Source: a virus. From it: 44,088 bases of DNA. Of the stretch, positions 1-44,088 are shown one piece after another (the first letter of the stretch is position 1; each line of letters begins with the position of its first letter). The stretch spans positions 1-44,088 of the IMG/VR virus record IMGVR_UViG_3300042897_000746. One strand, 5' to 3'. Made by a program: the position numbers and the translations under genes. Below the pieces are notes generated by a model that did no database searches, was not told the DNA's origin, and saw only the letters and a program-made list of their open reading frames with translations.

Positions 1-1656
1 GAATCCAGCGTCTACTAAGTCGAATCTAGATTTAACCGCGATCTTAGGAGCCATAGTTCCTTCTGCGATTGTCTCAACAGATTCAGCCATTAAGTAAGGC
101 ATGAATACCAAACCAGGAGAGTTACCATCACCTTTACGACCTACAGCGATCTTAACATCGTTAAAGTCTCTGTTTGGATCTACATAAACAGTTACACCTG
201 CGATAGCTCCAATTGGGTAAAGAGAACCACCAGCTTGGTTAACTGTGTTAGAAAGAGGATAAGCAACGAATCCTGCGATGTCTTGAAGAGCAGATGCCAT
301 CTTACCGCCAGTTACAGCGAAAGTAGCAGGTCCTCTACGACCACGAGTAGCGATCAAGTTAGAAGCAGCAAGAACCTTAGTAAGGATTCTACGTTGCAAT
401 GTACCTTGAGTTTCGCCACCACCACCAACTGATACAGAAGTAACAGTTACAGAGCGGTTAACGCCAGTATTGTCAGTTCCAAGAGGAATAGTAACAGGGC
501 CGGTAACACCAGTAGTAAATGCAGCTGAAAGAACAGTAGCGTCTACTTGAGATACTTGGTAAGCGTTAGTTACGCCATTCTTGAAGATTCTATCCAAGAT
601 ATACTTGTTAATAGATTGGGTCAATTCATTAACCAATACAGCTTCTACTTGAGCAACTGCATCGATACCGAATTGCTTAAGATCTTGTACTTGTTCGCGA
701 GTTACAGCGGCAGCAACTTGGTAAGTTTTAGCGGCAACTGATTTGTTGAACAATGATAGACCCATGATGTTATCAGGAGTAGATTCTCCATCTCCTCTTT
801 GATAAGGATCAGTGCTGTTGATAGACTCAGCAAAGGTAGGAACACCAGTTGCAGGGTTATTTTCAGCGAAAGCATTACCAGAGAAACCAACGATATGGTC
901 TTCTAAAGCCTTAACTAATTCAGGAGCTCCGTCGAAGTTAACGCGAACTACAGTTAGAGGATCATCAGAATAACCATCAGTAGCTGCAGTGATTGCAGTA
1001 TAGATTGGCTGATAACCTTCTTCACCTTGTGCAAAAGGATCAGTACCTTGAGCAACATCAGTTCCTTTACCTCTTACGCGGAAAATAGGATAACCGTCGA
1101 TACGAGACTTACCGATATAAGTTAATTCGTAAGCACCGAATGAACCAGTACCAACATAAAGAAGGTCGTTAACTGCTAAGTCACCACCAGTAGCGATAGT
1201 TAAAGGAACTTTGATCATTAAAGGAGCAGAGTTACCGTTAATACCACCAGCTTGTGAAGTGCGACCACCACCATATACGAAGTCTAGGTAAGTAAGAACT
1301 CCCATAGGACCTTGCATAGGAACTACAGGTACAAGATCAAGACCTACAGTCTGAGCAGCTACCTGCATAGCAAGTGGTAACAAAGAGAATGGTCTATCAC
1401 CAGAACCTGGGGTCTGAGAATAGAAAGCGTTCAATGTAGTAGGATCTCCAGGGAAAGTAGGAGCGCCCATAGATTGAACATTCATGTTTGGATTGAGGTG
1501 TACAGTATTGTAAACACTTTCATTAAGGTTATGGTAATGGCAATACTTAGACATCCAAGATAACTTAGACTTCTCAGTGATACCAGTAGCTTCCTCAATG
1601 ATAGGTGCCCACGTCTTTTGTACTTCAGCCTCATTAATTAAATGATTTGCGTACAT
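1..1656 (-). CDS. 23: Major capsid protein, T4 gp23 type (C-terminus cut by window edge)
   Basis: This is the shell-forming capsid protein of a T4-like phage. The open frame runs 552 codons and leaves the window at base 1. Its last visible residues, KSRFDLVDAGF, match the conserved late part of gp23-type proteins, so only a short tail is probably missing. The ATG at 1656 is the only sensible start and has an A-rich leader without a Shine-Dalgarno sequence. The N-terminus holds LINE-A and NLNE-S, which resemble the (I/L)xE sites cut by the T4 prohead protease; their use is inferred. The gene follows the protease/scaffold and portal genes, the T4 order 20-21-22-23. It should be a highly expressed late gene. 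Confidence 0.93.
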   Translation of the reverse strand, partial: MYANHLINEAEVQKTWAPIIEEATGITEKSKLSWMSKYCHYHNLNESVYNTVHLNPNMNVQSMGAPTFPGDPTTLNAFYSQTPGSGDRPFSLLPLAMQVAAQTVGLDLVPVVPMQGPMGVLTYLDFVYGGGRTSQAGGINGNSAPLMIKVPLTIATGGDLAVNDLLYVGTGSFGAYELTYIGKSRIDGYPIFRVRGKGTDVAQGTDPFAQGEEGYQPIYTAITAATDGYSDDPLTVVRVNFDGAPELVKALEDHIVGFSGNAFAENNPATGVPTFAESINSTDPYQRGDGESTPDNIMGLSLFNKSVAAKTYQVAAAVTREQVQDLKQFGIDAVAQVEAVLVNELTQSINKYILDRIFKNGVTNAYQVSQVDATVLSAAFTTGVTGPVTIPLGTDNTGVNRSVTVTSVSVGGGGETQGTLQRRILTKVLAASNLIATRGRRGPATFAVTGGKMASALQDIAGFVAYPLSNTVNQAGGSLYPIGAIAGVTVYVDPNRDFNDVKIAVGRKGDGNSPGLVFMPYLMAESVETIAEGTMAPKIAVKSRFDLVDAGF

Positions 1657-1730
1657 TTTGTTTTTTGTTTTTTTTGTTTGTTTTTATTAATCAATCTGTA
1701 GCTCTTTGCTTCTTAGCTATTAGATTATAT

Positions 1731-1742
1731 TTTTTATATATT
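1731..1742 (-). promoter_or_regulatory. Late-promoter-like box before capsid gene
   Basis: On the minus strand this reads AATATATAAAAA, followed by a second TATAAT-like block. It overlaps the stop of the upstream scaffold gene and lies about 75 bases before the capsid ATG. The same AATATATAAA core precedes the scaffold, portal and 6692-8521 genes. It resembles the T4 late box TATAAATA read by gp55. The assignment is by pattern only. Confidence 0.45.
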
Positions 1743-3471
1743 ATCGTCCTAAGTTGAATTTTACTCTATTAACTAGGTCATTAGCAAAAGATTCATTTAC
1801 TAAAGGCTCCTTAGGTGCAGCGGCTTCAGCTGCTGTTTTACTTTCATTAATTTGTTCTAATTCCATTTGAGATGGTCTTAAATCTCTGGTACCCCAGAAA
1901 TTATTAATGGCATAAGGAGTAGTTAAGGTATAAAACTTAGATTCTGCAATAATTTGATTCTTACGAGATTCTGACAGAGCTTCCCATTTAGCGGCAAACT
2001 TTTCAGGCATATCATTAATGAAATTTAATTCTCTCTTCTTTTCAATAAAGCAAGATTCCCAAATGTTTTCTACCTGAACAGTTGACATAATTGGTTTGGC
2101 ATTCATTGATTCAACAATCATTTGTTGTTTTTCTTCAGATAATGAATTAAATTCATTTTTCTTAGATTCGGAAAGGAAGTTCATAAAATGCATTTCTGTA
2201 ACAACCTTAGTCTTAGATTCAGCCTTTGCAATTAATTTGTTTAAGGCTTCTTCTATTGAATCTTTATATTCTTTTTTATCGGATTCTTTTTCTTCATTCT
2301 TAGATCCACAAGAACCTTCATGAATCTCACCGCATTTTTCACAAGCGGCTTCTTCAGATACTTCGGATTCATTAATAGCAGAACCTTCAACAGTGTTTAC
2401 ATTTTCTGCGATGTATTCTGCATATTTAATACTCTTTCTTAAACCTTCAGCAAGGTGCTCAGAGTATGCAATGTTTTGATCAACCTTTTCAGCAACGTAT
2501 TCAGAATATTCAATTCCTTTTTCAAGGCTCTCTCCTAAATAGTTTGCATATTGAATTCCTTTATCTGCTTTTTCAGCAACATGTTCAGCATACTGAATAG
2601 AGTTATCTAATTCTTCAGCAAGATACGTTGTATAGTTCTTAATCTTATTTACATTTTCTGCTAAATAATCAGAATAAGAAATACTCTTATCGAGGTTTTC
2701 AGAAAGATACTCAGCATAATCGTTTAATTGATTTACCTTTTCGGCGATATGCTCGCTGTACTTAATAAGTTTTTCAACGATTTCAGTATTATCTGAATTT
2801 GCGGATTCCTTAACATTATTTAATACGCCTTGAACGTACTCGGTGTATTTTTGAAAATCCTCAACGGTTACAAAATTTTGATTTTCCATTGTTGGTTCTT
2901 TTTTATCTTCTGTATTTTTGGTTTCTTCCATTTCATAAATGAATAAAGTAGGGTCAGCATCGAATCCATAAGACTCATTAACTCTCGATAACTCTGCGTT
3001 TTCAAATCCAGGATCTGCAACTAAGTCATAAGTAAAAAACTTCTTAATCTTTACCTTTCCATTTTCGTCAACCGTACCAGCAGCGCGGCTTGAAATATGA
3101 AGAGGAATTCCATCCTTAATTAAAGCCTGTGCTTCTTTACCCTTTGTAGTATTTAATAAACGAACTCTTCCGATAACTTGTTTGTTTTCGGAATCATACT
3201 TTAATGATTCTATTACATGGGATACGTTAGAGAGACTAATATCAAAATCTTTTGGGTGGTCTAATTCACCTAAAAGTTTGTTTGTCTTTACTTTTTCCTG
3301 GAGTTCATTAATATGAGGTAAAACTTCCTTTTCCTCATAAATTCGGTTATTCTTGTTACGAACACCGAACTCAGTAAAAACGCCTTCTAATACGACGGCG
3401 CCATCATCATCTGTCTTAAATGATAAATTGGACTGTGATCTCTCAAGAATTAATAGTTTTTTTCCTGACAT
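1741..3471 (-). CDS. Prohead protease fused to scaffold/core protein (gp21-gp22-like)
   Basis: The 576-residue product joins two functions that T4 keeps in genes 21 and 22. Residues ~20-165 look like a gp21/U9-type prohead protease: EGVFTEFG, NRIY, LLGELDHP (His72) and HISSRAAG (Ser127/128) are in the usual order and are the likely catalytic His and Ser. Residues 238-363 are nine 14-residue helical repeats. A Cys-rich knot (CEKCGEIHEGSC, 377-388) and a charged helical tail follow. The tail repeats LSES, IAES, INES and VNES, which fit the (I/L)xE cleavage rule and suggest self-processing of the core. It lies between portal and capsid genes, as expected. The fusion is seen directly; cleavage is inferred. 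Confidence 0.85.
   Translation of the reverse strand: MSGKKLLILERSQSNLSFKTDDDGAVVLEGVFTEFGVRNKNNRIYEEKEVLPHINELQEKVKTNKLLGELDHPKDFDISLSNVSHVIESLKYDSENKQVIGRVRLLNTTKGKEAQALIKDGIPLHISSRAAGTVDENGKVKIKKFFTYDLVADPGFENAELSRVNESYGFDADPTLFIYEMEETKNTEDKKEPTMENQNFVTVEDFQKYTEYVQGVLNNVKESANSDNTEIVEKLIKYSEHIAEKVNQLNDYAEYLSENLDKSISYSDYLAENVNKIKNYTTYLAEELDNSIQYAEHVAEKADKGIQYANYLGESLEKGIEYSEYVAEKVDQNIAYSEHLAEGLRKSIKYAEYIAENVNTVEGSAINESEVSEEAACEKCGEIHEGSCGSKNEEKESDKKEYKDSIEEALNKLIAKAESKTKVVTEMHFMNFLSESKKNEFNSLSEEKQQMIVESMNAKPIMSTVQVENIWESCFIEKKRELNFINDMPEKFAAKWEALSESRKNQIIAESKFYTLTTPYAINNFWGTRDLRPSQMELEQINESKTAAEAAAPKEPLVNESFANDLVNRVKFNLGR
2383..2760 (-). repeat. Nine 14-residue (42-base) repeats in scaffold region
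   Basis: Tyrosines at residues 238, 252, 266, 280, 294, 308, 322, 336 and 350 begin nine consecutive units of exactly 14 residues. The consensus is roughly Y-(A/S)-E-(Y/H)-(L/V/I)-A-E-x-(V/L)-(D/N)-K-x-I-x. Fourteen residues are two heptads, so this predicts a long amphipathic helix or coiled coil. The DNA copies have diverged, so the periodicity appears to be kept by selection on the protein. Confidence 0.85.
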
Positions 3472-3487
3472 CTTCTACTTGTTATTT

Positions 3488-3500
3488 GATTTATATATTA
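3488..3500 (-). promoter_or_regulatory. Late-promoter-like box before protease/scaffold gene
   Basis: The minus strand reads TAATATATAAATC, 17-29 bases before the ATG at 3471. It shares the AATATATAAA core with the boxes before the portal, capsid and 6692-8521 genes. The position fits a -10 element giving a very short leader. Confidence 0.5.
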
Positions 3501-3516
3501 TCAACTTATAAAGTTT

Positions 3517-5166
3517 TTATCCTAAACCCGCCAATGGATCTTCTTCAATACCGCCTGCAGGCTTTTCAGGCTTAAAAAGTTTTTTATCGGCACCTAAAAG
3601 AATCTTTTCAATATCTTCTTCAGTATAGCCTTGGGTCTTTAATTCGGATCTATCCTTAGCACGTTGATTAGCCTTAAGGTCATCTTGTGTAAATCCTCCA
3701 TACCTCTTAATTAACCATCCTAGATCAAAATATGGAATTTCTGTCATATTTTCATCCATTACACTTAATTGAGTTTTCATATTACCAATAAAGTCAACTC
3801 GCTTAGTTTGAAGTTCCATTTCTTTCATTTCTTCAAACACGTTATCCTTCATATACCTTAATGCCAATCCAGCCTTAAATGCAATATCATTTTTAAGTTC
3901 TGGGTGGTTAAGGCACATTTGAAGATAAACGGGTTTAATTAAGATTTCCTGGAAGATTGATCTTAAACGATCAATAAATTTAGAAAACTTAATTTCATCT
4001 CTTAGCATTCCACTTGCCTCCATATCGTAACTACTGCCGCCTTCTTTATCAAAACGAGAGAATGGAATTTTTGAAGCAAGTTTAAGTTTATCAGAGAAGT
4101 ATTTCAAAGATTCTGTATCTCCTAAATCAGGACCATCTCCACCGATTGTGCTAATTTCAGGTTGTTCACCATCCTTTGAAGGTAACCAATATTCCTTATT
4201 GAAAGGCATCATTGGTTTTCCGTTTGTTTGAATTTCGCCACTCTCATAATTAAAGTCTACTACTTCACGGTAGGAGTTCATTAATTGAGCAAGAGATTGT
4301 TTTGCCCTTGTTTTAGATTTACCACCAACTGGGATGATAAACTGGGTCTTAAATGAAGCATTAGAAACAGCCCAGATAATTCTGGTAGTTTCCATAATTC
4401 TTAATAGGTTAAAAGAACGGATAAGTCTTTCAACATAAGAGATCCTTTGTGGTGAATTTACCTGAGAATATGAAAGGTAAATGATTTGAGAATCCCATAG
4501 TTTTCTTTCTTTAGCCCCACCACCTTTATACTGAACCCACATTTTCTTTCCAGTTTCAGTATCTAAACCTGGCATTAAAGATATAGGATCAAGTTCTTTA
4601 AAGCCAATGATTTCAGTTTGCTTATCATTATAAACGATTTCAAACGCAAGATATCCATCAACCAACCATTTTCTAAAATAGTTCCAAGGTTGAATAGCAT
4701 CATTAAAGCCAAAGTAATTGTAAATGTTATTATAGATATCACCAATCTCTTCTTCGATAGAATTACTTATTTCTCCATTGAATTCTGCATATGCAAAATA
4801 ATTACTTTTATCAAATACAATAGCCTCATCGGTAACTACATCAAGGATATCTTCAATTTCATCTTGTACTGCAAAGGTTCTAAGTTGATCTCTCTTCTTT
4901 TCGTAATCTCTATCAAAAAATGAGATATTCTTTTTAAGACTGGTATCAGTTAATGATAAGGCAGCAAATGCAGCATACATATCATCTGCATCGGATCCCA
5001 TTGGATTCATTGTATAACCCATTGCATTTTCGGTAAAACCGATTGCTCTGGAGTTACGAATGATCATATCATCATATGCCATCCCTAGGTTAGAAAGATC
5101 TTTTAGAATCTTTCTTACTGGATTGGAGTCTGTAAGAGGACCTCTTCTATTTGTAAATCCTGCCAT
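3517..5166 (-). CDS. 20: Portal vertex protein, gp20 type
   Basis: This 549-residue protein matches the T4 gp20 family, which forms the dodecameric ring through which DNA enters the head. Conserved features are the block around SFFDRDYEKKRDQLRTFA and DEIEDILDVVTDEAIV near residues 80-120, a PWNYFRKWLVDGYLAFEIVY stretch, LDPISLMPG, and the helical part with RDEIKFSKFIDRLR. The length is close to T4 gp20 (524). The C-terminus is acidic and glycine-rich. It sits just upstream of the protease/scaffold gene and has its own late-type box. Confidence 0.93.
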   Translation of the reverse strand: MAGFTNRRGPLTDSNPVRKILKDLSNLGMAYDDMIIRNSRAIGFTENAMGYTMNPMGSDADDMYAAFAALSLTDTSLKKNISFFDRDYEKKRDQLRTFAVQDEIEDILDVVTDEAIVFDKSNYFAYAEFNGEISNSIEEEIGDIYNNIYNYFGFNDAIQPWNYFRKWLVDGYLAFEIVYNDKQTEIIGFKELDPISLMPGLDTETGKKMWVQYKGGGAKERKLWDSQIIYLSYSQVNSPQRISYVERLIRSFNLLRIMETTRIIWAVSNASFKTQFIIPVGGKSKTRAKQSLAQLMNSYREVVDFNYESGEIQTNGKPMMPFNKEYWLPSKDGEQPEISTIGGDGPDLGDTESLKYFSDKLKLASKIPFSRFDKEGGSSYDMEASGMLRDEIKFSKFIDRLRSIFQEILIKPVYLQMCLNHPELKNDIAFKAGLALRYMKDNVFEEMKEMELQTKRVDFIGNMKTQLSVMDENMTEIPYFDLGWLIKRYGGFTQDDLKANQRAKDRSELKTQGYTEEDIEKILLGADKKLFKPEKPAGGIEEDPLAGLG

Positions 5167-5181
5167 TTTTTATCATTTATT

Positions 5182-5194
5182 GTTTTATATATTC
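5182..5194 (-). promoter_or_regulatory. Late-promoter-like box GAATATATAAAAC before portal gene
   Basis: The 13-mer GAATATATAAAAC lies 16-28 bases before the portal ATG. An identical 13-mer lies 18-30 bases before the start of the gene at 6692-8521. Exact sharing at the same distance supports a common promoter element. It overlaps the end of the upstream gene. Confidence 0.6.
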
Positions 5195-5760
5195 TGGTAA
5201 TATAAATCTTGCGCTTGTAATATTGAACCACCAAAGAAAAAGTTATCATCATTAATAGCACCAAGGTACCAATCTTCATAACCAATTATCTTTGGATCTT
5301 TCATACGATCTAATCTATATTGCCTAATTGCATATGTTAAGTTATATTTTTTACCTAATGACTTTTTAACAGCTTCATAGGTAAAGTCTTTATTATATGT
5401 TTGTTTTGCCACTTCTCCGGCATTATTAAATTGTCTATCAAAGAAACCACTAAAAGATTTTATGATATCTTCCATGAAAGGTATTCTTGCATCATACGGA
5501 ATGTAATGTAAATTAATTCCTAGTTGATTTGTTCTAGAACCAGGAACGGCACCTAATCCTATAACAATAGGAAATGTATCATAAAATGTTTCATCTTCGG
5601 TAAAATATCTAAATACATACATTCTTCCTTGATCTAAAACTCCAGTTCCCTTAACACCCATTGATAATAAATCCTTAGAGGATGCCTTAGAAGCCTTTGA
5701 TTGGCCTTTATTCTCGGCGATGTATAAATCTAAATCATCTGTAAAGTTACCTATTATCAT
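5185..5760 (-). CDS. Conserved virion-assembly protein of unknown role
   Basis: The 191-residue protein is not assigned to a T4 gene by me. It has the block FPIVIGLGAV followed by LGINLHYIP and DARIPF, a pattern I associate with proteins next to portal genes in large myophages. An aromatic tail (NDDNFFFGG, then QDLYYQN) ends it. The gene lies between the head-completion gene (stop at 5762, adjacent) and the portal, so a head, neck or DNA-end role is plausible. The start at 5760 is one base from the preceding stop. Function is inferred from context only. Confidence 0.6.
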   Translation of the reverse strand: MIIGNFTDDLDLYIAENKGQSKASKASSKDLLSMGVKGTGVLDQGRMYVFRYFTEDETFYDTFPIVIGLGAVPGSRTNQLGINLHYIPYDARIPFMEDIIKSFSGFFDRQFNNAGEVAKQTYNKDFTYEAVKKSLGKKYNLTYAIRQYRLDRMKDPKIIGYEDWYLGAINDDNFFFGGSILQAQDLYYQNI

Positions 5761-5761
5761 A

Positions 5762-6238
5762 TTAAAAAAGATTTGAGTCTTCGGTTAGTAACATCACCTT
5801 AAAATTTCTTTGAACTGCTGCCTTATTTAAGGCATCTGTTTTACAAAGGTTTCTTACATACATTTCATAGGCATACTTAAAATTCTCAATTGCCTTTTTT
5901 GTATTTCTTTTTGGTGGTGAAGGTTTCTTTAATTGCTCTTTTGGTTTTATTTCCACTACATACTCTTGAATAAGACCATCTTTATTCATTTTTACATAAA
6001 AGTCCGGATAGTAATTATGAAACTTATTATCAAGAATATTAAAGTATTTTATTGAAAAAGGTTCAGATACCCAACTAATTACATTTTCATTATGATCGCA
6101 CCAATGACAGAATTTTCTTTCCCACGAGCTTCTATATATGATAGGAGCTGGTCCTATATACTTTTCAGGATTATGAGGTTTATAATATCCTTGTCTGAAT
6201 CCTGACTTTGCCGTAGGTTTAACATTCTTTATACTCAT
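5762..6238 (-). CDS. 4: Head completion protein, gp4 type
   Basis: The product resembles T4 gp4 (gp50/65), needed to finish filled heads and related to small nucleases. Typical features are YRSSWERKFCHWCD, ISWVSEPFSIKYF, the acidic YYPDFYV and VEIKPKEQ (a PD-(D/E)xK-like D...ExK arrangement), and the final LLTED. I chose ATG 6238 (158 residues, MSIKNVKP). A longer frame to 6286 would overlap the upstream gene by 38 bases. With this start the spacing to the gp55-like gene is 10 bases. T4 gp4 is 150 residues, which supports the shorter form. Confidence 0.82.
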   Translation of the reverse strand: MSIKNVKPTAKSGFRQGYYKPHNPEKYIGPAPIIYRSSWERKFCHWCDHNENVISWVSEPFSIKYFNILDNKFHNYYPDFYVKMNKDGLIQEYVVEIKPKEQLKKPSPPKRNTKKAIENFKYAYEMYVRNLCKTDALNKAAVQRNFKVMLLTEDSNLF

Positions 6239-6248
6239 TGGTATAATT

Positions 6249-6614
6249 CTAAATGGTATAAATTCCTTCGCCGTCTGAACTACCATCTATCGAGACAGTT
6301 CCTGCGTATTTCTTAGGATGTAATTTATTCCAACCTTTTGCAAATCCACGCTTTGCAATTTCTGTAAAATATGCAAATGCATTTTCACTTTTATCTGGAT
6401 CAAAGTTTCTCCAATAGCGGTAAAGATCCATATAGGCAAATGCAATACAGTCTTCTCTGTCAGCTGGATCGCGGTAAGTAAGTTTAGTAGAACATTTATC
6501 AGCTAATAACATTAAGAACTCTAATGCTTTTGGTGTTAATTCATCAAGTTCTTTAGATTTACGTATCTCATCTAAAAGATCTCTATTATTTAAGTAATTC
6601 CTTTTTCTAGGCAT
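6249..6614 (-). CDS. 55: Late transcription sigma factor, gp55-like
   Basis: The 121-residue protein resembles T4 gp55, the small sigma-70 relative that directs RNA polymerase to late TATAAATA promoters. Visible parts are the N-terminal NYLNNRDLLDEI, a helix ending in FLMLLADKCS, and the region-2-like DCIAFAYMDLYRYWRNFDPDKS-type segment with NAFAYFTEIAKRGF and GWNKLHPKKY. It is shorter than T4 gp55 (185) and lacks region 4. It has its own A/T-rich leader (CATATAATAAAAAAATAAA) directly after a terminator, so it is transcribed separately from the upstream late gene. AATATATAAA boxes before virion genes are its probable targets. Confidence 0.75.
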   Translation of the reverse strand: MPRKRNYLNNRDLLDEIRKSKELDELTPKALEFLMLLADKCSTKLTYRDPADREDCIAFAYMDLYRYWRNFDPDKSENAFAYFTEIAKRGFAKGWNKLHPKKYAGTVSIDGSSDGEGIYTI

Positions 6615-6642
6615 ATCCTTGATTTATTTTTTTATTATATGC

Positions 6643-6675
6643 AAAAAAAGCCGACAGTTTACCTGTCAGCTTTTT
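6643..6675 (-). terminator. Intrinsic terminator after 6692-8521 gene
   Basis: On the minus strand a 9-bp stem (AGCTGACAG with CTGTCGGCT, one G-U pair) around a 5-base loop is followed by TTTTTTT. It lies 17 bases past the stop of the upstream gene and just before the leader of the gp55-like gene. This is a classical rho-independent terminator. Confidence 0.88.
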
Positions 6676-6691
6676 ATAGAGAATTTATAGA

Positions 6692-8521
6692 TTAGATTTC
6701 AACCTTAAGACTTGCCTTCTTTACGATTTTTGATTTATCGGTTTCAGGAACGATGATATTAAGTAAATCAGTATCACCTAAAGAAGTATATTCTTCTGCA
6801 TTAACGAAAACAGTTTGACCTTTCTTTAATCCACCGACATTATCCTGAACTTTTGCTTCAACATAACCATCGTTTAGATATTGGTCTTTACTTTTTTTTT
6901 CAACCACAGAATAAGTTTCTTGAAGTTCTTTTTCAAACTTAACGATTTCTGTGTTGATTAATTTTAATGCTTCCTGCAATTCTTCAGAGTTACCTAAAGA
7001 TTTAATTGCTTCAGATACTTTATTCTTTTTCTCCTCTAGGAAAGAAATCTTATCGTTAATTTCATTTCTCTTTTTATCAGCAACGGCTTTTTGATTACCT
7101 TCAGCAACTAATCTTTCAGAAAGAATAGAAGATGCATCATAATTAATAAATTCTTTAATCATCTTAACTGCTTCAGTTGCAGATGAGTAGAATTTCATTT
7201 CATTTACCTGCATTCCAAAATTAACTTTGTTAACCCATACACCTTCTTCAACAGCAATTACTGTTAAGAAAAGATTTAAGAATTCAGTAGAAGTAATTCC
7301 AGTGAAATTATCCATTTCATGTAAAAGATCTACGTTTTCAAAGAATTTACATACAGTATCAGATTTCCATTGATCTCTATAACCAAAGAATCTTGTTGCA
7401 ATAAGTGATTCCTTTAATTCTACGATACTTGCATTAGTAAGATCTACTCCGCCTAATACTAAAGTACCTTCAGACATATTGTATTCTAAAGTTTTTCCGT
7501 TTTCAGAAAAAGTAACTAAAGAATTACCGTCAAGTTTAAACATCTTTAATCCTTCTAGGACATCGAAGAAACGAGAATCGGTTACTTCAGCTTCAGAAAT
7601 TTTACCTTCATTAAAGATATAATTCTTTCCATGTAAGTGGAAAGTTAATCCTTCTTCGGATTCTAATACTGGAGAAAGAATTCTATTTACCTTTCCGCCA
7701 TGATTAGAATATGCCTTCTGCTCAGAAGAAGCCATTTCATTCAAAATGTTCTTACATTCAGCAGACCAAGGATTCTTAGCAGCAATAATAGAAAATTTAG
7801 ATTTGATATCTTCAGAAGATTCTTTTAATAAAGCTTCAAATTGGTTAGTTAAATTTTCGTATAGTTTACCTTTTTGTGAATTAGATCTGTCAATTGCTTC
7901 AGCAATTCTAAATGACCATTTAGAAGAATCATAAGCAGCCATAATGTAGCTTCTTAATTCTCTAACTGGAGTTAACCACTCTGATACTGCTAGATCTCTG
8001 TGGAGATTTTTTGCAATTTTATATTTGAGAGCAGGGTTAACATTATTCTCAATATCTTCACTGATGATTGAAATATCTCCGCTGGAGAATCTCATTGGGA
8101 AGTTACCTAAAGAATTTTCTAGAATGTTAAGTGCATTTTTTGCGGAATAAGAAACACGTGATTGATCTTCTCCCATTGTATTTAACGCATTAATGGCTTT
8201 CATAACGTTTTCATACAAGCCTACAAGTGTAAATTTCATATTATTATGATTTTTTTGATTGTTTTCAGTAGTATACATCTGAGTAGCGGCTTTATATGCA
8301 TTAATACCTGATAATGCTAATTGTTGAGGTGTTCCCATTCCTACAAGAATAGCCAAAACTTGACTATCTGATTTACCACTCTTATAAAAGGCTGTGATAA
8401 GATCAATAAGTTGCTTTGGTGGATTATTTAGATATGGAGCATCAGTATTTACACCATATTGAGGCTCAATACTCCCATCCGAATAAACTTGAGTTTGTCC
8501 TTCATTAACTGCTTTACTCAT
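6692..8521 (-). CDS. Large virion-associated protein of unknown function
   Basis: The frame extends upstream to 8650, but ATG 8521 (MSKAVNEGQT) is the likely start. It has a GAATATATAAAAC late box 18-30 bases upstream, and the extra codons overlap the upstream gene. The 609-residue product has an internal helical, charged segment near residues 480-560 that looks like a coiled coil. Between these is a beta-rich part (FHLHGKNYIFNEGKI, LVLGGVDLTNA). I recognise no enzymatic motif. Position between the sheath-terminator-like gene and the gp55/head genes, plus the late box, suggest a structural or internal virion protein. Confidence 0.7.
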   Translation of the reverse strand: MSKAVNEGQTQVYSDGSIEPQYGVNTDAPYLNNPPKQLIDLITAFYKSGKSDSQVLAILVGMGTPQQLALSGINAYKAATQMYTTENNQKNHNNMKFTLVGLYENVMKAINALNTMGEDQSRVSYSAKNALNILENSLGNFPMRFSSGDISIISEDIENNVNPALKYKIAKNLHRDLAVSEWLTPVRELRSYIMAAYDSSKWSFRIAEAIDRSNSQKGKLYENLTNQFEALLKESSEDIKSKFSIIAAKNPWSAECKNILNEMASSEQKAYSNHGGKVNRILSPVLESEEGLTFHLHGKNYIFNEGKISEAEVTDSRFFDVLEGLKMFKLDGNSLVTFSENGKTLEYNMSEGTLVLGGVDLTNASIVELKESLIATRFFGYRDQWKSDTVCKFFENVDLLHEMDNFTGITSTEFLNLFLTVIAVEEGVWVNKVNFGMQVNEMKFYSSATEAVKMIKEFINYDASSILSERLVAEGNQKAVADKKRNEINDKISFLEEKKNKVSEAIKSLGNSEELQEALKLINTEIVKFEKELQETYSVVEKKSKDQYLNDGYVEAKVQDNVGGLKKGQTVFVNAEEYTSLGDTDLLNIIVPETDKSKIVKKASLKVEI

Positions 8522-8538
8522 ATTTGATGATTTTATTT

Positions 8539-8551
8539 GTTTTATATATTC
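8539..8551 (-). promoter_or_regulatory. Late-promoter-like box GAATATATAAAAC
   Basis: This is identical over 13 bases to the element before the portal gene and at nearly the same distance from the ATG. It also settles the start of the downstream gene at 8521, because any start further upstream would lie 5' of the promoter. Confidence 0.6.
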
Positions 8552-8567
8552 TAAGATCCTAAAGTTA

Positions 8568-9548
8568 TTATCCTTCGTCGTCTTCTGCATTTCTATATTC
8601 TTTACTCTCTGGTGGCTCAGTATCGTCATATTTCTTAGCATCAAAGTCAAAGTTTGCAGAAGTAGTTTCGGTTTCTATATAAGGGCCGCCGCGATTGATG
8701 TCAGACGGATTGACATATTGTTTATTTGATAAGATATTTTCTGGAGCAATCTTTGCAATATTATCAATCGTATATTCAAATTTCTGAAATACTCCACCGA
8801 ATGATATCCCAATATCTCCATTTGATGTAGTTCTAAATAATCCAACGCCTTCGGCATCAGGATTATTTTGAATAGAATCTCTAGCTATTAGATCAACCTC
8901 GGAAAGTAAAACACCATTCTCAAAACATGGCATAAATGACTTAACTTCAAGATCAAACGTTACATTAAATTCTTTCTTATCATTAAGTCCGAACTCAAAA
9001 AGTCGATCTTGGCTATAATCTTCAGGTACAGACATACCAGCCTGAACTCTAGTCATACCTAAATCCACGCTATAAAGAGTTGTCTTATACAGCTTTGATA
9101 AAATAGACTCAGTGACCTTTAACATTTCAAGATTATTGGAGCATACTATAGTTACCCCAAATGTCATCGTAAGTGGTAAGAAATTTGTTTCTAAAGAAAA
9201 TCTTTTTAGAACTCCGTTCCATTCCCTAACGAATTCGCCTCTGATGAATTTATTAGTCTGGGCACCAGAGTCAATTGATAATGAATTTAATTGGAGTACC
9301 CCTCTTGGCACAACATCATAATCTCCGATTGCTTTACCAGCAGCAACCGCATCATATAAAAAGTTGTCAGCTAAAAATCTTTCATCACCAGTGACAGAAT
9401 AATAAAAAGGTACATTTATCTTCTGTACGGTATCCTCATCAATCTGATTATAATAGTAAACCTTATTCCTTAACTCAGCAAGGGTTGCTACGGTTACATA
9501 TCGTAGGATTGTGTTATCTTTATTAAATTCCTGATTATATGCTGACAT
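8568..9548 (-). CDS. 15: Tail sheath stabiliser/terminator, gp15-like
   Basis: The 326-residue product has the layout of T4 gp15, which caps the contractile sheath and joins tail to head. It starts with a short helix (NNTILRYV is not exact but NTILRYVTVATL is seen), then INVPFYYSV and DERFLADNFLYD. YDVVPRGVLQLNSLSID and a long beta/helix section with LEMLKVTESILSKL follow. T4 gp15 has the same order: variable N-terminus, VPI-Y, xLPR-x-L and an ML-x-V-E-x-IL helix. The C-terminus is acidic and disordered. The neighbours are virion genes on one side and gp46 on the other. The call rests on pattern, not alignment. Confidence 0.62.
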   Translation of the reverse strand: MSAYNQEFNKDNTILRYVTVATLAELRNKVYYYNQIDEDTVQKINVPFYYSVTGDERFLADNFLYDAVAAGKAIGDYDVVPRGVLQLNSLSIDSGAQTNKFIRGEFVREWNGVLKRFSLETNFLPLTMTFGVTIVCSNNLEMLKVTESILSKLYKTTLYSVDLGMTRVQAGMSVPEDYSQDRLFEFGLNDKKEFNVTFDLEVKSFMPCFENGVLLSEVDLIARDSIQNNPDAEGVGLFRTTSNGDIGISFGGVFQKFEYTIDNIAKIAPENILSNKQYVNPSDINRGGPYIETETTSANFDFDAKKYDDTEPPESKEYRNAEDDEG

Positions 9549-9571
9549 TTAGTAATGTTATTTACTAATAT

Positions 9572-11239
9572 TTATTTAATGCTTTCAATTGTAAACTCAG
9601 AAAAGCCAGCATCTTTAGTAATTTCCAATTTCTTATCAAAGTATTCACTTGGCAAAACAGTATGATTGATTACAAATGTATTTAAACCTATTTCCTGGAT
9701 AGTCTCATGTAAAATATTTACAATATGATAAACACCATCGGCATCAATTGAGGAAAAGATTTCATCGAGGAATAGAATATTAAGACTGGAGAATCTAACT
9801 TTAATCATTTTAATTAAAGCCATGATAATTACAAAGTCAACCTTTTTCTTTTCTCCAGTGCTTAAAGTCTTAGGGCTTATCTCCTGTCCTAAATGATGAA
9901 TAGTACAATTAAACTTATCATCAAAGCGGATTCCAAATGGTATTCCCATTTCTTTTGCCATAACAAGAATGTTATTATTAAATGATGGCAAAATAGATCT
10001 AACGGCAAGATTCTTAATTCCGTCATCCCCCATAAGGGTTTCTAGTATACTTAAGTAATAATCTTCACCTTCACTCTTAAGCTTTATTTGACCTTTCTCC
10101 TCTTTCTTTTCTTTAAATTCTTTAATAAGTTCTTTAAGATGACCAGATGATTCATCATCCTTTTCAGCCAATTCAATTAACTCATTCTTTAGTGAATTCA
10201 TTTGAGATTCCAATTGACCGACTTTTACATGGATTTGTTTTCCTTGCTCTCTTAGCGCATTTAATCCATCATCAATTTTGGTAACCTCATCTTGAATTTT
10301 CTGATACTTAGTATTTAAGGTTTCTAATAGGTCTTCTTTTTCCTTTTTAATATGTTGATGAAATTCGGAATCAAGTGGAGAGTTACATGTTGGGCATGTA
10401 TTATTTTCATAAAGTTCTAACCCTTTCTTAACGGTATTAATTTCAGACTTTAATTCGGTTTCCTTTGAAGACTTAATTTTATATTTTTTATCATTTTCAT
10501 CAATCTTTTCCTTAGTCTTATCATTAGCATCCTTTAATTTCTTTCTCATTTCATTGAGAGAAACTAATTTTTGTTTAAGCTCGGCTACCTTACTAGCATC
10601 TTTTTCTTTTGATGCTTCTTCGTATTGTTCAATCTTAAGTAAGACAGATTGGATAGATTCTTCAAGAGTTCTAATTTCATCATCGAATGTTCTAATTTCA
10701 TCAATGATAAGCTTTCTTTTACTCTTTACCAATTCTCGCATCTGATTGATTACAGAGAAACCAAATATTCTGTCGATGATCTGTTTCTTATCAAAAGGAG
10801 ACATTGTAATAAATGACTTAAAATCATTCACTGATAGAATAATAACATTCTTAAATACATGATAAGGAATTTCATATATCTCAGACTCTAGGAATTCTTG
10901 TAGATTAGATTTACCAGCAACATCGTATTCAGTTCCGTTTATTGAAACATTAAATAGTCCCGGTGATACTCCTCGTTCAATTTCAATTTGATTACCTTTA
11001 CTTTCAATCCAAATCTTACCCCAAAGATTACCATTAACTCGGTTAGGTAAGTCTTTAAGATTTGCTCCTTCGACTCTACCGTAACATAGATAGGTAATTA
11101 CTTTAGCTAAGGTACTTTTACCAGCACCATTTCCACCTAAGACGAGATAGAGATCGCTCTGTTCTTTATCAAATTCAATTACTTGCTTTCTATTTCCGTA
11201 GCTTGCAAAATTCTTAAACTCTACTTTATTGATCCTCAT
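9572..11239 (-). CDS. 46: Recombination endonuclease subunit gp46 (Rad50/SbcC-like ATPase)
   Basis: The ATPase subunit works with gp47 to resect DNA ends for recombination-dependent replication. Residues 35-43 are the Walker A GGNGAGKST. A long coiled coil carries the zinc hook CPTC at 282-285. The signature LSTGEKKKVD and Walker B NILFLDEIF follow near the C-terminus. The length, 555 residues, is close to T4 gp46 (560). The start at 11239 overlaps the gp47 stop by 14 bases, implying coupled translation. Confidence 0.96.
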   Translation of the reverse strand: MRINKVEFKNFASYGNRKQVIEFDKEQSDLYLVLGGNGAGKSTLAKVITYLCYGRVEGANLKDLPNRVNGNLWGKIWIESKGNQIEIERGVSPGLFNVSINGTEYDVAGKSNLQEFLESEIYEIPYHVFKNVIILSVNDFKSFITMSPFDKKQIIDRIFGFSVINQMRELVKSKRKLIIDEIRTFDDEIRTLEESIQSVLLKIEQYEEASKEKDASKVAELKQKLVSLNEMRKKLKDANDKTKEKIDENDKKYKIKSSKETELKSEINTVKKGLELYENNTCPTCNSPLDSEFHQHIKKEKEDLLETLNTKYQKIQDEVTKIDDGLNALREQGKQIHVKVGQLESQMNSLKNELIELAEKDDESSGHLKELIKEFKEKKEEKGQIKLKSEGEDYYLSILETLMGDDGIKNLAVRSILPSFNNNILVMAKEMGIPFGIRFDDKFNCTIHHLGQEISPKTLSTGEKKKVDFVIIMALIKMIKVRFSSLNILFLDEIFSSIDADGVYHIVNILHETIQEIGLNTFVINHTVLPSEYFDKKLEITKDAGFSEFTIESIK

Positions 11240-12317
11240 AAGAAGGTGCTAATGTTTGTTTATACAATTCCGATACTGATTTAATAAGTCTTTCTTTAAG
11301 GTCATCATCATAACCTAAGCCATTTATAAAGTCAGCAGCAATTGTCATTAAATTAAATTCTCCATTAAAGTCAGAAGACTGTACATCGTCATCTAATTCA
11401 ATTGGATTTTCTTCATCATATATTTTAGGTTCTAGATTTTTAGCATAGCCATCTAAAAAATCCATAAACTTATTAATATTATACTTACCTAGAACATTGG
11501 ATGGAATATTAATATCAACAAAATTATCTTTAATTTCATTAAGTATATCCTCCATACGCCTCTCTAGAATATCGTTTATATAATACCGAATAAAGATTGG
11601 CGATCTCTCATTCTGGATAAAATCATGATTACCAGTCTTAAGATCTAGTACATATATTCCTTTAATATTTCCACGGTCAGATCTTGTCATTTGATATGGA
11701 TTACCAACCAGAATAAAGTTTTCTTTTTCTTGACGATAATGAATATGACCAGAATAAACTCTCTTAAATCTTTTAAATGTACTTAAATCATTTCCGCCTT
11801 CGTGAAGATGTTTTGTACTAGGGCTAGTCTGTACACCTTGAGTTTCGGTATGGCAAAACATATAGTCAATCTTTTTCTTTATTGAAGCTAATGTTTCCTT
11901 TTCATGTTCAGCATTTCTGCGCCAAGGCATCAGTAAACAAGTTGCACCATCATATTCCAAAATCTTAGGTTCTTTATGAACAGTAACATTAGGAATATAC
12001 TTAAGGCAGTCAACAGATGATATATCATTTGAATTTTTTCTCATGATATCATGATTACCAACGATGATATGTATCTCTGGGAATATTTTGGATAGTTCTT
12101 CAAATACTCTAATACCTAGATCTTGCGCAGCAAGATTTAAACTCTGACGATTATCAAATACATCACCTAAATGAAAAAGAACATCGCCTTGTTTATACTC
12201 CTTTTTTACAAGAGGAATAAAGAAGTTAAAAAAGTAATCTTCAATGATACCAAGCCATAGAACAGAATTAGATCTGCAACCTAAATGCGTATCACTTATC
12301 ATCCAAACCCTACTCAT
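11226..12317 (-). CDS. 47: Recombination endonuclease subunit gp47 (Mre11/SbcD-like)
   Basis: This is the nuclease partner of gp46. The metallophosphoesterase motifs are all present: SDTHLG (Asp9, His11), HLGDVFDNR, VGNHD, a CHTE block and SGHIHY, in the canonical order. The product is 363 residues; T4 gp47 is 339. Its 3' end overlaps gp46 and its start lies one base after the stop of the small upstream gene, so it is part of the helicase-to-gp46 operon. Confidence 0.96.
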   Translation of the reverse strand: MSRVWMISDTHLGCRSNSVLWLGIIEDYFFNFFIPLVKKEYKQGDVLFHLGDVFDNRQSLNLAAQDLGIRVFEELSKIFPEIHIIVGNHDIMRKNSNDISSVDCLKYIPNVTVHKEPKILEYDGATCLLMPWRRNAEHEKETLASIKKKIDYMFCHTETQGVQTSPSTKHLHEGGNDLSTFKRFKRVYSGHIHYRQEKENFILVGNPYQMTRSDRGNIKGIYVLDLKTGNHDFIQNERSPIFIRYYINDILERRMEDILNEIKDNFVDINIPSNVLGKYNINKFMDFLDGYAKNLEPKIYDEENPIELDDDVQSSDFNGEFNLMTIAADFINGLGYDDDLKERLIKSVSELYKQTLAPSYEDQ

Positions 12318-12318
12318 A

Positions 12319-12753
12319 TTAAAATAATTTTCGTATCTTTCGTTTTTCTAAAATATTGTACTTATCATCAAGTTCCTTAATTAATTCATCCTTAAATTTG
12401 TTTGATAATGAATTATAAAACTTATTAGGGAAAACATCAAAGTAATCTGATATAACACTAAACAGATCTATTCTCGTATATGAAGTTCCTAAATGTTCAA
12501 TGATATGAAAATAGATCTTATTAATCTGAACTTTATTCAGCTTTTTAATTACACCATCTTTTGTTACCATATTAAGATGTTCAAATTCACTACCGCGAAT
12601 TAAGGCATCCACTTTTGAAAATAGCATATTATAATGCATCTTATCATCATGGTCCATGTTATCACCATACGTGTGAGAAACATTAAATGATATTTTGTTA
12701 TCAGACGGATCTTGTTCACCGTATGAATTATTGAAAATCTTGTCGTGTTGCAT
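12319..12753 (-). CDS. Small replication-operon protein, unknown
   Basis: The 144-residue protein is not recognised. Residues 1-40 are polar and probably flexible. The rest looks helical, with KLNKVQINKIYFHIIEHLG and a C-terminal run rich in Lys and Asp ending in KRKIRKLF. It is tightly packed between the replicative helicase (6 bases away) and gp47 (1 base), so it probably acts in DNA replication or recombination. In T4 the helicase loader gp59 lies elsewhere and I see no specific match to it. Confidence 0.65.
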   Translation of the reverse strand: MQHDKIFNNSYGEQDPSDNKISFNVSHTYGDNMDHDDKMHYNMLFSKVDALIRGSEFEHLNMVTKDGVIKKLNKVQINKIYFHIIEHLGTSYTRIDLFSVISDYFDVFPNKFYNSLSNKFKDELIKELDDKYNILEKRKIRKLF

Positions 12754-12758
12754 AAATG

Positions 12759-14045
12759 TTAGTGTGTTATGTCATCAGTTTCAGTAAGACGCATGTTATC
12801 ATAGTTTATATTAAATCTACAACGGCTGCCCTTTCCTTGGCCATCGCGTATCTTTAAAACCTTTAACCAATACTCACGATTTGCATGCATCATACTGTCT
12901 TGTATAAGAGCATACATTACATCGGCCGTATGGGCAAGACCTGCAGATTCAGCAATGTTTTCCATTTTAATTTCAGTTGAATCCCAGGCACCGCGATTAA
13001 GCTGTGTGGCTGAAATTACCAACATATCTCTCTTTACCGCTAATGCCCTGAGATCTTCAGCAATTTGCTTAATCTTCATATAGGTATTTTCAGTATTAGG
13101 ATTACGATAGTTGGATAAAATGTTAATGTAGTCAACTACCAAAACATTAACTTTATGATCTTGTGATTCTTGAAGTTCTTTAAGATAAGCTTCAATATCA
13201 AGAACAGAACCTTGCGATGTTGGAAATTCCTTAATAAAAAGTTTTCCTGGTGGTAATAATCCACGAGATATCTTTTCTAATCGGCGTTTCATAAAATCAC
13301 GATTAACCGATTTTTGGTCATACTCCATCATAGGAATATCTAATAGGTTAGCCCCAATTCTTTTAAGAACCTTTTGTGCAGACATCTCAGCAGTAATGAA
13401 TACTACATTATGACCCATTCTTACAAAGTTAGCGGCATCATTTGCTAACCAAATAGATTTACCTACGTTTTGTTCACCAGCATATATCACCAATGATTTA
13501 GGATCATATCCACCACCTGATACATTATCAATAAAAGTCCACCCAGTTTCTAGTTTCTTATTCTTTCTTTGTATGTGGTGCTCTGGATTAAAGAAGTCTA
13601 AACCTATATCAGAATCAAAGTTTAAAGAACCTTCTGAAGATATCATACCGATTGCTCTAGTAACAATATCTTCAACATTATCAGGCGATACGTCTTGTGT
13701 TTTTACATACTCAATTGTTTTAACCAATTGCTTATCAAAGTGTTTCCACTTAATCCAAGATTCGCTGGTTCTCTTTATCCAATCTTGATCATATTCATTA
13801 ATGTTTATTGAATAAACAGCAGAAACAATATCATCAGAGATTTCGTTAGGATCATCTTTAACCAAAGCCTTCATTTGATCTTTAGATGGACTCTCACCAA
13901 ATTTAGTATGAAAATCTTTTGCTAATTTTGCAAGATGATCTACATCGCTATTTGAAAAGAAACCAGGTTTTACCGACTTAAGGTAATGAGGCTTATTTAT
14001 AAAATAGTTAAAGAATATTTTTTCGTGATCTACGCCTGAATACAT
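12759..14045 (-). CDS. 41: Replicative DNA helicase, gp41 (DnaB-like)
   Basis: This hexameric 5'-3' helicase drives the replication fork and stimulates the primase. It has an N-terminal helical domain (1-130) and a RecA-like domain with Walker A GEQNVGKS at 190-197. FITAEMSAQKVLKRI, the Walker B VLVVDYINIL and SATQLNRGAWDS near 320-330 follow. The length is 428 residues (T4 gp41 475). The leader contains CATAAAAAAATA, a variant of the element before uvsX and polymerase. Confidence 0.94.
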   Translation of the reverse strand: MYSGVDHEKIFFNYFINKPHYLKSVKPGFFSNSDVDHLAKLAKDFHTKFGESPSKDQMKALVKDDPNEISDDIVSAVYSININEYDQDWIKRTSESWIKWKHFDKQLVKTIEYVKTQDVSPDNVEDIVTRAIGMISSEGSLNFDSDIGLDFFNPEHHIQRKNKKLETGWTFIDNVSGGGYDPKSLVIYAGEQNVGKSIWLANDAANFVRMGHNVVFITAEMSAQKVLKRIGANLLDIPMMEYDQKSVNRDFMKRRLEKISRGLLPPGKLFIKEFPTSQGSVLDIEAYLKELQESQDHKVNVLVVDYINILSNYRNPNTENTYMKIKQIAEDLRALAVKRDMLVISATQLNRGAWDSTEIKMENIAESAGLAHTADVMYALIQDSMMHANREYWLKVLKIRDGQGKGSRCRFNINYDNMRLTETDDITH

Positions 14046-14077
14046 GTTTATTTTTTTATGAAAATAATTGACTTAGT

Positions 14078-14377
14078 TTATTCATAAGGATTTTTAAGTA
14101 CCTCGTATGTAACATACGCAGAGGTAGAATTAACTTCTCCTAAGATTTTATCTGCAACTAATCTTTCTATTATTTTTGATGATTGTTCCTCGGTTAAGCT
14201 ATATTTCTTTTGTAAAGAAACATTTGTAAATTTAATCTCCTTTGCAACCTTACCACAATAATCTCTAATCAATTCAAAGATTACATCTTCAGGATCAGGA
14301 TATCCAGGTAATGCCGTGTGATTGCCTAATACATACTTAACCTTAAGTTTAGCAGTATTAAGCGTTTTCTTCAGCAT
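14078..14377 (-). CDS. Small protein overlapping uvsX, possible winged helix
   Basis: The 99-residue product is not recognised. Its central part, with KKYSLTEEQSSKIIERLVAD then a beta-like tail (STSAYVTYEVL), is compatible with a small winged-helix fold. It overlaps the 3' end of uvsX by 20 bases and precedes the helicase gene, so translation is probably coupled to uvsX. A role with UvsX or the helicase is inferred from position only. Confidence 0.6.
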   Translation of the reverse strand: MLKKTLNTAKLKVKYVLGNHTALPGYPDPEDVIFELIRDYCGKVAKEIKFTNVSLQKKYSLTEEQSSKIIERLVADKILGEVNSTSAYVTYEVLKNPYE

Positions 14378-15557
14378 GTTCAGAAAGGATTTCAGTTAAA
14401 TTACCAAGATCTACATCGTCAGTTCCATAACAGAACTTAGCATTAACAATAGGTTCTAATTTATCAAGAACTTCTTGTGTAATTACTCTAGGTGTAAATA
14501 ATTCATTTAGTTCAACCAGATCATTAAGGTGAGCAACAGCCAACTTACGAGCAGTGGCAGAAGGTTGAAAATACACAGTACCTGATTTACCTTCCTTAAC
14601 AAAATCATGGCGGCGGCATTCAGCTTTACCCGCATCAGTTAATTTTTCATATTGCCCTTCTGTGATAAACCTTCCTTTCTCAATACCACAATTGTCCCAA
14701 CTGATATATTCTTCTAATCCAATATAAGGATTCATTCCTTTACTAAATGAAATGTGGAATTTAATTGGAGATGGTTTTGCAAAGCGATTCTTATTAGGTT
14801 TAGCAGTTACAACGATACCTGTTTGTTCGGTACCTTCTTTAAGTTTTGCCTTACCCAGGAAAAGAATAATTGATGCAGCATATTCTGGACCAGTACCACC
14901 TCCTGAAACCGTTTGTGAAAACAAATCCTGTGTTTGGTATGTATGATTTGTAAATAGGAATGGGATTTTACAGATACCCAATTTAGTCATAAGAATACGA
15001 AATGCAGATTTCAAAAGTTTAGCACGAGTCATATCTGCTTTATCAGATCCACTCTTGGCATCATCGATTTCCTTTTGTGTTGCAAGGTTACCAGCGGAAT
15101 CTAACGCAATAAGAATCTTAGGTAATTCTACACCTTTATTTTTTTGTTCAATTAATAAATCAGTTAATGCAGTTACTGAACTTCTAAATTCTTGAACTGT
15201 ATTACATGGTTCATAACGGAATTTTGATGGATCAATTCCAAACTTTTCAACCAAGTCACGATCTACTGCATTTTCAGAATCGTAAAATACAATACTGTAA
15301 CCCATAAGTTGGGCCTGTTTAATTGCATTAAGAAGAAGGAATGTTTTCCCGGTTCCTGAAGGCCCAGCCAATGCAACTGCTCTGTTATTTGGATATCCGC
15401 CATTAAAGGAGCCAGTTAAACATGCATTTAGATTAAAATTGCCAGTTGGAATAAAATGATCAATTTCTGATACTGTTGATTTATCAAGGGTATCTCCATA
15501 CTGAGAGTGTTTTGACATTTCCTTGTTTAAATCGTCAAATGAAAATTCTTTACTCAT
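14358..15557 (-). CDS. uvsX: Recombinase UvsX (RecA-like)
   Basis: The T4-type strand-exchange ATPase makes filaments on single-stranded DNA. It has the N-terminal LTGSFNGGYP entry and Walker A GPSGTGKT at 65-72. FYDSENAVD, the Walker B-like ILIALDSAGNL and the FTNHTYQTQ and SGGGTGPEYAAS loops follow, all typical of UvsX. The length is 399 residues (T4 391). An identical CATATAAAAATA element is found 8-19 bases before this ATG and before both polymerase halves and the dUTPase. Confidence 0.96.
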   Translation of the reverse strand: MSKEFSFDDLNKEMSKHSQYGDTLDKSTVSEIDHFIPTGNFNLNACLTGSFNGGYPNNRAVALAGPSGTGKTFLLLNAIKQAQLMGYSIVFYDSENAVDRDLVEKFGIDPSKFRYEPCNTVQEFRSSVTALTDLLIEQKNKGVELPKILIALDSAGNLATQKEIDDAKSGSDKADMTRAKLLKSAFRILMTKLGICKIPFLFTNHTYQTQDLFSQTVSGGGTGPEYAASIILFLGKAKLKEGTEQTGIVVTAKPNKNRFAKPSPIKFHISFSKGMNPYIGLEEYISWDNCGIEKGRFITEGQYEKLTDAGKAECRRHDFVKEGKSGTVYFQPSATARKLAVAHLNDLVELNELFTPRVITQEVLDKLEPIVNAKFCYGTDDVDLGNLTEILSEHAEENA

Positions 15558-15564
15558 ATTCTTT

Positions 15565-15576
15565 TATTTTTATATG
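15565..15576 (-). promoter_or_regulatory. CATATAAAAATA element before uvsX
   Basis: This exact 12-mer lies 8-19 bases before the uvsX ATG. Identical copies precede the C-terminal polymerase gene, the N-terminal polymerase gene and the dUTPase gene. It could be a promoter -10 region or an RNA-level operator or initiation enhancer. Confidence 0.5.
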
Positions 15577-15580
15577 CAAA

Positions 15581-16492
15581 TTACTTACTATTGTTTAAGG
15601 ATAACTTATGTTTAAATAAAGGCTTCCAATACTTTTCTACTACACTATCCCAACTCATTGAACTATATAGTTCTTCATATACTTCATCTATGTATATCTT
15701 AAGTTGTTCTGGATTATTATTGAAATAATTAATAATTTCTATAGCCTCTTCAGCAGTATCAAATGTTTTAATGCTATTAAATTGTAATGCCAATCCTGTT
15801 TTGGTTGATAAGACAGGAATTTTACAAAAAGCAGCTTCGGCAATACCATAAGGCCCTCTATCATTAACACTCGTACAAATATACATATCAATATCATTAT
15901 ACATTGTATGAGATTCTTCTAAGCCTTTTCCATGTATAAATACGGCTTCTCCGCCTATGCCTTTTGCAATATCAATTAACAGCTGAGGCCTTTTTATCTG
16001 ATCCCAGCCCGAATTTACAAAAGGGACTCCATTTAGACCAATCTTTTTAATGTTGGTGATTTCTTTAGTAGGGTAAAAATCTTTATTGCTAACACCTGCA
16101 TCAACTTGGTGAGCATCTATATCATATGTTTTCTTTAGATATTCATAAAGGTCTTGGCCTTTATACGTCCATGTTATACCTGGCTTAGGTATAACAATTT
16201 CTTTAAAGTGAGAGCTTAAATTTGGTATAGACCAAATGCTACATATCATTTTTTGATATGCTTCTTGTGGTAAATTATTTATGCCTGATAGAGTACCATT
16301 ACCTAAGATGATATCAAATTCTTTCCATCCACCTTCTTGCCATAAATACTTTACATCTTCATGGTTATACCAATTAAAATGGACGAATTCATACTCGTCA
16401 GATAATGAATTACCTAACCCAGTATGAATCCGTCCTATTGCCCAACCGGGCTCATTATATGTTGCTATTCTGGTTTTTTTTTCTCCTCGGAT
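15581..16492 (-). CDS. GT-B glycosyltransferase without a start codon, -1 frame to the upstream glycosyltransferase
   Basis: An ATG at 16249 would give 222 residues, but the frame upstream is clearly coding. It reads KKTRIATYNEPGWAIGRI, HFNWYNHEDVKYLWQEGGW and FDIILGNGTLSG, a normal N-terminal Rossmann half of a GT-B enzyme. The frame stays open to a TAA at 16493-16495 and has no ATG, GTG or TTG between there and the conserved residues. It overlaps the upstream glycosyltransferase in the -1 frame exactly at a run of nine A. The C-terminal half has DMYICTSVNDRGPYGIAEAA, the usual acceptor-side motif. Translation by -1 frameshifting, giving a tandem enzyme, or a homopolymer sequencing error would both explain it. 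Confidence 0.75.
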   Translation of the reverse strand: MRGEKKTRIATYNEPGWAIGRIHTGLGNSLSDEYEFVHFNWYNHEDVKYLWQEGGWKEFDIILGNGTLSGINNLPQEAYQKMICSIWSIPNLSSHFKEIVIPKPGITWTYKGQDLYEYLKKTYDIDAHQVDAGVSNKDFYPTKEITNIKKIGLNGVPFVNSGWDQIKRPQLLIDIAKGIGGEAVFIHGKGLEESHTMYNDIDMYICTSVNDRGPYGIAEAAFCKIPVLSTKTGLALQFNSIKTFDTAEEAIEIINYFNNNPEQLKIYIDEVYEELYSSMSWDSVVEKYWKPLFKHKLSLNNSK

Positions 16493-17658
16493 TTAGAATC
16501 TCTCTGAGGATACATTTTATCATACCATTCTTTAGTATATAATTCAGGGTTCTTTATAGAATACCAACCCTTATCAAAGGTAACATCTAAAGCTTCTTCG
16601 AAATATTTTTCATATCGTGGTGCAATTGCTTCAAGTGAGAAGTTTTCACCATGCTTACGACAGTCAATAGGTTTAATTTTACCAGCCTGGCAATCACGAG
16701 CAGCCTTAACGAAGTCTTCAAACGAACGACAGCGATACCCAGTAAGTCCATGTATATTATTTTCAGCAAATGCACCCCAGTCTGTGGTAATAGTTGGAGT
16801 ACCGCACAGAAGGTTTTCAATTTGAACACCGCCAAACGGTTCAACATACATAGAAGGCAAGAAGGACGCGATAGCGCCTTTCATTAAATTCTTTCTTTGT
16901 TCTGCATCAGCATATCCAACAAATTCAACATGTTTAGGCCAAGGATTTTTTGTATAAAACTCATCTCCGATTTGTCCGGCAATTTTAAGTTTAGCACCGA
17001 TTGCTTCAGTTGCTTGAATTGCAATATTAACACCTTTGCCATCATATACACGACCTACATAAAGGAAGTAATCTTCTTTCTTTGTTGAATATTCAAATTC
17101 ATCAAGATCAAAGTAATTAGGAATAACCTGATCATACCAACTCTGACGACACATACTTACATTACCTAAACCACAATATGCATGATAAATAGCATAAGAT
17201 TCAAAGATCTTAAATACCGACCACATACCGCCTGCATATCCAATACCAGGTTCAATAATACAGAGATCTGGGTGAGCATCGCAAATAGGACGAACACCTG
17301 AACCCCAGAAAGGTAAAATGATATCTCCGTATTGTTTACGCTTTCCTATTTCTTCGATTGCATTCTTATAAAATGTTTGATATGCCTCATCTTGAGTATC
17401 ATACTTAAATAAGTGGGTCTTATAGTCATGACTGCCATAAACCTTTTCCCAAACATCGTTTGTGATTACTGTGATGTTTTCATTTGCATCTGGGTTAGAA
17501 TCTTCATGGCCATAATGCATTAAGTAATGCCCTCGGGCTTTCATCATTTTACAAAATTTCCATGCCTTTTGAGTATAGGCACACGCAGTAAAATCTTTAG
17601 TTGTTTTAGTATGAGGTAAACCTAAAACGTGTATCCTGAACTTTTTTTCTGTTTTCAT
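16465..17658 (-). CDS. GT4-family glycosyltransferase
   Basis: The 397-residue GT-B enzyme has the donor-site motif EPFGGVQIENLLCGTP (the E-x7-E pattern of GT4 family members), preceded by YFLYVGRVYDGKGVNIAI and LKIAGQIG. The N-terminal half has LGLPHT and GYAGGMWSVFK. It probably moves a sugar from a nucleotide donor to a phage or host glycan. The last residues (RDSKSEEKKKPE) form a charged linker, and the stop lies just past an A9 run, where the -1 frame continues into a second glycosyltransferase. The ATG at 17658 follows the C-terminal polymerase gene by 13 bases. Confidence 0.88.
   Translation of the reverse strand: MKTEKKFRIHVLGLPHTKTTKDFTACAYTQKAWKFCKMMKARGHYLMHYGHEDSNPDANENITVITNDVWEKVYGSHDYKTHLFKYDTQDEAYQTFYKNAIEEIGKRKQYGDIILPFWGSGVRPICDAHPDLCIIEPGIGYAGGMWSVFKIFESYAIYHAYCGLGNVSMCRQSWYDQVIPNYFDLDEFEYSTKKEDYFLYVGRVYDGKGVNIAIQATEAIGAKLKIAGQIGDEFYTKNPWPKHVEFVGYADAEQRKNLMKGAIASFLPSMYVEPFGGVQIENLLCGTPTITTDWGAFAENNIHGLTGYRCRSFEDFVKAARDCQAGKIKPIDCRKHGENFSLEAIAPRYEKYFEEALDVTFDKGWYSIKNPELYTKEWYDKMYPQRDSKSEEKKKPE
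16474..16482 (-). other. A9 slippery run joining two glycosyltransferase frames
   Basis: On the minus strand GAGGAG is followed by nine A and then CCAGAATAG. The upstream frame reads E-E-K-K-K-P-E-stop; the -1 frame reads K-K-T-R-I-A and continues for about 300 codons. A run of A is a known slippery sequence for -1 ribosomal frameshifting and for polymerase slippage, and a purine-rich GAGGAG sits directly upstream. A miscounted homopolymer would produce the same picture. Confidence 0.6.
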
Positions 17659-17671
17659 ATTTTATTTATTT

Positions 17672-18790
17672 TTAGAATAAACTTGTGGTATAAATAAGGT
17701 TCCGATTAAATCCTTTAAATCCCATCGCAGTTACTACTCTATTTATTGGATCCAAAATTGTCTTTTCAAATTGAACATCGTAATCTACTTGAGGCGCAAA
17801 TTCATATGGATATTCACCTGGGGCATATGCAAATACATCACACGATTTATCAGTAGAGAAGTACATTTTTAATTTTTCACCGTTTCCTAAAGGCTTATAT
17901 TTTCCTTTAAGTTTATTGTTATTATTTAAGAGGTAATTATGATAACCTGCAGCCCTTACACCAATCGGACATTTAGGGCCAATTTCAAATTGATCATAAT
18001 CATTTACAATGTAATTTTGGTAATTATTAACCTTCTTTGAGAAACTGATTTGATCAATGTTTGCAAGTTTAAACTGTCTCTTAATATCTTTTAGAAGAGC
18101 GGCAAACTCTTTCATATTGAGTTGATTATTTGAAAAGATATAAGTCAGTAATTCTTTTAGTTTTTCCCTCGCAAACTGAGGGGTTGATGATTGAATAATT
18201 TCAAAACCTTTAGCACTAATTTTGCTTAGTTCATCATAGTGAATATCAGGATCTTTCCATACAATGTTTTGCATATACTTTTTCTTGGCAAGCCATATTG
18301 CATTTTTAGCAATACTTTCCAATTCAAAACTTAAAAAGTTTTCTGCATTATTATCATCGGCATATTTTTGAAGAATCTTTTCAATGTAATCTGCCAACCT
18401 AGTTTTATAAAGATTAAGAATAAATTCTTTTTCATTACCAGACCAATCCGATTTTTCAATAACCTCATCAAACTTAACATAAATGGAATCCGTATCAATA
18501 TAAATACCTACGGGTTTTTCAATCTTACCAGTAACGGTAATTCCCATCTGTTTATGAGTTTCTAAATCCTTATGCCAAAATTCTTTAAAGTATTTATTGA
18601 TTAGCTTTTCGGTATAAAGAATAGCATCCTTACCCTGAAGAGTAATAGTTTCAGCAATATCAACATTAAAGAAATAAAAGTAAGGATTACCAAATGCACC
18701 ATAAATAGAGTTAAGCATTAACTTAACAGCCTGCTCGTAATTATAGTATTTGGATGCCTCTTCTTTAATCTTCTGTATCTCTTCAGTCAT
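17672..18790 (-). CDS. 43: DNA polymerase B (gp43), C-terminal fragment: fingers end, palm, thumb
   Basis: The 372-residue product begins at the fingers (MTEEIQKIKEEASKYYNYEQ). It has motif B KLMLNSIYGAFGN (23-35) and motif C YIDTDSIYV (97-105, Asp99 and Asp101), so it supplies two of the three polymerase motifs. LAKKKYMQNIVW, ISAKGFEIIQSSTP and GPKCPIGVRAAGYHNYLL match the thumb of T4/RB69 gp43. The C-terminus ends in TTSLF, recalling the start of the SLFDMF clamp-binding tail. Exonuclease and motif A are missing; they are encoded at 35629-37035, 16.8 kb upstream. The start is a normal ATG with the CATATAAAAATA element, so this is a real gene and not debris. Confidence 0.95.
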   Translation of the reverse strand: MTEEIQKIKEEASKYYNYEQAVKLMLNSIYGAFGNPYFYFFNVDIAETITLQGKDAILYTEKLINKYFKEFWHKDLETHKQMGITVTGKIEKPVGIYIDTDSIYVKFDEVIEKSDWSGNEKEFILNLYKTRLADYIEKILQKYADDNNAENFLSFELESIAKNAIWLAKKKYMQNIVWKDPDIHYDELSKISAKGFEIIQSSTPQFAREKLKELLTYIFSNNQLNMKEFAALLKDIKRQFKLANIDQISFSKKVNNYQNYIVNDYDQFEIGPKCPIGVRAAGYHNYLLNNNNKLKGKYKPLGNGEKLKMYFSTDKSCDVFAYAPGEYPYEFAPQVDYDVQFEKTILDPINRVVTAMGFKGFNRNLIYTTSLF

Positions 18791-18794
18791 ATTT

Positions 18795-18806
18795 TATTTT
18801 TATATG
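18795..18806 (-). promoter_or_regulatory. CATATAAAAATA element before C-terminal polymerase gene
   Basis: The exact 12-mer lies 5-16 bases before the ATG. The gene for the other polymerase half has the same 12-mer at 37038-37049, within TTTCATATAAAAATAAA in both leaders. Shared control of the two halves would help balanced production. Confidence 0.55.
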
Positions 18807-18830
18807 AAACTATCTTAAAAGGTTTTATGA

Positions 18831-19529
18831 TTAGATTGAAGTTAAATCAAATCTTGTAACATATTCTAATTCACCCGGATGATAAAAAGCAGGAATCTTT
18901 AAGGCAGCAAAAAATGTAGTAGGCTGCATAAATGCCATTATTGAATCAACCGGGATATATAAGTCATAATCAGGATCAGCAGATCCTTTATAGATACTTT
19001 TTGTTACTGGTGAAACATAAATTCTTGATCTATAGAAAAATTCTAAATGGTTTATAAGATCATTAACATATTGCATATCACGATAATACACAGCATTACC
19101 AACTATCATGTTAAACACTCTAACTATATGTGGGTGATTTACGTCAGCCTTTTTAATATAGTTTTCAGATGTAAAAAAATTTCCTTGGTAATTAGGCTCA
19201 TCAAAAATGCCGTATCTACTTAAAGCAAGACTCATCGCACTTACGATTGGGGTACCTATAGAATATAATTCAATCTTAGGTGGCATTTGATTAAACTTCA
19301 TATCATCTTCAATAATAATAAAAGGTTTACCTCCAGCTAATCCTGTCTTTAAGGCTTTAATATGAGAGTCAAACGAATCTTTATATGTATTAGGCACACC
19401 ACTAACACGATGTACTCTATCCATTGAAAATCCATTATTACTCATAACGGAAAGGAATTCTTCATTCCTCTCCGTCTGAGAATCTAGGTTAATGTAATAG
19501 ATGTCGGTATCTAAGATATCAAATATCAT
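18831..19529 (-). CDS. GT25-like glycosyltransferase
   Basis: The 232-residue protein has the N-terminal IYYINLDSQTERNEEF block and an IIIEDDMKF segment, the pattern of LPS glycosyltransferase family 25 (INLDxxxxR and EDD metal site). The rest, with NAVYYRD and PVDSIMAF, fits the same fold. It would add a sugar to a lipopolysaccharide-like or virion glycan. It lies between the MaoC gene (3 bases) and the C-terminal polymerase gene (40 bases). Confidence 0.72.
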   Translation of the reverse strand: MIFDILDTDIYYINLDSQTERNEEFLSVMSNNGFSMDRVHRVSGVPNTYKDSFDSHIKALKTGLAGGKPFIIIEDDMKFNQMPPKIELYSIGTPIVSAMSLALSRYGIFDEPNYQGNFFTSENYIKKADVNHPHIVRVFNMIVGNAVYYRDMQYVNDLINHLEFFYRSRIYVSPVTKSIYKGSADPDYDLYIPVDSIMAFMQPTTFFAALKIPAFYHPGELEYVTRFDLTSI

Positions 19530-19532
19530 AGG

Positions 19533-19934
19533 TTAATTTTCACCGATATTATTTTTAAGTAAAACTGTTGCATTACCATCAATTAAAACTTCATTATCTG
19601 CATTAATGATCTGTGTAGATAATTTATAAATAGTTGAATTAGTTTTCTTAACTTCTTCAATTAAATCCAATTGAATTGTTACCGTTTCACCAACATAACA
19701 AGGCTTTAAGAATTTAACATCTTGTGATAAATAGATACTTCCTGGACCAGGATATTTAGATGCTATCATAGTAGAGAAAAAAGATGATAATAACATACCA
19801 TGAGCAATACATTTTCCAAATGAAGTGGTCTTTGCATAATCCTCATCTAAATGAATTGGGTTATGATCACCAACTAAAGATGCATATGAATTAACAAGAT
19901 CTCTAGTAATTTCAATTTTTTCCAATACTTTCAT
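19533..19934 (-). CDS. MaoC/PhaJ-like (R)-specific enoyl-CoA hydratase
   Basis: The 133-residue hotdog protein carries GDHNPIHLD (Asp23 and His28) and FGKCIAHGML, the catalytic signature of (R)-specific enoyl-CoA or enoyl-ACP hydratases. The later block FLKPCYVGETV is also typical. The likely reaction is hydration of a trans-2-enoyl thioester to an (R)-3-hydroxyacyl thioester. It overlaps the upstream hexapeptide acyltransferase gene by 23 bases, so the two are probably co-translated. One idea is that it prepares a 3-hydroxyacyl donor for sugar N- or O-acylation; that is inference. The family is unusual in a phage. Confidence 0.85.
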   Translation of the reverse strand: MKVLEKIEITRDLVNSYASLVGDHNPIHLDEDYAKTTSFGKCIAHGMLLSSFFSTMIASKYPGPGSIYLSQDVKFLKPCYVGETVTIQLDLIEEVKKTNSTIYKLSTQIINADNEVLIDGNATVLLKNNIGEN

Positions 19935-20481
19935 ATAAAGATTTTTCTTTTTCGTAAAGATCCATTTTTCTGTCTGCTATCTTTTTTGCAGGAACACCAG
20001 ATACTATGATATGGCCTTCAACATCCTTTTTAACCAGACTTAATGCACCGACAGCAGATCCTTCTTTAATAGTTACACCAGGAAGAACAACAGATCCACA
20101 ACCAATTACTACATGTTTTTCTATAATAACATCTGCGCTGTAGACATTTGTAAATTCGACCGGAACCGTTGGATTAGTTAATGCAGCACCAGAATAATCA
20201 TCGGTCGAAGAATAAACACTAACCTTCGAAGAAAGTCCAGAAAAATCTTCCATTACGATTCTCCCTGCACCAACTAAAGAACTATAAACAGATATATGAA
20301 TATAATCCCCTAGTTTTATTCCTCCTTTACCTGCACTTATAAAACAAAAATCATCTATTCTAACATTATTTCCTAGTTCGATTCTTTCTGCACCATAAAT
20401 AGAACATTTATCTGATATGAGTACATTTTCACCTACGGATTTGAATCCAAACTTCAGAACATCTTCTCTGCTTAAAAACAT
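19912..20481 (-). CDS. Left-handed beta-helix (hexapeptide) acyltransferase
   Basis: The 189-residue protein shows the hexapeptide repeat pattern of LbH acyltransferases: VGENVLISDKCSIYG, IELGNNVRIDDFCFI, then IIEKHVVIGCGSVVLPGVTI and GALSLVKKDV. The end VSGVPAKKI is typical of sugar O- and N-acyltransferases such as the PglD and WbbJ groups. With the UDP-GlcNAc dehydratase and aminotransferase at 29343-31528 it could finish an N-acylated 4-amino sugar. The donor may be acetyl-CoA or a 3-hydroxyacyl thioester made by the adjacent MaoC protein. Confidence 0.85.
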   Translation of the reverse strand: MFLSREDVLKFGFKSVGENVLISDKCSIYGAERIELGNNVRIDDFCFISAGKGGIKLGDYIHISVYSSLVGAGRIVMEDFSGLSSKVSVYSSTDDYSGAALTNPTVPVEFTNVYSADVIIEKHVVIGCGSVVLPGVTIKEGSAVGALSLVKKDVEGHIIVSGVPAKKIADRKMDLYEKEKSLYESIGKN

Positions 20482-20498
20482 AAATTATTTTTTTATTT

Positions 20499-21248
20499 TT
20501 AGTCCTCATCGGTAATAGCAACCGCTACAGTAAGATGGGTATTAGTATCTAAAGAACGGAATACTACTTTATTTTCGCAAACCATTACTTTATAGTTTTC
20601 CTTATCTAAAAGATTAAGATACTTTTTATAAATAATTACTTTTGCACCGGTATCAACATTACTATCAAACGTGTGGCATAATGTTGCATCATACGATGAA
20701 CCTTTAATACAGATACCTTTTGATGATGTGTAAATAGTAAAAGTGTCTTCATCCTTATCAAGATTAAATAATGATTTCATTTTATCTACGTGAGTAGTAA
20801 GAAGATCAAATTCAAACATCTTGTTATCGGTACCGAACGCACGATCAGTTTCTTCTTTACTCATTTCCATAAATGAAAGCGAAGGGTCTGTACATGCAAG
20901 ACTAATTTGAAGATCATCATTCTCAAGAATAAAATCACTTGCCATTAATTCTCCGTCATATTCAGTATATCTGATACGGCCTTTAACATCTCCATTAAAA
21001 TGGGTAAGAGCATCAATTACTTTACTTCCATTGTAAAAACTTACCTTAAGCGGAGAACTAATCTCTGCATCAAAGATATCCTTTGTTGGGGTGTTAACTA
21101 ATTTAACCGCATCTCTCTCAGGAAAATATACTGATGAAACGGTTCCTTCCTTTCCGATCTTCATAAAGATAAATTTATCAATAGGAAGAAGCTTCTTAAC
21201 AAACGAACTTAATTCGTATGCATCGATTTTGTTAATTGTAGTTTCCAT
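20499..21248 (-). CDS. 45: Sliding clamp, gp45-like
   Basis: The 249-residue protein is probably the T4-type trimeric processivity clamp (T4 gp45 is 228). The evidence is the alternating beta-strand pattern of two clamp domains and the C-terminal half: a KYLNLLDKENYKVMV strand pair, then KVVFRSLDTNTHLTV and a final acidic tail. This mirrors the T4 end (NMKMQPGNYKLLLW, then ANYVVALEADSTHDF). The gene lies in the replication block. Sequence similarity in this family is low, so the assignment is likely rather than certain. Confidence 0.72.
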   Translation of the reverse strand: METTINKIDAYELSSFVKKLLPIDKFIFMKIGKEGTVSSVYFPERDAVKLVNTPTKDIFDAEISSPLKVSFYNGSKVIDALTHFNGDVKGRIRYTEYDGELMASDFILENDDLQISLACTDPSLSFMEMSKEETDRAFGTDNKMFEFDLLTTHVDKMKSLFNLDKDEDTFTIYTSSKGICIKGSSYDATLCHTFDSNVDTGAKVIIYKKYLNLLDKENYKVMVCENKVVFRSLDTNTHLTVAVAITDED

Positions 21249-21294
21249 TATTTGTTTTTTAATTATATTGATTATTGATTACTTGGTTTTAAGA

Positions 21295-22305
21295 TTAAAA
21301 GACAGATGATACTTTAATTGCAGATTTTTTCATTTTACTTTGAACTGCCTTAAATGCAGGAGGTCTCCATGTTTCATCATATAAAATATCTTTAAGTTCA
21401 TACTTAGGTTGATATGCAAATCCAAATTTCCATTCAATACCTCTTAGAAATTGTCTTAAGAAAATAGGCTTCTTTGTTCCAATAGGATAATGTAAAAGAG
21501 AAGGGATAACCTGCTTTAGATATAAAGGTTGAATATTATTTGCAAGAGCTTCTTTATCTACATTTTGCATAAGGCGAAGATCCTTACTCTTTAACATATT
21601 TACGGTTCTTCCTTCCTTTCTAAGTCTATGAAAGTTAAAATGATGGAATCTCTGCTCCACTGTCCAACTAGTATATCCTACAAAGTCAAAGAATAAATGA
21701 TGGACCATTTTATGATTCATAAATCTTTGGAAGTAATATTCCATTTTAGGATCATGACCGTAAATAACATTTCCTGCATTGATTGATAATGCATTCATTT
21801 CTTCTAAGGTAAAATTACTTTCAAAGATTTCATTAAATGCAGCAAGTACTTCATACTTATCAGCATTTCTTAAATTAAATAGATTTTCCTTTTTATATCC
21901 GAACTCTTGATATTCGGTAAACATATAGCTTAAATCGTTAAAGATAAATACATCATCATCAGAAACATATGTTCTTTTAACTTTATACTTATCTAAAAGA
22001 TACATTGGCATTAGCGCCTTAAATAAGCATCCATGTGTATATAAAAATTCTTTTGCTTTACCTTCATATCCATGCTTCTCTACATAATAATCATATACAC
22101 CTTTAATACTGATATAGGTTGCATTCTTAAATGATTCAACATTATGATTACTTATAACTTCTCTTACACTCTCCTCGGTGACTTTGGTATCATCTAAGAA
22201 AAGGTAAATATCAAAATTTTCTTGAACATCCTTAGGATAGTATGTTAAAAGAATGTTCATAAACTCATGGCTAGAAACGCCAATCGCTAATGCATTTTCT
22301 CTCAT
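21295..22305 (-). CDS. Probable GT-A glycosyltransferase
   Basis: The 336-residue protein has an early IYLFLDDTKV strand and the motif RTYVSDDDVFIFNDL, a DxD metal and nucleotide-sugar site typical of GT-A enzymes. LSINAGNVIYG and EQRFHHFNF then resemble the acceptor side of GT8-like folds. I cannot name a family. The start overlaps the stop of the cytosine methyltransferase by four bases (ATGA). DNA, virion or host glycans are possible acceptors; pairing with a DNA methyltransferase makes DNA worth considering. Confidence 0.62.
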   Translation of the reverse strand: MRENALAIGVSSHEFMNILLTYYPKDVQENFDIYLFLDDTKVTEESVREVISNHNVESFKNATYISIKGVYDYYVEKHGYEGKAKEFLYTHGCLFKALMPMYLLDKYKVKRTYVSDDDVFIFNDLSYMFTEYQEFGYKKENLFNLRNADKYEVLAAFNEIFESNFTLEEMNALSINAGNVIYGHDPKMEYYFQRFMNHKMVHHLFFDFVGYTSWTVEQRFHHFNFHRLRKEGRTVNMLKSKDLRLMQNVDKEALANNIQPLYLKQVIPSLLHYPIGTKKPIFLRQFLRGIEWKFGFAYQPKYELKDILYDETWRPPAFKAVQSKMKKSAIKVSSVF

Positions 22306-23564
22306 ATTACACTGTTTACTTTATATCTTTTTTTAGGTTCTTGATTAAGTTCTTCAACTTCAATTATTTTATTTAATGTATTATCCTGCTTCATAAATTT
22401 ATACTGGGTCATCTTAGCAGTACCTTCACAGAATTTTTTAACCTCGTCTGCCATATCTTGTGCAGTTCTTACCGGTACATTTTGTGCAATATGATTTATA
22501 TGACGAGAATCTTGAATTTCAAAATCATGAGGCATACCCATAAGATGTAACATTTCTCTTACATTAAGATAACGATTTTCTACAGGGTGTACTCCATTAA
22601 ACATATTTCTTCCGATAAGAGCAGAAAAAGAATCATGAAAGAAGTGAGGCGATGCATCCCAATAACCTTTACCATCATCAACTTTAGCCTGTTGATGTTG
22701 AAGCATATCGATAAATGTTTTGGTACTCTTCTTATTAGAGAATCCTTCTTTTGGATATTTTTCTTGTAACCAACTAATACATTCATCAATTAATTTATGT
22801 TCATCAAGATATTGTGCGATAGTACCTTTCTTAAATTCTGCCGCAAATTCAGCATGAGTTAAACCTTTCTTTTCAAGAATAAATTCATAAGGTCTGAAAT
22901 GATCTGTTACTTTACCATTTACCATGAACATATCCTGTAATGTAGCATCTTCAGGAATTTCATTTAGATATTCTAATAACGTTTTTCTTTCTCTAAATTT
23001 CCAATCTAACATAGGAACAGTCGGAGTATTCCAAAAGAAGTAAAATGTTCGGATCCTTCTTTGCGGAATACCATGTAATTCAGTATTAGTCTTAATTAAG
23101 GAAAAACTATATCCATGTTTTTCACCAATCTCTTTGAGACGACGAACTACACCTTCTCCCATTTTAGTAAAAAGTCCTGGGGCATTTTCACCCCAAAGAA
23201 CTTTAGGTTTTACATGTTCCAAAATGTATTCCGACGATTCATACATCCATTTATTTTGAACAGCATCAGAACCACGAGATGCGGCGCTACCTCTTGCAGA
23301 ATTAAGAAGACTAAGACCTGCACAAGGACATACTGAATTTACATAATCAACTCCCTCGAATGTATTATTAGGAATTTCAAGTTCAGGATGATCTAAACGA
23401 TACATAGGAATGCCTTCCCAATATCTTTCTATGTGGCTTTCATTTGCAGCAAAAGCATCATAGCTTAAGTGAAATGCCGGTTTAGATCCAGCAGATCTAG
23501 AGCATCCAATTGCACTTCCACCGATTAGCGGGATAATTGTACCCCATTTAATTTCTTTACTCAT
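22302..23564 (-). CDS. Divergent C5 cytosine DNA methyltransferase family protein
   Basis: The 420-residue protein has the core of a 5-methylcytosine methyltransferase: catalytic motif IV reads VCPCAGLS (Cys81) where PCQxFS is usual, and motif VI reads GENAP (126-129) where ENV is usual. Motif VIII HGIPQRRIR is canonical and a motif X-like QNVPVRTAQDMADEV closes the fold. Motif I is weak (PLIGGSAIGC for DLFAGxGG). It would modify phage DNA against restriction, or perform a related C5 reaction. It is linked by four-base ATGA overlaps to an epimerase upstream and a putative glycosyltransferase downstream. Confidence 0.85.
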   Translation of the reverse strand: MSKEIKWGTIIPLIGGSAIGCSRSAGSKPAFHLSYDAFAANESHIERYWEGIPMYRLDHPELEIPNNTFEGVDYVNSVCPCAGLSLLNSARGSAASRGSDAVQNKWMYESSEYILEHVKPKVLWGENAPGLFTKMGEGVVRRLKEIGEKHGYSFSLIKTNTELHGIPQRRIRTFYFFWNTPTVPMLDWKFRERKTLLEYLNEIPEDATLQDMFMVNGKVTDHFRPYEFILEKKGLTHAEFAAEFKKGTIAQYLDEHKLIDECISWLQEKYPKEGFSNKKSTKTFIDMLQHQQAKVDDGKGYWDASPHFFHDSFSALIGRNMFNGVHPVENRYLNVREMLHLMGMPHDFEIQDSRHINHIAQNVPVRTAQDMADEVKKFCEGTAKMTQYKFMKQDNTLNKIIEVEELNQEPKKRYKVNSVI

Positions 23565-24583
23565 ATTTTAACTTTTTGAATTTCAAGGTCTTCCATAAAT
23601 GTATAAGGATCTATGTTACCTTTATTTACCTCTTCTTTAAGATAAGAAATGGTTTCTTTAATAGTATCTTCCATATTTTTCTTAGGTTCCCATCCCATTG
23701 ATTTTGCTTTAGAGATATCGGCACGAATATTAAGAGCTTCACCTGCGATTGCTCCATATTGATCATAATCAACTTTTTCAAATCCCATAATCTTACCAAT
23801 GATATCTTTAAGATCCATTAAGGTTGTCATCTCACCAGTTCCAAGATTAAATGTTTGGTTGGCGGTATTTTCATTTTCCATACATAACATATGAAAGGCA
23901 TTTACATCATCCACATCAATATAATCTCTGGCTTTCATTGGATCACCGAAGATAATAGGATTCTTACCACCCATTAAACGAATAATGAACCCAGCAAAAA
24001 CAGGAGGTACTGTTCGGTTATAGTCTTGAAGAGGACCTGCTACATTAAAGTAACGAAGAGCAGTATAGTTAACTCCCTTTGTACGAGAATATGATTCTGC
24101 CAATAATGCAAGACATGCTTTAGTAGTAGAATAAATTGTAGTAGGATCCGATTGACCTTCATGAAAGCCTGTAGGTGGCATCATTTCATTTTCATAAACA
24201 GCAGAAGTTTCGCTGAAGATAACTCTCTTAACTTTACATTCAGCAGCAGCATCTAAGATATTAATACTACCTAAGATATTATTATCAACCGCTTCATATG
24301 GATTTGCATGACAGTCATAAATTGATACAAGACCTGCAAAATGATAAATGTATTCAGGTTTAAATTCAGAAATGATAGTCTTTACATATTCATTTCTAAT
24401 GTCTTCCTGGTAAAAGTTTTTAATCTTATCATGTACTTGTGGTAAATAAGTACCATGTGAAAGATTATCTACAACCGCGATGCAGTCTGGATTATGACCA
24501 CGATTCAAAAGGTCATTAATAAAGTTTGTTCCAACAAACCCGGCACCGCCGGTAATAAGGATTTTAGTTTCTTTAGTGTACAT
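23561..24583 (-). CDS. NAD-dependent sugar epimerase, GalE-like
   Basis: This is an extended short-chain dehydrogenase of 340 residues. It has the NAD-binding GGAGFVG (12-18), a FAGLVSIYDC substrate block, the catalytic Ser/Thr with YSTTK (Tyr-x3-Lys) and RYFNVAGP, all in the order seen in UDP-glucose 4-epimerases. It probably changes a UDP-hexose for the glycosyltransferases of this island. The stop overlaps the methyltransferase start by four bases. Confidence 0.88.
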   Translation of the reverse strand: MYTKETKILITGGAGFVGTNFINDLLNRGHNPDCIAVVDNLSHGTYLPQVHDKIKNFYQEDIRNEYVKTIISEFKPEYIYHFAGLVSIYDCHANPYEAVDNNILGSINILDAAAECKVKRVIFSETSAVYENEMMPPTGFHEGQSDPTTIYSTTKACLALLAESYSRTKGVNYTALRYFNVAGPLQDYNRTVPPVFAGFIIRLMGGKNPIIFGDPMKARDYIDVDDVNAFHMLCMENENTANQTFNLGTGEMTTLMDLKDIIGKIMGFEKVDYDQYGAIAGEALNIRADISKAKSMGWEPKKNMEDTIKETISYLKEEVNKGNIDPYTFMEDLEIQKVKI

Positions 24584-24584
24584 A

Positions 24585-25835
24585 TTATTGGTTTTGTGTT
24601 ACTCGTTCATACGCTTCCCAGATTTTGTTATCAACATGTTCTCCGGTATAATATGAATCTTTTAGATATTTAGTTTGAAGATTATAGAATAATGTTTTAT
24701 AATGCTCTGGGTTTTCATTTAGATACTCAATTTTCTTTTTAAGATCTTCTGGTGATTTACAACGAATAAAATGATCCTTTGGAAACACATTAAATTCAGT
24801 ATCGTAAGATGGGTGTAAGAAAGGTATAATACCATAATGTAGCATTTCGGCATACTTAGAAGTGACCATACCCTCTTTAATAGGAACGCAGAACGTATAT
24901 TTAGTGTTAAGGAGTTCTTTGGTTAAAGATTCAATTCTCATTTCTCCTTTAAAGTAATTTGGATACTTTTGAACCAATTCATCATCCCATTTACCATAGA
25001 TGTCAGTTTGAATTCCGGTTTCTACAATGTATTCTCTAACCGGATCCCAACGATCCATTCCACCGGAACCTTTACCTTGATTTTGCAACATCATAAATGA
25101 ATTGGTCTTTTTCATATTGAATAATTCATCGATGTTATATCTCTTCTTATCTAATAAGAATACTGTTTCAATACCAGAATATTCAAATGTAGAATGTATT
25201 TTTGCAGTTTCTCTAGTAGGAGGATTGCAGAAGTACTCTTCATCCAATTCAAAGTTATTTTGTGCAAGGTAATATGTAGGACGATTGTGTGCTTGATAAT
25301 CTTTTGCGGCAAGAATAAATCTATTATCTACTAATAAACCTACAATTGGAGTTTTAGGCATTTCATTAAGAGCCTTAATGATAGGTGCTGCATAATACTT
25401 AAAGAAGTCTAATGACTTAACAGTACCAGTACCATCAACCTTATTAATAAAGTTTTCAATATTAACGGTACTTGCAGGACCTGTGTAGAAAAAGATATAG
25501 TCTAATCCTAATGACTTAATAATTTCAACGGTTTCTTCTGTTGATTTTCTTTCATCCATCTTTGAGTGAAACTCCTTAATGTTAGATGGAATAGAACTTT
25601 GTGTTTCTGGTGCAGGACCAAATAGAGGAGCAGCTTTAGGTTTTTCTTTTGCTCTAACCTTTCCTAAATCGTTAGGGCTAAGAAGCCAATATTCAACATT
25701 AGGATTTCTTTTTGCAATTGCACAGATTAATTGTTTAGGTTCACAATCCCCACCAATTGCATTCCAACTATTTTCATTAAACTTAATAGCCTTACCAAGT
25801 TTAAAGAAGCCTACTTTTTTTACGTTTTCTTTCAT
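24585..25835 (-). CDS. Glycosyltransferase-like protein (GT-B-like C-terminus)
   Basis: The 416-residue protein has a C-terminal half like GT-B enzymes: IYGKWDDELVQKYPNYF, then LNTKYTFCVPIKEGMVTSKY and AEMLHYGIIPFLHP, where the last block resembles the donor site. The N-terminal half has VGFFKLGKAIKF and FFYTGPASTVN. I do not recognise the exact family. It sits one base after the nucleotidyltransferase stop and one base before the epimerase, so it belongs to the sugar-nucleotide operon and probably uses its product. Confidence 0.62.
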   Translation of the reverse strand: MKENVKKVGFFKLGKAIKFNENSWNAIGGDCEPKQLICAIAKRNPNVEYWLLSPNDLGKVRAKEKPKAAPLFGPAPETQSSIPSNIKEFHSKMDERKSTEETVEIIKSLGLDYIFFYTGPASTVNIENFINKVDGTGTVKSLDFFKYYAAPIIKALNEMPKTPIVGLLVDNRFILAAKDYQAHNRPTYYLAQNNFELDEEYFCNPPTRETAKIHSTFEYSGIETVFLLDKKRYNIDELFNMKKTNSFMMLQNQGKGSGGMDRWDPVREYIVETGIQTDIYGKWDDELVQKYPNYFKGEMRIESLTKELLNTKYTFCVPIKEGMVTSKYAEMLHYGIIPFLHPSYDTEFNVFPKDHFIRCKSPEDLKKKIEYLNENPEHYKTLFYNLQTKYLKDSYYTGEHVDNKIWEAYERVTQNQ

Positions 25836-25836
25836 A

Positions 25837-26541
25837 TTATTTAGCTTGGATTAATTCTTCAATTACTTTTTTATCTTGTTCATATGTTAAATCATACCAA
25901 TCAATATCAAGATGTTGAATATCTAAATTATCCATTGAATTGATAAGATGAGTGATTTCGTATTCGTTACGATTAGACAGTTTAATACTGCTTAAGTTAT
26001 CAAATGCTTCTTTTGCAAAAATCATATAACCACAAAAATATCTACCGCTTACAACGCCATGAGGTTTTTCTACAACGACATTATCTAGGATAGTTGCTAA
26101 TTGAAGATTCCTTGCCCTAGTTTCATAATCTCTGAATGTAATAATACTCCTTTTAGGATCATGGTATTCTAAACCAATATTACCGCGATAAAAGTTATCC
26201 CCAAATAGACATAGGAAAGGTTCATAAAAAGCCCCTTCCCATGCTTTAATAGCCGCACCCGGACCATATTCATCATCCTTTTGAAATTCATAATAAATAT
26301 CAATCTTACCTTTATATTCGGATAAGGCTTCAATGATAGGATGAGATAACTTAGTATTATTCTTAAAGAAGAAGTCCGATTTACTAATCGTTACATATGC
26401 TTCTTCGATTCCGTTTTCAATACAGAATTCAATACAATATTGAACTGTTGATTTTCCAAGAATAGGATCAATTAGTTTATTTGATCCATACCTAGTTGAT
26501 TTTCCAGCAGCTAGGATAATTGCTTTTTTTACTCTACTCAT
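25837..26541 (-). CDS. Sugar-phosphate nucleotidyltransferase
   Basis: The 234-residue enzyme has ILAAGKSTRYGSNKL (residues 9-23), a form of the GxGTR-x(n)-K nucleotide-binding loop, and LFGDN with the metal-binding Asp. This is the NTP_transferase fold that makes NDP-sugars or CDP-alcohols from a phosphate and NTP. The end PILGKS replaces the usual P-K-P-L block. Overlap with the upstream kinase by four bases suggests that the kinase product is its substrate. Confidence 0.85.
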   Translation of the reverse strand: MSRVKKAIILAAGKSTRYGSNKLIDPILGKSTVQYCIEFCIENGIEEAYVTISKSDFFFKNNTKLSHPIIEALSEYKGKIDIYYEFQKDDEYGPGAAIKAWEGAFYEPFLCLFGDNFYRGNIGLEYHDPKRSIITFRDYETRARNLQLATILDNVVVEKPHGVVSGRYFCGYMIFAKEAFDNLSSIKLSNRNEYEITHLINSMDNLDIQHLDIDWYDLTYEQDKKVIEELIQAK

Positions 26542-27284
26542 TTTGAATATTTTATATCAAGTTCATTAAATAGTTCATGTCCTTTTTTAAGGAATGTACC
26601 GGCCAACTCATATCTTTCATTTAATTCAAAAAATGGAACAGCTCCTAAAAGATGAACCGCCAAATAGAATTTCAAAAGATATTCATCGTACCATTCATAC
26701 ATAATTTTCTCGGCTTCTTTACAAAACTTTGAATATTTTGTACTTTGGTTATTGTATATATGGGTTTCATATTCCATCGCAAAGGATTGCATAAGTTTAC
26801 CGAAGTCATAATAATCCTGTTCTTCTGTTCCTCTAGGATCAATAAAGATAAATTTATTATCATAAAGAATATTACTAACCGTTAAGTCTCCGTGTACAAA
26901 ACCCCATTTAGAAACTCCGTTTAGATTACCTTCATAATGATATCCAGTTCTTCCTTCTAATTTATCAAGATATGATCTGGTATCAACATCCTTACCATAC
27001 CCTTCAAATTTATTAATTATCTGTATAAGATCCTCTAATTGAGTAATTGATTTAGTAATAGATTGTTCACATATTTGATCATACCATGTTGGGAACTTCT
27101 TCATCTTATATGAATATTCACCAATTGGATCAATCTTAATAAAGTTAGGATGTTGGCAATTAAGAAGCCAATCCATTTGTTGTTTAAACTTTTCAGGATA
27201 AACACCAGCTTCTTTTACTACAAAGCTGTCATGGAGATAAACTTTATCTCCGCTGTTTCCAATTAAAATTTTACTATCAGACAT
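26538..27284 (-). CDS. Aminoglycoside-phosphotransferase-fold small-molecule kinase
   Basis: The 248-residue protein has FVHGDLTVSNILYD (His131, Asp133, Asn138) and FIDPRGT (Asp149), the catalytic loop and metal site of the APH/choline-kinase fold, with a VVKEAG lysine at 24 for ATP. It likely phosphorylates a sugar or amino alcohol that the following nucleotidyltransferase activates. It overlaps the upstream HAD gene by 22 bases and the nucleotidyltransferase by 4. Resistance is unlikely given this context. Confidence 0.82.
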   Translation of the reverse strand: MSDSKILIGNSGDKVYLHDSFVVKEAGVYPEKFKQQMDWLLNCQHPNFIKIDPIGEYSYKMKKFPTWYDQICEQSITKSITQLEDLIQIINKFEGYGKDVDTRSYLDKLEGRTGYHYEGNLNGVSKWGFVHGDLTVSNILYDNKFIFIDPRGTEEQDYYDFGKLMQSFAMEYETHIYNNQSTKYSKFCKEAEKIMYEWYDEYLLKFYLAVHLLGAVPFFELNERYELAGTFLKKGHELFNELDIKYSK

Positions 27285-27820
27285 TCAATACCGAGTTTAC
27301 GTGCAAAAGTAGAATCAACCTCAGAATCACCGATCATCATATAATCTTCTTTATTCCATCCATGGGAAGAATTATCATTAAAAATAAGTTCACCCATTTC
27401 AGGATGCGGCTTCTTTTTAGAAACTTCTTCTCTTGTATAAATTCCTAAAAATAAGTCAGGATTAATTCCATGATATGCCATTATTTTATCAACATTTTCT
27501 CTAGAAGAATTTGATGCAATAATACAGTGTTTAGGATAATGATTCTTTATAACATAATGCAATAAATGATTCACTTGTGTTCTGTGAATATTCTTTGCAA
27601 ATATATCTTTTTTATATTCTTGTGCTAATAATGATTCTTCTTCCGAAAGTTGATATTTTTTCAGAAGAACGTCCATGCCATAATTAATATCAGCATGAAT
27701 GCTTTCGATAGGAATTTCAATGTCCAATACTCTTTCAAGAGCATGTTGCCATGATTCTGCATGCACATCAATGGTCTTAACCAAAGTATCATCAAAATCT
27801 ATAATTAAGCACTTCTTCAT
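27263..27820 (-). CDS. HAD-superfamily phosphatase
   Basis: The 185-residue enzyme has IIDFDDTLV (Asp8 nucleophile, Asp10), ASNSS (motif II), a KKKPHPE lysine (motif III) and IGDSEVD (motif IV), so all HAD motifs are intact. The helical cap after motif I is that of subfamily I. It heads an operon with an APH-fold kinase and a nucleotidyltransferase and likely acts on a phosphosugar. It has its own -7 box after a terminator. Confidence 0.88.
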   Translation of the reverse strand: MKKCLIIDFDDTLVKTIDVHAESWQHALERVLDIEIPIESIHADINYGMDVLLKKYQLSEEESLLAQEYKKDIFAKNIHRTQVNHLLHYVIKNHYPKHCIIASNSSRENVDKIMAYHGINPDLFLGIYTREEVSKKKPHPEMGELIFNDNSSHGWNKEDYMMIGDSEVDSTFARKLGIECLIVKF

Positions 27821-27845
27821 TACAATCTTTGAATTTATTATTATA

Positions 27846-27853
27846 CAAAGATA
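27846..27853 (-). promoter_or_regulatory. Bacteroidota-type -7 box TATCTTTG
   Basis: The minus strand reads TATCTTTG, an exact match to the Bacteroidota TAnnTTTG box, 26-33 bases before the HAD gene ATG. It lies just past the terminator at 27890-27920. No clear -33 TTTG is seen at the normal spacing. It probably starts the HAD-kinase-nucleotidyltransferase operon with host sigma factor. Confidence 0.5.
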
Positions 27854-27889
27854 TTGAAAAAGGTTTTAAGTAAATAGGACTTTTTACAA

Positions 27890-27920
27890 AAGAAAAGGAC
27901 CATCTTTCGATGGCCCTTTC
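27890..27920 (-). terminator. Intrinsic terminator of the Hc1-like late unit
   Basis: On the minus strand AAAGGGCCATC and GATGGTCCTTT pair over 11 bases (one G-U) around GAAA, a stable tetraloop, followed by TCTTTT. It lies 24 bases past the stop of the 84-residue gene and ends that unit. Confidence 0.85.
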
Positions 27921-27943
27921 TCGGATCAAGGATTGATTAAAGA

Positions 27944-28198
27944 TTACTCTCTAATCTTAAACTTTTTTGTAATTTCTATAACATCTTTAGGATTGTTCCA
28001 AGACCAGTCTTTCATTTGATTAAAATCATAACCAGTAACTTGTAAAAATTGATCAACGATACCCGTTAGAGATTCATAACCGTCATCGATGTAATCTTCG
28101 ATATCTGCGTCTGAAATAGTTTCGGTATCTCTTCTATTTACTTTAATGTCATAGAAGTTTTCCTTTATAAATTCTTCAAATAATCTAAGACGTTTCAT
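27944..28198 (-). CDS. Small late protein with capsid-targeting-like N-terminus
   Basis: The 84-residue acidic protein begins MKRLRLFEEFIKENF. This resembles the T4 capsid-targeting sequence of internal head proteins (MKTYQEFIAEA), including an IxE site where the T4 prohead protease cuts; here cutting would fall after Glu13. The remainder is not recognised. It lies 5 bases after the Hc1-like gene, which has a TATAAATA late box, and before a terminator, so the two form a late unit. Packaging inside the head is inferred, not shown. Confidence 0.65.
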   Translation of the reverse strand: MKRLRLFEEFIKENFYDIKVNRRDTETISDADIEDYIDDGYESLTGIVDQFLQVTGYDFNQMKDWSWNNPKDVIEITKKFKIRE

Positions 28199-28203
28199 AA
28201 AAA

Positions 28204-28380
28204 TTAAAGATTATTTTTAGTCTCCTGTACGTGAACTCTTAATTCTTGTGAAAGATTTTTAATATCCTGCATAGCCTTACGAATTCTTACGGCAGCTGCC
28301 TTATTTCCTTTTACATAGAATTTTTCTACATCATCAGCTACTGATTCGATGATTGCTTTGATTTCATTAAATTTTTCCAT
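28204..28380 (-). CDS. Histone H1-like DNA-binding protein (Hc1 family of Bacteroidota)
   Basis: This 58-residue frame is short but clearly coding. It reads MEKFNEIKAIIES, then EKFYVKGNKAAAVRIRK and a helical end with LSQELRVHVQE. That is the pattern I know from the ~58-residue histone H1/Hc1-like proteins common in Bacteroidota: MEKF start, DxxKFxxKGNKAA, RxRKxMQ and QElRVxVQ. It should be a small basic-acidic helical DNA-binding protein. The gene has a perfect TATAAATA late box 19-26 bases upstream, so it may act in DNA packaging or in the virion. It is a strong sign of gene acquisition from the host group. Confidence 0.85.
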   Translation of the reverse strand: MEKFNEIKAIIESVADDVEKFYVKGNKAAAVRIRKAMQDIKNLSQELRVHVQETKNNL

Positions 28381-28398
28381 AATTGTTGTTTTAGTTAT

Positions 28399-28416
28399 TA
28401 TTTATAGTATATATTC
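28399..28416 (-). promoter_or_regulatory. Late promoter: GAATATATA followed by TATAAATA
   Basis: The minus strand reads GAATATATACTATAAATA. The second half is the exact T4 late consensus TATAAATA and the first half matches the start of the GAATATATAAAAC boxes before virion genes. It lies between the end of the GT2 gene and the Hc1-like ATG, so it defines a separate late unit inside the sugar island. Confidence 0.65.
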
Positions 28417-28446
28417 ACAGTTGATTAGTTTTCACCGTTATCTTAA

Positions 28447-29346
28447 TTAAAATTTTCCTTTTCTATTTCGATAAAAGCTAGTTAATCTAGGTATGTACAT
28501 ATACTTATGACCCTTATCCTTAATGACCTTCATCATTCTGCTAAACATATCAACATCAGCAGGTGCAGTTTTAGTCATAGGTATTTTAGGTTCAGTTTTT
28601 GATTGTTCTTCGGCATCACGATATCTAGGATCACCAATCATACTAGGTCTCCATGATACGGCAGAGTGGCTAACATCCCCATGCGTATATCCTAAATTAT
28701 TAGGCTCAATTGTACCGGTGTGTCTGTCCTCATTAGGTTGATACATATATTTCTTAGAAGAATTTGTTGCGTCTACCTTTTTGCGGCTTCTTGTAAATAC
28801 GTATGCAAGTTCAGGATATTGAGTATATGCCTTGGCTAAAAGTTCTAAATGATCAGGGCTCCATTTATCGTCGTGATCAATTCTAACAATATAATCAATC
28901 CCGTCAGATTTTGCCATCTGAAGACCTTTATTTGCAGCACCACATCCTGCCGTATATCTAAATTGCTGTTTAGAAAAACCTTTATTCCTTTCCCCAGGTG
29001 ATGATAGGTTATGATATTTAATTTTACCTTTAGGAACAACCTCATCCATTACGGCTTTGATTTCTTCGTCACCATCGTAAGCATCACCAACAAGATAAAC
29101 CACATAGTTATCGTACTTTTGATCGCGTATACACCCTAATGAATCTCTTAATAGATCCGGTGTATTCATAAATTTCTGACGACCCGTTTGAGCCCCACCG
29201 TCTGATATTTTATGCGTAGGCATTACTATACCAAACTTAATCTTCTTATCAATTTCATTGGTTAAATTCTTTTCGAGTAAAACCTCAAAATTAGGACCAA
29301 TGTAATTTTCAATTAAAAGAAAATCACTATATGAAATTAATTTCAT
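28447..29346 (-). CDS. GT2-like glycosyltransferase with capsid-targeting-like N-terminus
   Basis: The 299-residue GT-A enzyme has FGIVMPTH, YVVYLVGDAYDGDEE, GAANKGLQMA and YIVRIDHDDKWSPDHLELL, the usual GT2 donor and metal motifs. A later SAVSWRPSM and ADVDMFSRMM lie on the acceptor side. The first ~35 residues (MKLISYSDFLLIENY) are not part of the fold; they resemble the short start of the nearby 84-residue protein, with an E-N-aromatic at 13-15. It overlaps the aminotransferase gene by four bases. Whether the extension targets the head is a guess. Confidence 0.8.
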   Translation of the reverse strand: MKLISYSDFLLIENYIGPNFEVLLEKNLTNEIDKKIKFGIVMPTHKISDGGAQTGRQKFMNTPDLLRDSLGCIRDQKYDNYVVYLVGDAYDGDEEIKAVMDEVVPKGKIKYHNLSSPGERNKGFSKQQFRYTAGCGAANKGLQMAKSDGIDYIVRIDHDDKWSPDHLELLAKAYTQYPELAYVFTRSRKKVDATNSSKKYMYQPNEDRHTGTIEPNNLGYTHGDVSHSAVSWRPSMIGDPRYRDAEEQSKTEPKIPMTKTAPADVDMFSRMMKVIKDKGHKYMYIPRLTSFYRNRKGKF

Positions 29347-30449
29347 TTCTTAAAGAATTTTTTTATTTCTTCTATAACTTTATTAAGCTCTTCATCTGTC
29401 ATGCTAGTTCCTGATGGTAAACATATACCATATTGAAACAGAATATCAGATGTTCCATTTATATATTTATGAGCAGGTGTATATGCCGGCTGCTGATGTA
29501 TTGGGCACCAAATTCTTCTTGACTCAATATTTGATTTTTCTAAATGTTCAATAAGATCCTCTGGTTTATATTCAATAGGTAATACTGCGCATGTTAACCA
29601 CATATTTGATCTATCATTAGGTCTTTCAGATTGGAATCCTAAAAAGAATTCACCTAATTCCTTTCTATAAATTTCATTAATTTCACGCGTTCTTCTGATA
29701 CGATCTTCTATTACTTCCATTTGGCCTATTCCTATCGCAGCAAGAACATTACTTAATCTATAATTATAGCCAACTTCAGTATGCCAATAATAAGGAAGGG
29801 GATCTTTTGCTTGTGTAGAAAGATATCTCATATAAGTTGCATACTCTTCATTATCAGTTACTATCATTCCACCGCCTGATGTTGTTAATAACTTATTTCC
29901 ATTATAAGAATATACCCCAATATCTCCAAATGTACCGGTATGCTTTCCGTTGAAGGTTGATCCTAAACTTTCGGCAGCATCTTCAATAATAGGAATATTA
30001 TGTTCATTTGCAATTTTTCTTATAGCATCCATTTCACAAGGAACACCAAATAAGTGAACAGGAATTATTGCTTTAGGCTTCTTTGGAAGATTAAGTATTG
30101 CTCCTTCTAATAAAATAGGATCCAAATTCCAAAATGTAGGTTCACTATCAATATAAACCGGATTTGCACCCATATACTTAATAGGGTTAACAGTACCTGC
30201 AAAGGTTAGTGTAGAACAAATCACATAATCACCTTCTTCTACTCCAACTGCTTTTAATGCAAGATGTAAACCTGCAGTTGCAGATGTAACAGCTATTGCA
30301 TATTTTGCACCAGTATATTCTTTGGTGATTTCCTCGAACTTAGTTAAATGAGGTCCTATTGGAGCAATCCAATTTTCATCAAATACTTCTTTAATGTATT
30401 CGATTTCCTTTCCTGACATATGAGGTGGTGATAGGTAAATTCTTTTCAT
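29343..30449 (-). CDS. DegT/DnrJ/EryC1-family sugar aminotransferase (PglE/EpsN-like)
   Basis: The 368-residue PLP enzyme begins IYLSPPHMSGKEIEYIKE and NWIAPIGP, closely resembling the UDP-4-keto-6-deoxy-GlcNAc 4-aminotransferases (PglE, EpsN). EDAAESLGSTFNG and SYNGNKLLTTSGGG, with the Schiff-base Lys, are intact. NYRLSNVLAAIG and GICLPSGT complete the family pattern. The upstream dehydratase would provide its substrate, giving a UDP-bacillosamine-type amino sugar. Four-base overlaps on both sides show tight coupling. Confidence 0.92.
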   Translation of the reverse strand: MKRIYLSPPHMSGKEIEYIKEVFDENWIAPIGPHLTKFEEITKEYTGAKYAIAVTSATAGLHLALKAVGVEEGDYVICSTLTFAGTVNPIKYMGANPVYIDSEPTFWNLDPILLEGAILNLPKKPKAIIPVHLFGVPCEMDAIRKIANEHNIPIIEDAAESLGSTFNGKHTGTFGDIGVYSYNGNKLLTTSGGGMIVTDNEEYATYMRYLSTQAKDPLPYYWHTEVGYNYRLSNVLAAIGIGQMEVIEDRIRRTREINEIYRKELGEFFLGFQSERPNDRSNMWLTCAVLPIEYKPEDLIEHLEKSNIESRRIWCPIHQQPAYTPAHKYINGTSDILFQYGICLPSGTSMTDEELNKVIEEIKKFFKK

Positions 30450-31528
30450 ATTTCATTATCTCTTTTGAATTCTGGTACTATGTTTTTAACAAGCGAGATA
30501 ATTCTATAAAAATCATTATCTCTTAGTTTTGCTAATCTTTCAATATCTGGTATAACTCTCTTAAAATCAATAGCAGTATGTTTAAGTTTCATTATGTTTG
30601 GGTCATCTGTTGTTATTTGATTTTCGCCATTACATAATAACTCTTCATATAATTTTTCACCAGGTCTTAACCCGATTATCTTGATTGGAATTTCGGGTTT
30701 ATTTAATAGTTTAATTAGGTTTTTTGCAAGATCCAAAATTTTTACAGCCTCACCCATATCAAAAATAAAGATCTCTCCACCTTTACCTATTGATGATGCC
30801 TGTAATACAAGCTGACATGCTTCTGGTATTGTCATAAAATAACGAATGACCTCTTCGTGTGTTACTTCAACCGGACCACCTGCATTTATCTGTTCAATGA
30901 AAGTAGGAATAACAGACCCACGAGATCCTAATACATTACCGAATCTGGTTGTAATGAATGAAGTATTAGATTTCTCATTTAAGAATTGTGTATAAATTTC
31001 AGCAATTCTTTTCGTTGCACCCATAATATTTGTAGGGTTAACTGCCTTATCCGTTGAAACCATTACAAATTTTTCAACATTATGATAATATGCAGTGTCT
31101 GCTACATTCTTTGTTCCTAAAACATTAGTCTTAATGGCTTCAATTGGATTTCTTTCCATCATAGGAACGTGCTTATAAGCAGATGCATGAAATACCACAT
31201 TAGGTTTAAAGCTTTCAAATATTTCTTCAAGTCTACCTTTATCTCTAACATCACCTATTACATAACGAATATGTACATCTTTAGCAATTTTAGAAATTTC
31301 CTGCTCAAGATAAAAAAGAGGTGTTTCGGCATTATCATAAACTATGATTGTAGATGCTTTGAATTTAACAAGTTGTCTTACAATTTCACTACCGATTGAT
31401 CCGCAACCGCCTGTTACAAGGACTCTCTTGCCTTTTATGAATTTTTCAATATTATCTACATCGGTCTGAATAGGATCACGACCGAGTAGATCATTATAAT
31501 TTATAGGTTGATTTAACAAACTGTTCAT
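30446..31528 (-). CDS. UDP-GlcNAc 4,6-dehydratase, soluble PglF/WbpM-type
   Basis: The frame extends to 31549 but only with TTG; ATG 31528 (360 residues) is preferred, overlapping the Nudix gene by 35 bases. It has INYNDLLGRDP, the Rossmann TGGCGSIGSE, ASAYKHVPMME and VSTDKAVNPTNIMGATKR. Met sits where inverting PseB-type enzymes have the catalytic Tyr; that is the PglF/WbpM retaining type. The usual N-terminal membrane helices are missing, so it is a soluble catalytic domain. The expected product is UDP-4-keto-6-deoxy-GlcNAc for the aminotransferase next door. Confidence 0.9.
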   Translation of the reverse strand: MNSLLNQPINYNDLLGRDPIQTDVDNIEKFIKGKRVLVTGGCGSIGSEIVRQLVKFKASTIIVYDNAETPLFYLEQEISKIAKDVHIRYVIGDVRDKGRLEEIFESFKPNVVFHASAYKHVPMMERNPIEAIKTNVLGTKNVADTAYYHNVEKFVMVSTDKAVNPTNIMGATKRIAEIYTQFLNEKSNTSFITTRFGNVLGSRGSVIPTFIEQINAGGPVEVTHEEVIRYFMTIPEACQLVLQASSIGKGGEIFIFDMGEAVKILDLAKNLIKLLNKPEIPIKIIGLRPGEKLYEELLCNGENQITTDDPNIMKLKHTAIDFKRVIPDIERLAKLRDNDFYRIISLVKNIVPEFKRDNEI

Positions 31529-31988
31529 ATGATAATAGGTTAGATTCAAGTAAACCCTTTCCCATTAAATTGGAAATTAAGCTCACCTGAGATTTCATTA
31601 CTCTCTTCATGGCTTCCTTATAAGGTAAAAAACCAGCCCAGTCTATTTCTTCAACTTGTAATTGAGACTTAGGTACCTTAATATCTTTAAGACCTATTTG
31701 GGAAAGATCATCAATCTTAACAATGTAATAGGATACGATTTTGTTAAATTTATGTTCTCTTGAAGTCAAAGTAAAAGTATGTTCAGTTGTATCAATCAGA
31801 GAAAGAGGTACCTTGATTCCAACCTCTTCATACGTTTCTCTAATTGCAGCCGATAACTTATCTTCGCCTTCCTCTATTCCACCTTTAGGAATACCGTATG
31901 ATCCCCACCATCCGCGGCCTGTGGTATGGCCTAATAGTACCATACCTTTATAAATTATTGCAAGACCAGCAGATTTTTTAGTTATCAT
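31494..31988 (-). CDS. Nudix hydrolase
   Basis: The 164-residue protein has an intact Nudix box: GGIEEGEDKLSAAIRETYEE followed by VGI, fitting G-x5-E-x7-REU-x-EE-x-G-U. The upstream PKGG and the GHTTGRGWWG entry resemble diadenosine-polyphosphate or mRNA-cap-type Nudix enzymes, but the substrate cannot be told. It overlaps kdsA by four bases and the dehydratase by 35. Confidence 0.88.
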   Translation of the reverse strand: MITKKSAGLAIIYKGMVLLGHTTGRGWWGSYGIPKGGIEEGEDKLSAAIRETYEEVGIKVPLSLIDTTEHTFTLTSREHKFNKIVSYYIVKIDDLSQIGLKDIKVPKSQLQVEEIDWAGFLPYKEAMKRVMKSQVSLISNLMGKGLLESNLLSYEQFVKSTYKL

Positions 31989-32725
31989 ATATTATTTATC
32001 CGTGACAGTAACCATCCTAGTTCAACTTGACTGTCTGCATCAGATATTGCTTGATTTGGGTTTGGATGAGTTTCAATAAATACTCCGTCATATTCAAAGA
32101 TTTTTGCAGCAAGAGCATACTTCTTAGCAAGTTCTCTGTCACCGCCGGTAGTTTCACCTTTTGGTTTTTGTGTTGAATGTGTACAGTCAAGTATTACACC
32201 ATCAGAAAATGATTTAAGAATATCCACAGCCCTAAAGTCAGGCAATAGACCACTATAACCAAACGAAGTTCCTCTTTCGGTTATATAAACTCTAGCTTTA
32301 GGATTTACTTCTCTTATCTTATTTACAACATGTTCCATTGCCTCGGGTGCAAGCCATTGACCTTTCTTAACATTAATTTCATTAAACCATTTTGCACATT
32401 CAATAATAAGGTCTGTTTGCCTACAAAGAAATGCAGGAATTTGTATCATATCAATTAAATGGTGAAGCTCTTTAGCCTGCCAAGGTTCATGAATATCAGT
32501 TAATGTCTTAACATTTGGATATGTATTTTTTATCCATGTAAAGATCTCTTTACCTTTTTCTAAACCTGGTCCTCTATTTGAGTATACCGATGTCCTATTT
32601 GCTTTATCAAAAGAACCTTTAAAGTACCAATCTTTACCCTGCATAACAGGGTAAAGATCATCTAATACTTGTTTACAAATTTCTTGACTCTCTAATGAGC
32701 AAGGTCCTAAAATGTATTTTTTCAT
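31985..32725 (-). CDS. kdsA: 3-deoxy-D-manno-octulosonate 8-phosphate synthase (KdsA)
   Basis: The 246-residue TIM barrel begins ILGPCSLES and has FKGSFDKANRTS, SNRGPGLEKG, LTDIHEPWQ, a PAFLCRQTDL block and CTHSTQKP. These are conserved KdsA motifs binding phosphoenolpyruvate and arabinose 5-phosphate. NeuB-type sialic-acid synthases lack SFDKANRTS. It is slightly shorter than bacterial KdsA (~280). Kdo belongs to the lipopolysaccharide core, so the phage may alter host LPS or use Kdo in its own glycan. It follows nrdA by 10 bases. Confidence 0.92.
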   Translation of the reverse strand: MKKYILGPCSLESQEICKQVLDDLYPVMQGKDWYFKGSFDKANRTSVYSNRGPGLEKGKEIFTWIKNTYPNVKTLTDIHEPWQAKELHHLIDMIQIPAFLCRQTDLIIECAKWFNEINVKKGQWLAPEAMEHVVNKIREVNPKARVYITERGTSFGYSGLLPDFRAVDILKSFSDGVILDCTHSTQKPKGETTGGDRELAKKYALAAKIFEYDGVFIETHPNPNQAISDADSQVELGWLLSRINNI

Positions 32726-32735
32726 AACTTATAAT

Positions 32736-34517
32736 TTATCCATCACACGATAGACAGTCTGGATCCATTGCTTTAGCAGCAATATCTCCACGAAGAACAG
32801 ATTCCGTTCTCATGTAATAAAGTGTCTTAATACCTAACTTCCAGGCTTCCATGTGGACTTGATTAATCCACTTTGGTGTAGCTTCTTTAGGGAAGGCGAG
32901 ATTAAGTGATACAGATTGATCAATGTACTGTTGGCGAATTCCTGCTTGCTTTACCAATTCTAATTGGTTAATTTCCTTAAAGGTTTTGAACACATCCTTA
33001 AATGGTGTAGCTTCTTCAAATTGTGGAACCTCTTTAACTTTAGTTAATTCTCCTCTAACAAAACACCATTCATCTAAGAATTTTAGATCCTGTACAGAAC
33101 CGCCATCGGCAAGTACTTTATCCCAGACTTTTTTATTATTATGACCCATTCTTTCAAAGTATTCTTCAAGAATTGGGTTCTTTCTAATAAAGGTACCCTT
33201 GGCGGATTGGTCAGTCCAAATATTAGCAGGAATAGGTTCAATACCTGCAGAAACACCACCTGCCAATTTAGAATTAGATACAGTTGGAGCAATTGCTCTT
33301 AGGTGGGTATTTCTAAAACCAGTATCTCTACACCAAAGAGGTTCACCGTATGCTTCAGCTAATGCACGACTAGCGCGTTCACTTTCAATTCTAATTTGTG
33401 AAAAGATTTTACGCGTTTCAAACTGAGCCTGAAGACCTTCGAATGATACTCCTCTCTGTTGTAAATATGTATGCCAACCTAATACCCCTAATCCTAATGC
33501 TCTACCTTTCTCTGCTGTCCTAACAGAGTTTTCAAAACCACGCATGCCTTTTGCCTTTTGAATAAATTCTTCCAAGACACCGTCTAGGAACCAAATAGAA
33601 TCATAGATAAGATCGGTATCTTTCCATTCATTATATTTAGCAAGGTTAAGAGAAGATAGGCAGCATACGAATGAATGATTCTCATCGGTGAATAAAGTAA
33701 TCTCTGAACAAATATTTGTCATAAATACTTTAAGACCGTTTCTCTTATATGAATCTGGGTTTTGTTTATTGACATTACCACGATACATTATGTAAGGTTG
33801 ACCAGTTTGTCTTCTCTTTTGAAGTACGGCCGCATATCTACGACGGGCTTCAGAATCACCTTCCTCAACCTTTCTCATAAACTTGTCACTGACAACAACA
33901 CACTGATTCATATTTAAACATTGACGATTAATATCGCCTTTAGGTTCTCTAATTTCTAGCCATTCCCAAAAGTCACCATGTTCAATATTAACATTTGTAC
34001 TTGATGCACCACGCCTAACAGCACCTTGGTTTGTTGCAAGAATAGTTGAATCATTAATTTTAATGAATGGTACAACCCCGTCACTAGTTCCATTATCCGT
34101 AATAGGAGAACCTGCAGGACGAATCTGATTATGGCAAATTCCAACCCCACCACCATGTTTAGCCAATAACATTAATTCAAGATTCTTCTGTCCAATTTCT
34201 TGAATTGAATCTCCAACATCAATACCAAAACAACTAATAGGAAGACCTCGTTCAGTACCAGTATTACTTAACACTGGTGTGGCAAGATTAAGCCACCCTT
34301 TCCATACATAATCAAAAAATTTCTTTGCAAGATCTGGTCTCTTTAGGCGATTTGCCACCACAGTTGAAACTCTCCAATATGCATCACGAGGTGTCTCATG
34401 TGCTAAGCAGTATCCTTTTGATATTGTCTTTAAATAAACTTCGGTATGACCCCAATCTGGATAGTCTGTACCTTTTTCCCAATTAAGCTCTTGAGCTATT
34501 TTTTCTACTTCTGTCAT
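32736..34517 (-). CDS. nrdA: Class I ribonucleotide reductase large subunit (NrdA), no ATP cone
   Basis: The enzyme reduces ribonucleoside diphosphates for phage DNA synthesis. LNLATPVLSNTGTERGLPIS with CFGID gives the first active-site Cys; NICSEITLF carries the Asn, Cys and Glu of the radical site; FVCCLSSLNLAKY carries the second redox Cys. The tail CLSCDG is the C-terminal CxxC reductant. At 593 residues it is shorter than typical NrdA (~760) because it starts directly before the catalytic barrel; the ATP-cone domain is absent, so dATP feedback inhibition is probably lost. It follows nrdB by 12 bases. Confidence 0.95.
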   Translation of the reverse strand: MTEVEKIAQELNWEKGTDYPDWGHTEVYLKTISKGYCLAHETPRDAYWRVSTVVANRLKRPDLAKKFFDYVWKGWLNLATPVLSNTGTERGLPISCFGIDVGDSIQEIGQKNLELMLLAKHGGGVGICHNQIRPAGSPITDNGTSDGVVPFIKINDSTILATNQGAVRRGASSTNVNIEHGDFWEWLEIREPKGDINRQCLNMNQCVVVSDKFMRKVEEGDSEARRRYAAVLQKRRQTGQPYIMYRGNVNKQNPDSYKRNGLKVFMTNICSEITLFTDENHSFVCCLSSLNLAKYNEWKDTDLIYDSIWFLDGVLEEFIQKAKGMRGFENSVRTAEKGRALGLGVLGWHTYLQQRGVSFEGLQAQFETRKIFSQIRIESERASRALAEAYGEPLWCRDTGFRNTHLRAIAPTVSNSKLAGGVSAGIEPIPANIWTDQSAKGTFIRKNPILEEYFERMGHNNKKVWDKVLADGGSVQDLKFLDEWCFVRGELTKVKEVPQFEEATPFKDVFKTFKEINQLELVKQAGIRQQYIDQSVSLNLAFPKEATPKWINQVHMEAWKLGIKTLYYMRTESVLRGDIAAKAMDPDCLSCDG

Positions 34518-34529
34518 AAATTATTAAAA

Positions 34530-35525
34530 TTACCAAATGTTTTCCCAATCATCACCTTCACTTGCCTTTGCATAATCAGTAGGTCTAATTGCAAAAAAGT
34601 CAGTATGTGTATGTCCTCCGGTTAAATGATAGAACCAATCTAATTTATCGGCACTTTCGCTATCATAATTAAAAATAGGAAGATATCCTAACTCTTCTAA
34701 TTTTTCATTAGCTCTGCGGTATATAAAGTTCTTAAGATCATGCGCCGTAAGATTTTCTAAATCACCTTTTTCAAAAATCTTATCAATATATTTATGTTCC
34801 ATTTCAACCATGAGTGTTGCGGCTTCTTCAATCATTGGCTGTACTTCATTTTTTAATTCTGGGTACTCATCACACATATGACGGAATAAACGACATCCCA
34901 TTTTTGAATGTAGTGATTCATCTCGCACCGACCATTTCATTTGTTGGCCAATTCCTTTTAATAGATTTCTTAATTGGAATGAGTATAAAACAGCAAAAGA
35001 ACTATAAAGAGAAACGCCTTCAGCAAAAGCAGAGAATATTGCAAGAGATTTTGCAACCTCCATCCTAGCCTGTGAATTAGATTGGAGATCTTCAGGTGAC
35101 CAATCGGCTGTCGTTTCCATAAGAAATTCAAAACGATTAGCAATAGAAGGCTCATGTAGGAATGCTTCAAAATCTTCGAGTCCTAATGTTTCGTTTAGAT
35201 AAGAATATGCAGTGGCATGGATTGTTTCCTGTGATCCAAACATCATTGCCATTTGTTTAATTTCATGCTTAGGAAACCATTTGGTTACCATTCCAGTCCA
35301 ATAATCACTAACAGCACATTCAGTTTGAGCAAATCCTAAGAGGATATTTCCTACCAGGTTTCTTTCAGATAAACTAAGATTTTCATTCCAATCTTTAACA
35401 TCCCCTTGCATTGGAATTTCTGTATGTAGCCAAAAGGCTTGTGCTTGTGGTAACCAACCTTCTAAATAATATTCTGGGTATTCAAATGGTTTGTAAGCTA
35501 CCCGTTCAGAAAATAAATTACTCAT
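34530..35525 (-). CDS. nrdB: Class I ribonucleotide reductase small subunit (NrdB)
   Basis: The 331-residue ferritin-fold subunit makes the radical for NrdA. Ligands by spacing are Glu69 (AQTECAV), Glu100 and His103 (SQETIHATAY), Glu169 (FAEGVSLY), Glu203 and His206 (RDESLH). Tyr107 lies four residues after His103, as the radical Tyr does in E. coli. The first ligand is Glu where class Ia enzymes have Asp. The C-terminus (GDDWENIW) is probably the peptide that binds NrdA. Two hairpins lie in the 103 bases upstream. Confidence 0.94.
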   Translation of the reverse strand: MSNLFSERVAYKPFEYPEYYLEGWLPQAQAFWLHTEIPMQGDVKDWNENLSLSERNLVGNILLGFAQTECAVSDYWTGMVTKWFPKHEIKQMAMMFGSQETIHATAYSYLNETLGLEDFEAFLHEPSIANRFEFLMETTADWSPEDLQSNSQARMEVAKSLAIFSAFAEGVSLYSSFAVLYSFQLRNLLKGIGQQMKWSVRDESLHSKMGCRLFRHMCDEYPELKNEVQPMIEEAATLMVEMEHKYIDKIFEKGDLENLTAHDLKNFIYRRANEKLEELGYLPIFNYDSESADKLDWFYHLTGGHTHTDFFAIRPTDYAKASEGDDWENIW

Positions 35526-35556
35526 GTTTTGTTCTTCTTTGTTTATTTGACTAAAT

Positions 35557-35574
35557 ATGCAACCTAAGTTGCAT
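35557..35574 (-). promoter_or_regulatory. Hairpin in nrdB leader
   Basis: The minus strand reads ATGCAAC-TTAG-GTTGCAT, a perfect 7-bp stem with a UUAG tetraloop, 32-49 bases before the nrdB ATG. Its apex AACTTAGGTT is identical to that of the hairpin at 39372-39398. It could control translation of nrdBA or mRNA stability. A TCTA repeat lies just upstream. Confidence 0.5.
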
Positions 35575-35616
35575 AGATAGATAGATGATTGATTGTTTTT
35601 TATTTATTCTAATGAT

Positions 35617-35635
35617 ATCTTAACTAGGTTAAGAT
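35617..35635 (-). other. Hairpin spanning the stop of N-terminal polymerase gene
   Basis: The minus strand reads ATCTTAAC-CTA-GTTAAGAT, a perfect 8-bp stem with a 3-base loop covering the TAA of the polymerase fragment. No T-run follows, so it is more likely an mRNA end-protecting or processing structure than a terminator. Confidence 0.4.
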
Positions 35636-37035
35636 TTTTTATGTTTCTGTTCCAACTCATATGCCTTCTGTTGAAATTCAAAGGATTTTTTCTTATATTC
35701 TTTACGTTGAGAATATAGACGAGTAAGAACTTCTTTAAGAATTGATTTTTCTGTTTGATAGACTGCGCCAGTAACGGACACGATTCTTTCTGGTGATTTT
35801 TCAGATTCTCGTTTTTCTGGATCAACCTTCTTAATTAAACTTTCCGGTGATACATTTAGTTCCCTCATAATAGAAGGATATAGAGATGCAAAGTCAAAAC
35901 ATGCAACGGCATTATGCATACCAGTTATAGGCTCTTTCACAAAGGCTCCTTCGAATTGTTCTCTTTTGGTTGGTGGCGCTTTAGGATCCACGGCCATTAC
36001 CATATTTCTTCCTAAGAATTCTCGGCAGAGAAGGGCTTCAGTAATTGCCACCGGTGAAGCTGCTTTAAAGATACTTATTTGACTCATATGAGCAATGGTT
36101 AATGCGATATCCATTGTCTTAATCTTTTGATGAATAAGATACACGAGAGCAGTATCAATTACATTATAAAAAATGTATTTAGGATAATCTTTTTCATACA
36201 TATCCTGAATAGTGCCTTCATACTTAACCTTCTTAATACCTACAACAGCATCACCTACAGTATCAAGTTTAAAGTCTTCTTTAATATCAACCGTCCTATC
36301 CCACTTAGCATAGATATCTAAATAGTCCATTATTCCAACGTGGCATGGGAATTCATTTTGACCAAAGGTTCTTCCTAAAGGTGATGAGATACCTGGATCA
36401 ATTCCTAATTTCTTACAACGGTTGATAATGTATGCCCAGTCAAATTTTACGAAGTTCCAACCGGTCATCATAGGAAACTTTTTAACGAAAGAATCCATGA
36501 ATGTATACATCATATCATATTCGGACTTAAAACATTTAAAGATAAATGAAAACTCATCATTAATATCTTTAAAGTGTTCATCTATCTGTTTTTGAATCTT
36601 TGACTGTGTTGGTTTATCTAAATCCTTTGTTGCTAAAACAATACATTGTCTTTCAGGTGTTACAATACATATTGCTGTAACAGGATTTGTTGCTTTAGAT
36701 GGCTCAGGAAAAACATCGGTTGTTTCAACTTCAATATCGACAAAATATGTCTTAGGAAATGTATAACCAAAGATAGTATTTTTATCCGTCCATGGGAGAT
36801 TATCAACATACTCAATAAGACGGAACTTATTTAAGATTTTAGATCTAACCTTTTTTACTGAACGTCCATCCCAGTTTTTTGTAACTTGGCTGGCATCCTT
36901 ATCATTTGGATCACATACCTGCCAGTTAAACATATCATGTTCACCTAACTCATAGATCATAAAATCGGTCTTACCATTCATGTTATAATAAGAAACATGA
37001 AGTGTCCTACCTTCTTGAGTAATATCTAATAGCAT
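35629..37035 (-). CDS. 43: DNA polymerase B (gp43), N-terminal fragment: exonuclease and palm motif A
   Basis: The 468-residue product has the N-terminal domain, the 3'-5' exonuclease (ExoI FVDIEVE with Asp100 and Glu102; ExoII GWNFVKFDWAYI with Asp199; ExoIII YNVIDTALV with Asp294) and palm motif A CFDFASLYPSIM (Asp381). It ends in the fingers (LTRLYSQRKEYKKK then KAYELEQKHKKS). Motifs B and C are absent here and lie in the gene at 17672-18790. Together the halves have 840 residues (RB69 gp43 903), so nearly all the enzyme is present. The start has CATATAAAAATA three bases upstream. Proofreading residues look intact. Confidence 0.95.
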   Translation of the reverse strand: MLLDITQEGRTLHVSYYNMNGKTDFMIYELGEHDMFNWQVCDPNDKDASQVTKNWDGRSVKKVRSKILNKFRLIEYVDNLPWTDKNTIFGYTFPKTYFVDIEVETTDVFPEPSKATNPVTAICIVTPERQCIVLATKDLDKPTQSKIQKQIDEHFKDINDEFSFIFKCFKSEYDMMYTFMDSFVKKFPMMTGWNFVKFDWAYIINRCKKLGIDPGISSPLGRTFGQNEFPCHVGIMDYLDIYAKWDRTVDIKEDFKLDTVGDAVVGIKKVKYEGTIQDMYEKDYPKYIFYNVIDTALVYLIHQKIKTMDIALTIAHMSQISIFKAASPVAITEALLCREFLGRNMVMAVDPKAPPTKREQFEGAFVKEPITGMHNAVACFDFASLYPSIMRELNVSPESLIKKVDPEKRESEKSPERIVSVTGAVYQTEKSILKEVLTRLYSQRKEYKKKSFEFQQKAYELEQKHKKS

Positions 37036-37037
37036 TT

Positions 37038-37049
37038 TATTTTTATATG
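37038..37049 (-). promoter_or_regulatory. CATATAAAAATA element before N-terminal polymerase gene
   Basis: The exact 12-mer lies 3-14 bases before the ATG. That is too close for an ordinary promoter unless the message is leaderless, which favours a role in translation or an RNA operator. Matches are at 15565, 18795 and 37561. Confidence 0.55.
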
Positions 37050-37056
37050 AAACTTA

Positions 37057-37551
37057 TTAATAATTGTTTTTCTGACGATTCCAATTTTCTTCATTCTTAG
37101 AAAGATAGTAATTGTAAAACTCCTTAGGAGTTACTCCAATCGCCAATCCTGCATTAAATACAAAATGCATTACATCAATCCATTCCATTTTTAATTCCTT
37201 AAGATCACCTTCGGAAAGATCACTTAATCTCTTTTGACGAATTTCTGCATTTGTTGATTTCCAAGGTTTCCATGCAGCATTACCTACCCCATCTTCAATT
37301 CCACCTACTGCATCCATCATTTCATGTAACTCATCAGTAATTGCATGATTCGTTACCATAAGAAAATCCACGACATCACCAATTGTAAAATCAGAAAAAG
37401 GTTTACGACCTTGTTTCTTAAAATACATTTCTTGTGTTTGTGCCTGGAGAGAATAAAGATCTTCTAATGAATTTTTACTGTGTTCATAACCGTTCTCTGC
37501 GAAGTAATCTCGTACATCTAAATCTTTACATTGATTATCTGTGTTAGCCAT
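37057..37551 (-). CDS. Dimeric dUTPase-like / MazG-like all-alpha NTP pyrophosphatase
   Basis: The 164-residue helical protein has ITDELHEMMDAVGG followed by AWKPWK and, later, LKMEWIDVMHFVFNAGLAIG. The metal-binding ExxE/ExxD helices and WK(P)WK block are those of dimeric dUTPases (dUTPase_2 family) of phages. Its job is likely to hydrolyse dUTP to dUMP, keeping uracil out of DNA and feeding dTMP synthesis. It precedes DNA polymerase by 21 bases and has the CATATAAAAATA leader. Confidence 0.78.
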   Translation of the reverse strand: MANTDNQCKDLDVRDYFAENGYEHSKNSLEDLYSLQAQTQEMYFKKQGRKPFSDFTIGDVVDFLMVTNHAITDELHEMMDAVGGIEDGVGNAAWKPWKSTNAEIRQKRLSDLSEGDLKELKMEWIDVMHFVFNAGLAIGVTPKEFYNYYLSKNEENWNRQKNNY

Positions 37552-37560
37552 ACTTATGTT

Positions 37561-37572
37561 TATTTTTATATG
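37561..37572 (-). promoter_or_regulatory. CATATAAAAATA element before dUTPase-like gene
   Basis: The exact 12-mer lies 10-21 bases before the ATG and is the fourth identical copy before a replication or dNTP gene. It lies within CCATATAAAAATAAAC. Confidence 0.5.
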
Positions 37573-37597
37573 GCTTTTCCTTATTTAGTTTTATTAT

Positions 37598-38395
37598 CTA
37601 GAAAGGTTCTTGACTATCCCATTTAGGATCATACCAAAACATTCGACCATTCTTATCTCGTACCCTTGACATCTGTGGATTACCATAACATCTCATAAAT
37701 TTTCTAAAAGGTTCTGGGTCACTATCAAATGGGCTTTCCCAATCTTTTAATTGACCCCCACCTAAAGCATATGCTTGAAGAGGAATGTCTCTGCATAGAT
37801 CAAAAATCTGAGGTGCACGTAATAAGGCTAATCTAGCCCGAGTCATTGGGTGTACATTTGCTCTATAAAGAATCTCTGCTCTTAGGTAATTTCCTATCCC
37901 ATTAAAGTACTTTTGATTCATTAATACTAGGTGAATAGGTTGTTCAAAGAGTGGAGTAGAAAAACCCACATCATAAATGTTTCTACGGAAAGCTTCGAAT
38001 TCTTTAGTAGGATCAGGACCACGATTAGCAGACCAAGAATTAGTCCACTTCCATTTACCAAACCTTCTTACATCTACAAATGATAACGTTGTCCCATCAT
38101 CGGTATGAAACATAAGATGAGCATGTTTAGGTTCACTTGCAGTATTTGTAAATTTGAAATGCCCACTCATACCCATTGTCATTAAAAGATATCTCTTTTC
38201 ATCCGTTCCCTTTTCTAGGAATGCTAAAATAAGTTCCTTTCCACGTGATTCTGCTACAATATAGAATTCATTAAAAGGTCTTTTAACCTCGGTGCCTTTA
38301 TGCACGGGGTTCTTTGTAATGTTTACAAATGTAAGACCTTTGGCCGACTTATTTATAAAATCGGCCGTTAGTCTAAGTTCAGCTAATTCAGGCAT
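37598..38395 (-). CDS. Fpg/Nei-family DNA glycosylase, NEIL1-like zincless finger
   Basis: The 265-residue base-excision enzyme begins MPELAE (Pro2 nucleophile, Glu3), has GMSGHFKF, VDVRRFGKWKW and MNQKYFNGIGNYLRAEILY (the helix-two-turn-helix DNA-binding block). The C-terminal finger, CYGNPQMSRVRDKNGRMFWY, has no four-Cys zinc set and resembles the zincless finger of NEIL1 and mimivirus Nei1. It should remove oxidised bases and nick the strand. MPELAE differs from the usual MPELPE. It overlaps the sigma gene by 8 bases. Confidence 0.9.
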   Translation of the reverse strand: MPELAELRLTADFINKSAKGLTFVNITKNPVHKGTEVKRPFNEFYIVAESRGKELILAFLEKGTDEKRYLLMTMGMSGHFKFTNTASEPKHAHLMFHTDDGTTLSFVDVRRFGKWKWTNSWSANRGPDPTKEFEAFRRNIYDVGFSTPLFEQPIHLVLMNQKYFNGIGNYLRAEILYRANVHPMTRARLALLRAPQIFDLCRDIPLQAYALGGGQLKDWESPFDSDPEPFRKFMRCYGNPQMSRVRDKNGRMFWYDPKWDSQEPF

Positions 38396-38957
38396 TTTGC
38401 ATTAATTTGAGAGCGTTACGAATGTTACCGTTGACGGCCTGGACGGTCAGACCAAGTTCTTTGGCGATATCGGTAGTTTTCATTTCCTCGTCGTATCCGA
38501 TACCAAATTTCATTTTGATGATTTCCTGTTGCTTTGGTTTTAGTTTACCAAGCAGAGCAGTAATTTTTAGATCCATGTGGTCTTCGTTATGTTTGATTTC
38601 CACCTGTGGGATATATGAACCTTGGTATGTAGTATCCAATTGACCTACCTTAGGGGCTTCTTCGGTAAGGTGAGTGCGGTGTGCCGGTACACGGATCATA
38701 CGGCTTTTGTTGTTAAGAGCCTGACGAATGGTAGCCTTGATCCATTGTGCAGCATAGGTTGAGAACTTACCTTTAGTAGGATCATATTTATCGCGAGCCT
38801 GGCAGAGGCCGATAGTACCTTCGTGGATTAGATCCTCGAGGGACAGACCCATACCTTGATATTTTTTGGCCAGGTGGACTACCAGGCGAAGATTACCTAG
38901 TACGAGATCTTCAGAGTTTTTCAGTTTACCGATTTCCTTGTAGAATGTATTTTCCAT
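38388..38957 (-). CDS. Host-like sigma-70 factor (regions 2, short 3, 4)
   Basis: The 189-residue protein has region 2 with NLRLVVHLAKKYQGMGLSLE, LIHEGTIGLCQA, FSTYAAQWIKATIRQAL and SRMIRVPAH, all very close to bacterial group 1/2 sigma factors. Region 4 is KPKQQEIIKMKFGIG plus the helix-turn-helix KTTDIAKELGLTVQAVNGNI. Region 1.1 is missing and region 3 is short. Its DNA looks visibly richer in G and C than its neighbours, suggesting recent transfer from a bacterium. It would redirect host polymerase, probably earlier than the gp55-like factor. It follows a 584-base non-coding stretch. Confidence 0.92.
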   Translation of the reverse strand: MENTFYKEIGKLKNSEDLVLGNLRLVVHLAKKYQGMGLSLEDLIHEGTIGLCQARDKYDPTKGKFSTYAAQWIKATIRQALNNKSRMIRVPAHRTHLTEEAPKVGQLDTTYQGSYIPQVEIKHNEDHMDLKITALLGKLKPKQQEIIKMKFGIGYDEEMKTTDIAKELGLTVQAVNGNIRNALKLMQNA

Positions 38958-38978
38958 ATTTCCGTTTTTTAATTTATA

Positions 38979-38986
38979 TAAATATA
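38979..38986 (-). promoter_or_regulatory. Possible -7 box TATATTTA for sigma gene
   Basis: The minus strand reads TATATTTA, one base off the TAnnTTTG box, 22-29 bases before the ATG, followed by TATAAATT. It follows the hairpin at 39041-39074, so a new transcript must start about here. Which of the two overlapping boxes is used cannot be told. Confidence 0.35.
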
Positions 38987-39040
38987 ATACAAAAAATTGG
39001 GAAAAAAAAATTTTTCGTAGACTTTTTTCTCTCTGGAGTG

Positions 39041-39074
39041 AAAAAAGTTATTAACAATCCGGTTGTTAACAACT
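39041..39074 (-). terminator. AT-rich hairpin plus T-run upstream of sigma gene
   Basis: On the minus strand AGTTGTTAACAA and TTGTTAATAACT pair over 12 bases (11 Watson-Crick) around CCGGA, then TTTTT. It fits a terminator, although the stem is AT-rich. As DNA it is also a 29-base inverted repeat next to the 23-bp tandem repeats, so a protein-binding role is possible. Confidence 0.5.
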
Positions 39075-39090
39075 AAACATATTTAGGCAC

Positions 39091-39165
39091 TTTACAGTTT
39101 GTAGGCATTTCACTTTACAGTTTGTAGGCATTTCACTTTACAGTTTGTAGGCATTTCACTTTACA
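39091..39165. repeat. Three perfect 23-bp direct repeats (iteron-like)
   Basis: The unit TTTACAGTTTGTAGGCATTT followed by CAC occurs three times head to tail without any change (39091-39113, 39114-39136, 39137-39159) and a fourth copy starts (TTTACA). The 23-bp period is about two helical turns, as in iterons of replication origins. The units lie in non-coding DNA between two hairpins. No spacers are present. Origin, partition or regulator binding are all possible. Confidence 0.85.
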
Positions 39166-39166
39166 T

Positions 39167-39197
39167 AAAAAAGGGTAGCCTCGGTTAGAAGCTACCC
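39167..39197 (-). terminator. Intrinsic terminator ending the candidate ncRNA
   Basis: On the minus strand GGGTAGC and GCTACCC form a 7-bp GC-rich stem with an 11-base loop, followed by TTTTTT. No recognisable gene ends within 340 bases upstream, so the transcript it ends must be mostly non-coding. Confidence 0.85.
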
Positions 39198-39400
39198 ATA
39201 CAGGATCGTGTTCGTATTATTCAGCTCGGCAGCTATATCTCTTTTTGCGTCTTTGGCTTCTACTTTGACGGCCTACTGTACTTCGGCTGGTCTCATGTTT
39301 CTTCACCTACAATGAGAAGTTGACGGCACACGTTTTTTGATTCCAAACCAGACTGTTGCTTCCCTGGTTCTGCAGTAATAACCTAAGTTATTTACTGCTC
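39167..39400 (-). ncRNA. Candidate structured non-coding RNA downstream of DUF2828 gene
   Basis: Between a terminator-like hairpin (39451-39519) and an intrinsic terminator (39167-39197) lie ~230 bases without a usable reading frame. They can form several hairpins on the minus strand: GCAGTAA-ATAAC with GTTA-TTACTGC (39372-39398), AACCAG with CTGGTT (39346-39369), TCTCAT with ATGAGA, and the terminator stem. GCCGTCAA occurs twice. The region looks more GC-rich than the surrounding intergenic DNA. A TATAAA-like element precedes it. I see no tRNA, tmRNA or RNase P signature. It lies next to a TROVE-like protein, a family known to bind Y RNAs, but the match to Y RNA is not established. Confidence 0.45.
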
Positions 39401-39450
39401 TGCATAGTTGAATTTATAGTTTATACATTTGCTGTATCGATCCATAATTT

Positions 39451-39519
39451 CAAAAAACAGGATAACTTTTCGAACTATTGATAATTGTATGTAGTATAAA
39501 AATTTGCGGAAGTTATCCT
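39451..39519 (-). terminator. Long-loop hairpin with T-run after DUF2828 gene
   Basis: On the minus strand AGGATAACTT and AAGTTATCCT are perfect 10-bp complements separated by 41 bases, followed by GTTTTTTG. It starts 23 bases past the stop of the DUF2828 gene. A terminator is likely, though the loop is unusually long; a processed RNA end is an alternative. Confidence 0.5.
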
Positions 39520-39541
39520 TATTATTTATATTGACTAACTG

Positions 39542-40981
39542 TTAATTAGTTTCATATTTAATTTGTTGGTATCTCTCCTTATTAAGGGTTTCCATCATAA
39601 TAGATACCGGAGTCATTTCTGCTCCACCTAAAAGTGATGTCATAATAGAAGGTGAGAATCCACTAATGAGTGCAGTGCCTTGTTCATCGAATCTAACCGG
39701 AACATTTTCACCGCGAGATTGAATATTCCAATAGATGATATTAGGCATTTCATATCCGGCATCCTGGAACATTTGACGAACCATTTCCTGTGCAGTTTGA
39801 TTCCATACAGAAATATTCTCTTCTCTTGTCCAACCACCTCTTGCATCAGTAGCCTGATCAAATTCCATATCTGATAGAATCAAAATTTGAGTAGGCATTT
39901 CATCCTGTGGAATTGAATGTCTCTTGGCCTGATTCAAGATCAATTGATAAACAGCCTGTAGGTTTGTATTCATACCCCAATCAGCATGAGCTAATTGGTC
40001 GAATCTGCTTTTTAGATCACCTGTTAAATGTTGCAGTTTAGGACTATTAGAGAAAGTAATAAAATGATCCTTGAATGGGCCTTCATTTCTCTCACTGATA
40101 TACAATCCCAAAGATATCGCGACATCCATACAGGTAAGATTACCTCCACATGAAGTACTCATTGAACCAGATACGTCGACTAACGGCAAGATTCTTTCAG
40201 TGTTACCTTCTAGGTAATTAGGAAGAGCTTTCCACTGTTCTTGTGCTGCATCATTAGTGTTAAGAGATTTGGTAATATCATAAGGATATACTGCAGCAGC
40301 ATTAATCTTAGCTTCACCTTTCTTAAGGCTTTCAATATAAGAAGAGAATTTTTCAGGTGTATGTTTCTTAAAGCTTTTGCCATAACGTGACATTGCCAAA
40401 GAAGGTACATGTTCATAGTTAATGTTCTCCCACACATTGGCACACATTTGTGTTTCAACTACCTTAGTAAGTTCCACCAACTTCTTACGGTAACCTTTAG
40501 GACTCAATCCCATAAAACCTTTTAGCTTAGAAGCAAAGGTACCTTTACGTGGCATCCATTTTGCACATAGGCCATTCCCATCAGTAAGGGCTTTATCAAT
40601 AAGTGACATTGCATAGTCTTCAGATGAAGTACCCTCAAAGATAAGGAGATCATCCCAGCGACCATATTCAGGAATAAACCCAATTACATTGGCCATGCCC
40701 TGAGGATCAACATCAGCAAGATACTTAATAGCAATACGGAAGAAACGACGTTCTCCAGCTCCACCACGAACATCACGGATCCAAAATAGGTTACGAAGAC
40801 ATGTGGTTTGATCTTCATTCCATGCCTTTGATACCAATGCGATAATATCAGCCTCTTCAGCTGCTCTCATTGCACCGCCTTTGAAAAACAAATCAACATT
40901 GTAATTCAATGAAGTTGTGTTAGTGGCCATTCCATTTTCAGTAACAGCTCCTGCCATTTTTAATGCCTCAGTAAGTTTCAT
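39542..40981 (-). CDS. DUF2828-family protein: TROVE-like helical repeats plus vWA domain
   Basis: The product (479 residues from ATG 40981; the frame to 40990 starts only with TTG) has an N-terminal helical-repeat half. It contains FWIRDVRGGAGERRFFR (66-82), EYGRWDDLL (105-113) and CAKWMPRKG, the hallmarks of DUF2828. The C-terminal von Willebrand A domain has an intact MIDAS: DVSGSMS (Asp269, Ser271, Ser273), MNTNLQAVY and ILSDMEFD. The layout parallels Ro60/TROVE proteins, ring-shaped binders of Y RNA and damaged RNA. A TATAAATA box lies 25-32 bases upstream and a candidate RNA gene follows it. RNA binding is inferred from the fold relation. Confidence 0.82.
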   Translation of the reverse strand: MKLTEALKMAGAVTENGMATNTTSLNYNVDLFFKGGAMRAAEEADIIALVSKAWNEDQTTCLRNLFWIRDVRGGAGERRFFRIAIKYLADVDPQGMANVIGFIPEYGRWDDLLIFEGTSSEDYAMSLIDKALTDGNGLCAKWMPRKGTFASKLKGFMGLSPKGYRKKLVELTKVVETQMCANVWENINYEHVPSLAMSRYGKSFKKHTPEKFSSYIESLKKGEAKINAAAVYPYDITKSLNTNDAAQEQWKALPNYLEGNTERILPLVDVSGSMSTSCGGNLTCMDVAISLGLYISERNEGPFKDHFITFSNSPKLQHLTGDLKSRFDQLAHADWGMNTNLQAVYQLILNQAKRHSIPQDEMPTQILILSDMEFDQATDARGGWTREENISVWNQTAQEMVRQMFQDAGYEMPNIIYWNIQSRGENVPVRFDEQGTALISGFSPSIMTSLLGGAEMTPVSIMMETLNKERYQQIKYETN

Positions 40982-41005
40982 AATTGCCAAATTAAAATCA
41001 GTTTC

Positions 41006-41013
41006 TATTTATA
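41006..41013 (-). promoter_or_regulatory. TATAAATA late box before DUF2828 gene
   Basis: The minus strand has an exact T4 late consensus TATAAATA, in CAATATAAATAGAAAC, 25-32 bases before ATG 40981. It lies in the 44-base gap after the HAD gene, so the DUF2828 gene may be transcribed late as well as by read-through. Confidence 0.5.
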
Positions 41014-41025
41014 TTGAATGTTTCG

Positions 41026-41634
41026 TTATTGTTTAAGAAATGATAAGATTTTTTCCTTCACACCACTTTGTTTAATTCCTTCTCTACTGCTAGGAGTAAG
41101 TACAAAGTTTTCCAATCCCCATGATCTTTCAACCTCTCCTCTCCAATCAGTTGTTCTCTTTCCCATATCCAGGTCATCTACAGCAACCCAGTGAGTTACT
41201 TCAGAGTGATCTCTTAACCAACGAAGAATTTCAAAATGTCTAGTTTGTTCTAAATCATTTTGCCTAGTCCAAGGAAAATCACCATCTCTTGGTAGGAATC
41301 CATCTTCATGCCAGTTGGTATAATGAAACACCTCAGTTGTTGCAATAGGTCTTTTAATGATACCTTGTGCTTCATAGTAATCTCCGAGTTCTTCTAGGGA
41401 TGCATGAAGTCTCCAATCAGATGATACCACAATTTCTGCTCCGGTTTCTTCAATGATACTATTTAGAACAGCAATAGCTTTCTTATCAAAATTATCAAAC
41501 CGGTATTTAACCGGCATTTCCTTAGTGGTCATAGAGAGTTTTCTTCCTCCCCATTCCTTTTGCTTTTTATAACGGCCGCCCCAGTTATTGGCAAGACAGA
41601 TTACACCGTCATTATCTAAAAATATAACTTTCAT
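41026..41634 (-). CDS. HAD phosphatase of the 'Swiss Army Knife' RNA-repair type
   Basis: The 202-residue protein has VIFLDNDGVI (Asp7 nucleophile and Asp9), EIVVSSDWR (Ser71/72, motif II) and WVAVDDLDMG (motif IV). VIFLDxDGV...IVxSSxWR is the pattern of the HAD_SAK domains described in RNA-repair proteins, which can remove terminal phosphates from nucleic acids. It lies 44 bases before the TROVE-like DUF2828 gene. A perfect 15-base palindrome sits 10 bases before its ATG. The RNA substrate is inferred from family and context. Confidence 0.75.
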   Translation of the reverse strand: MKVIFLDNDGVICLANNWGGRYKKQKEWGGRKLSMTTKEMPVKYRFDNFDKKAIAVLNSIIEETGAEIVVSSDWRLHASLEELGDYYEAQGIIKRPIATTEVFHYTNWHEDGFLPRDGDFPWTRQNDLEQTRHFEILRWLRDHSEVTHWVAVDDLDMGKRTTDWRGEVERSWGLENFVLTPSSREGIKQSGVKEKILSFLKQ

Positions 41635-41643
41635 TCTAGTGAG

Positions 41644-41658
41644 ATTAATCAGATTAAT
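41644..41658. promoter_or_regulatory. 15-base palindrome before HAD_SAK gene
   Basis: ATTAATC-A-GATTAAT is perfectly symmetric and lies 10-24 bases before the ATG at 41634. Its size and place fit an operator for a dimeric regulator, or a small mRNA hairpin near the start. Confidence 0.4.
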
Positions 41659-41706
41659 AATAATACATACGGTGAGAAACTGAAAGTATGACTACCCTCA
41701 TTCTAC

Positions 41707-41991
41707 TCACTCTGTTTTAAGCTGTTTGATGTATTTAAGGGCTTTAGCGCAAAGTTCAAATTCTTCTGCCTGCTCTACCCTTTGAATGTTTAACTCTAAA
41801 GCTTCTAGGAAATTTTCTTTAGATATTGTAAGATCCAAATCTAGGTTGGATATTATTCCGATTGAAACTACATCAACCTCTTCTTCCATTGCTTTACATA
41901 CGGCATTAACAACTGTTACTGCAACCTCGGTTGCTCTAAGTCTGGCTTCTTCATCCAGTTCATCAAAGTTTGTTGCTTGAAATTCTATCAT
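41707..41991 (-). CDS. Small acidic helical protein, unknown
   Basis: A frame from 42024 is open, but ATG 41991 (94 residues, MIEFQATNFDELDEEAR) overlaps the upstream stop by exactly four bases (ATGA), the coupling seen elsewhere in this genome. The product is helical and acidic (VNAVCKAMEEEVDVV, then NIQRVEQAEEFELCAKAL). I do not recognise it. It is probably translated together with the preceding gene. Confidence 0.6.
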   Translation of the reverse strand: MIEFQATNFDELDEEARLRATEVAVTVVNAVCKAMEEEVDVVSIGIISNLDLDLTISKENFLEALELNIQRVEQAEEFELCAKALKYIKQLKTE

Positions 41992-42320
41992 AGACCATTT
42001 TTTATCTGTAAACAAACATGGCATCTTTCGTATTCTTCATCATCCTGGAATATACGAATCATATTATCCAACATAGTAATAACCTGTTCTTTGGATACTT
42101 CTTTACTCTTAATTAACTTCTTGATTGATGATACCGCAATAGGAATGTCAAGATCCTCAAAGTCCTTATAGAACTTTTCAGCTTGTTCTCTTGCCCATTC
42201 TCGTTGTGATTCTTTCATATCCTCCATTGCGTACATTTTCGCGATTTCATCCATTTCAATACCATGATCTTCTGGATTGAAACCGTCTTCAGGGTCGTGA
42301 TTTAACCAATCTTTGTCCAT
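41988..42320 (-). CDS. Small acidic protein, unknown
   Basis: The 110-residue product starts MDKDWLNHDPEDGF and continues in charged helices (MKESQREWAREQAEKFYKD, KEQVITMLDNMIRIF), ending with a CHVC pair. No family is recognised. It has its own TATATTTG -7 box after a terminator and couples to the next gene by an ATGA overlap. Confidence 0.65.
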   Translation of the reverse strand: MDKDWLNHDPEDGFNPEDHGIEMDEIAKMYAMEDMKESQREWAREQAEKFYKDFEDLDIPIAVSSIKKLIKSKEVSKEQVITMLDNMIRIFQDDEEYERCHVCLQIKNGL

Positions 42321-42339
42321 TTTTATTTGATTATTTATT

Positions 42340-42347
42340 CAAATATA
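42340..42347 (-). promoter_or_regulatory. Bacteroidota-type -7 box TATATTTG
   Basis: TATATTTG matches TAnnTTTG exactly, 20-27 bases before the ATG at 42320 and a few bases after the terminator at 42358-42386. The arrangement of terminator, -7 box and gene is the same as at 27820-27920. Confidence 0.55.
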
Positions 42348-42357
42348 ACAAAAACTA

Positions 42358-42386
42358 GAAAGGTCTGAAAGAATCCAGACCTTTTT
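42358..42386 (-). terminator. Intrinsic terminator after coiled-coil/TM gene
   Basis: On the minus strand AAAGGTCTG and CAGACCTTT form a 9-bp stem around GATTCTTT, with T-rich flanks. It starts 21 bases past the stop at 42407 and ends the unit that begins with the fibre gene. Confidence 0.82.
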
Positions 42387-42406
42387 CTAAAAATATTTTT
42401 TAAGAT

Positions 42407-42736
42407 TTATTTGAAGTAATTAAGTAATGCAATAACCATACCAAACAGGATTTGTACAACTAACCAAACAGTAACAGCTTGTGTTTTGAATGTCTTAAGT
42501 TCATTCACATCCTTGATCACTTCTTTAAGCTGGGTAGGTGAAGCAACTTCATCAACCTCCTTTTTCCATCTCCACACCTCTTTAGAGAAATCCTCTTTAG
42601 CTTTAAGCTCTGTGATTTCTCTCTTAAGATCCTGTATCTCGGTATTCAATTTATTGATACCATCGTTGAGTCTCTCAAGTTCAGCTATTACCAGTTTGGA
42701 ATATTCATTCCACCCATTTTGGTGTTCATTTGCCAT
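42407..42736 (-). CDS. Small coiled-coil protein with C-terminal membrane segment
   Basis: The 109-residue protein has a long charged coiled coil (residues ~12-90, such as LERLNDGINKLNTEIQDLKR) and one hydrophobic C-terminal helix, AVTVWLVVQILFGMVIALL. This is the layout of XhlA-like phage proteins involved in lysis or membrane anchoring. Lysis is a guess from layout and from its place near the fibre gene. It overlaps the upstream gene by 11 bases. Confidence 0.65.
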   Translation of the reverse strand: MANEHQNGWNEYSKLVIAELERLNDGINKLNTEIQDLKREITELKAKEDFSKEVWRWKKEVDEVASPTQLKEVIKDVNELKTFKTQAVTVWLVVQILFGMVIALLNYFK

Positions 42737-42902
42737 AGGTTTTACATATATCTTTTAATTTAATAACAATTTCATCTGATGATAAATTTTCATCATGTAT
42801 TACTTTCTTTATAGTAGACATGCATTTCTTAAGATTTACATCTCTATCTGTGAGCGACTCAGCTAAATCTTTAAGCTGACTAATACAAGACGGTTTTTCC
42901 AT
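42726..42902 (-). CDS. Small helical protein, unknown
   Basis: A start at 42923 would use TTG; ATG 42902 (58 residues, MEKPSCISQLKDLAESL) is preferred. The product is a charged helical protein (STIKKVIHDENLSSDEI, then VIKLKDICKTYGK) with no known family. It overlaps the next gene by 11 bases, so it is probably translated with it. Confidence 0.5.
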   Translation of the reverse strand: MEKPSCISQLKDLAESLTDRDVNLKKCMSTIKKVIHDENLSSDEIVIKLKDICKTYGK

Positions 42903-42926
42903 AAATGAACTTGCAGTTTTCAAAAC

Positions 42927-43076
42927 TTATGTTTTATTTATTTTTGTTACCGTTACAGGTTTTTCCTGTAATTGTGTATTTTGTGACGCTTCCAAAGCTT
43001 TTCTAACAATTACCTTTGCTTGAGTAATAAATCCTTTAGGTTTTTCTGGCGGTTTATTTCCACATCCACATCCCAT
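42927..43076 (-). CDS. Tiny Cys/Gly-start protein (49 residues), unknown
   Basis: The frame reads MGCGCGNKPPEKPKGFITQA, then a helix (VIVRKALEAS) and VTVTKINKT. Its ATG lies 2 bases after the stop of the Cys-rich gene and its stop 24 bases before the next ATG, so it fits perfectly into the gene string. The CGC start could bind metal with the neighbouring Cys-rich protein. It is short, so confidence rests mainly on position and codon pattern. Confidence 0.6.
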   Translation of the reverse strand: MGCGCGNKPPEKPKGFITQAKVIVRKALEASQNTQLQEKPVTVTKINKT

Positions 43077-43078
43077 GA

Positions 43079-43282
43079 TTACCACTTGTTTTTAGGACAA
43101 CTTTCAGTTGACCATTTTGCTTTTTTCTTTACATAACATCCACATACACCACACCTATTATCAAGTAGATGTTTACAAGAATAACATTTATCCAATCTTA
43201 GTTTATATGTATGAGCATCGACCGTATCACCTATAAAGATGAATTTGGTCAATGCCCATATAAACCTAAATACCTTTTTCAT
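43079..43282 (-). CDS. Small Cys-rich (zinc-ribbon-like) protein
   Basis: The 67-residue protein has a hydrophobic N-terminal stretch (VFRFIWALTKFIFIG) followed by CYSCKHLLDNRCGVCGCYV and KWSTESCPKNKW. The spaced Cys (CxxC, then CxxCxC and a final C) suggest a zinc-binding ribbon. Small proteins of this type are common in T4-like phages, but the role is unknown. It follows the fibre gene by three bases. Confidence 0.75.
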   Translation of the reverse strand: MKKVFRFIWALTKFIFIGDTVDAHTYKLRLDKCYSCKHLLDNRCGVCGCYVKKKAKWSTESCPKNKW

Positions 43283-43285
43283 CGG

Positions 43286-44088
43286 TTAGGATATCTTTTT
43301 GAATTCTACATCAATCTTAGAATAGTCAACGGCGTAGTATTCACCTTTCGTTATCACAGCATTTTCAAATGCGGTTCCGATTAACTCTTGTGCCATAACA
43401 CCTTGATATCTACCTTCCATTCCAACTTGATCTACATATTCAAATTCGTAAATGTTTATTCCACCAGTTGATATTCCGATTTGTTGGATATTTTTCTTAA
43501 GTCTCATATCGGATGCATTTTCCCATGCAGGTACATATAGAGTAGGACCGTTTTGACATATCAGTTCAATCCAACCGTATGCAACATAGTTAGTATCATC
43601 TGGAACTCCGTTATAGAATCCAACAAATGATGCGATTGCCGGGGCACCCACACAAGTAAATCCTGCACCAGGAGCACCACTAGGACCAGCCGGACCCTGA
43701 GGACCAGTAGGACCAGGACCACCAGCAGGACCAGGCCCACCAGCAGGACCAGGACCACCAGGACCACCAGCAGGACCAGTACTTCCTTGGAATCCAGTAG
43801 GACCGTTAGAACCAGTTGCACCGCGGAAACCTTGAGGGCCTTGGAAACCACCTGGACCAGGACCACCTTGAGAACCTTGGAAACCACCTGAACCAGGACC
43901 ACCTGTGGCACCTTGGAAACCAGGACCACCACCAGGACCATTACCACCAGTGGCACCTTGGAAACCAGTTAAACCACCTGAACCAGGACCACCTTGTGGA
44001 CCAGTACTTCCTTGGAAACCAGTTAAACCACCTGAACCAGGACCACCTTGTGGACCAGTACTTCCTTGGAAACCAGTTAAACCACCTG
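43286..44088 (-). CDS. Collagen-like fibre protein with C-terminal S74 chaperone domain (N-terminus beyond window)
   Basis: The frame enters at the right edge and has no stop until 43286. From the edge to ~43662 it is unbroken Gly-x-y, such as GFQGSTGPQGGPGSGGLT, a collagen-like triple helix. A short spacer (FTCVGAPAIASFVGFYNG) follows. The C-terminal S74 domain is seen in NASDMRLKKNIQ, YEFEYVD, RYQGVMAQEL and YYAVDYSKIDVEF. Ser and Lys five residues apart in SDMRLK are the autocleavage dyad, so the last ~75 residues probably release themselves after helping the trimer fold. It is likely a tail or head fibre for host binding. Confidence 0.9.
   Translation of the reverse strand, partial: GGLTGFQGSTGPQGGPGSGGLTGFQGSTGPQGGPGSGGLTGFQGATGGNGPGGGPGFQGATGGPGSGGFQGSQGGPGPGGFQGPQGFRGATGSNGPTGFQGSTGPAGGPGGPGPAGGPGPAGGPGPTGPQGPAGPSGAPGAGFTCVGAPAIASFVGFYNGVPDDTNYVAYGWIELICQNGPTLYVPAWENASDMRLKKNIQQIGISTGGINIYEFEYVDQVGMEGRYQGVMAQELIGTAFENAVITKGEYYAVDYSKIDVEFKKIS
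43962..44088 (-). repeat. 54-bp tandem repeats in the collagen-like region
   Basis: Two perfect 54-bp copies (43962-44015, 44016-44069) and 19 bases of a third reach the window edge. Each encodes 18 residues, six Gly-x-y triplets. Related shorter units continue to ~43800. Perfect copies point to recent expansion, and copy number is likely to vary. Confidence 0.88.

What the first reader, a model, noticed from the sequence alone, without database searches (positions are those of the whole stretch)
39167..41634. Possible phage RNA-surveillance cassette: HAD_SAK phosphatase, TROVE-like DUF2828/vWA protein and an adjacent structured RNA
DUF2828 proteins share the helical-repeat plus vWA layout of Ro60/TROVE proteins, which bind Y RNAs and damaged RNAs. 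HAD_SAK domains were described in RNA-repair proteins. The two genes are adjacent and the DUF2828 gene is directly followed by ~230 bases of hairpin-rich non-coding sequence ending in a strong terminator. Bacterial Ro homologues often sit beside their Y RNA. This arrangement in a phage suggests an RNA-protein particle for repairing or sorting RNA (for example tRNA cut by host defences).
Basis: partly seen in the sequence, partly recalled or inferred. Interest (0 to 1): 0.85.

Follow-up and report, generated by a model that had tools for sequence, protein, structure and literature searches.

The report
Phage Ro60 protein with Y RNAs
This virus of bacteria carries its own version of Ro60, a ring-shaped RNA-handling protein known from animals and bacteria, with two small companion RNAs right beside it; the same pairing, marked by a short shared docking motif, turns up in many other phages and some bacteria, but what the particle does for the virus is not yet known.

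Summary
Window 39542-40978(-) encodes a DUF2828/DUF7788 (phrog_850) protein whose predicted structure matches Ro60 over 410 residues (Z 21.5), although the TROVE profile misses it. Two RNAs follow on the same strand, then a terminator: module A (39456-39521) and module B (39198-39446), the latter more conserved than the Ro gene. Both begin and end with the arms of a stem, with CAGCAA or a variant beside it. Across Ro-like loci this handle (7-bp stem, N3, CAGCAA ... stem', G) occurs at 103 of 390 cores in 108 viral loci (3, 3 and 4 in same-sequence nulls; 2 of 257 antisense) and at 74 of 306 in 74 bacterial loci, but in none of 9 TROVE-type loci. In several phages it encloses a circularly permuted tRNA, and Rfam's YrlA model matches some of these below its cut-off, so they are Y-like RNAs. 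The window has a different, unclassified domain of about 230 nt instead. In Listeria phage CKA15 three modules fill a non-coding gap beside the Ro gene, close to published abundant unexplained RNAs. The HAD_SAK neighbour is adjacent only in the closest relatives. A real Ro60-Y RNA pair, a new variant; RNA repair as its function is unproven.

The parts
39542..40978 (-). Ro60-like protein (DUF2828 + DUF7788, phrog_850), 478 aa, helical part plus vWA part with MIDAS residues D268, S270, S272, T338, D370
   Evidence: Pfam and PHROGs; MIDAS positions invariant in 18 aligned relatives; AlphaFold2 model and fold comparison
39456..39521 (-). Module A, short Y-like RNA: 10-bp terminal stem, CCGCAA in place of CAGCAA
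   Evidence: Model R1, 31.8 bits, E 4.4e-6; fold
39510..39519 (-). 5' arm of the module A stem
   Evidence: (10 complementary bases)
39459..39468 (-). 3' arm of the module A stem
39198..39446 (-). Module B, long Y-like RNA with the type-B domain (about 230 nt) between handle arms; CAGCAA core
   Evidence: Model R2, 145.6 bits, E 5.5e-37; nhmmer family; alignment A5
39438..39443 (-). 5' arm of the module B handle (6 bp, then a U-U mismatch)
   Evidence: pairs covary at two of six positions in A5
39203..39208 (-). 3' arm of the module B handle
39167..39197 (-). Intrinsic terminator: 10-bp hairpin (39173-39197) and U run (39167-39172)
   Evidence: Sequence, fold -17.6 kcal/mol
41026..41634 (-). 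HAD_SAK_2 phosphatase-like protein, neighbour; probably not an obligatory part of the Ro system
   Evidence: Pfam; adjacency only in the closest relatives

Best explanation
The window carries a phage-encoded Ro60-Y RNA ribonucleoprotein. The Ro60-like ring protein binds both adjacent RNAs through a shared handle: the stem formed by the two ends of the RNA plus the CAGCAA next to it. Module A, little more than a handle with a loop, would cover or gate the ring. Module B would hold out its 230-nt domain to a second factor, as the Deinococcus Y RNA holds PNPase to its Ro protein. The particle would then sort or dispose of damaged or misfolded stable RNA, tRNA first of all, during infection. Shown here: the predicted fold, the RNAs, the handle with its covariation, and its association with this protein family and strand. 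Inferred: physical binding (0.85), gating and tethering (0.5), cut or damaged tRNA as substrate (0.3).
For: Fold: AlphaFold2 pLDDT 87.2, pTM 0.88; best matches are Ro proteins, Foldseek E 2.5e-8 to 2i91, Z 21.5 over 410 residues to 1yvp with RNA; the ten best rows are Ro/TROVE proteins, the eleventh has Z 9.7. Handle: 103 of 390 cores in 108 viral loci against 3, 3, 4 (complement, reverse, same arm) and 2 of 257 antisense; 74 of 306 in 74 bacterial loci against 5, 3, 7 and 2 of 229. A model made from viral modules finds 24 matches in 17 of 30 bacterial loci, all on the Ro strand, and none in 9 TROVE-type loci. Whole records: 21 of 23 with the protein have a match, 0 of 4 without it at E<=0.001. 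Y RNA identity: handle-bounded permuted tRNAs, several matched by Rfam YrlA below its cut-off. Module B is more conserved than the Ro coding DNA; L004 lost the domain but kept both handles. Outside evidence: in Listeria phage CKA15 three modules fill the gap upstream of the homologue CKA15_055, and the study reports three highly transcribed non-coding regions within 2 kb upstream of that gene (PMC12282133, passages).
Against: No binding or transcription data for the window. 39 of 108 viral and 34 of 74 bacterial loci have no strict handle (some loci are truncated, some have variant cores, the rest are unexplained). The window's own two modules miss the strict rule and are found by the models only. 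R1 finds nothing in 2 of 23 records with the protein, one weak match (E 0.011) in a record without it, and weaker window matches from E 0.049. The covariation count is on modules chosen for pairing. The consensus structure of the type-B domain is poorly resolved (13 pairs). That one of the three abundant CKA15 regions is the module array is inferred; only one region's position was in the passages I saw, and it is another gap.
Confidence: 0.65

Rival explanations
1. The hairpins are processing or stability elements of transcripts, for example spacers that help to cut tRNA arrays apart or protect the 3' end of the Ro mRNA, and are not partners of the Ro protein.
For: Several modules sit between tRNA genes with short spacers; in the window they lie in the 3' part of the Ro transcript before the terminator.
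Against: The invariant CAGCAA beside a stem of free sequence looks like a protein site; 0 of 4 records without the protein have a match at E<=0.001, of which OSYSP is a T5-like phage (whether it has tRNA genes was not looked up); 0 of 9 TROVE loci have it; many modules lie outside tRNA arrays, as in the window.
Confidence: 0.1
2. The protein and RNA form an RNA-repair cassette together with the HAD_SAK phosphatase: the HAD enzyme cleans RNA ends and the Ro particle presents the broken tRNA.
For: Adjacent, co-oriented genes; HAD_SAK is associated with RNA repair and occurs stand-alone in jumbo phages (PMC7824862, passages); RtcB lies three genes downstream of Ro in Listeria phage LMSP-25.
Against: HAD adjacency only in the closest relatives; HAD_SAK in 9 of 23 and RtcB in 2 of 23 records.
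Confidence: 0.12
3. The Ro particle is carried in the virion and acts at the start of infection, loaded with its Y RNAs.
For: The homologue CKA15_055 was found in purified CKA15 particles with 20 peptides, 57.1% coverage (PMC12282133, passages).
Against: One phage only; large RNPs can co-purify with particles; nothing is known for the window phage. It could also be true together with the best explanation.
Confidence: 0.2

Closest known systems
Bacterial Ro60 (Rsr) with Y RNA, incl. YrlA (Rfam RF02553)
   Same: Ro ring beside short RNAs closed by a terminal stem; permuted tRNA domain in some relatives of the window's RNAs, matched by the YrlA model below its cut-off.
   Different: Protein missed by the TROVE profile; handle CAGCAA, where the two YrlA genes above cut-off seen here have AAUG next to the stem; the window's RNAs have no tRNA-like domain.
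Vertebrate Ro60-Y RNA (1yvp, 2i91)
   Same: Whole-length fold, Z 21.5 and 21.2.
   Different: Sequence identity 13-14%; no detectable likeness of the RNA was looked for.
Ro60 of Thermus phage phiLo (9l5y)
   Same: A Ro60 from a phage; Z 15.2.
   Different: Deposited as a TROVE-domain protein; matches the profile of this family only weakly (E 0.0027); its RNA was not examined here.
Listeria phage CKA15 Rsr-like CKA15_055 with putative Y RNAs (PMC12282133)
   Same: Same protein family (its relative in LMSP-25 is phrog_850-like), handle modules in the gap beside it; the authors suggest Y RNAs.
   Different: No structure or motif was given in the passages seen; the type-B domain of the window is not found there (LMSP-25).
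Mycobacteriophage 'Ro-like RNA binding protein' and Y RNAs
   Same: Same protein family; LeBron has three handle modules, one with a permuted tRNA.
   Different: Y RNAs of mycobacteriophages are cited from Chen et al. 2014 in PMC12282133; I could not read that paper, so how far its description overlaps is unknown.

Membership tests
Ro60 / TROVE protein family | Helical ring plus vWA fold | tested here: met
   Predicted model; Z 21.5 over 410 residues, 3.7 A
Ro60 / TROVE protein family | Match to the Pfam TROVE profile PF05731 | tested here: not met
   No TROVE match at E<=1 for the window protein; 0 of 8 records with relatives
Ro60 / TROVE protein family | MIDAS residues in the vWA part | tested here: met
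   D268, S270, S272, T338, D370 invariant in 18 sequences
Ro60 / TROVE protein family | Binds Y RNA and misfolded RNA | not testable with these tools
   Needs binding experiments
Bacterial Y RNA (YrlA, RF02553) | Encoded next to a ro gene, same strand | tested here: met
   Window; relatives
Bacterial Y RNA (YrlA, RF02553) | Terminal stem from the two ends of the RNA | tested here: met
Bacterial Y RNA (YrlA, RF02553) | Motif next to the stem as in canonical YrlA (AAUG in the two examples seen) | tested here: not met
   CAGCAA or variant instead
Bacterial Y RNA (YrlA, RF02553) | tRNA-like domain | tested here: not met
   Window: no tRNA or YrlA match. Met in several relatives
Bacterial Y RNA (YrlA, RF02553) | Score above Rfam's gathering cut-off | tested here: not met
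   Window no match; 0 of 23 related records over the cut-off
HAD_SAK phosphatase | Pfam HAD_SAK_2 profile and DxD motif | tested here: met
   78.8 bits, cut-off 27.5; N-terminal FLDNDG seen in the sequence
HAD_SAK phosphatase | Acts on RNA ends in repair | not testable with these tools
   Needs enzymology
Conserved HAD_SAK-Ro repair cassette | HAD gene kept next to Ro across relatives | tested here: not met
   Only window, L002/L096, L003, L004 by tblastn

The most novel reading that the evidence does not exclude
DUF2828-type Ro proteins of phages and bacteria form a second Ro-Y RNA lineage with its own recognition handle (7-bp stem, N3, CAGCAA), used as a loading platform for exchangeable RNA domains: none, a permuted tRNA, or large new domains such as the 230-nt type B of this window. 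Phages deploy several such RNAs at once, at the Ro gene and inside tRNA arrays, at high levels and possibly in the virion.
Probability: 0.5. Interest if true: 0.88.

Novelty: new variant of a known kind. Interest (0 to 1): 0.74.

Why it matters
Why bacteria and phages keep Ro60 and Y RNA is an open question. A short handle that marks the RNAs makes them findable in phage genomes, gives a direct binding test, offers an identity for abundant unexplained RNAs of a Listeria phage, and points to phages of laboratory hosts (E. coli K-12, Mycobacterium smegmatis) in which protein and RNA can be removed one at a time. The type-B domain would be a new RNA domain with an unknown partner.

Tried and rejected
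Rfam and ARAGORN on the window gave nothing at their cut-offs (weak matches). The strict handle rule on the whole window gave one hit on each strand, both far from the locus and in loops of hundreds of bases, taken as chance. R1 with filters off gives weaker window matches from E 0.049 upwards, not pursued. One search counted alignment rows as loci by mistake; it is disregarded and replaced. Group I intron, RNase P, tmRNA or riboswitch identity for type B was considered and has no Rfam support. PADLOC: no match for Ro or HAD; NCBIfam: none for either. The solved-structure sequence search with the window protein alone found nothing; with the profile it found TROVE and Ro60 entries weakly, best E 0.0027. 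The promoter/terminator scanner, Foldseek's viral library and a composition profile were not run. Weak YrlA matches in plain tRNA arrays, also in 9 of 14 control genomes, are not counted as Y RNAs, because neighbouring tRNAs imitate a permuted tRNA. The permuted-tRNA reading of wV8 and S13 rests on sequence and fold; the YrlA model gave no match on those modules at E<=1. Chen et al. 2014, Sim and Wolin 2018 and Sim et al. 2020 are not held (one search was a wrong or unheld id); what I say of bacterial Y RNAs comes from passages of papers citing them or is recalled, so I cannot exclude that the CAGCAA handle was noted before. Searches of print: (open-licence library only). R1 was built from 31 modules, some from records searched again, so those matches are partly by construction; the bacterial, TROVE and Ro-less tests are not. 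The 30 bacterial loci (of 80) were picked by hand, with and without strict hits. The search for related loci keeps the best 80 per call (250, at least 594 and 85 candidates), so the loci lean to closer relatives. In one search my promoter pattern found six sites in the CKA15 stretch, three of them just upstream of the three gaps.
Full report
WHAT IS THERE. The window is a fragment of a tailed phage with T4-like genes (portal, head protease, UvsX-like, SbcC-like, ribonucleotide reductase, DNA polymerase). In transcription order, on the minus strand, the region reads HAD_SAK gene 41634-41026, Ro-like gene 40978-39542, module A 39521-39456, module B 39446-39198, terminator 39197-39167, then a 23-bp tandem repeat and a sigma-factor gene. 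The non-coding stretch 39166-39541 has no frame longer than 49 codons and no Rfam match at gathering score.

THE PROTEIN. Pfam gives DUF2828 and DUF7788, PHROGs phrog_850 'RNA-binding protein'. 681 of 50,697 phage records hold a relative at E<=1e-5, 680 of them with one place over at least 80% of the query, in phages of Escherichia, Mycobacterium, Salmonella, Vibrio, Listeria, Staphylococcus, Campylobacter and others. An AlphaFold2 model from 58 aligned sequences (pLDDT 87.2, pTM 0.88) matches Ro60 best: Foldseek E 2.5e-8 to 2i91 and VIA-align Z 21.5 over 410 residues to 1yvp, Ro with RNA; the ten best rows are Ro/TROVE proteins and the eleventh, on the vWA part, has Z 9.7. The TROVE profile does not see it (0 of 8 related records). 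By fold it works like Ro60; by sequence it is a separate family.

THE RNAS. The first hint was 128 nt of non-coding sequence 87.5% identical to L006/L007, whose Ro protein is about 60% identical. Over all of module B, DNA identity to L006, L035 and L098 is 79, 75 and 74%, against 64, 66 and 65% for the Ro coding sequence. Reading the gaps next to the Ro gene in other loci showed a recurrent unit, often two or three in a row: a stem whose arms differ from unit to unit but pair, three nucleotides, CAGCAA, a loop, the second arm, G. Stated strictly (perfect 7-bp arms, N3, CAGCAA, partner arm plus G 15 to 500 nt further on) it occurs at 103 of 390 sense cores in 108 viral loci left after removing near-duplicates from 173, 69 loci having at least one. 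Nulls on the same sequences, seeking the complement, the reverse or the same arm, give 3, 3 and 4; the antisense strand 2 of 257. In 74 bacterial loci (of 80) with a relative of the protein the figures are 74 of 306, 40 loci, against 5, 3, 7 and 2 of 229. Variant cores are rarer: CTGCAA 13 of 232 and CCGCAA 5 of 106 in viral loci, against for example CAGGAA 0 of 229 and AAGCAA 6 of 514. The window's module A has CCGCAA; its module B has CAGCAA but a U-U mismatch at the seventh pair, so both miss the strict rule and are found by the models. In 31 aligned short modules, chosen for pairing, all seven pairs have changes on both sides, with 83 double-changed cells against 22.8 in shuffles.

CONTROLS. 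Model R1, built from viral modules only, finds 24 matches at E<=0.01 in 17 of 30 bacterial loci, every one on the strand of the Ro gene. In nine bacterial loci with a TROVE gene it finds none at E<=1, and the strict rule finds none. In whole records, 21 of 23 with the protein have an R1 match, best E at most 2.1e-4 in each, partly by construction; two have none. Of four records without the protein none has a match at E<=0.001 and one has E 0.011.

Y RNA IDENTITY. In LeBron, wV8, S13, Enterococcus phage EfsSzw-1, Bacillus phage FADO, L170 and modules of G003, G005 and G013 the handle encloses, in this order, T arm, 3' acceptor half, short loop, 5' acceptor half and D arm: a circularly permuted tRNA. 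Rfam's YrlA model matches five of these, in L087, L089, L256, L257 and L259, below its cut-off (E 2.6e-8 to 1.4e-3). In whole records it also matches at the FADO module (E 0.008) and at a long-stemmed module of Sinorhizobium phage phiN3 (E 2.8e-7). It does not match the wV8 and S13 modules at E<=1. YrlA also lights up in plain tRNA arrays and in 9 of 14 control genomes, never over its cut-off, so only matches bounded by a handle count. The two YrlA genes above cut-off found near a TROVE gene (L268) have another motif, AAUG, next to their stem. So the DUF2828-type Ro proteins seem to have Y RNAs with their own handle. Of 103 strict viral modules 61 are short, 8 contain a T-loop motif and 34 are long without it; the T-loop pattern is crude.

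THE WINDOW'S VARIANT. Module B belongs to a separate long type: 65 nhmmer matches in the loci held, duplicates and split matches included. In 34 aligned sequences the terminal stem, a three-pair helix between the middle and the 3' part, and a 3' hairpin around GCCG covary; RNAalifold gives only 13 pairs, so the domain's structure is largely open. In sub-groups the CAGCAA lies in a small hairpin of its own. No tRNA feature was found. In L004, whose Ro protein is 81% identical, the domain is missing while both handles remain, which argues for a modular RNA with a constant handle and an exchangeable domain.

OTHER COPIES. In G001, the 139.8-kb contig of a close relative (L003), two more handle RNAs lie in an array of 22 tRNA genes and a tmRNA gene, one between tmRNA and tRNA-Gly and one between tRNA-Pro and tRNA-Thr. 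Modules between tRNA genes are also seen in G005, G013 and G014 and in wV8 and FADO.

EXPERIMENTAL LINK. In Listeria phage CKA15 the homologue CKA15_055 lies at 23695-25215 on the minus strand; the gap upstream of it, 25216-25610, holds three strict modules (25290-25552) behind a TTGACA promoter-like site at 25603, and two further gaps upstream also begin with such sites. The CKA15 study reports three highly transcribed non-coding regions within 2 kb upstream of this gene, suggests Y RNAs without structural analysis in the passages I saw, and finds the protein in purified particles (PMC12282133; passages, not the whole text). Only one of the three regions is given by position there, 26,236-26,727, which is the middle gap; that another is the module array is my inference.

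HAD_SAK AND REPAIR. The HAD gene is sound, but its place beside Ro is confined to the closest relatives, and HAD_SAK and RtcB occur in 9 and 2 of 23 records. A review of jumbo phages (PMC7824862, passages) already links phage TROVE proteins, and separately stand-alone Swiss-army-knife HAD phosphatases, to RNA repair. A mycobacteriophage survey notes a Ro60-like protein by structure (PMC12363180, passages), and a Vibrio jumbo-phage paper a Ro60-related protein (PMC7765460, passages). I keep the RNA particle and drop the cassette.

MECHANISM, WITH LIKELIHOODS. A Ro-like ring loaded with handle RNAs: 0.85. Module A gating the ring and module B tethering a second factor, by analogy with Deinococcus (Rsr tethered by Y RNA to PNPase; PMC7790460, passages): 0.5. 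Cut or damaged tRNA as the substrate: about 0.3. A constant handle with exchangeable domains as a general platform: 0.5.

Noticed in passing
L255:1538-1919 (G001:C1, contig of a close relative of the window phage): ARAGORN calls a phage tmRNA with a 24-residue tag, followed at once by a handle module and 22 tRNA genes.
   Followed up: partly
window 39088-39165: Perfect 23-bp tandem repeat, 3.4 copies, between the terminator and the sigma-factor gene; the relatives L002/L003 are 46 nt shorter over the gap.
   Followed up: no
window 38967-39011 and 39041-39058: Short elements upstream of the sigma-factor gene recur downstream of the Y RNAs in many related loci; an imperfect inverted repeat, possibly regulatory.
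   Followed up: no
OR088597.1 (CKA15) 26143-26800 and 26876-27212: Two further non-coding gaps beside the phage Ro gene, one holding the most transcribed region 26,236-26,727 (PMC12282133, passages), contain no strict handle: other unexplained RNAs.
   Followed up: partly
L256:1090-1216 and L257:2071-1937: The permuted tRNA keeps what looks like an anticodon arm with loop CUGUUAA (GUU) and a changing three-pair stem, AGA/UCU and AGG/CCU.
   Followed up: no
L177:3217-3334: A handle module on a gammaproteobacterial contig appears to enclose a D arm before a T arm, the normal order, without a clear acceptor stem.
   Followed up: no
L172:2649-2841, L173:2650-2896, L061 and L079 downstream of Ro: Other long handle-bounded domains of about 170-270 nt that match neither YrlA nor, by nhmmer, type B: probably further domain types.
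   Followed up: no
Campylobacter phages Los1, PC5, CP39, F341: Two places per record match the Ro protein: possible second copies.
   Followed up: no
window 43561-44088: Long Gly-rich, collagen-like tandem repeats at the window edge (the relative L003 has a 532-aa ORF of this kind).
   Followed up: no
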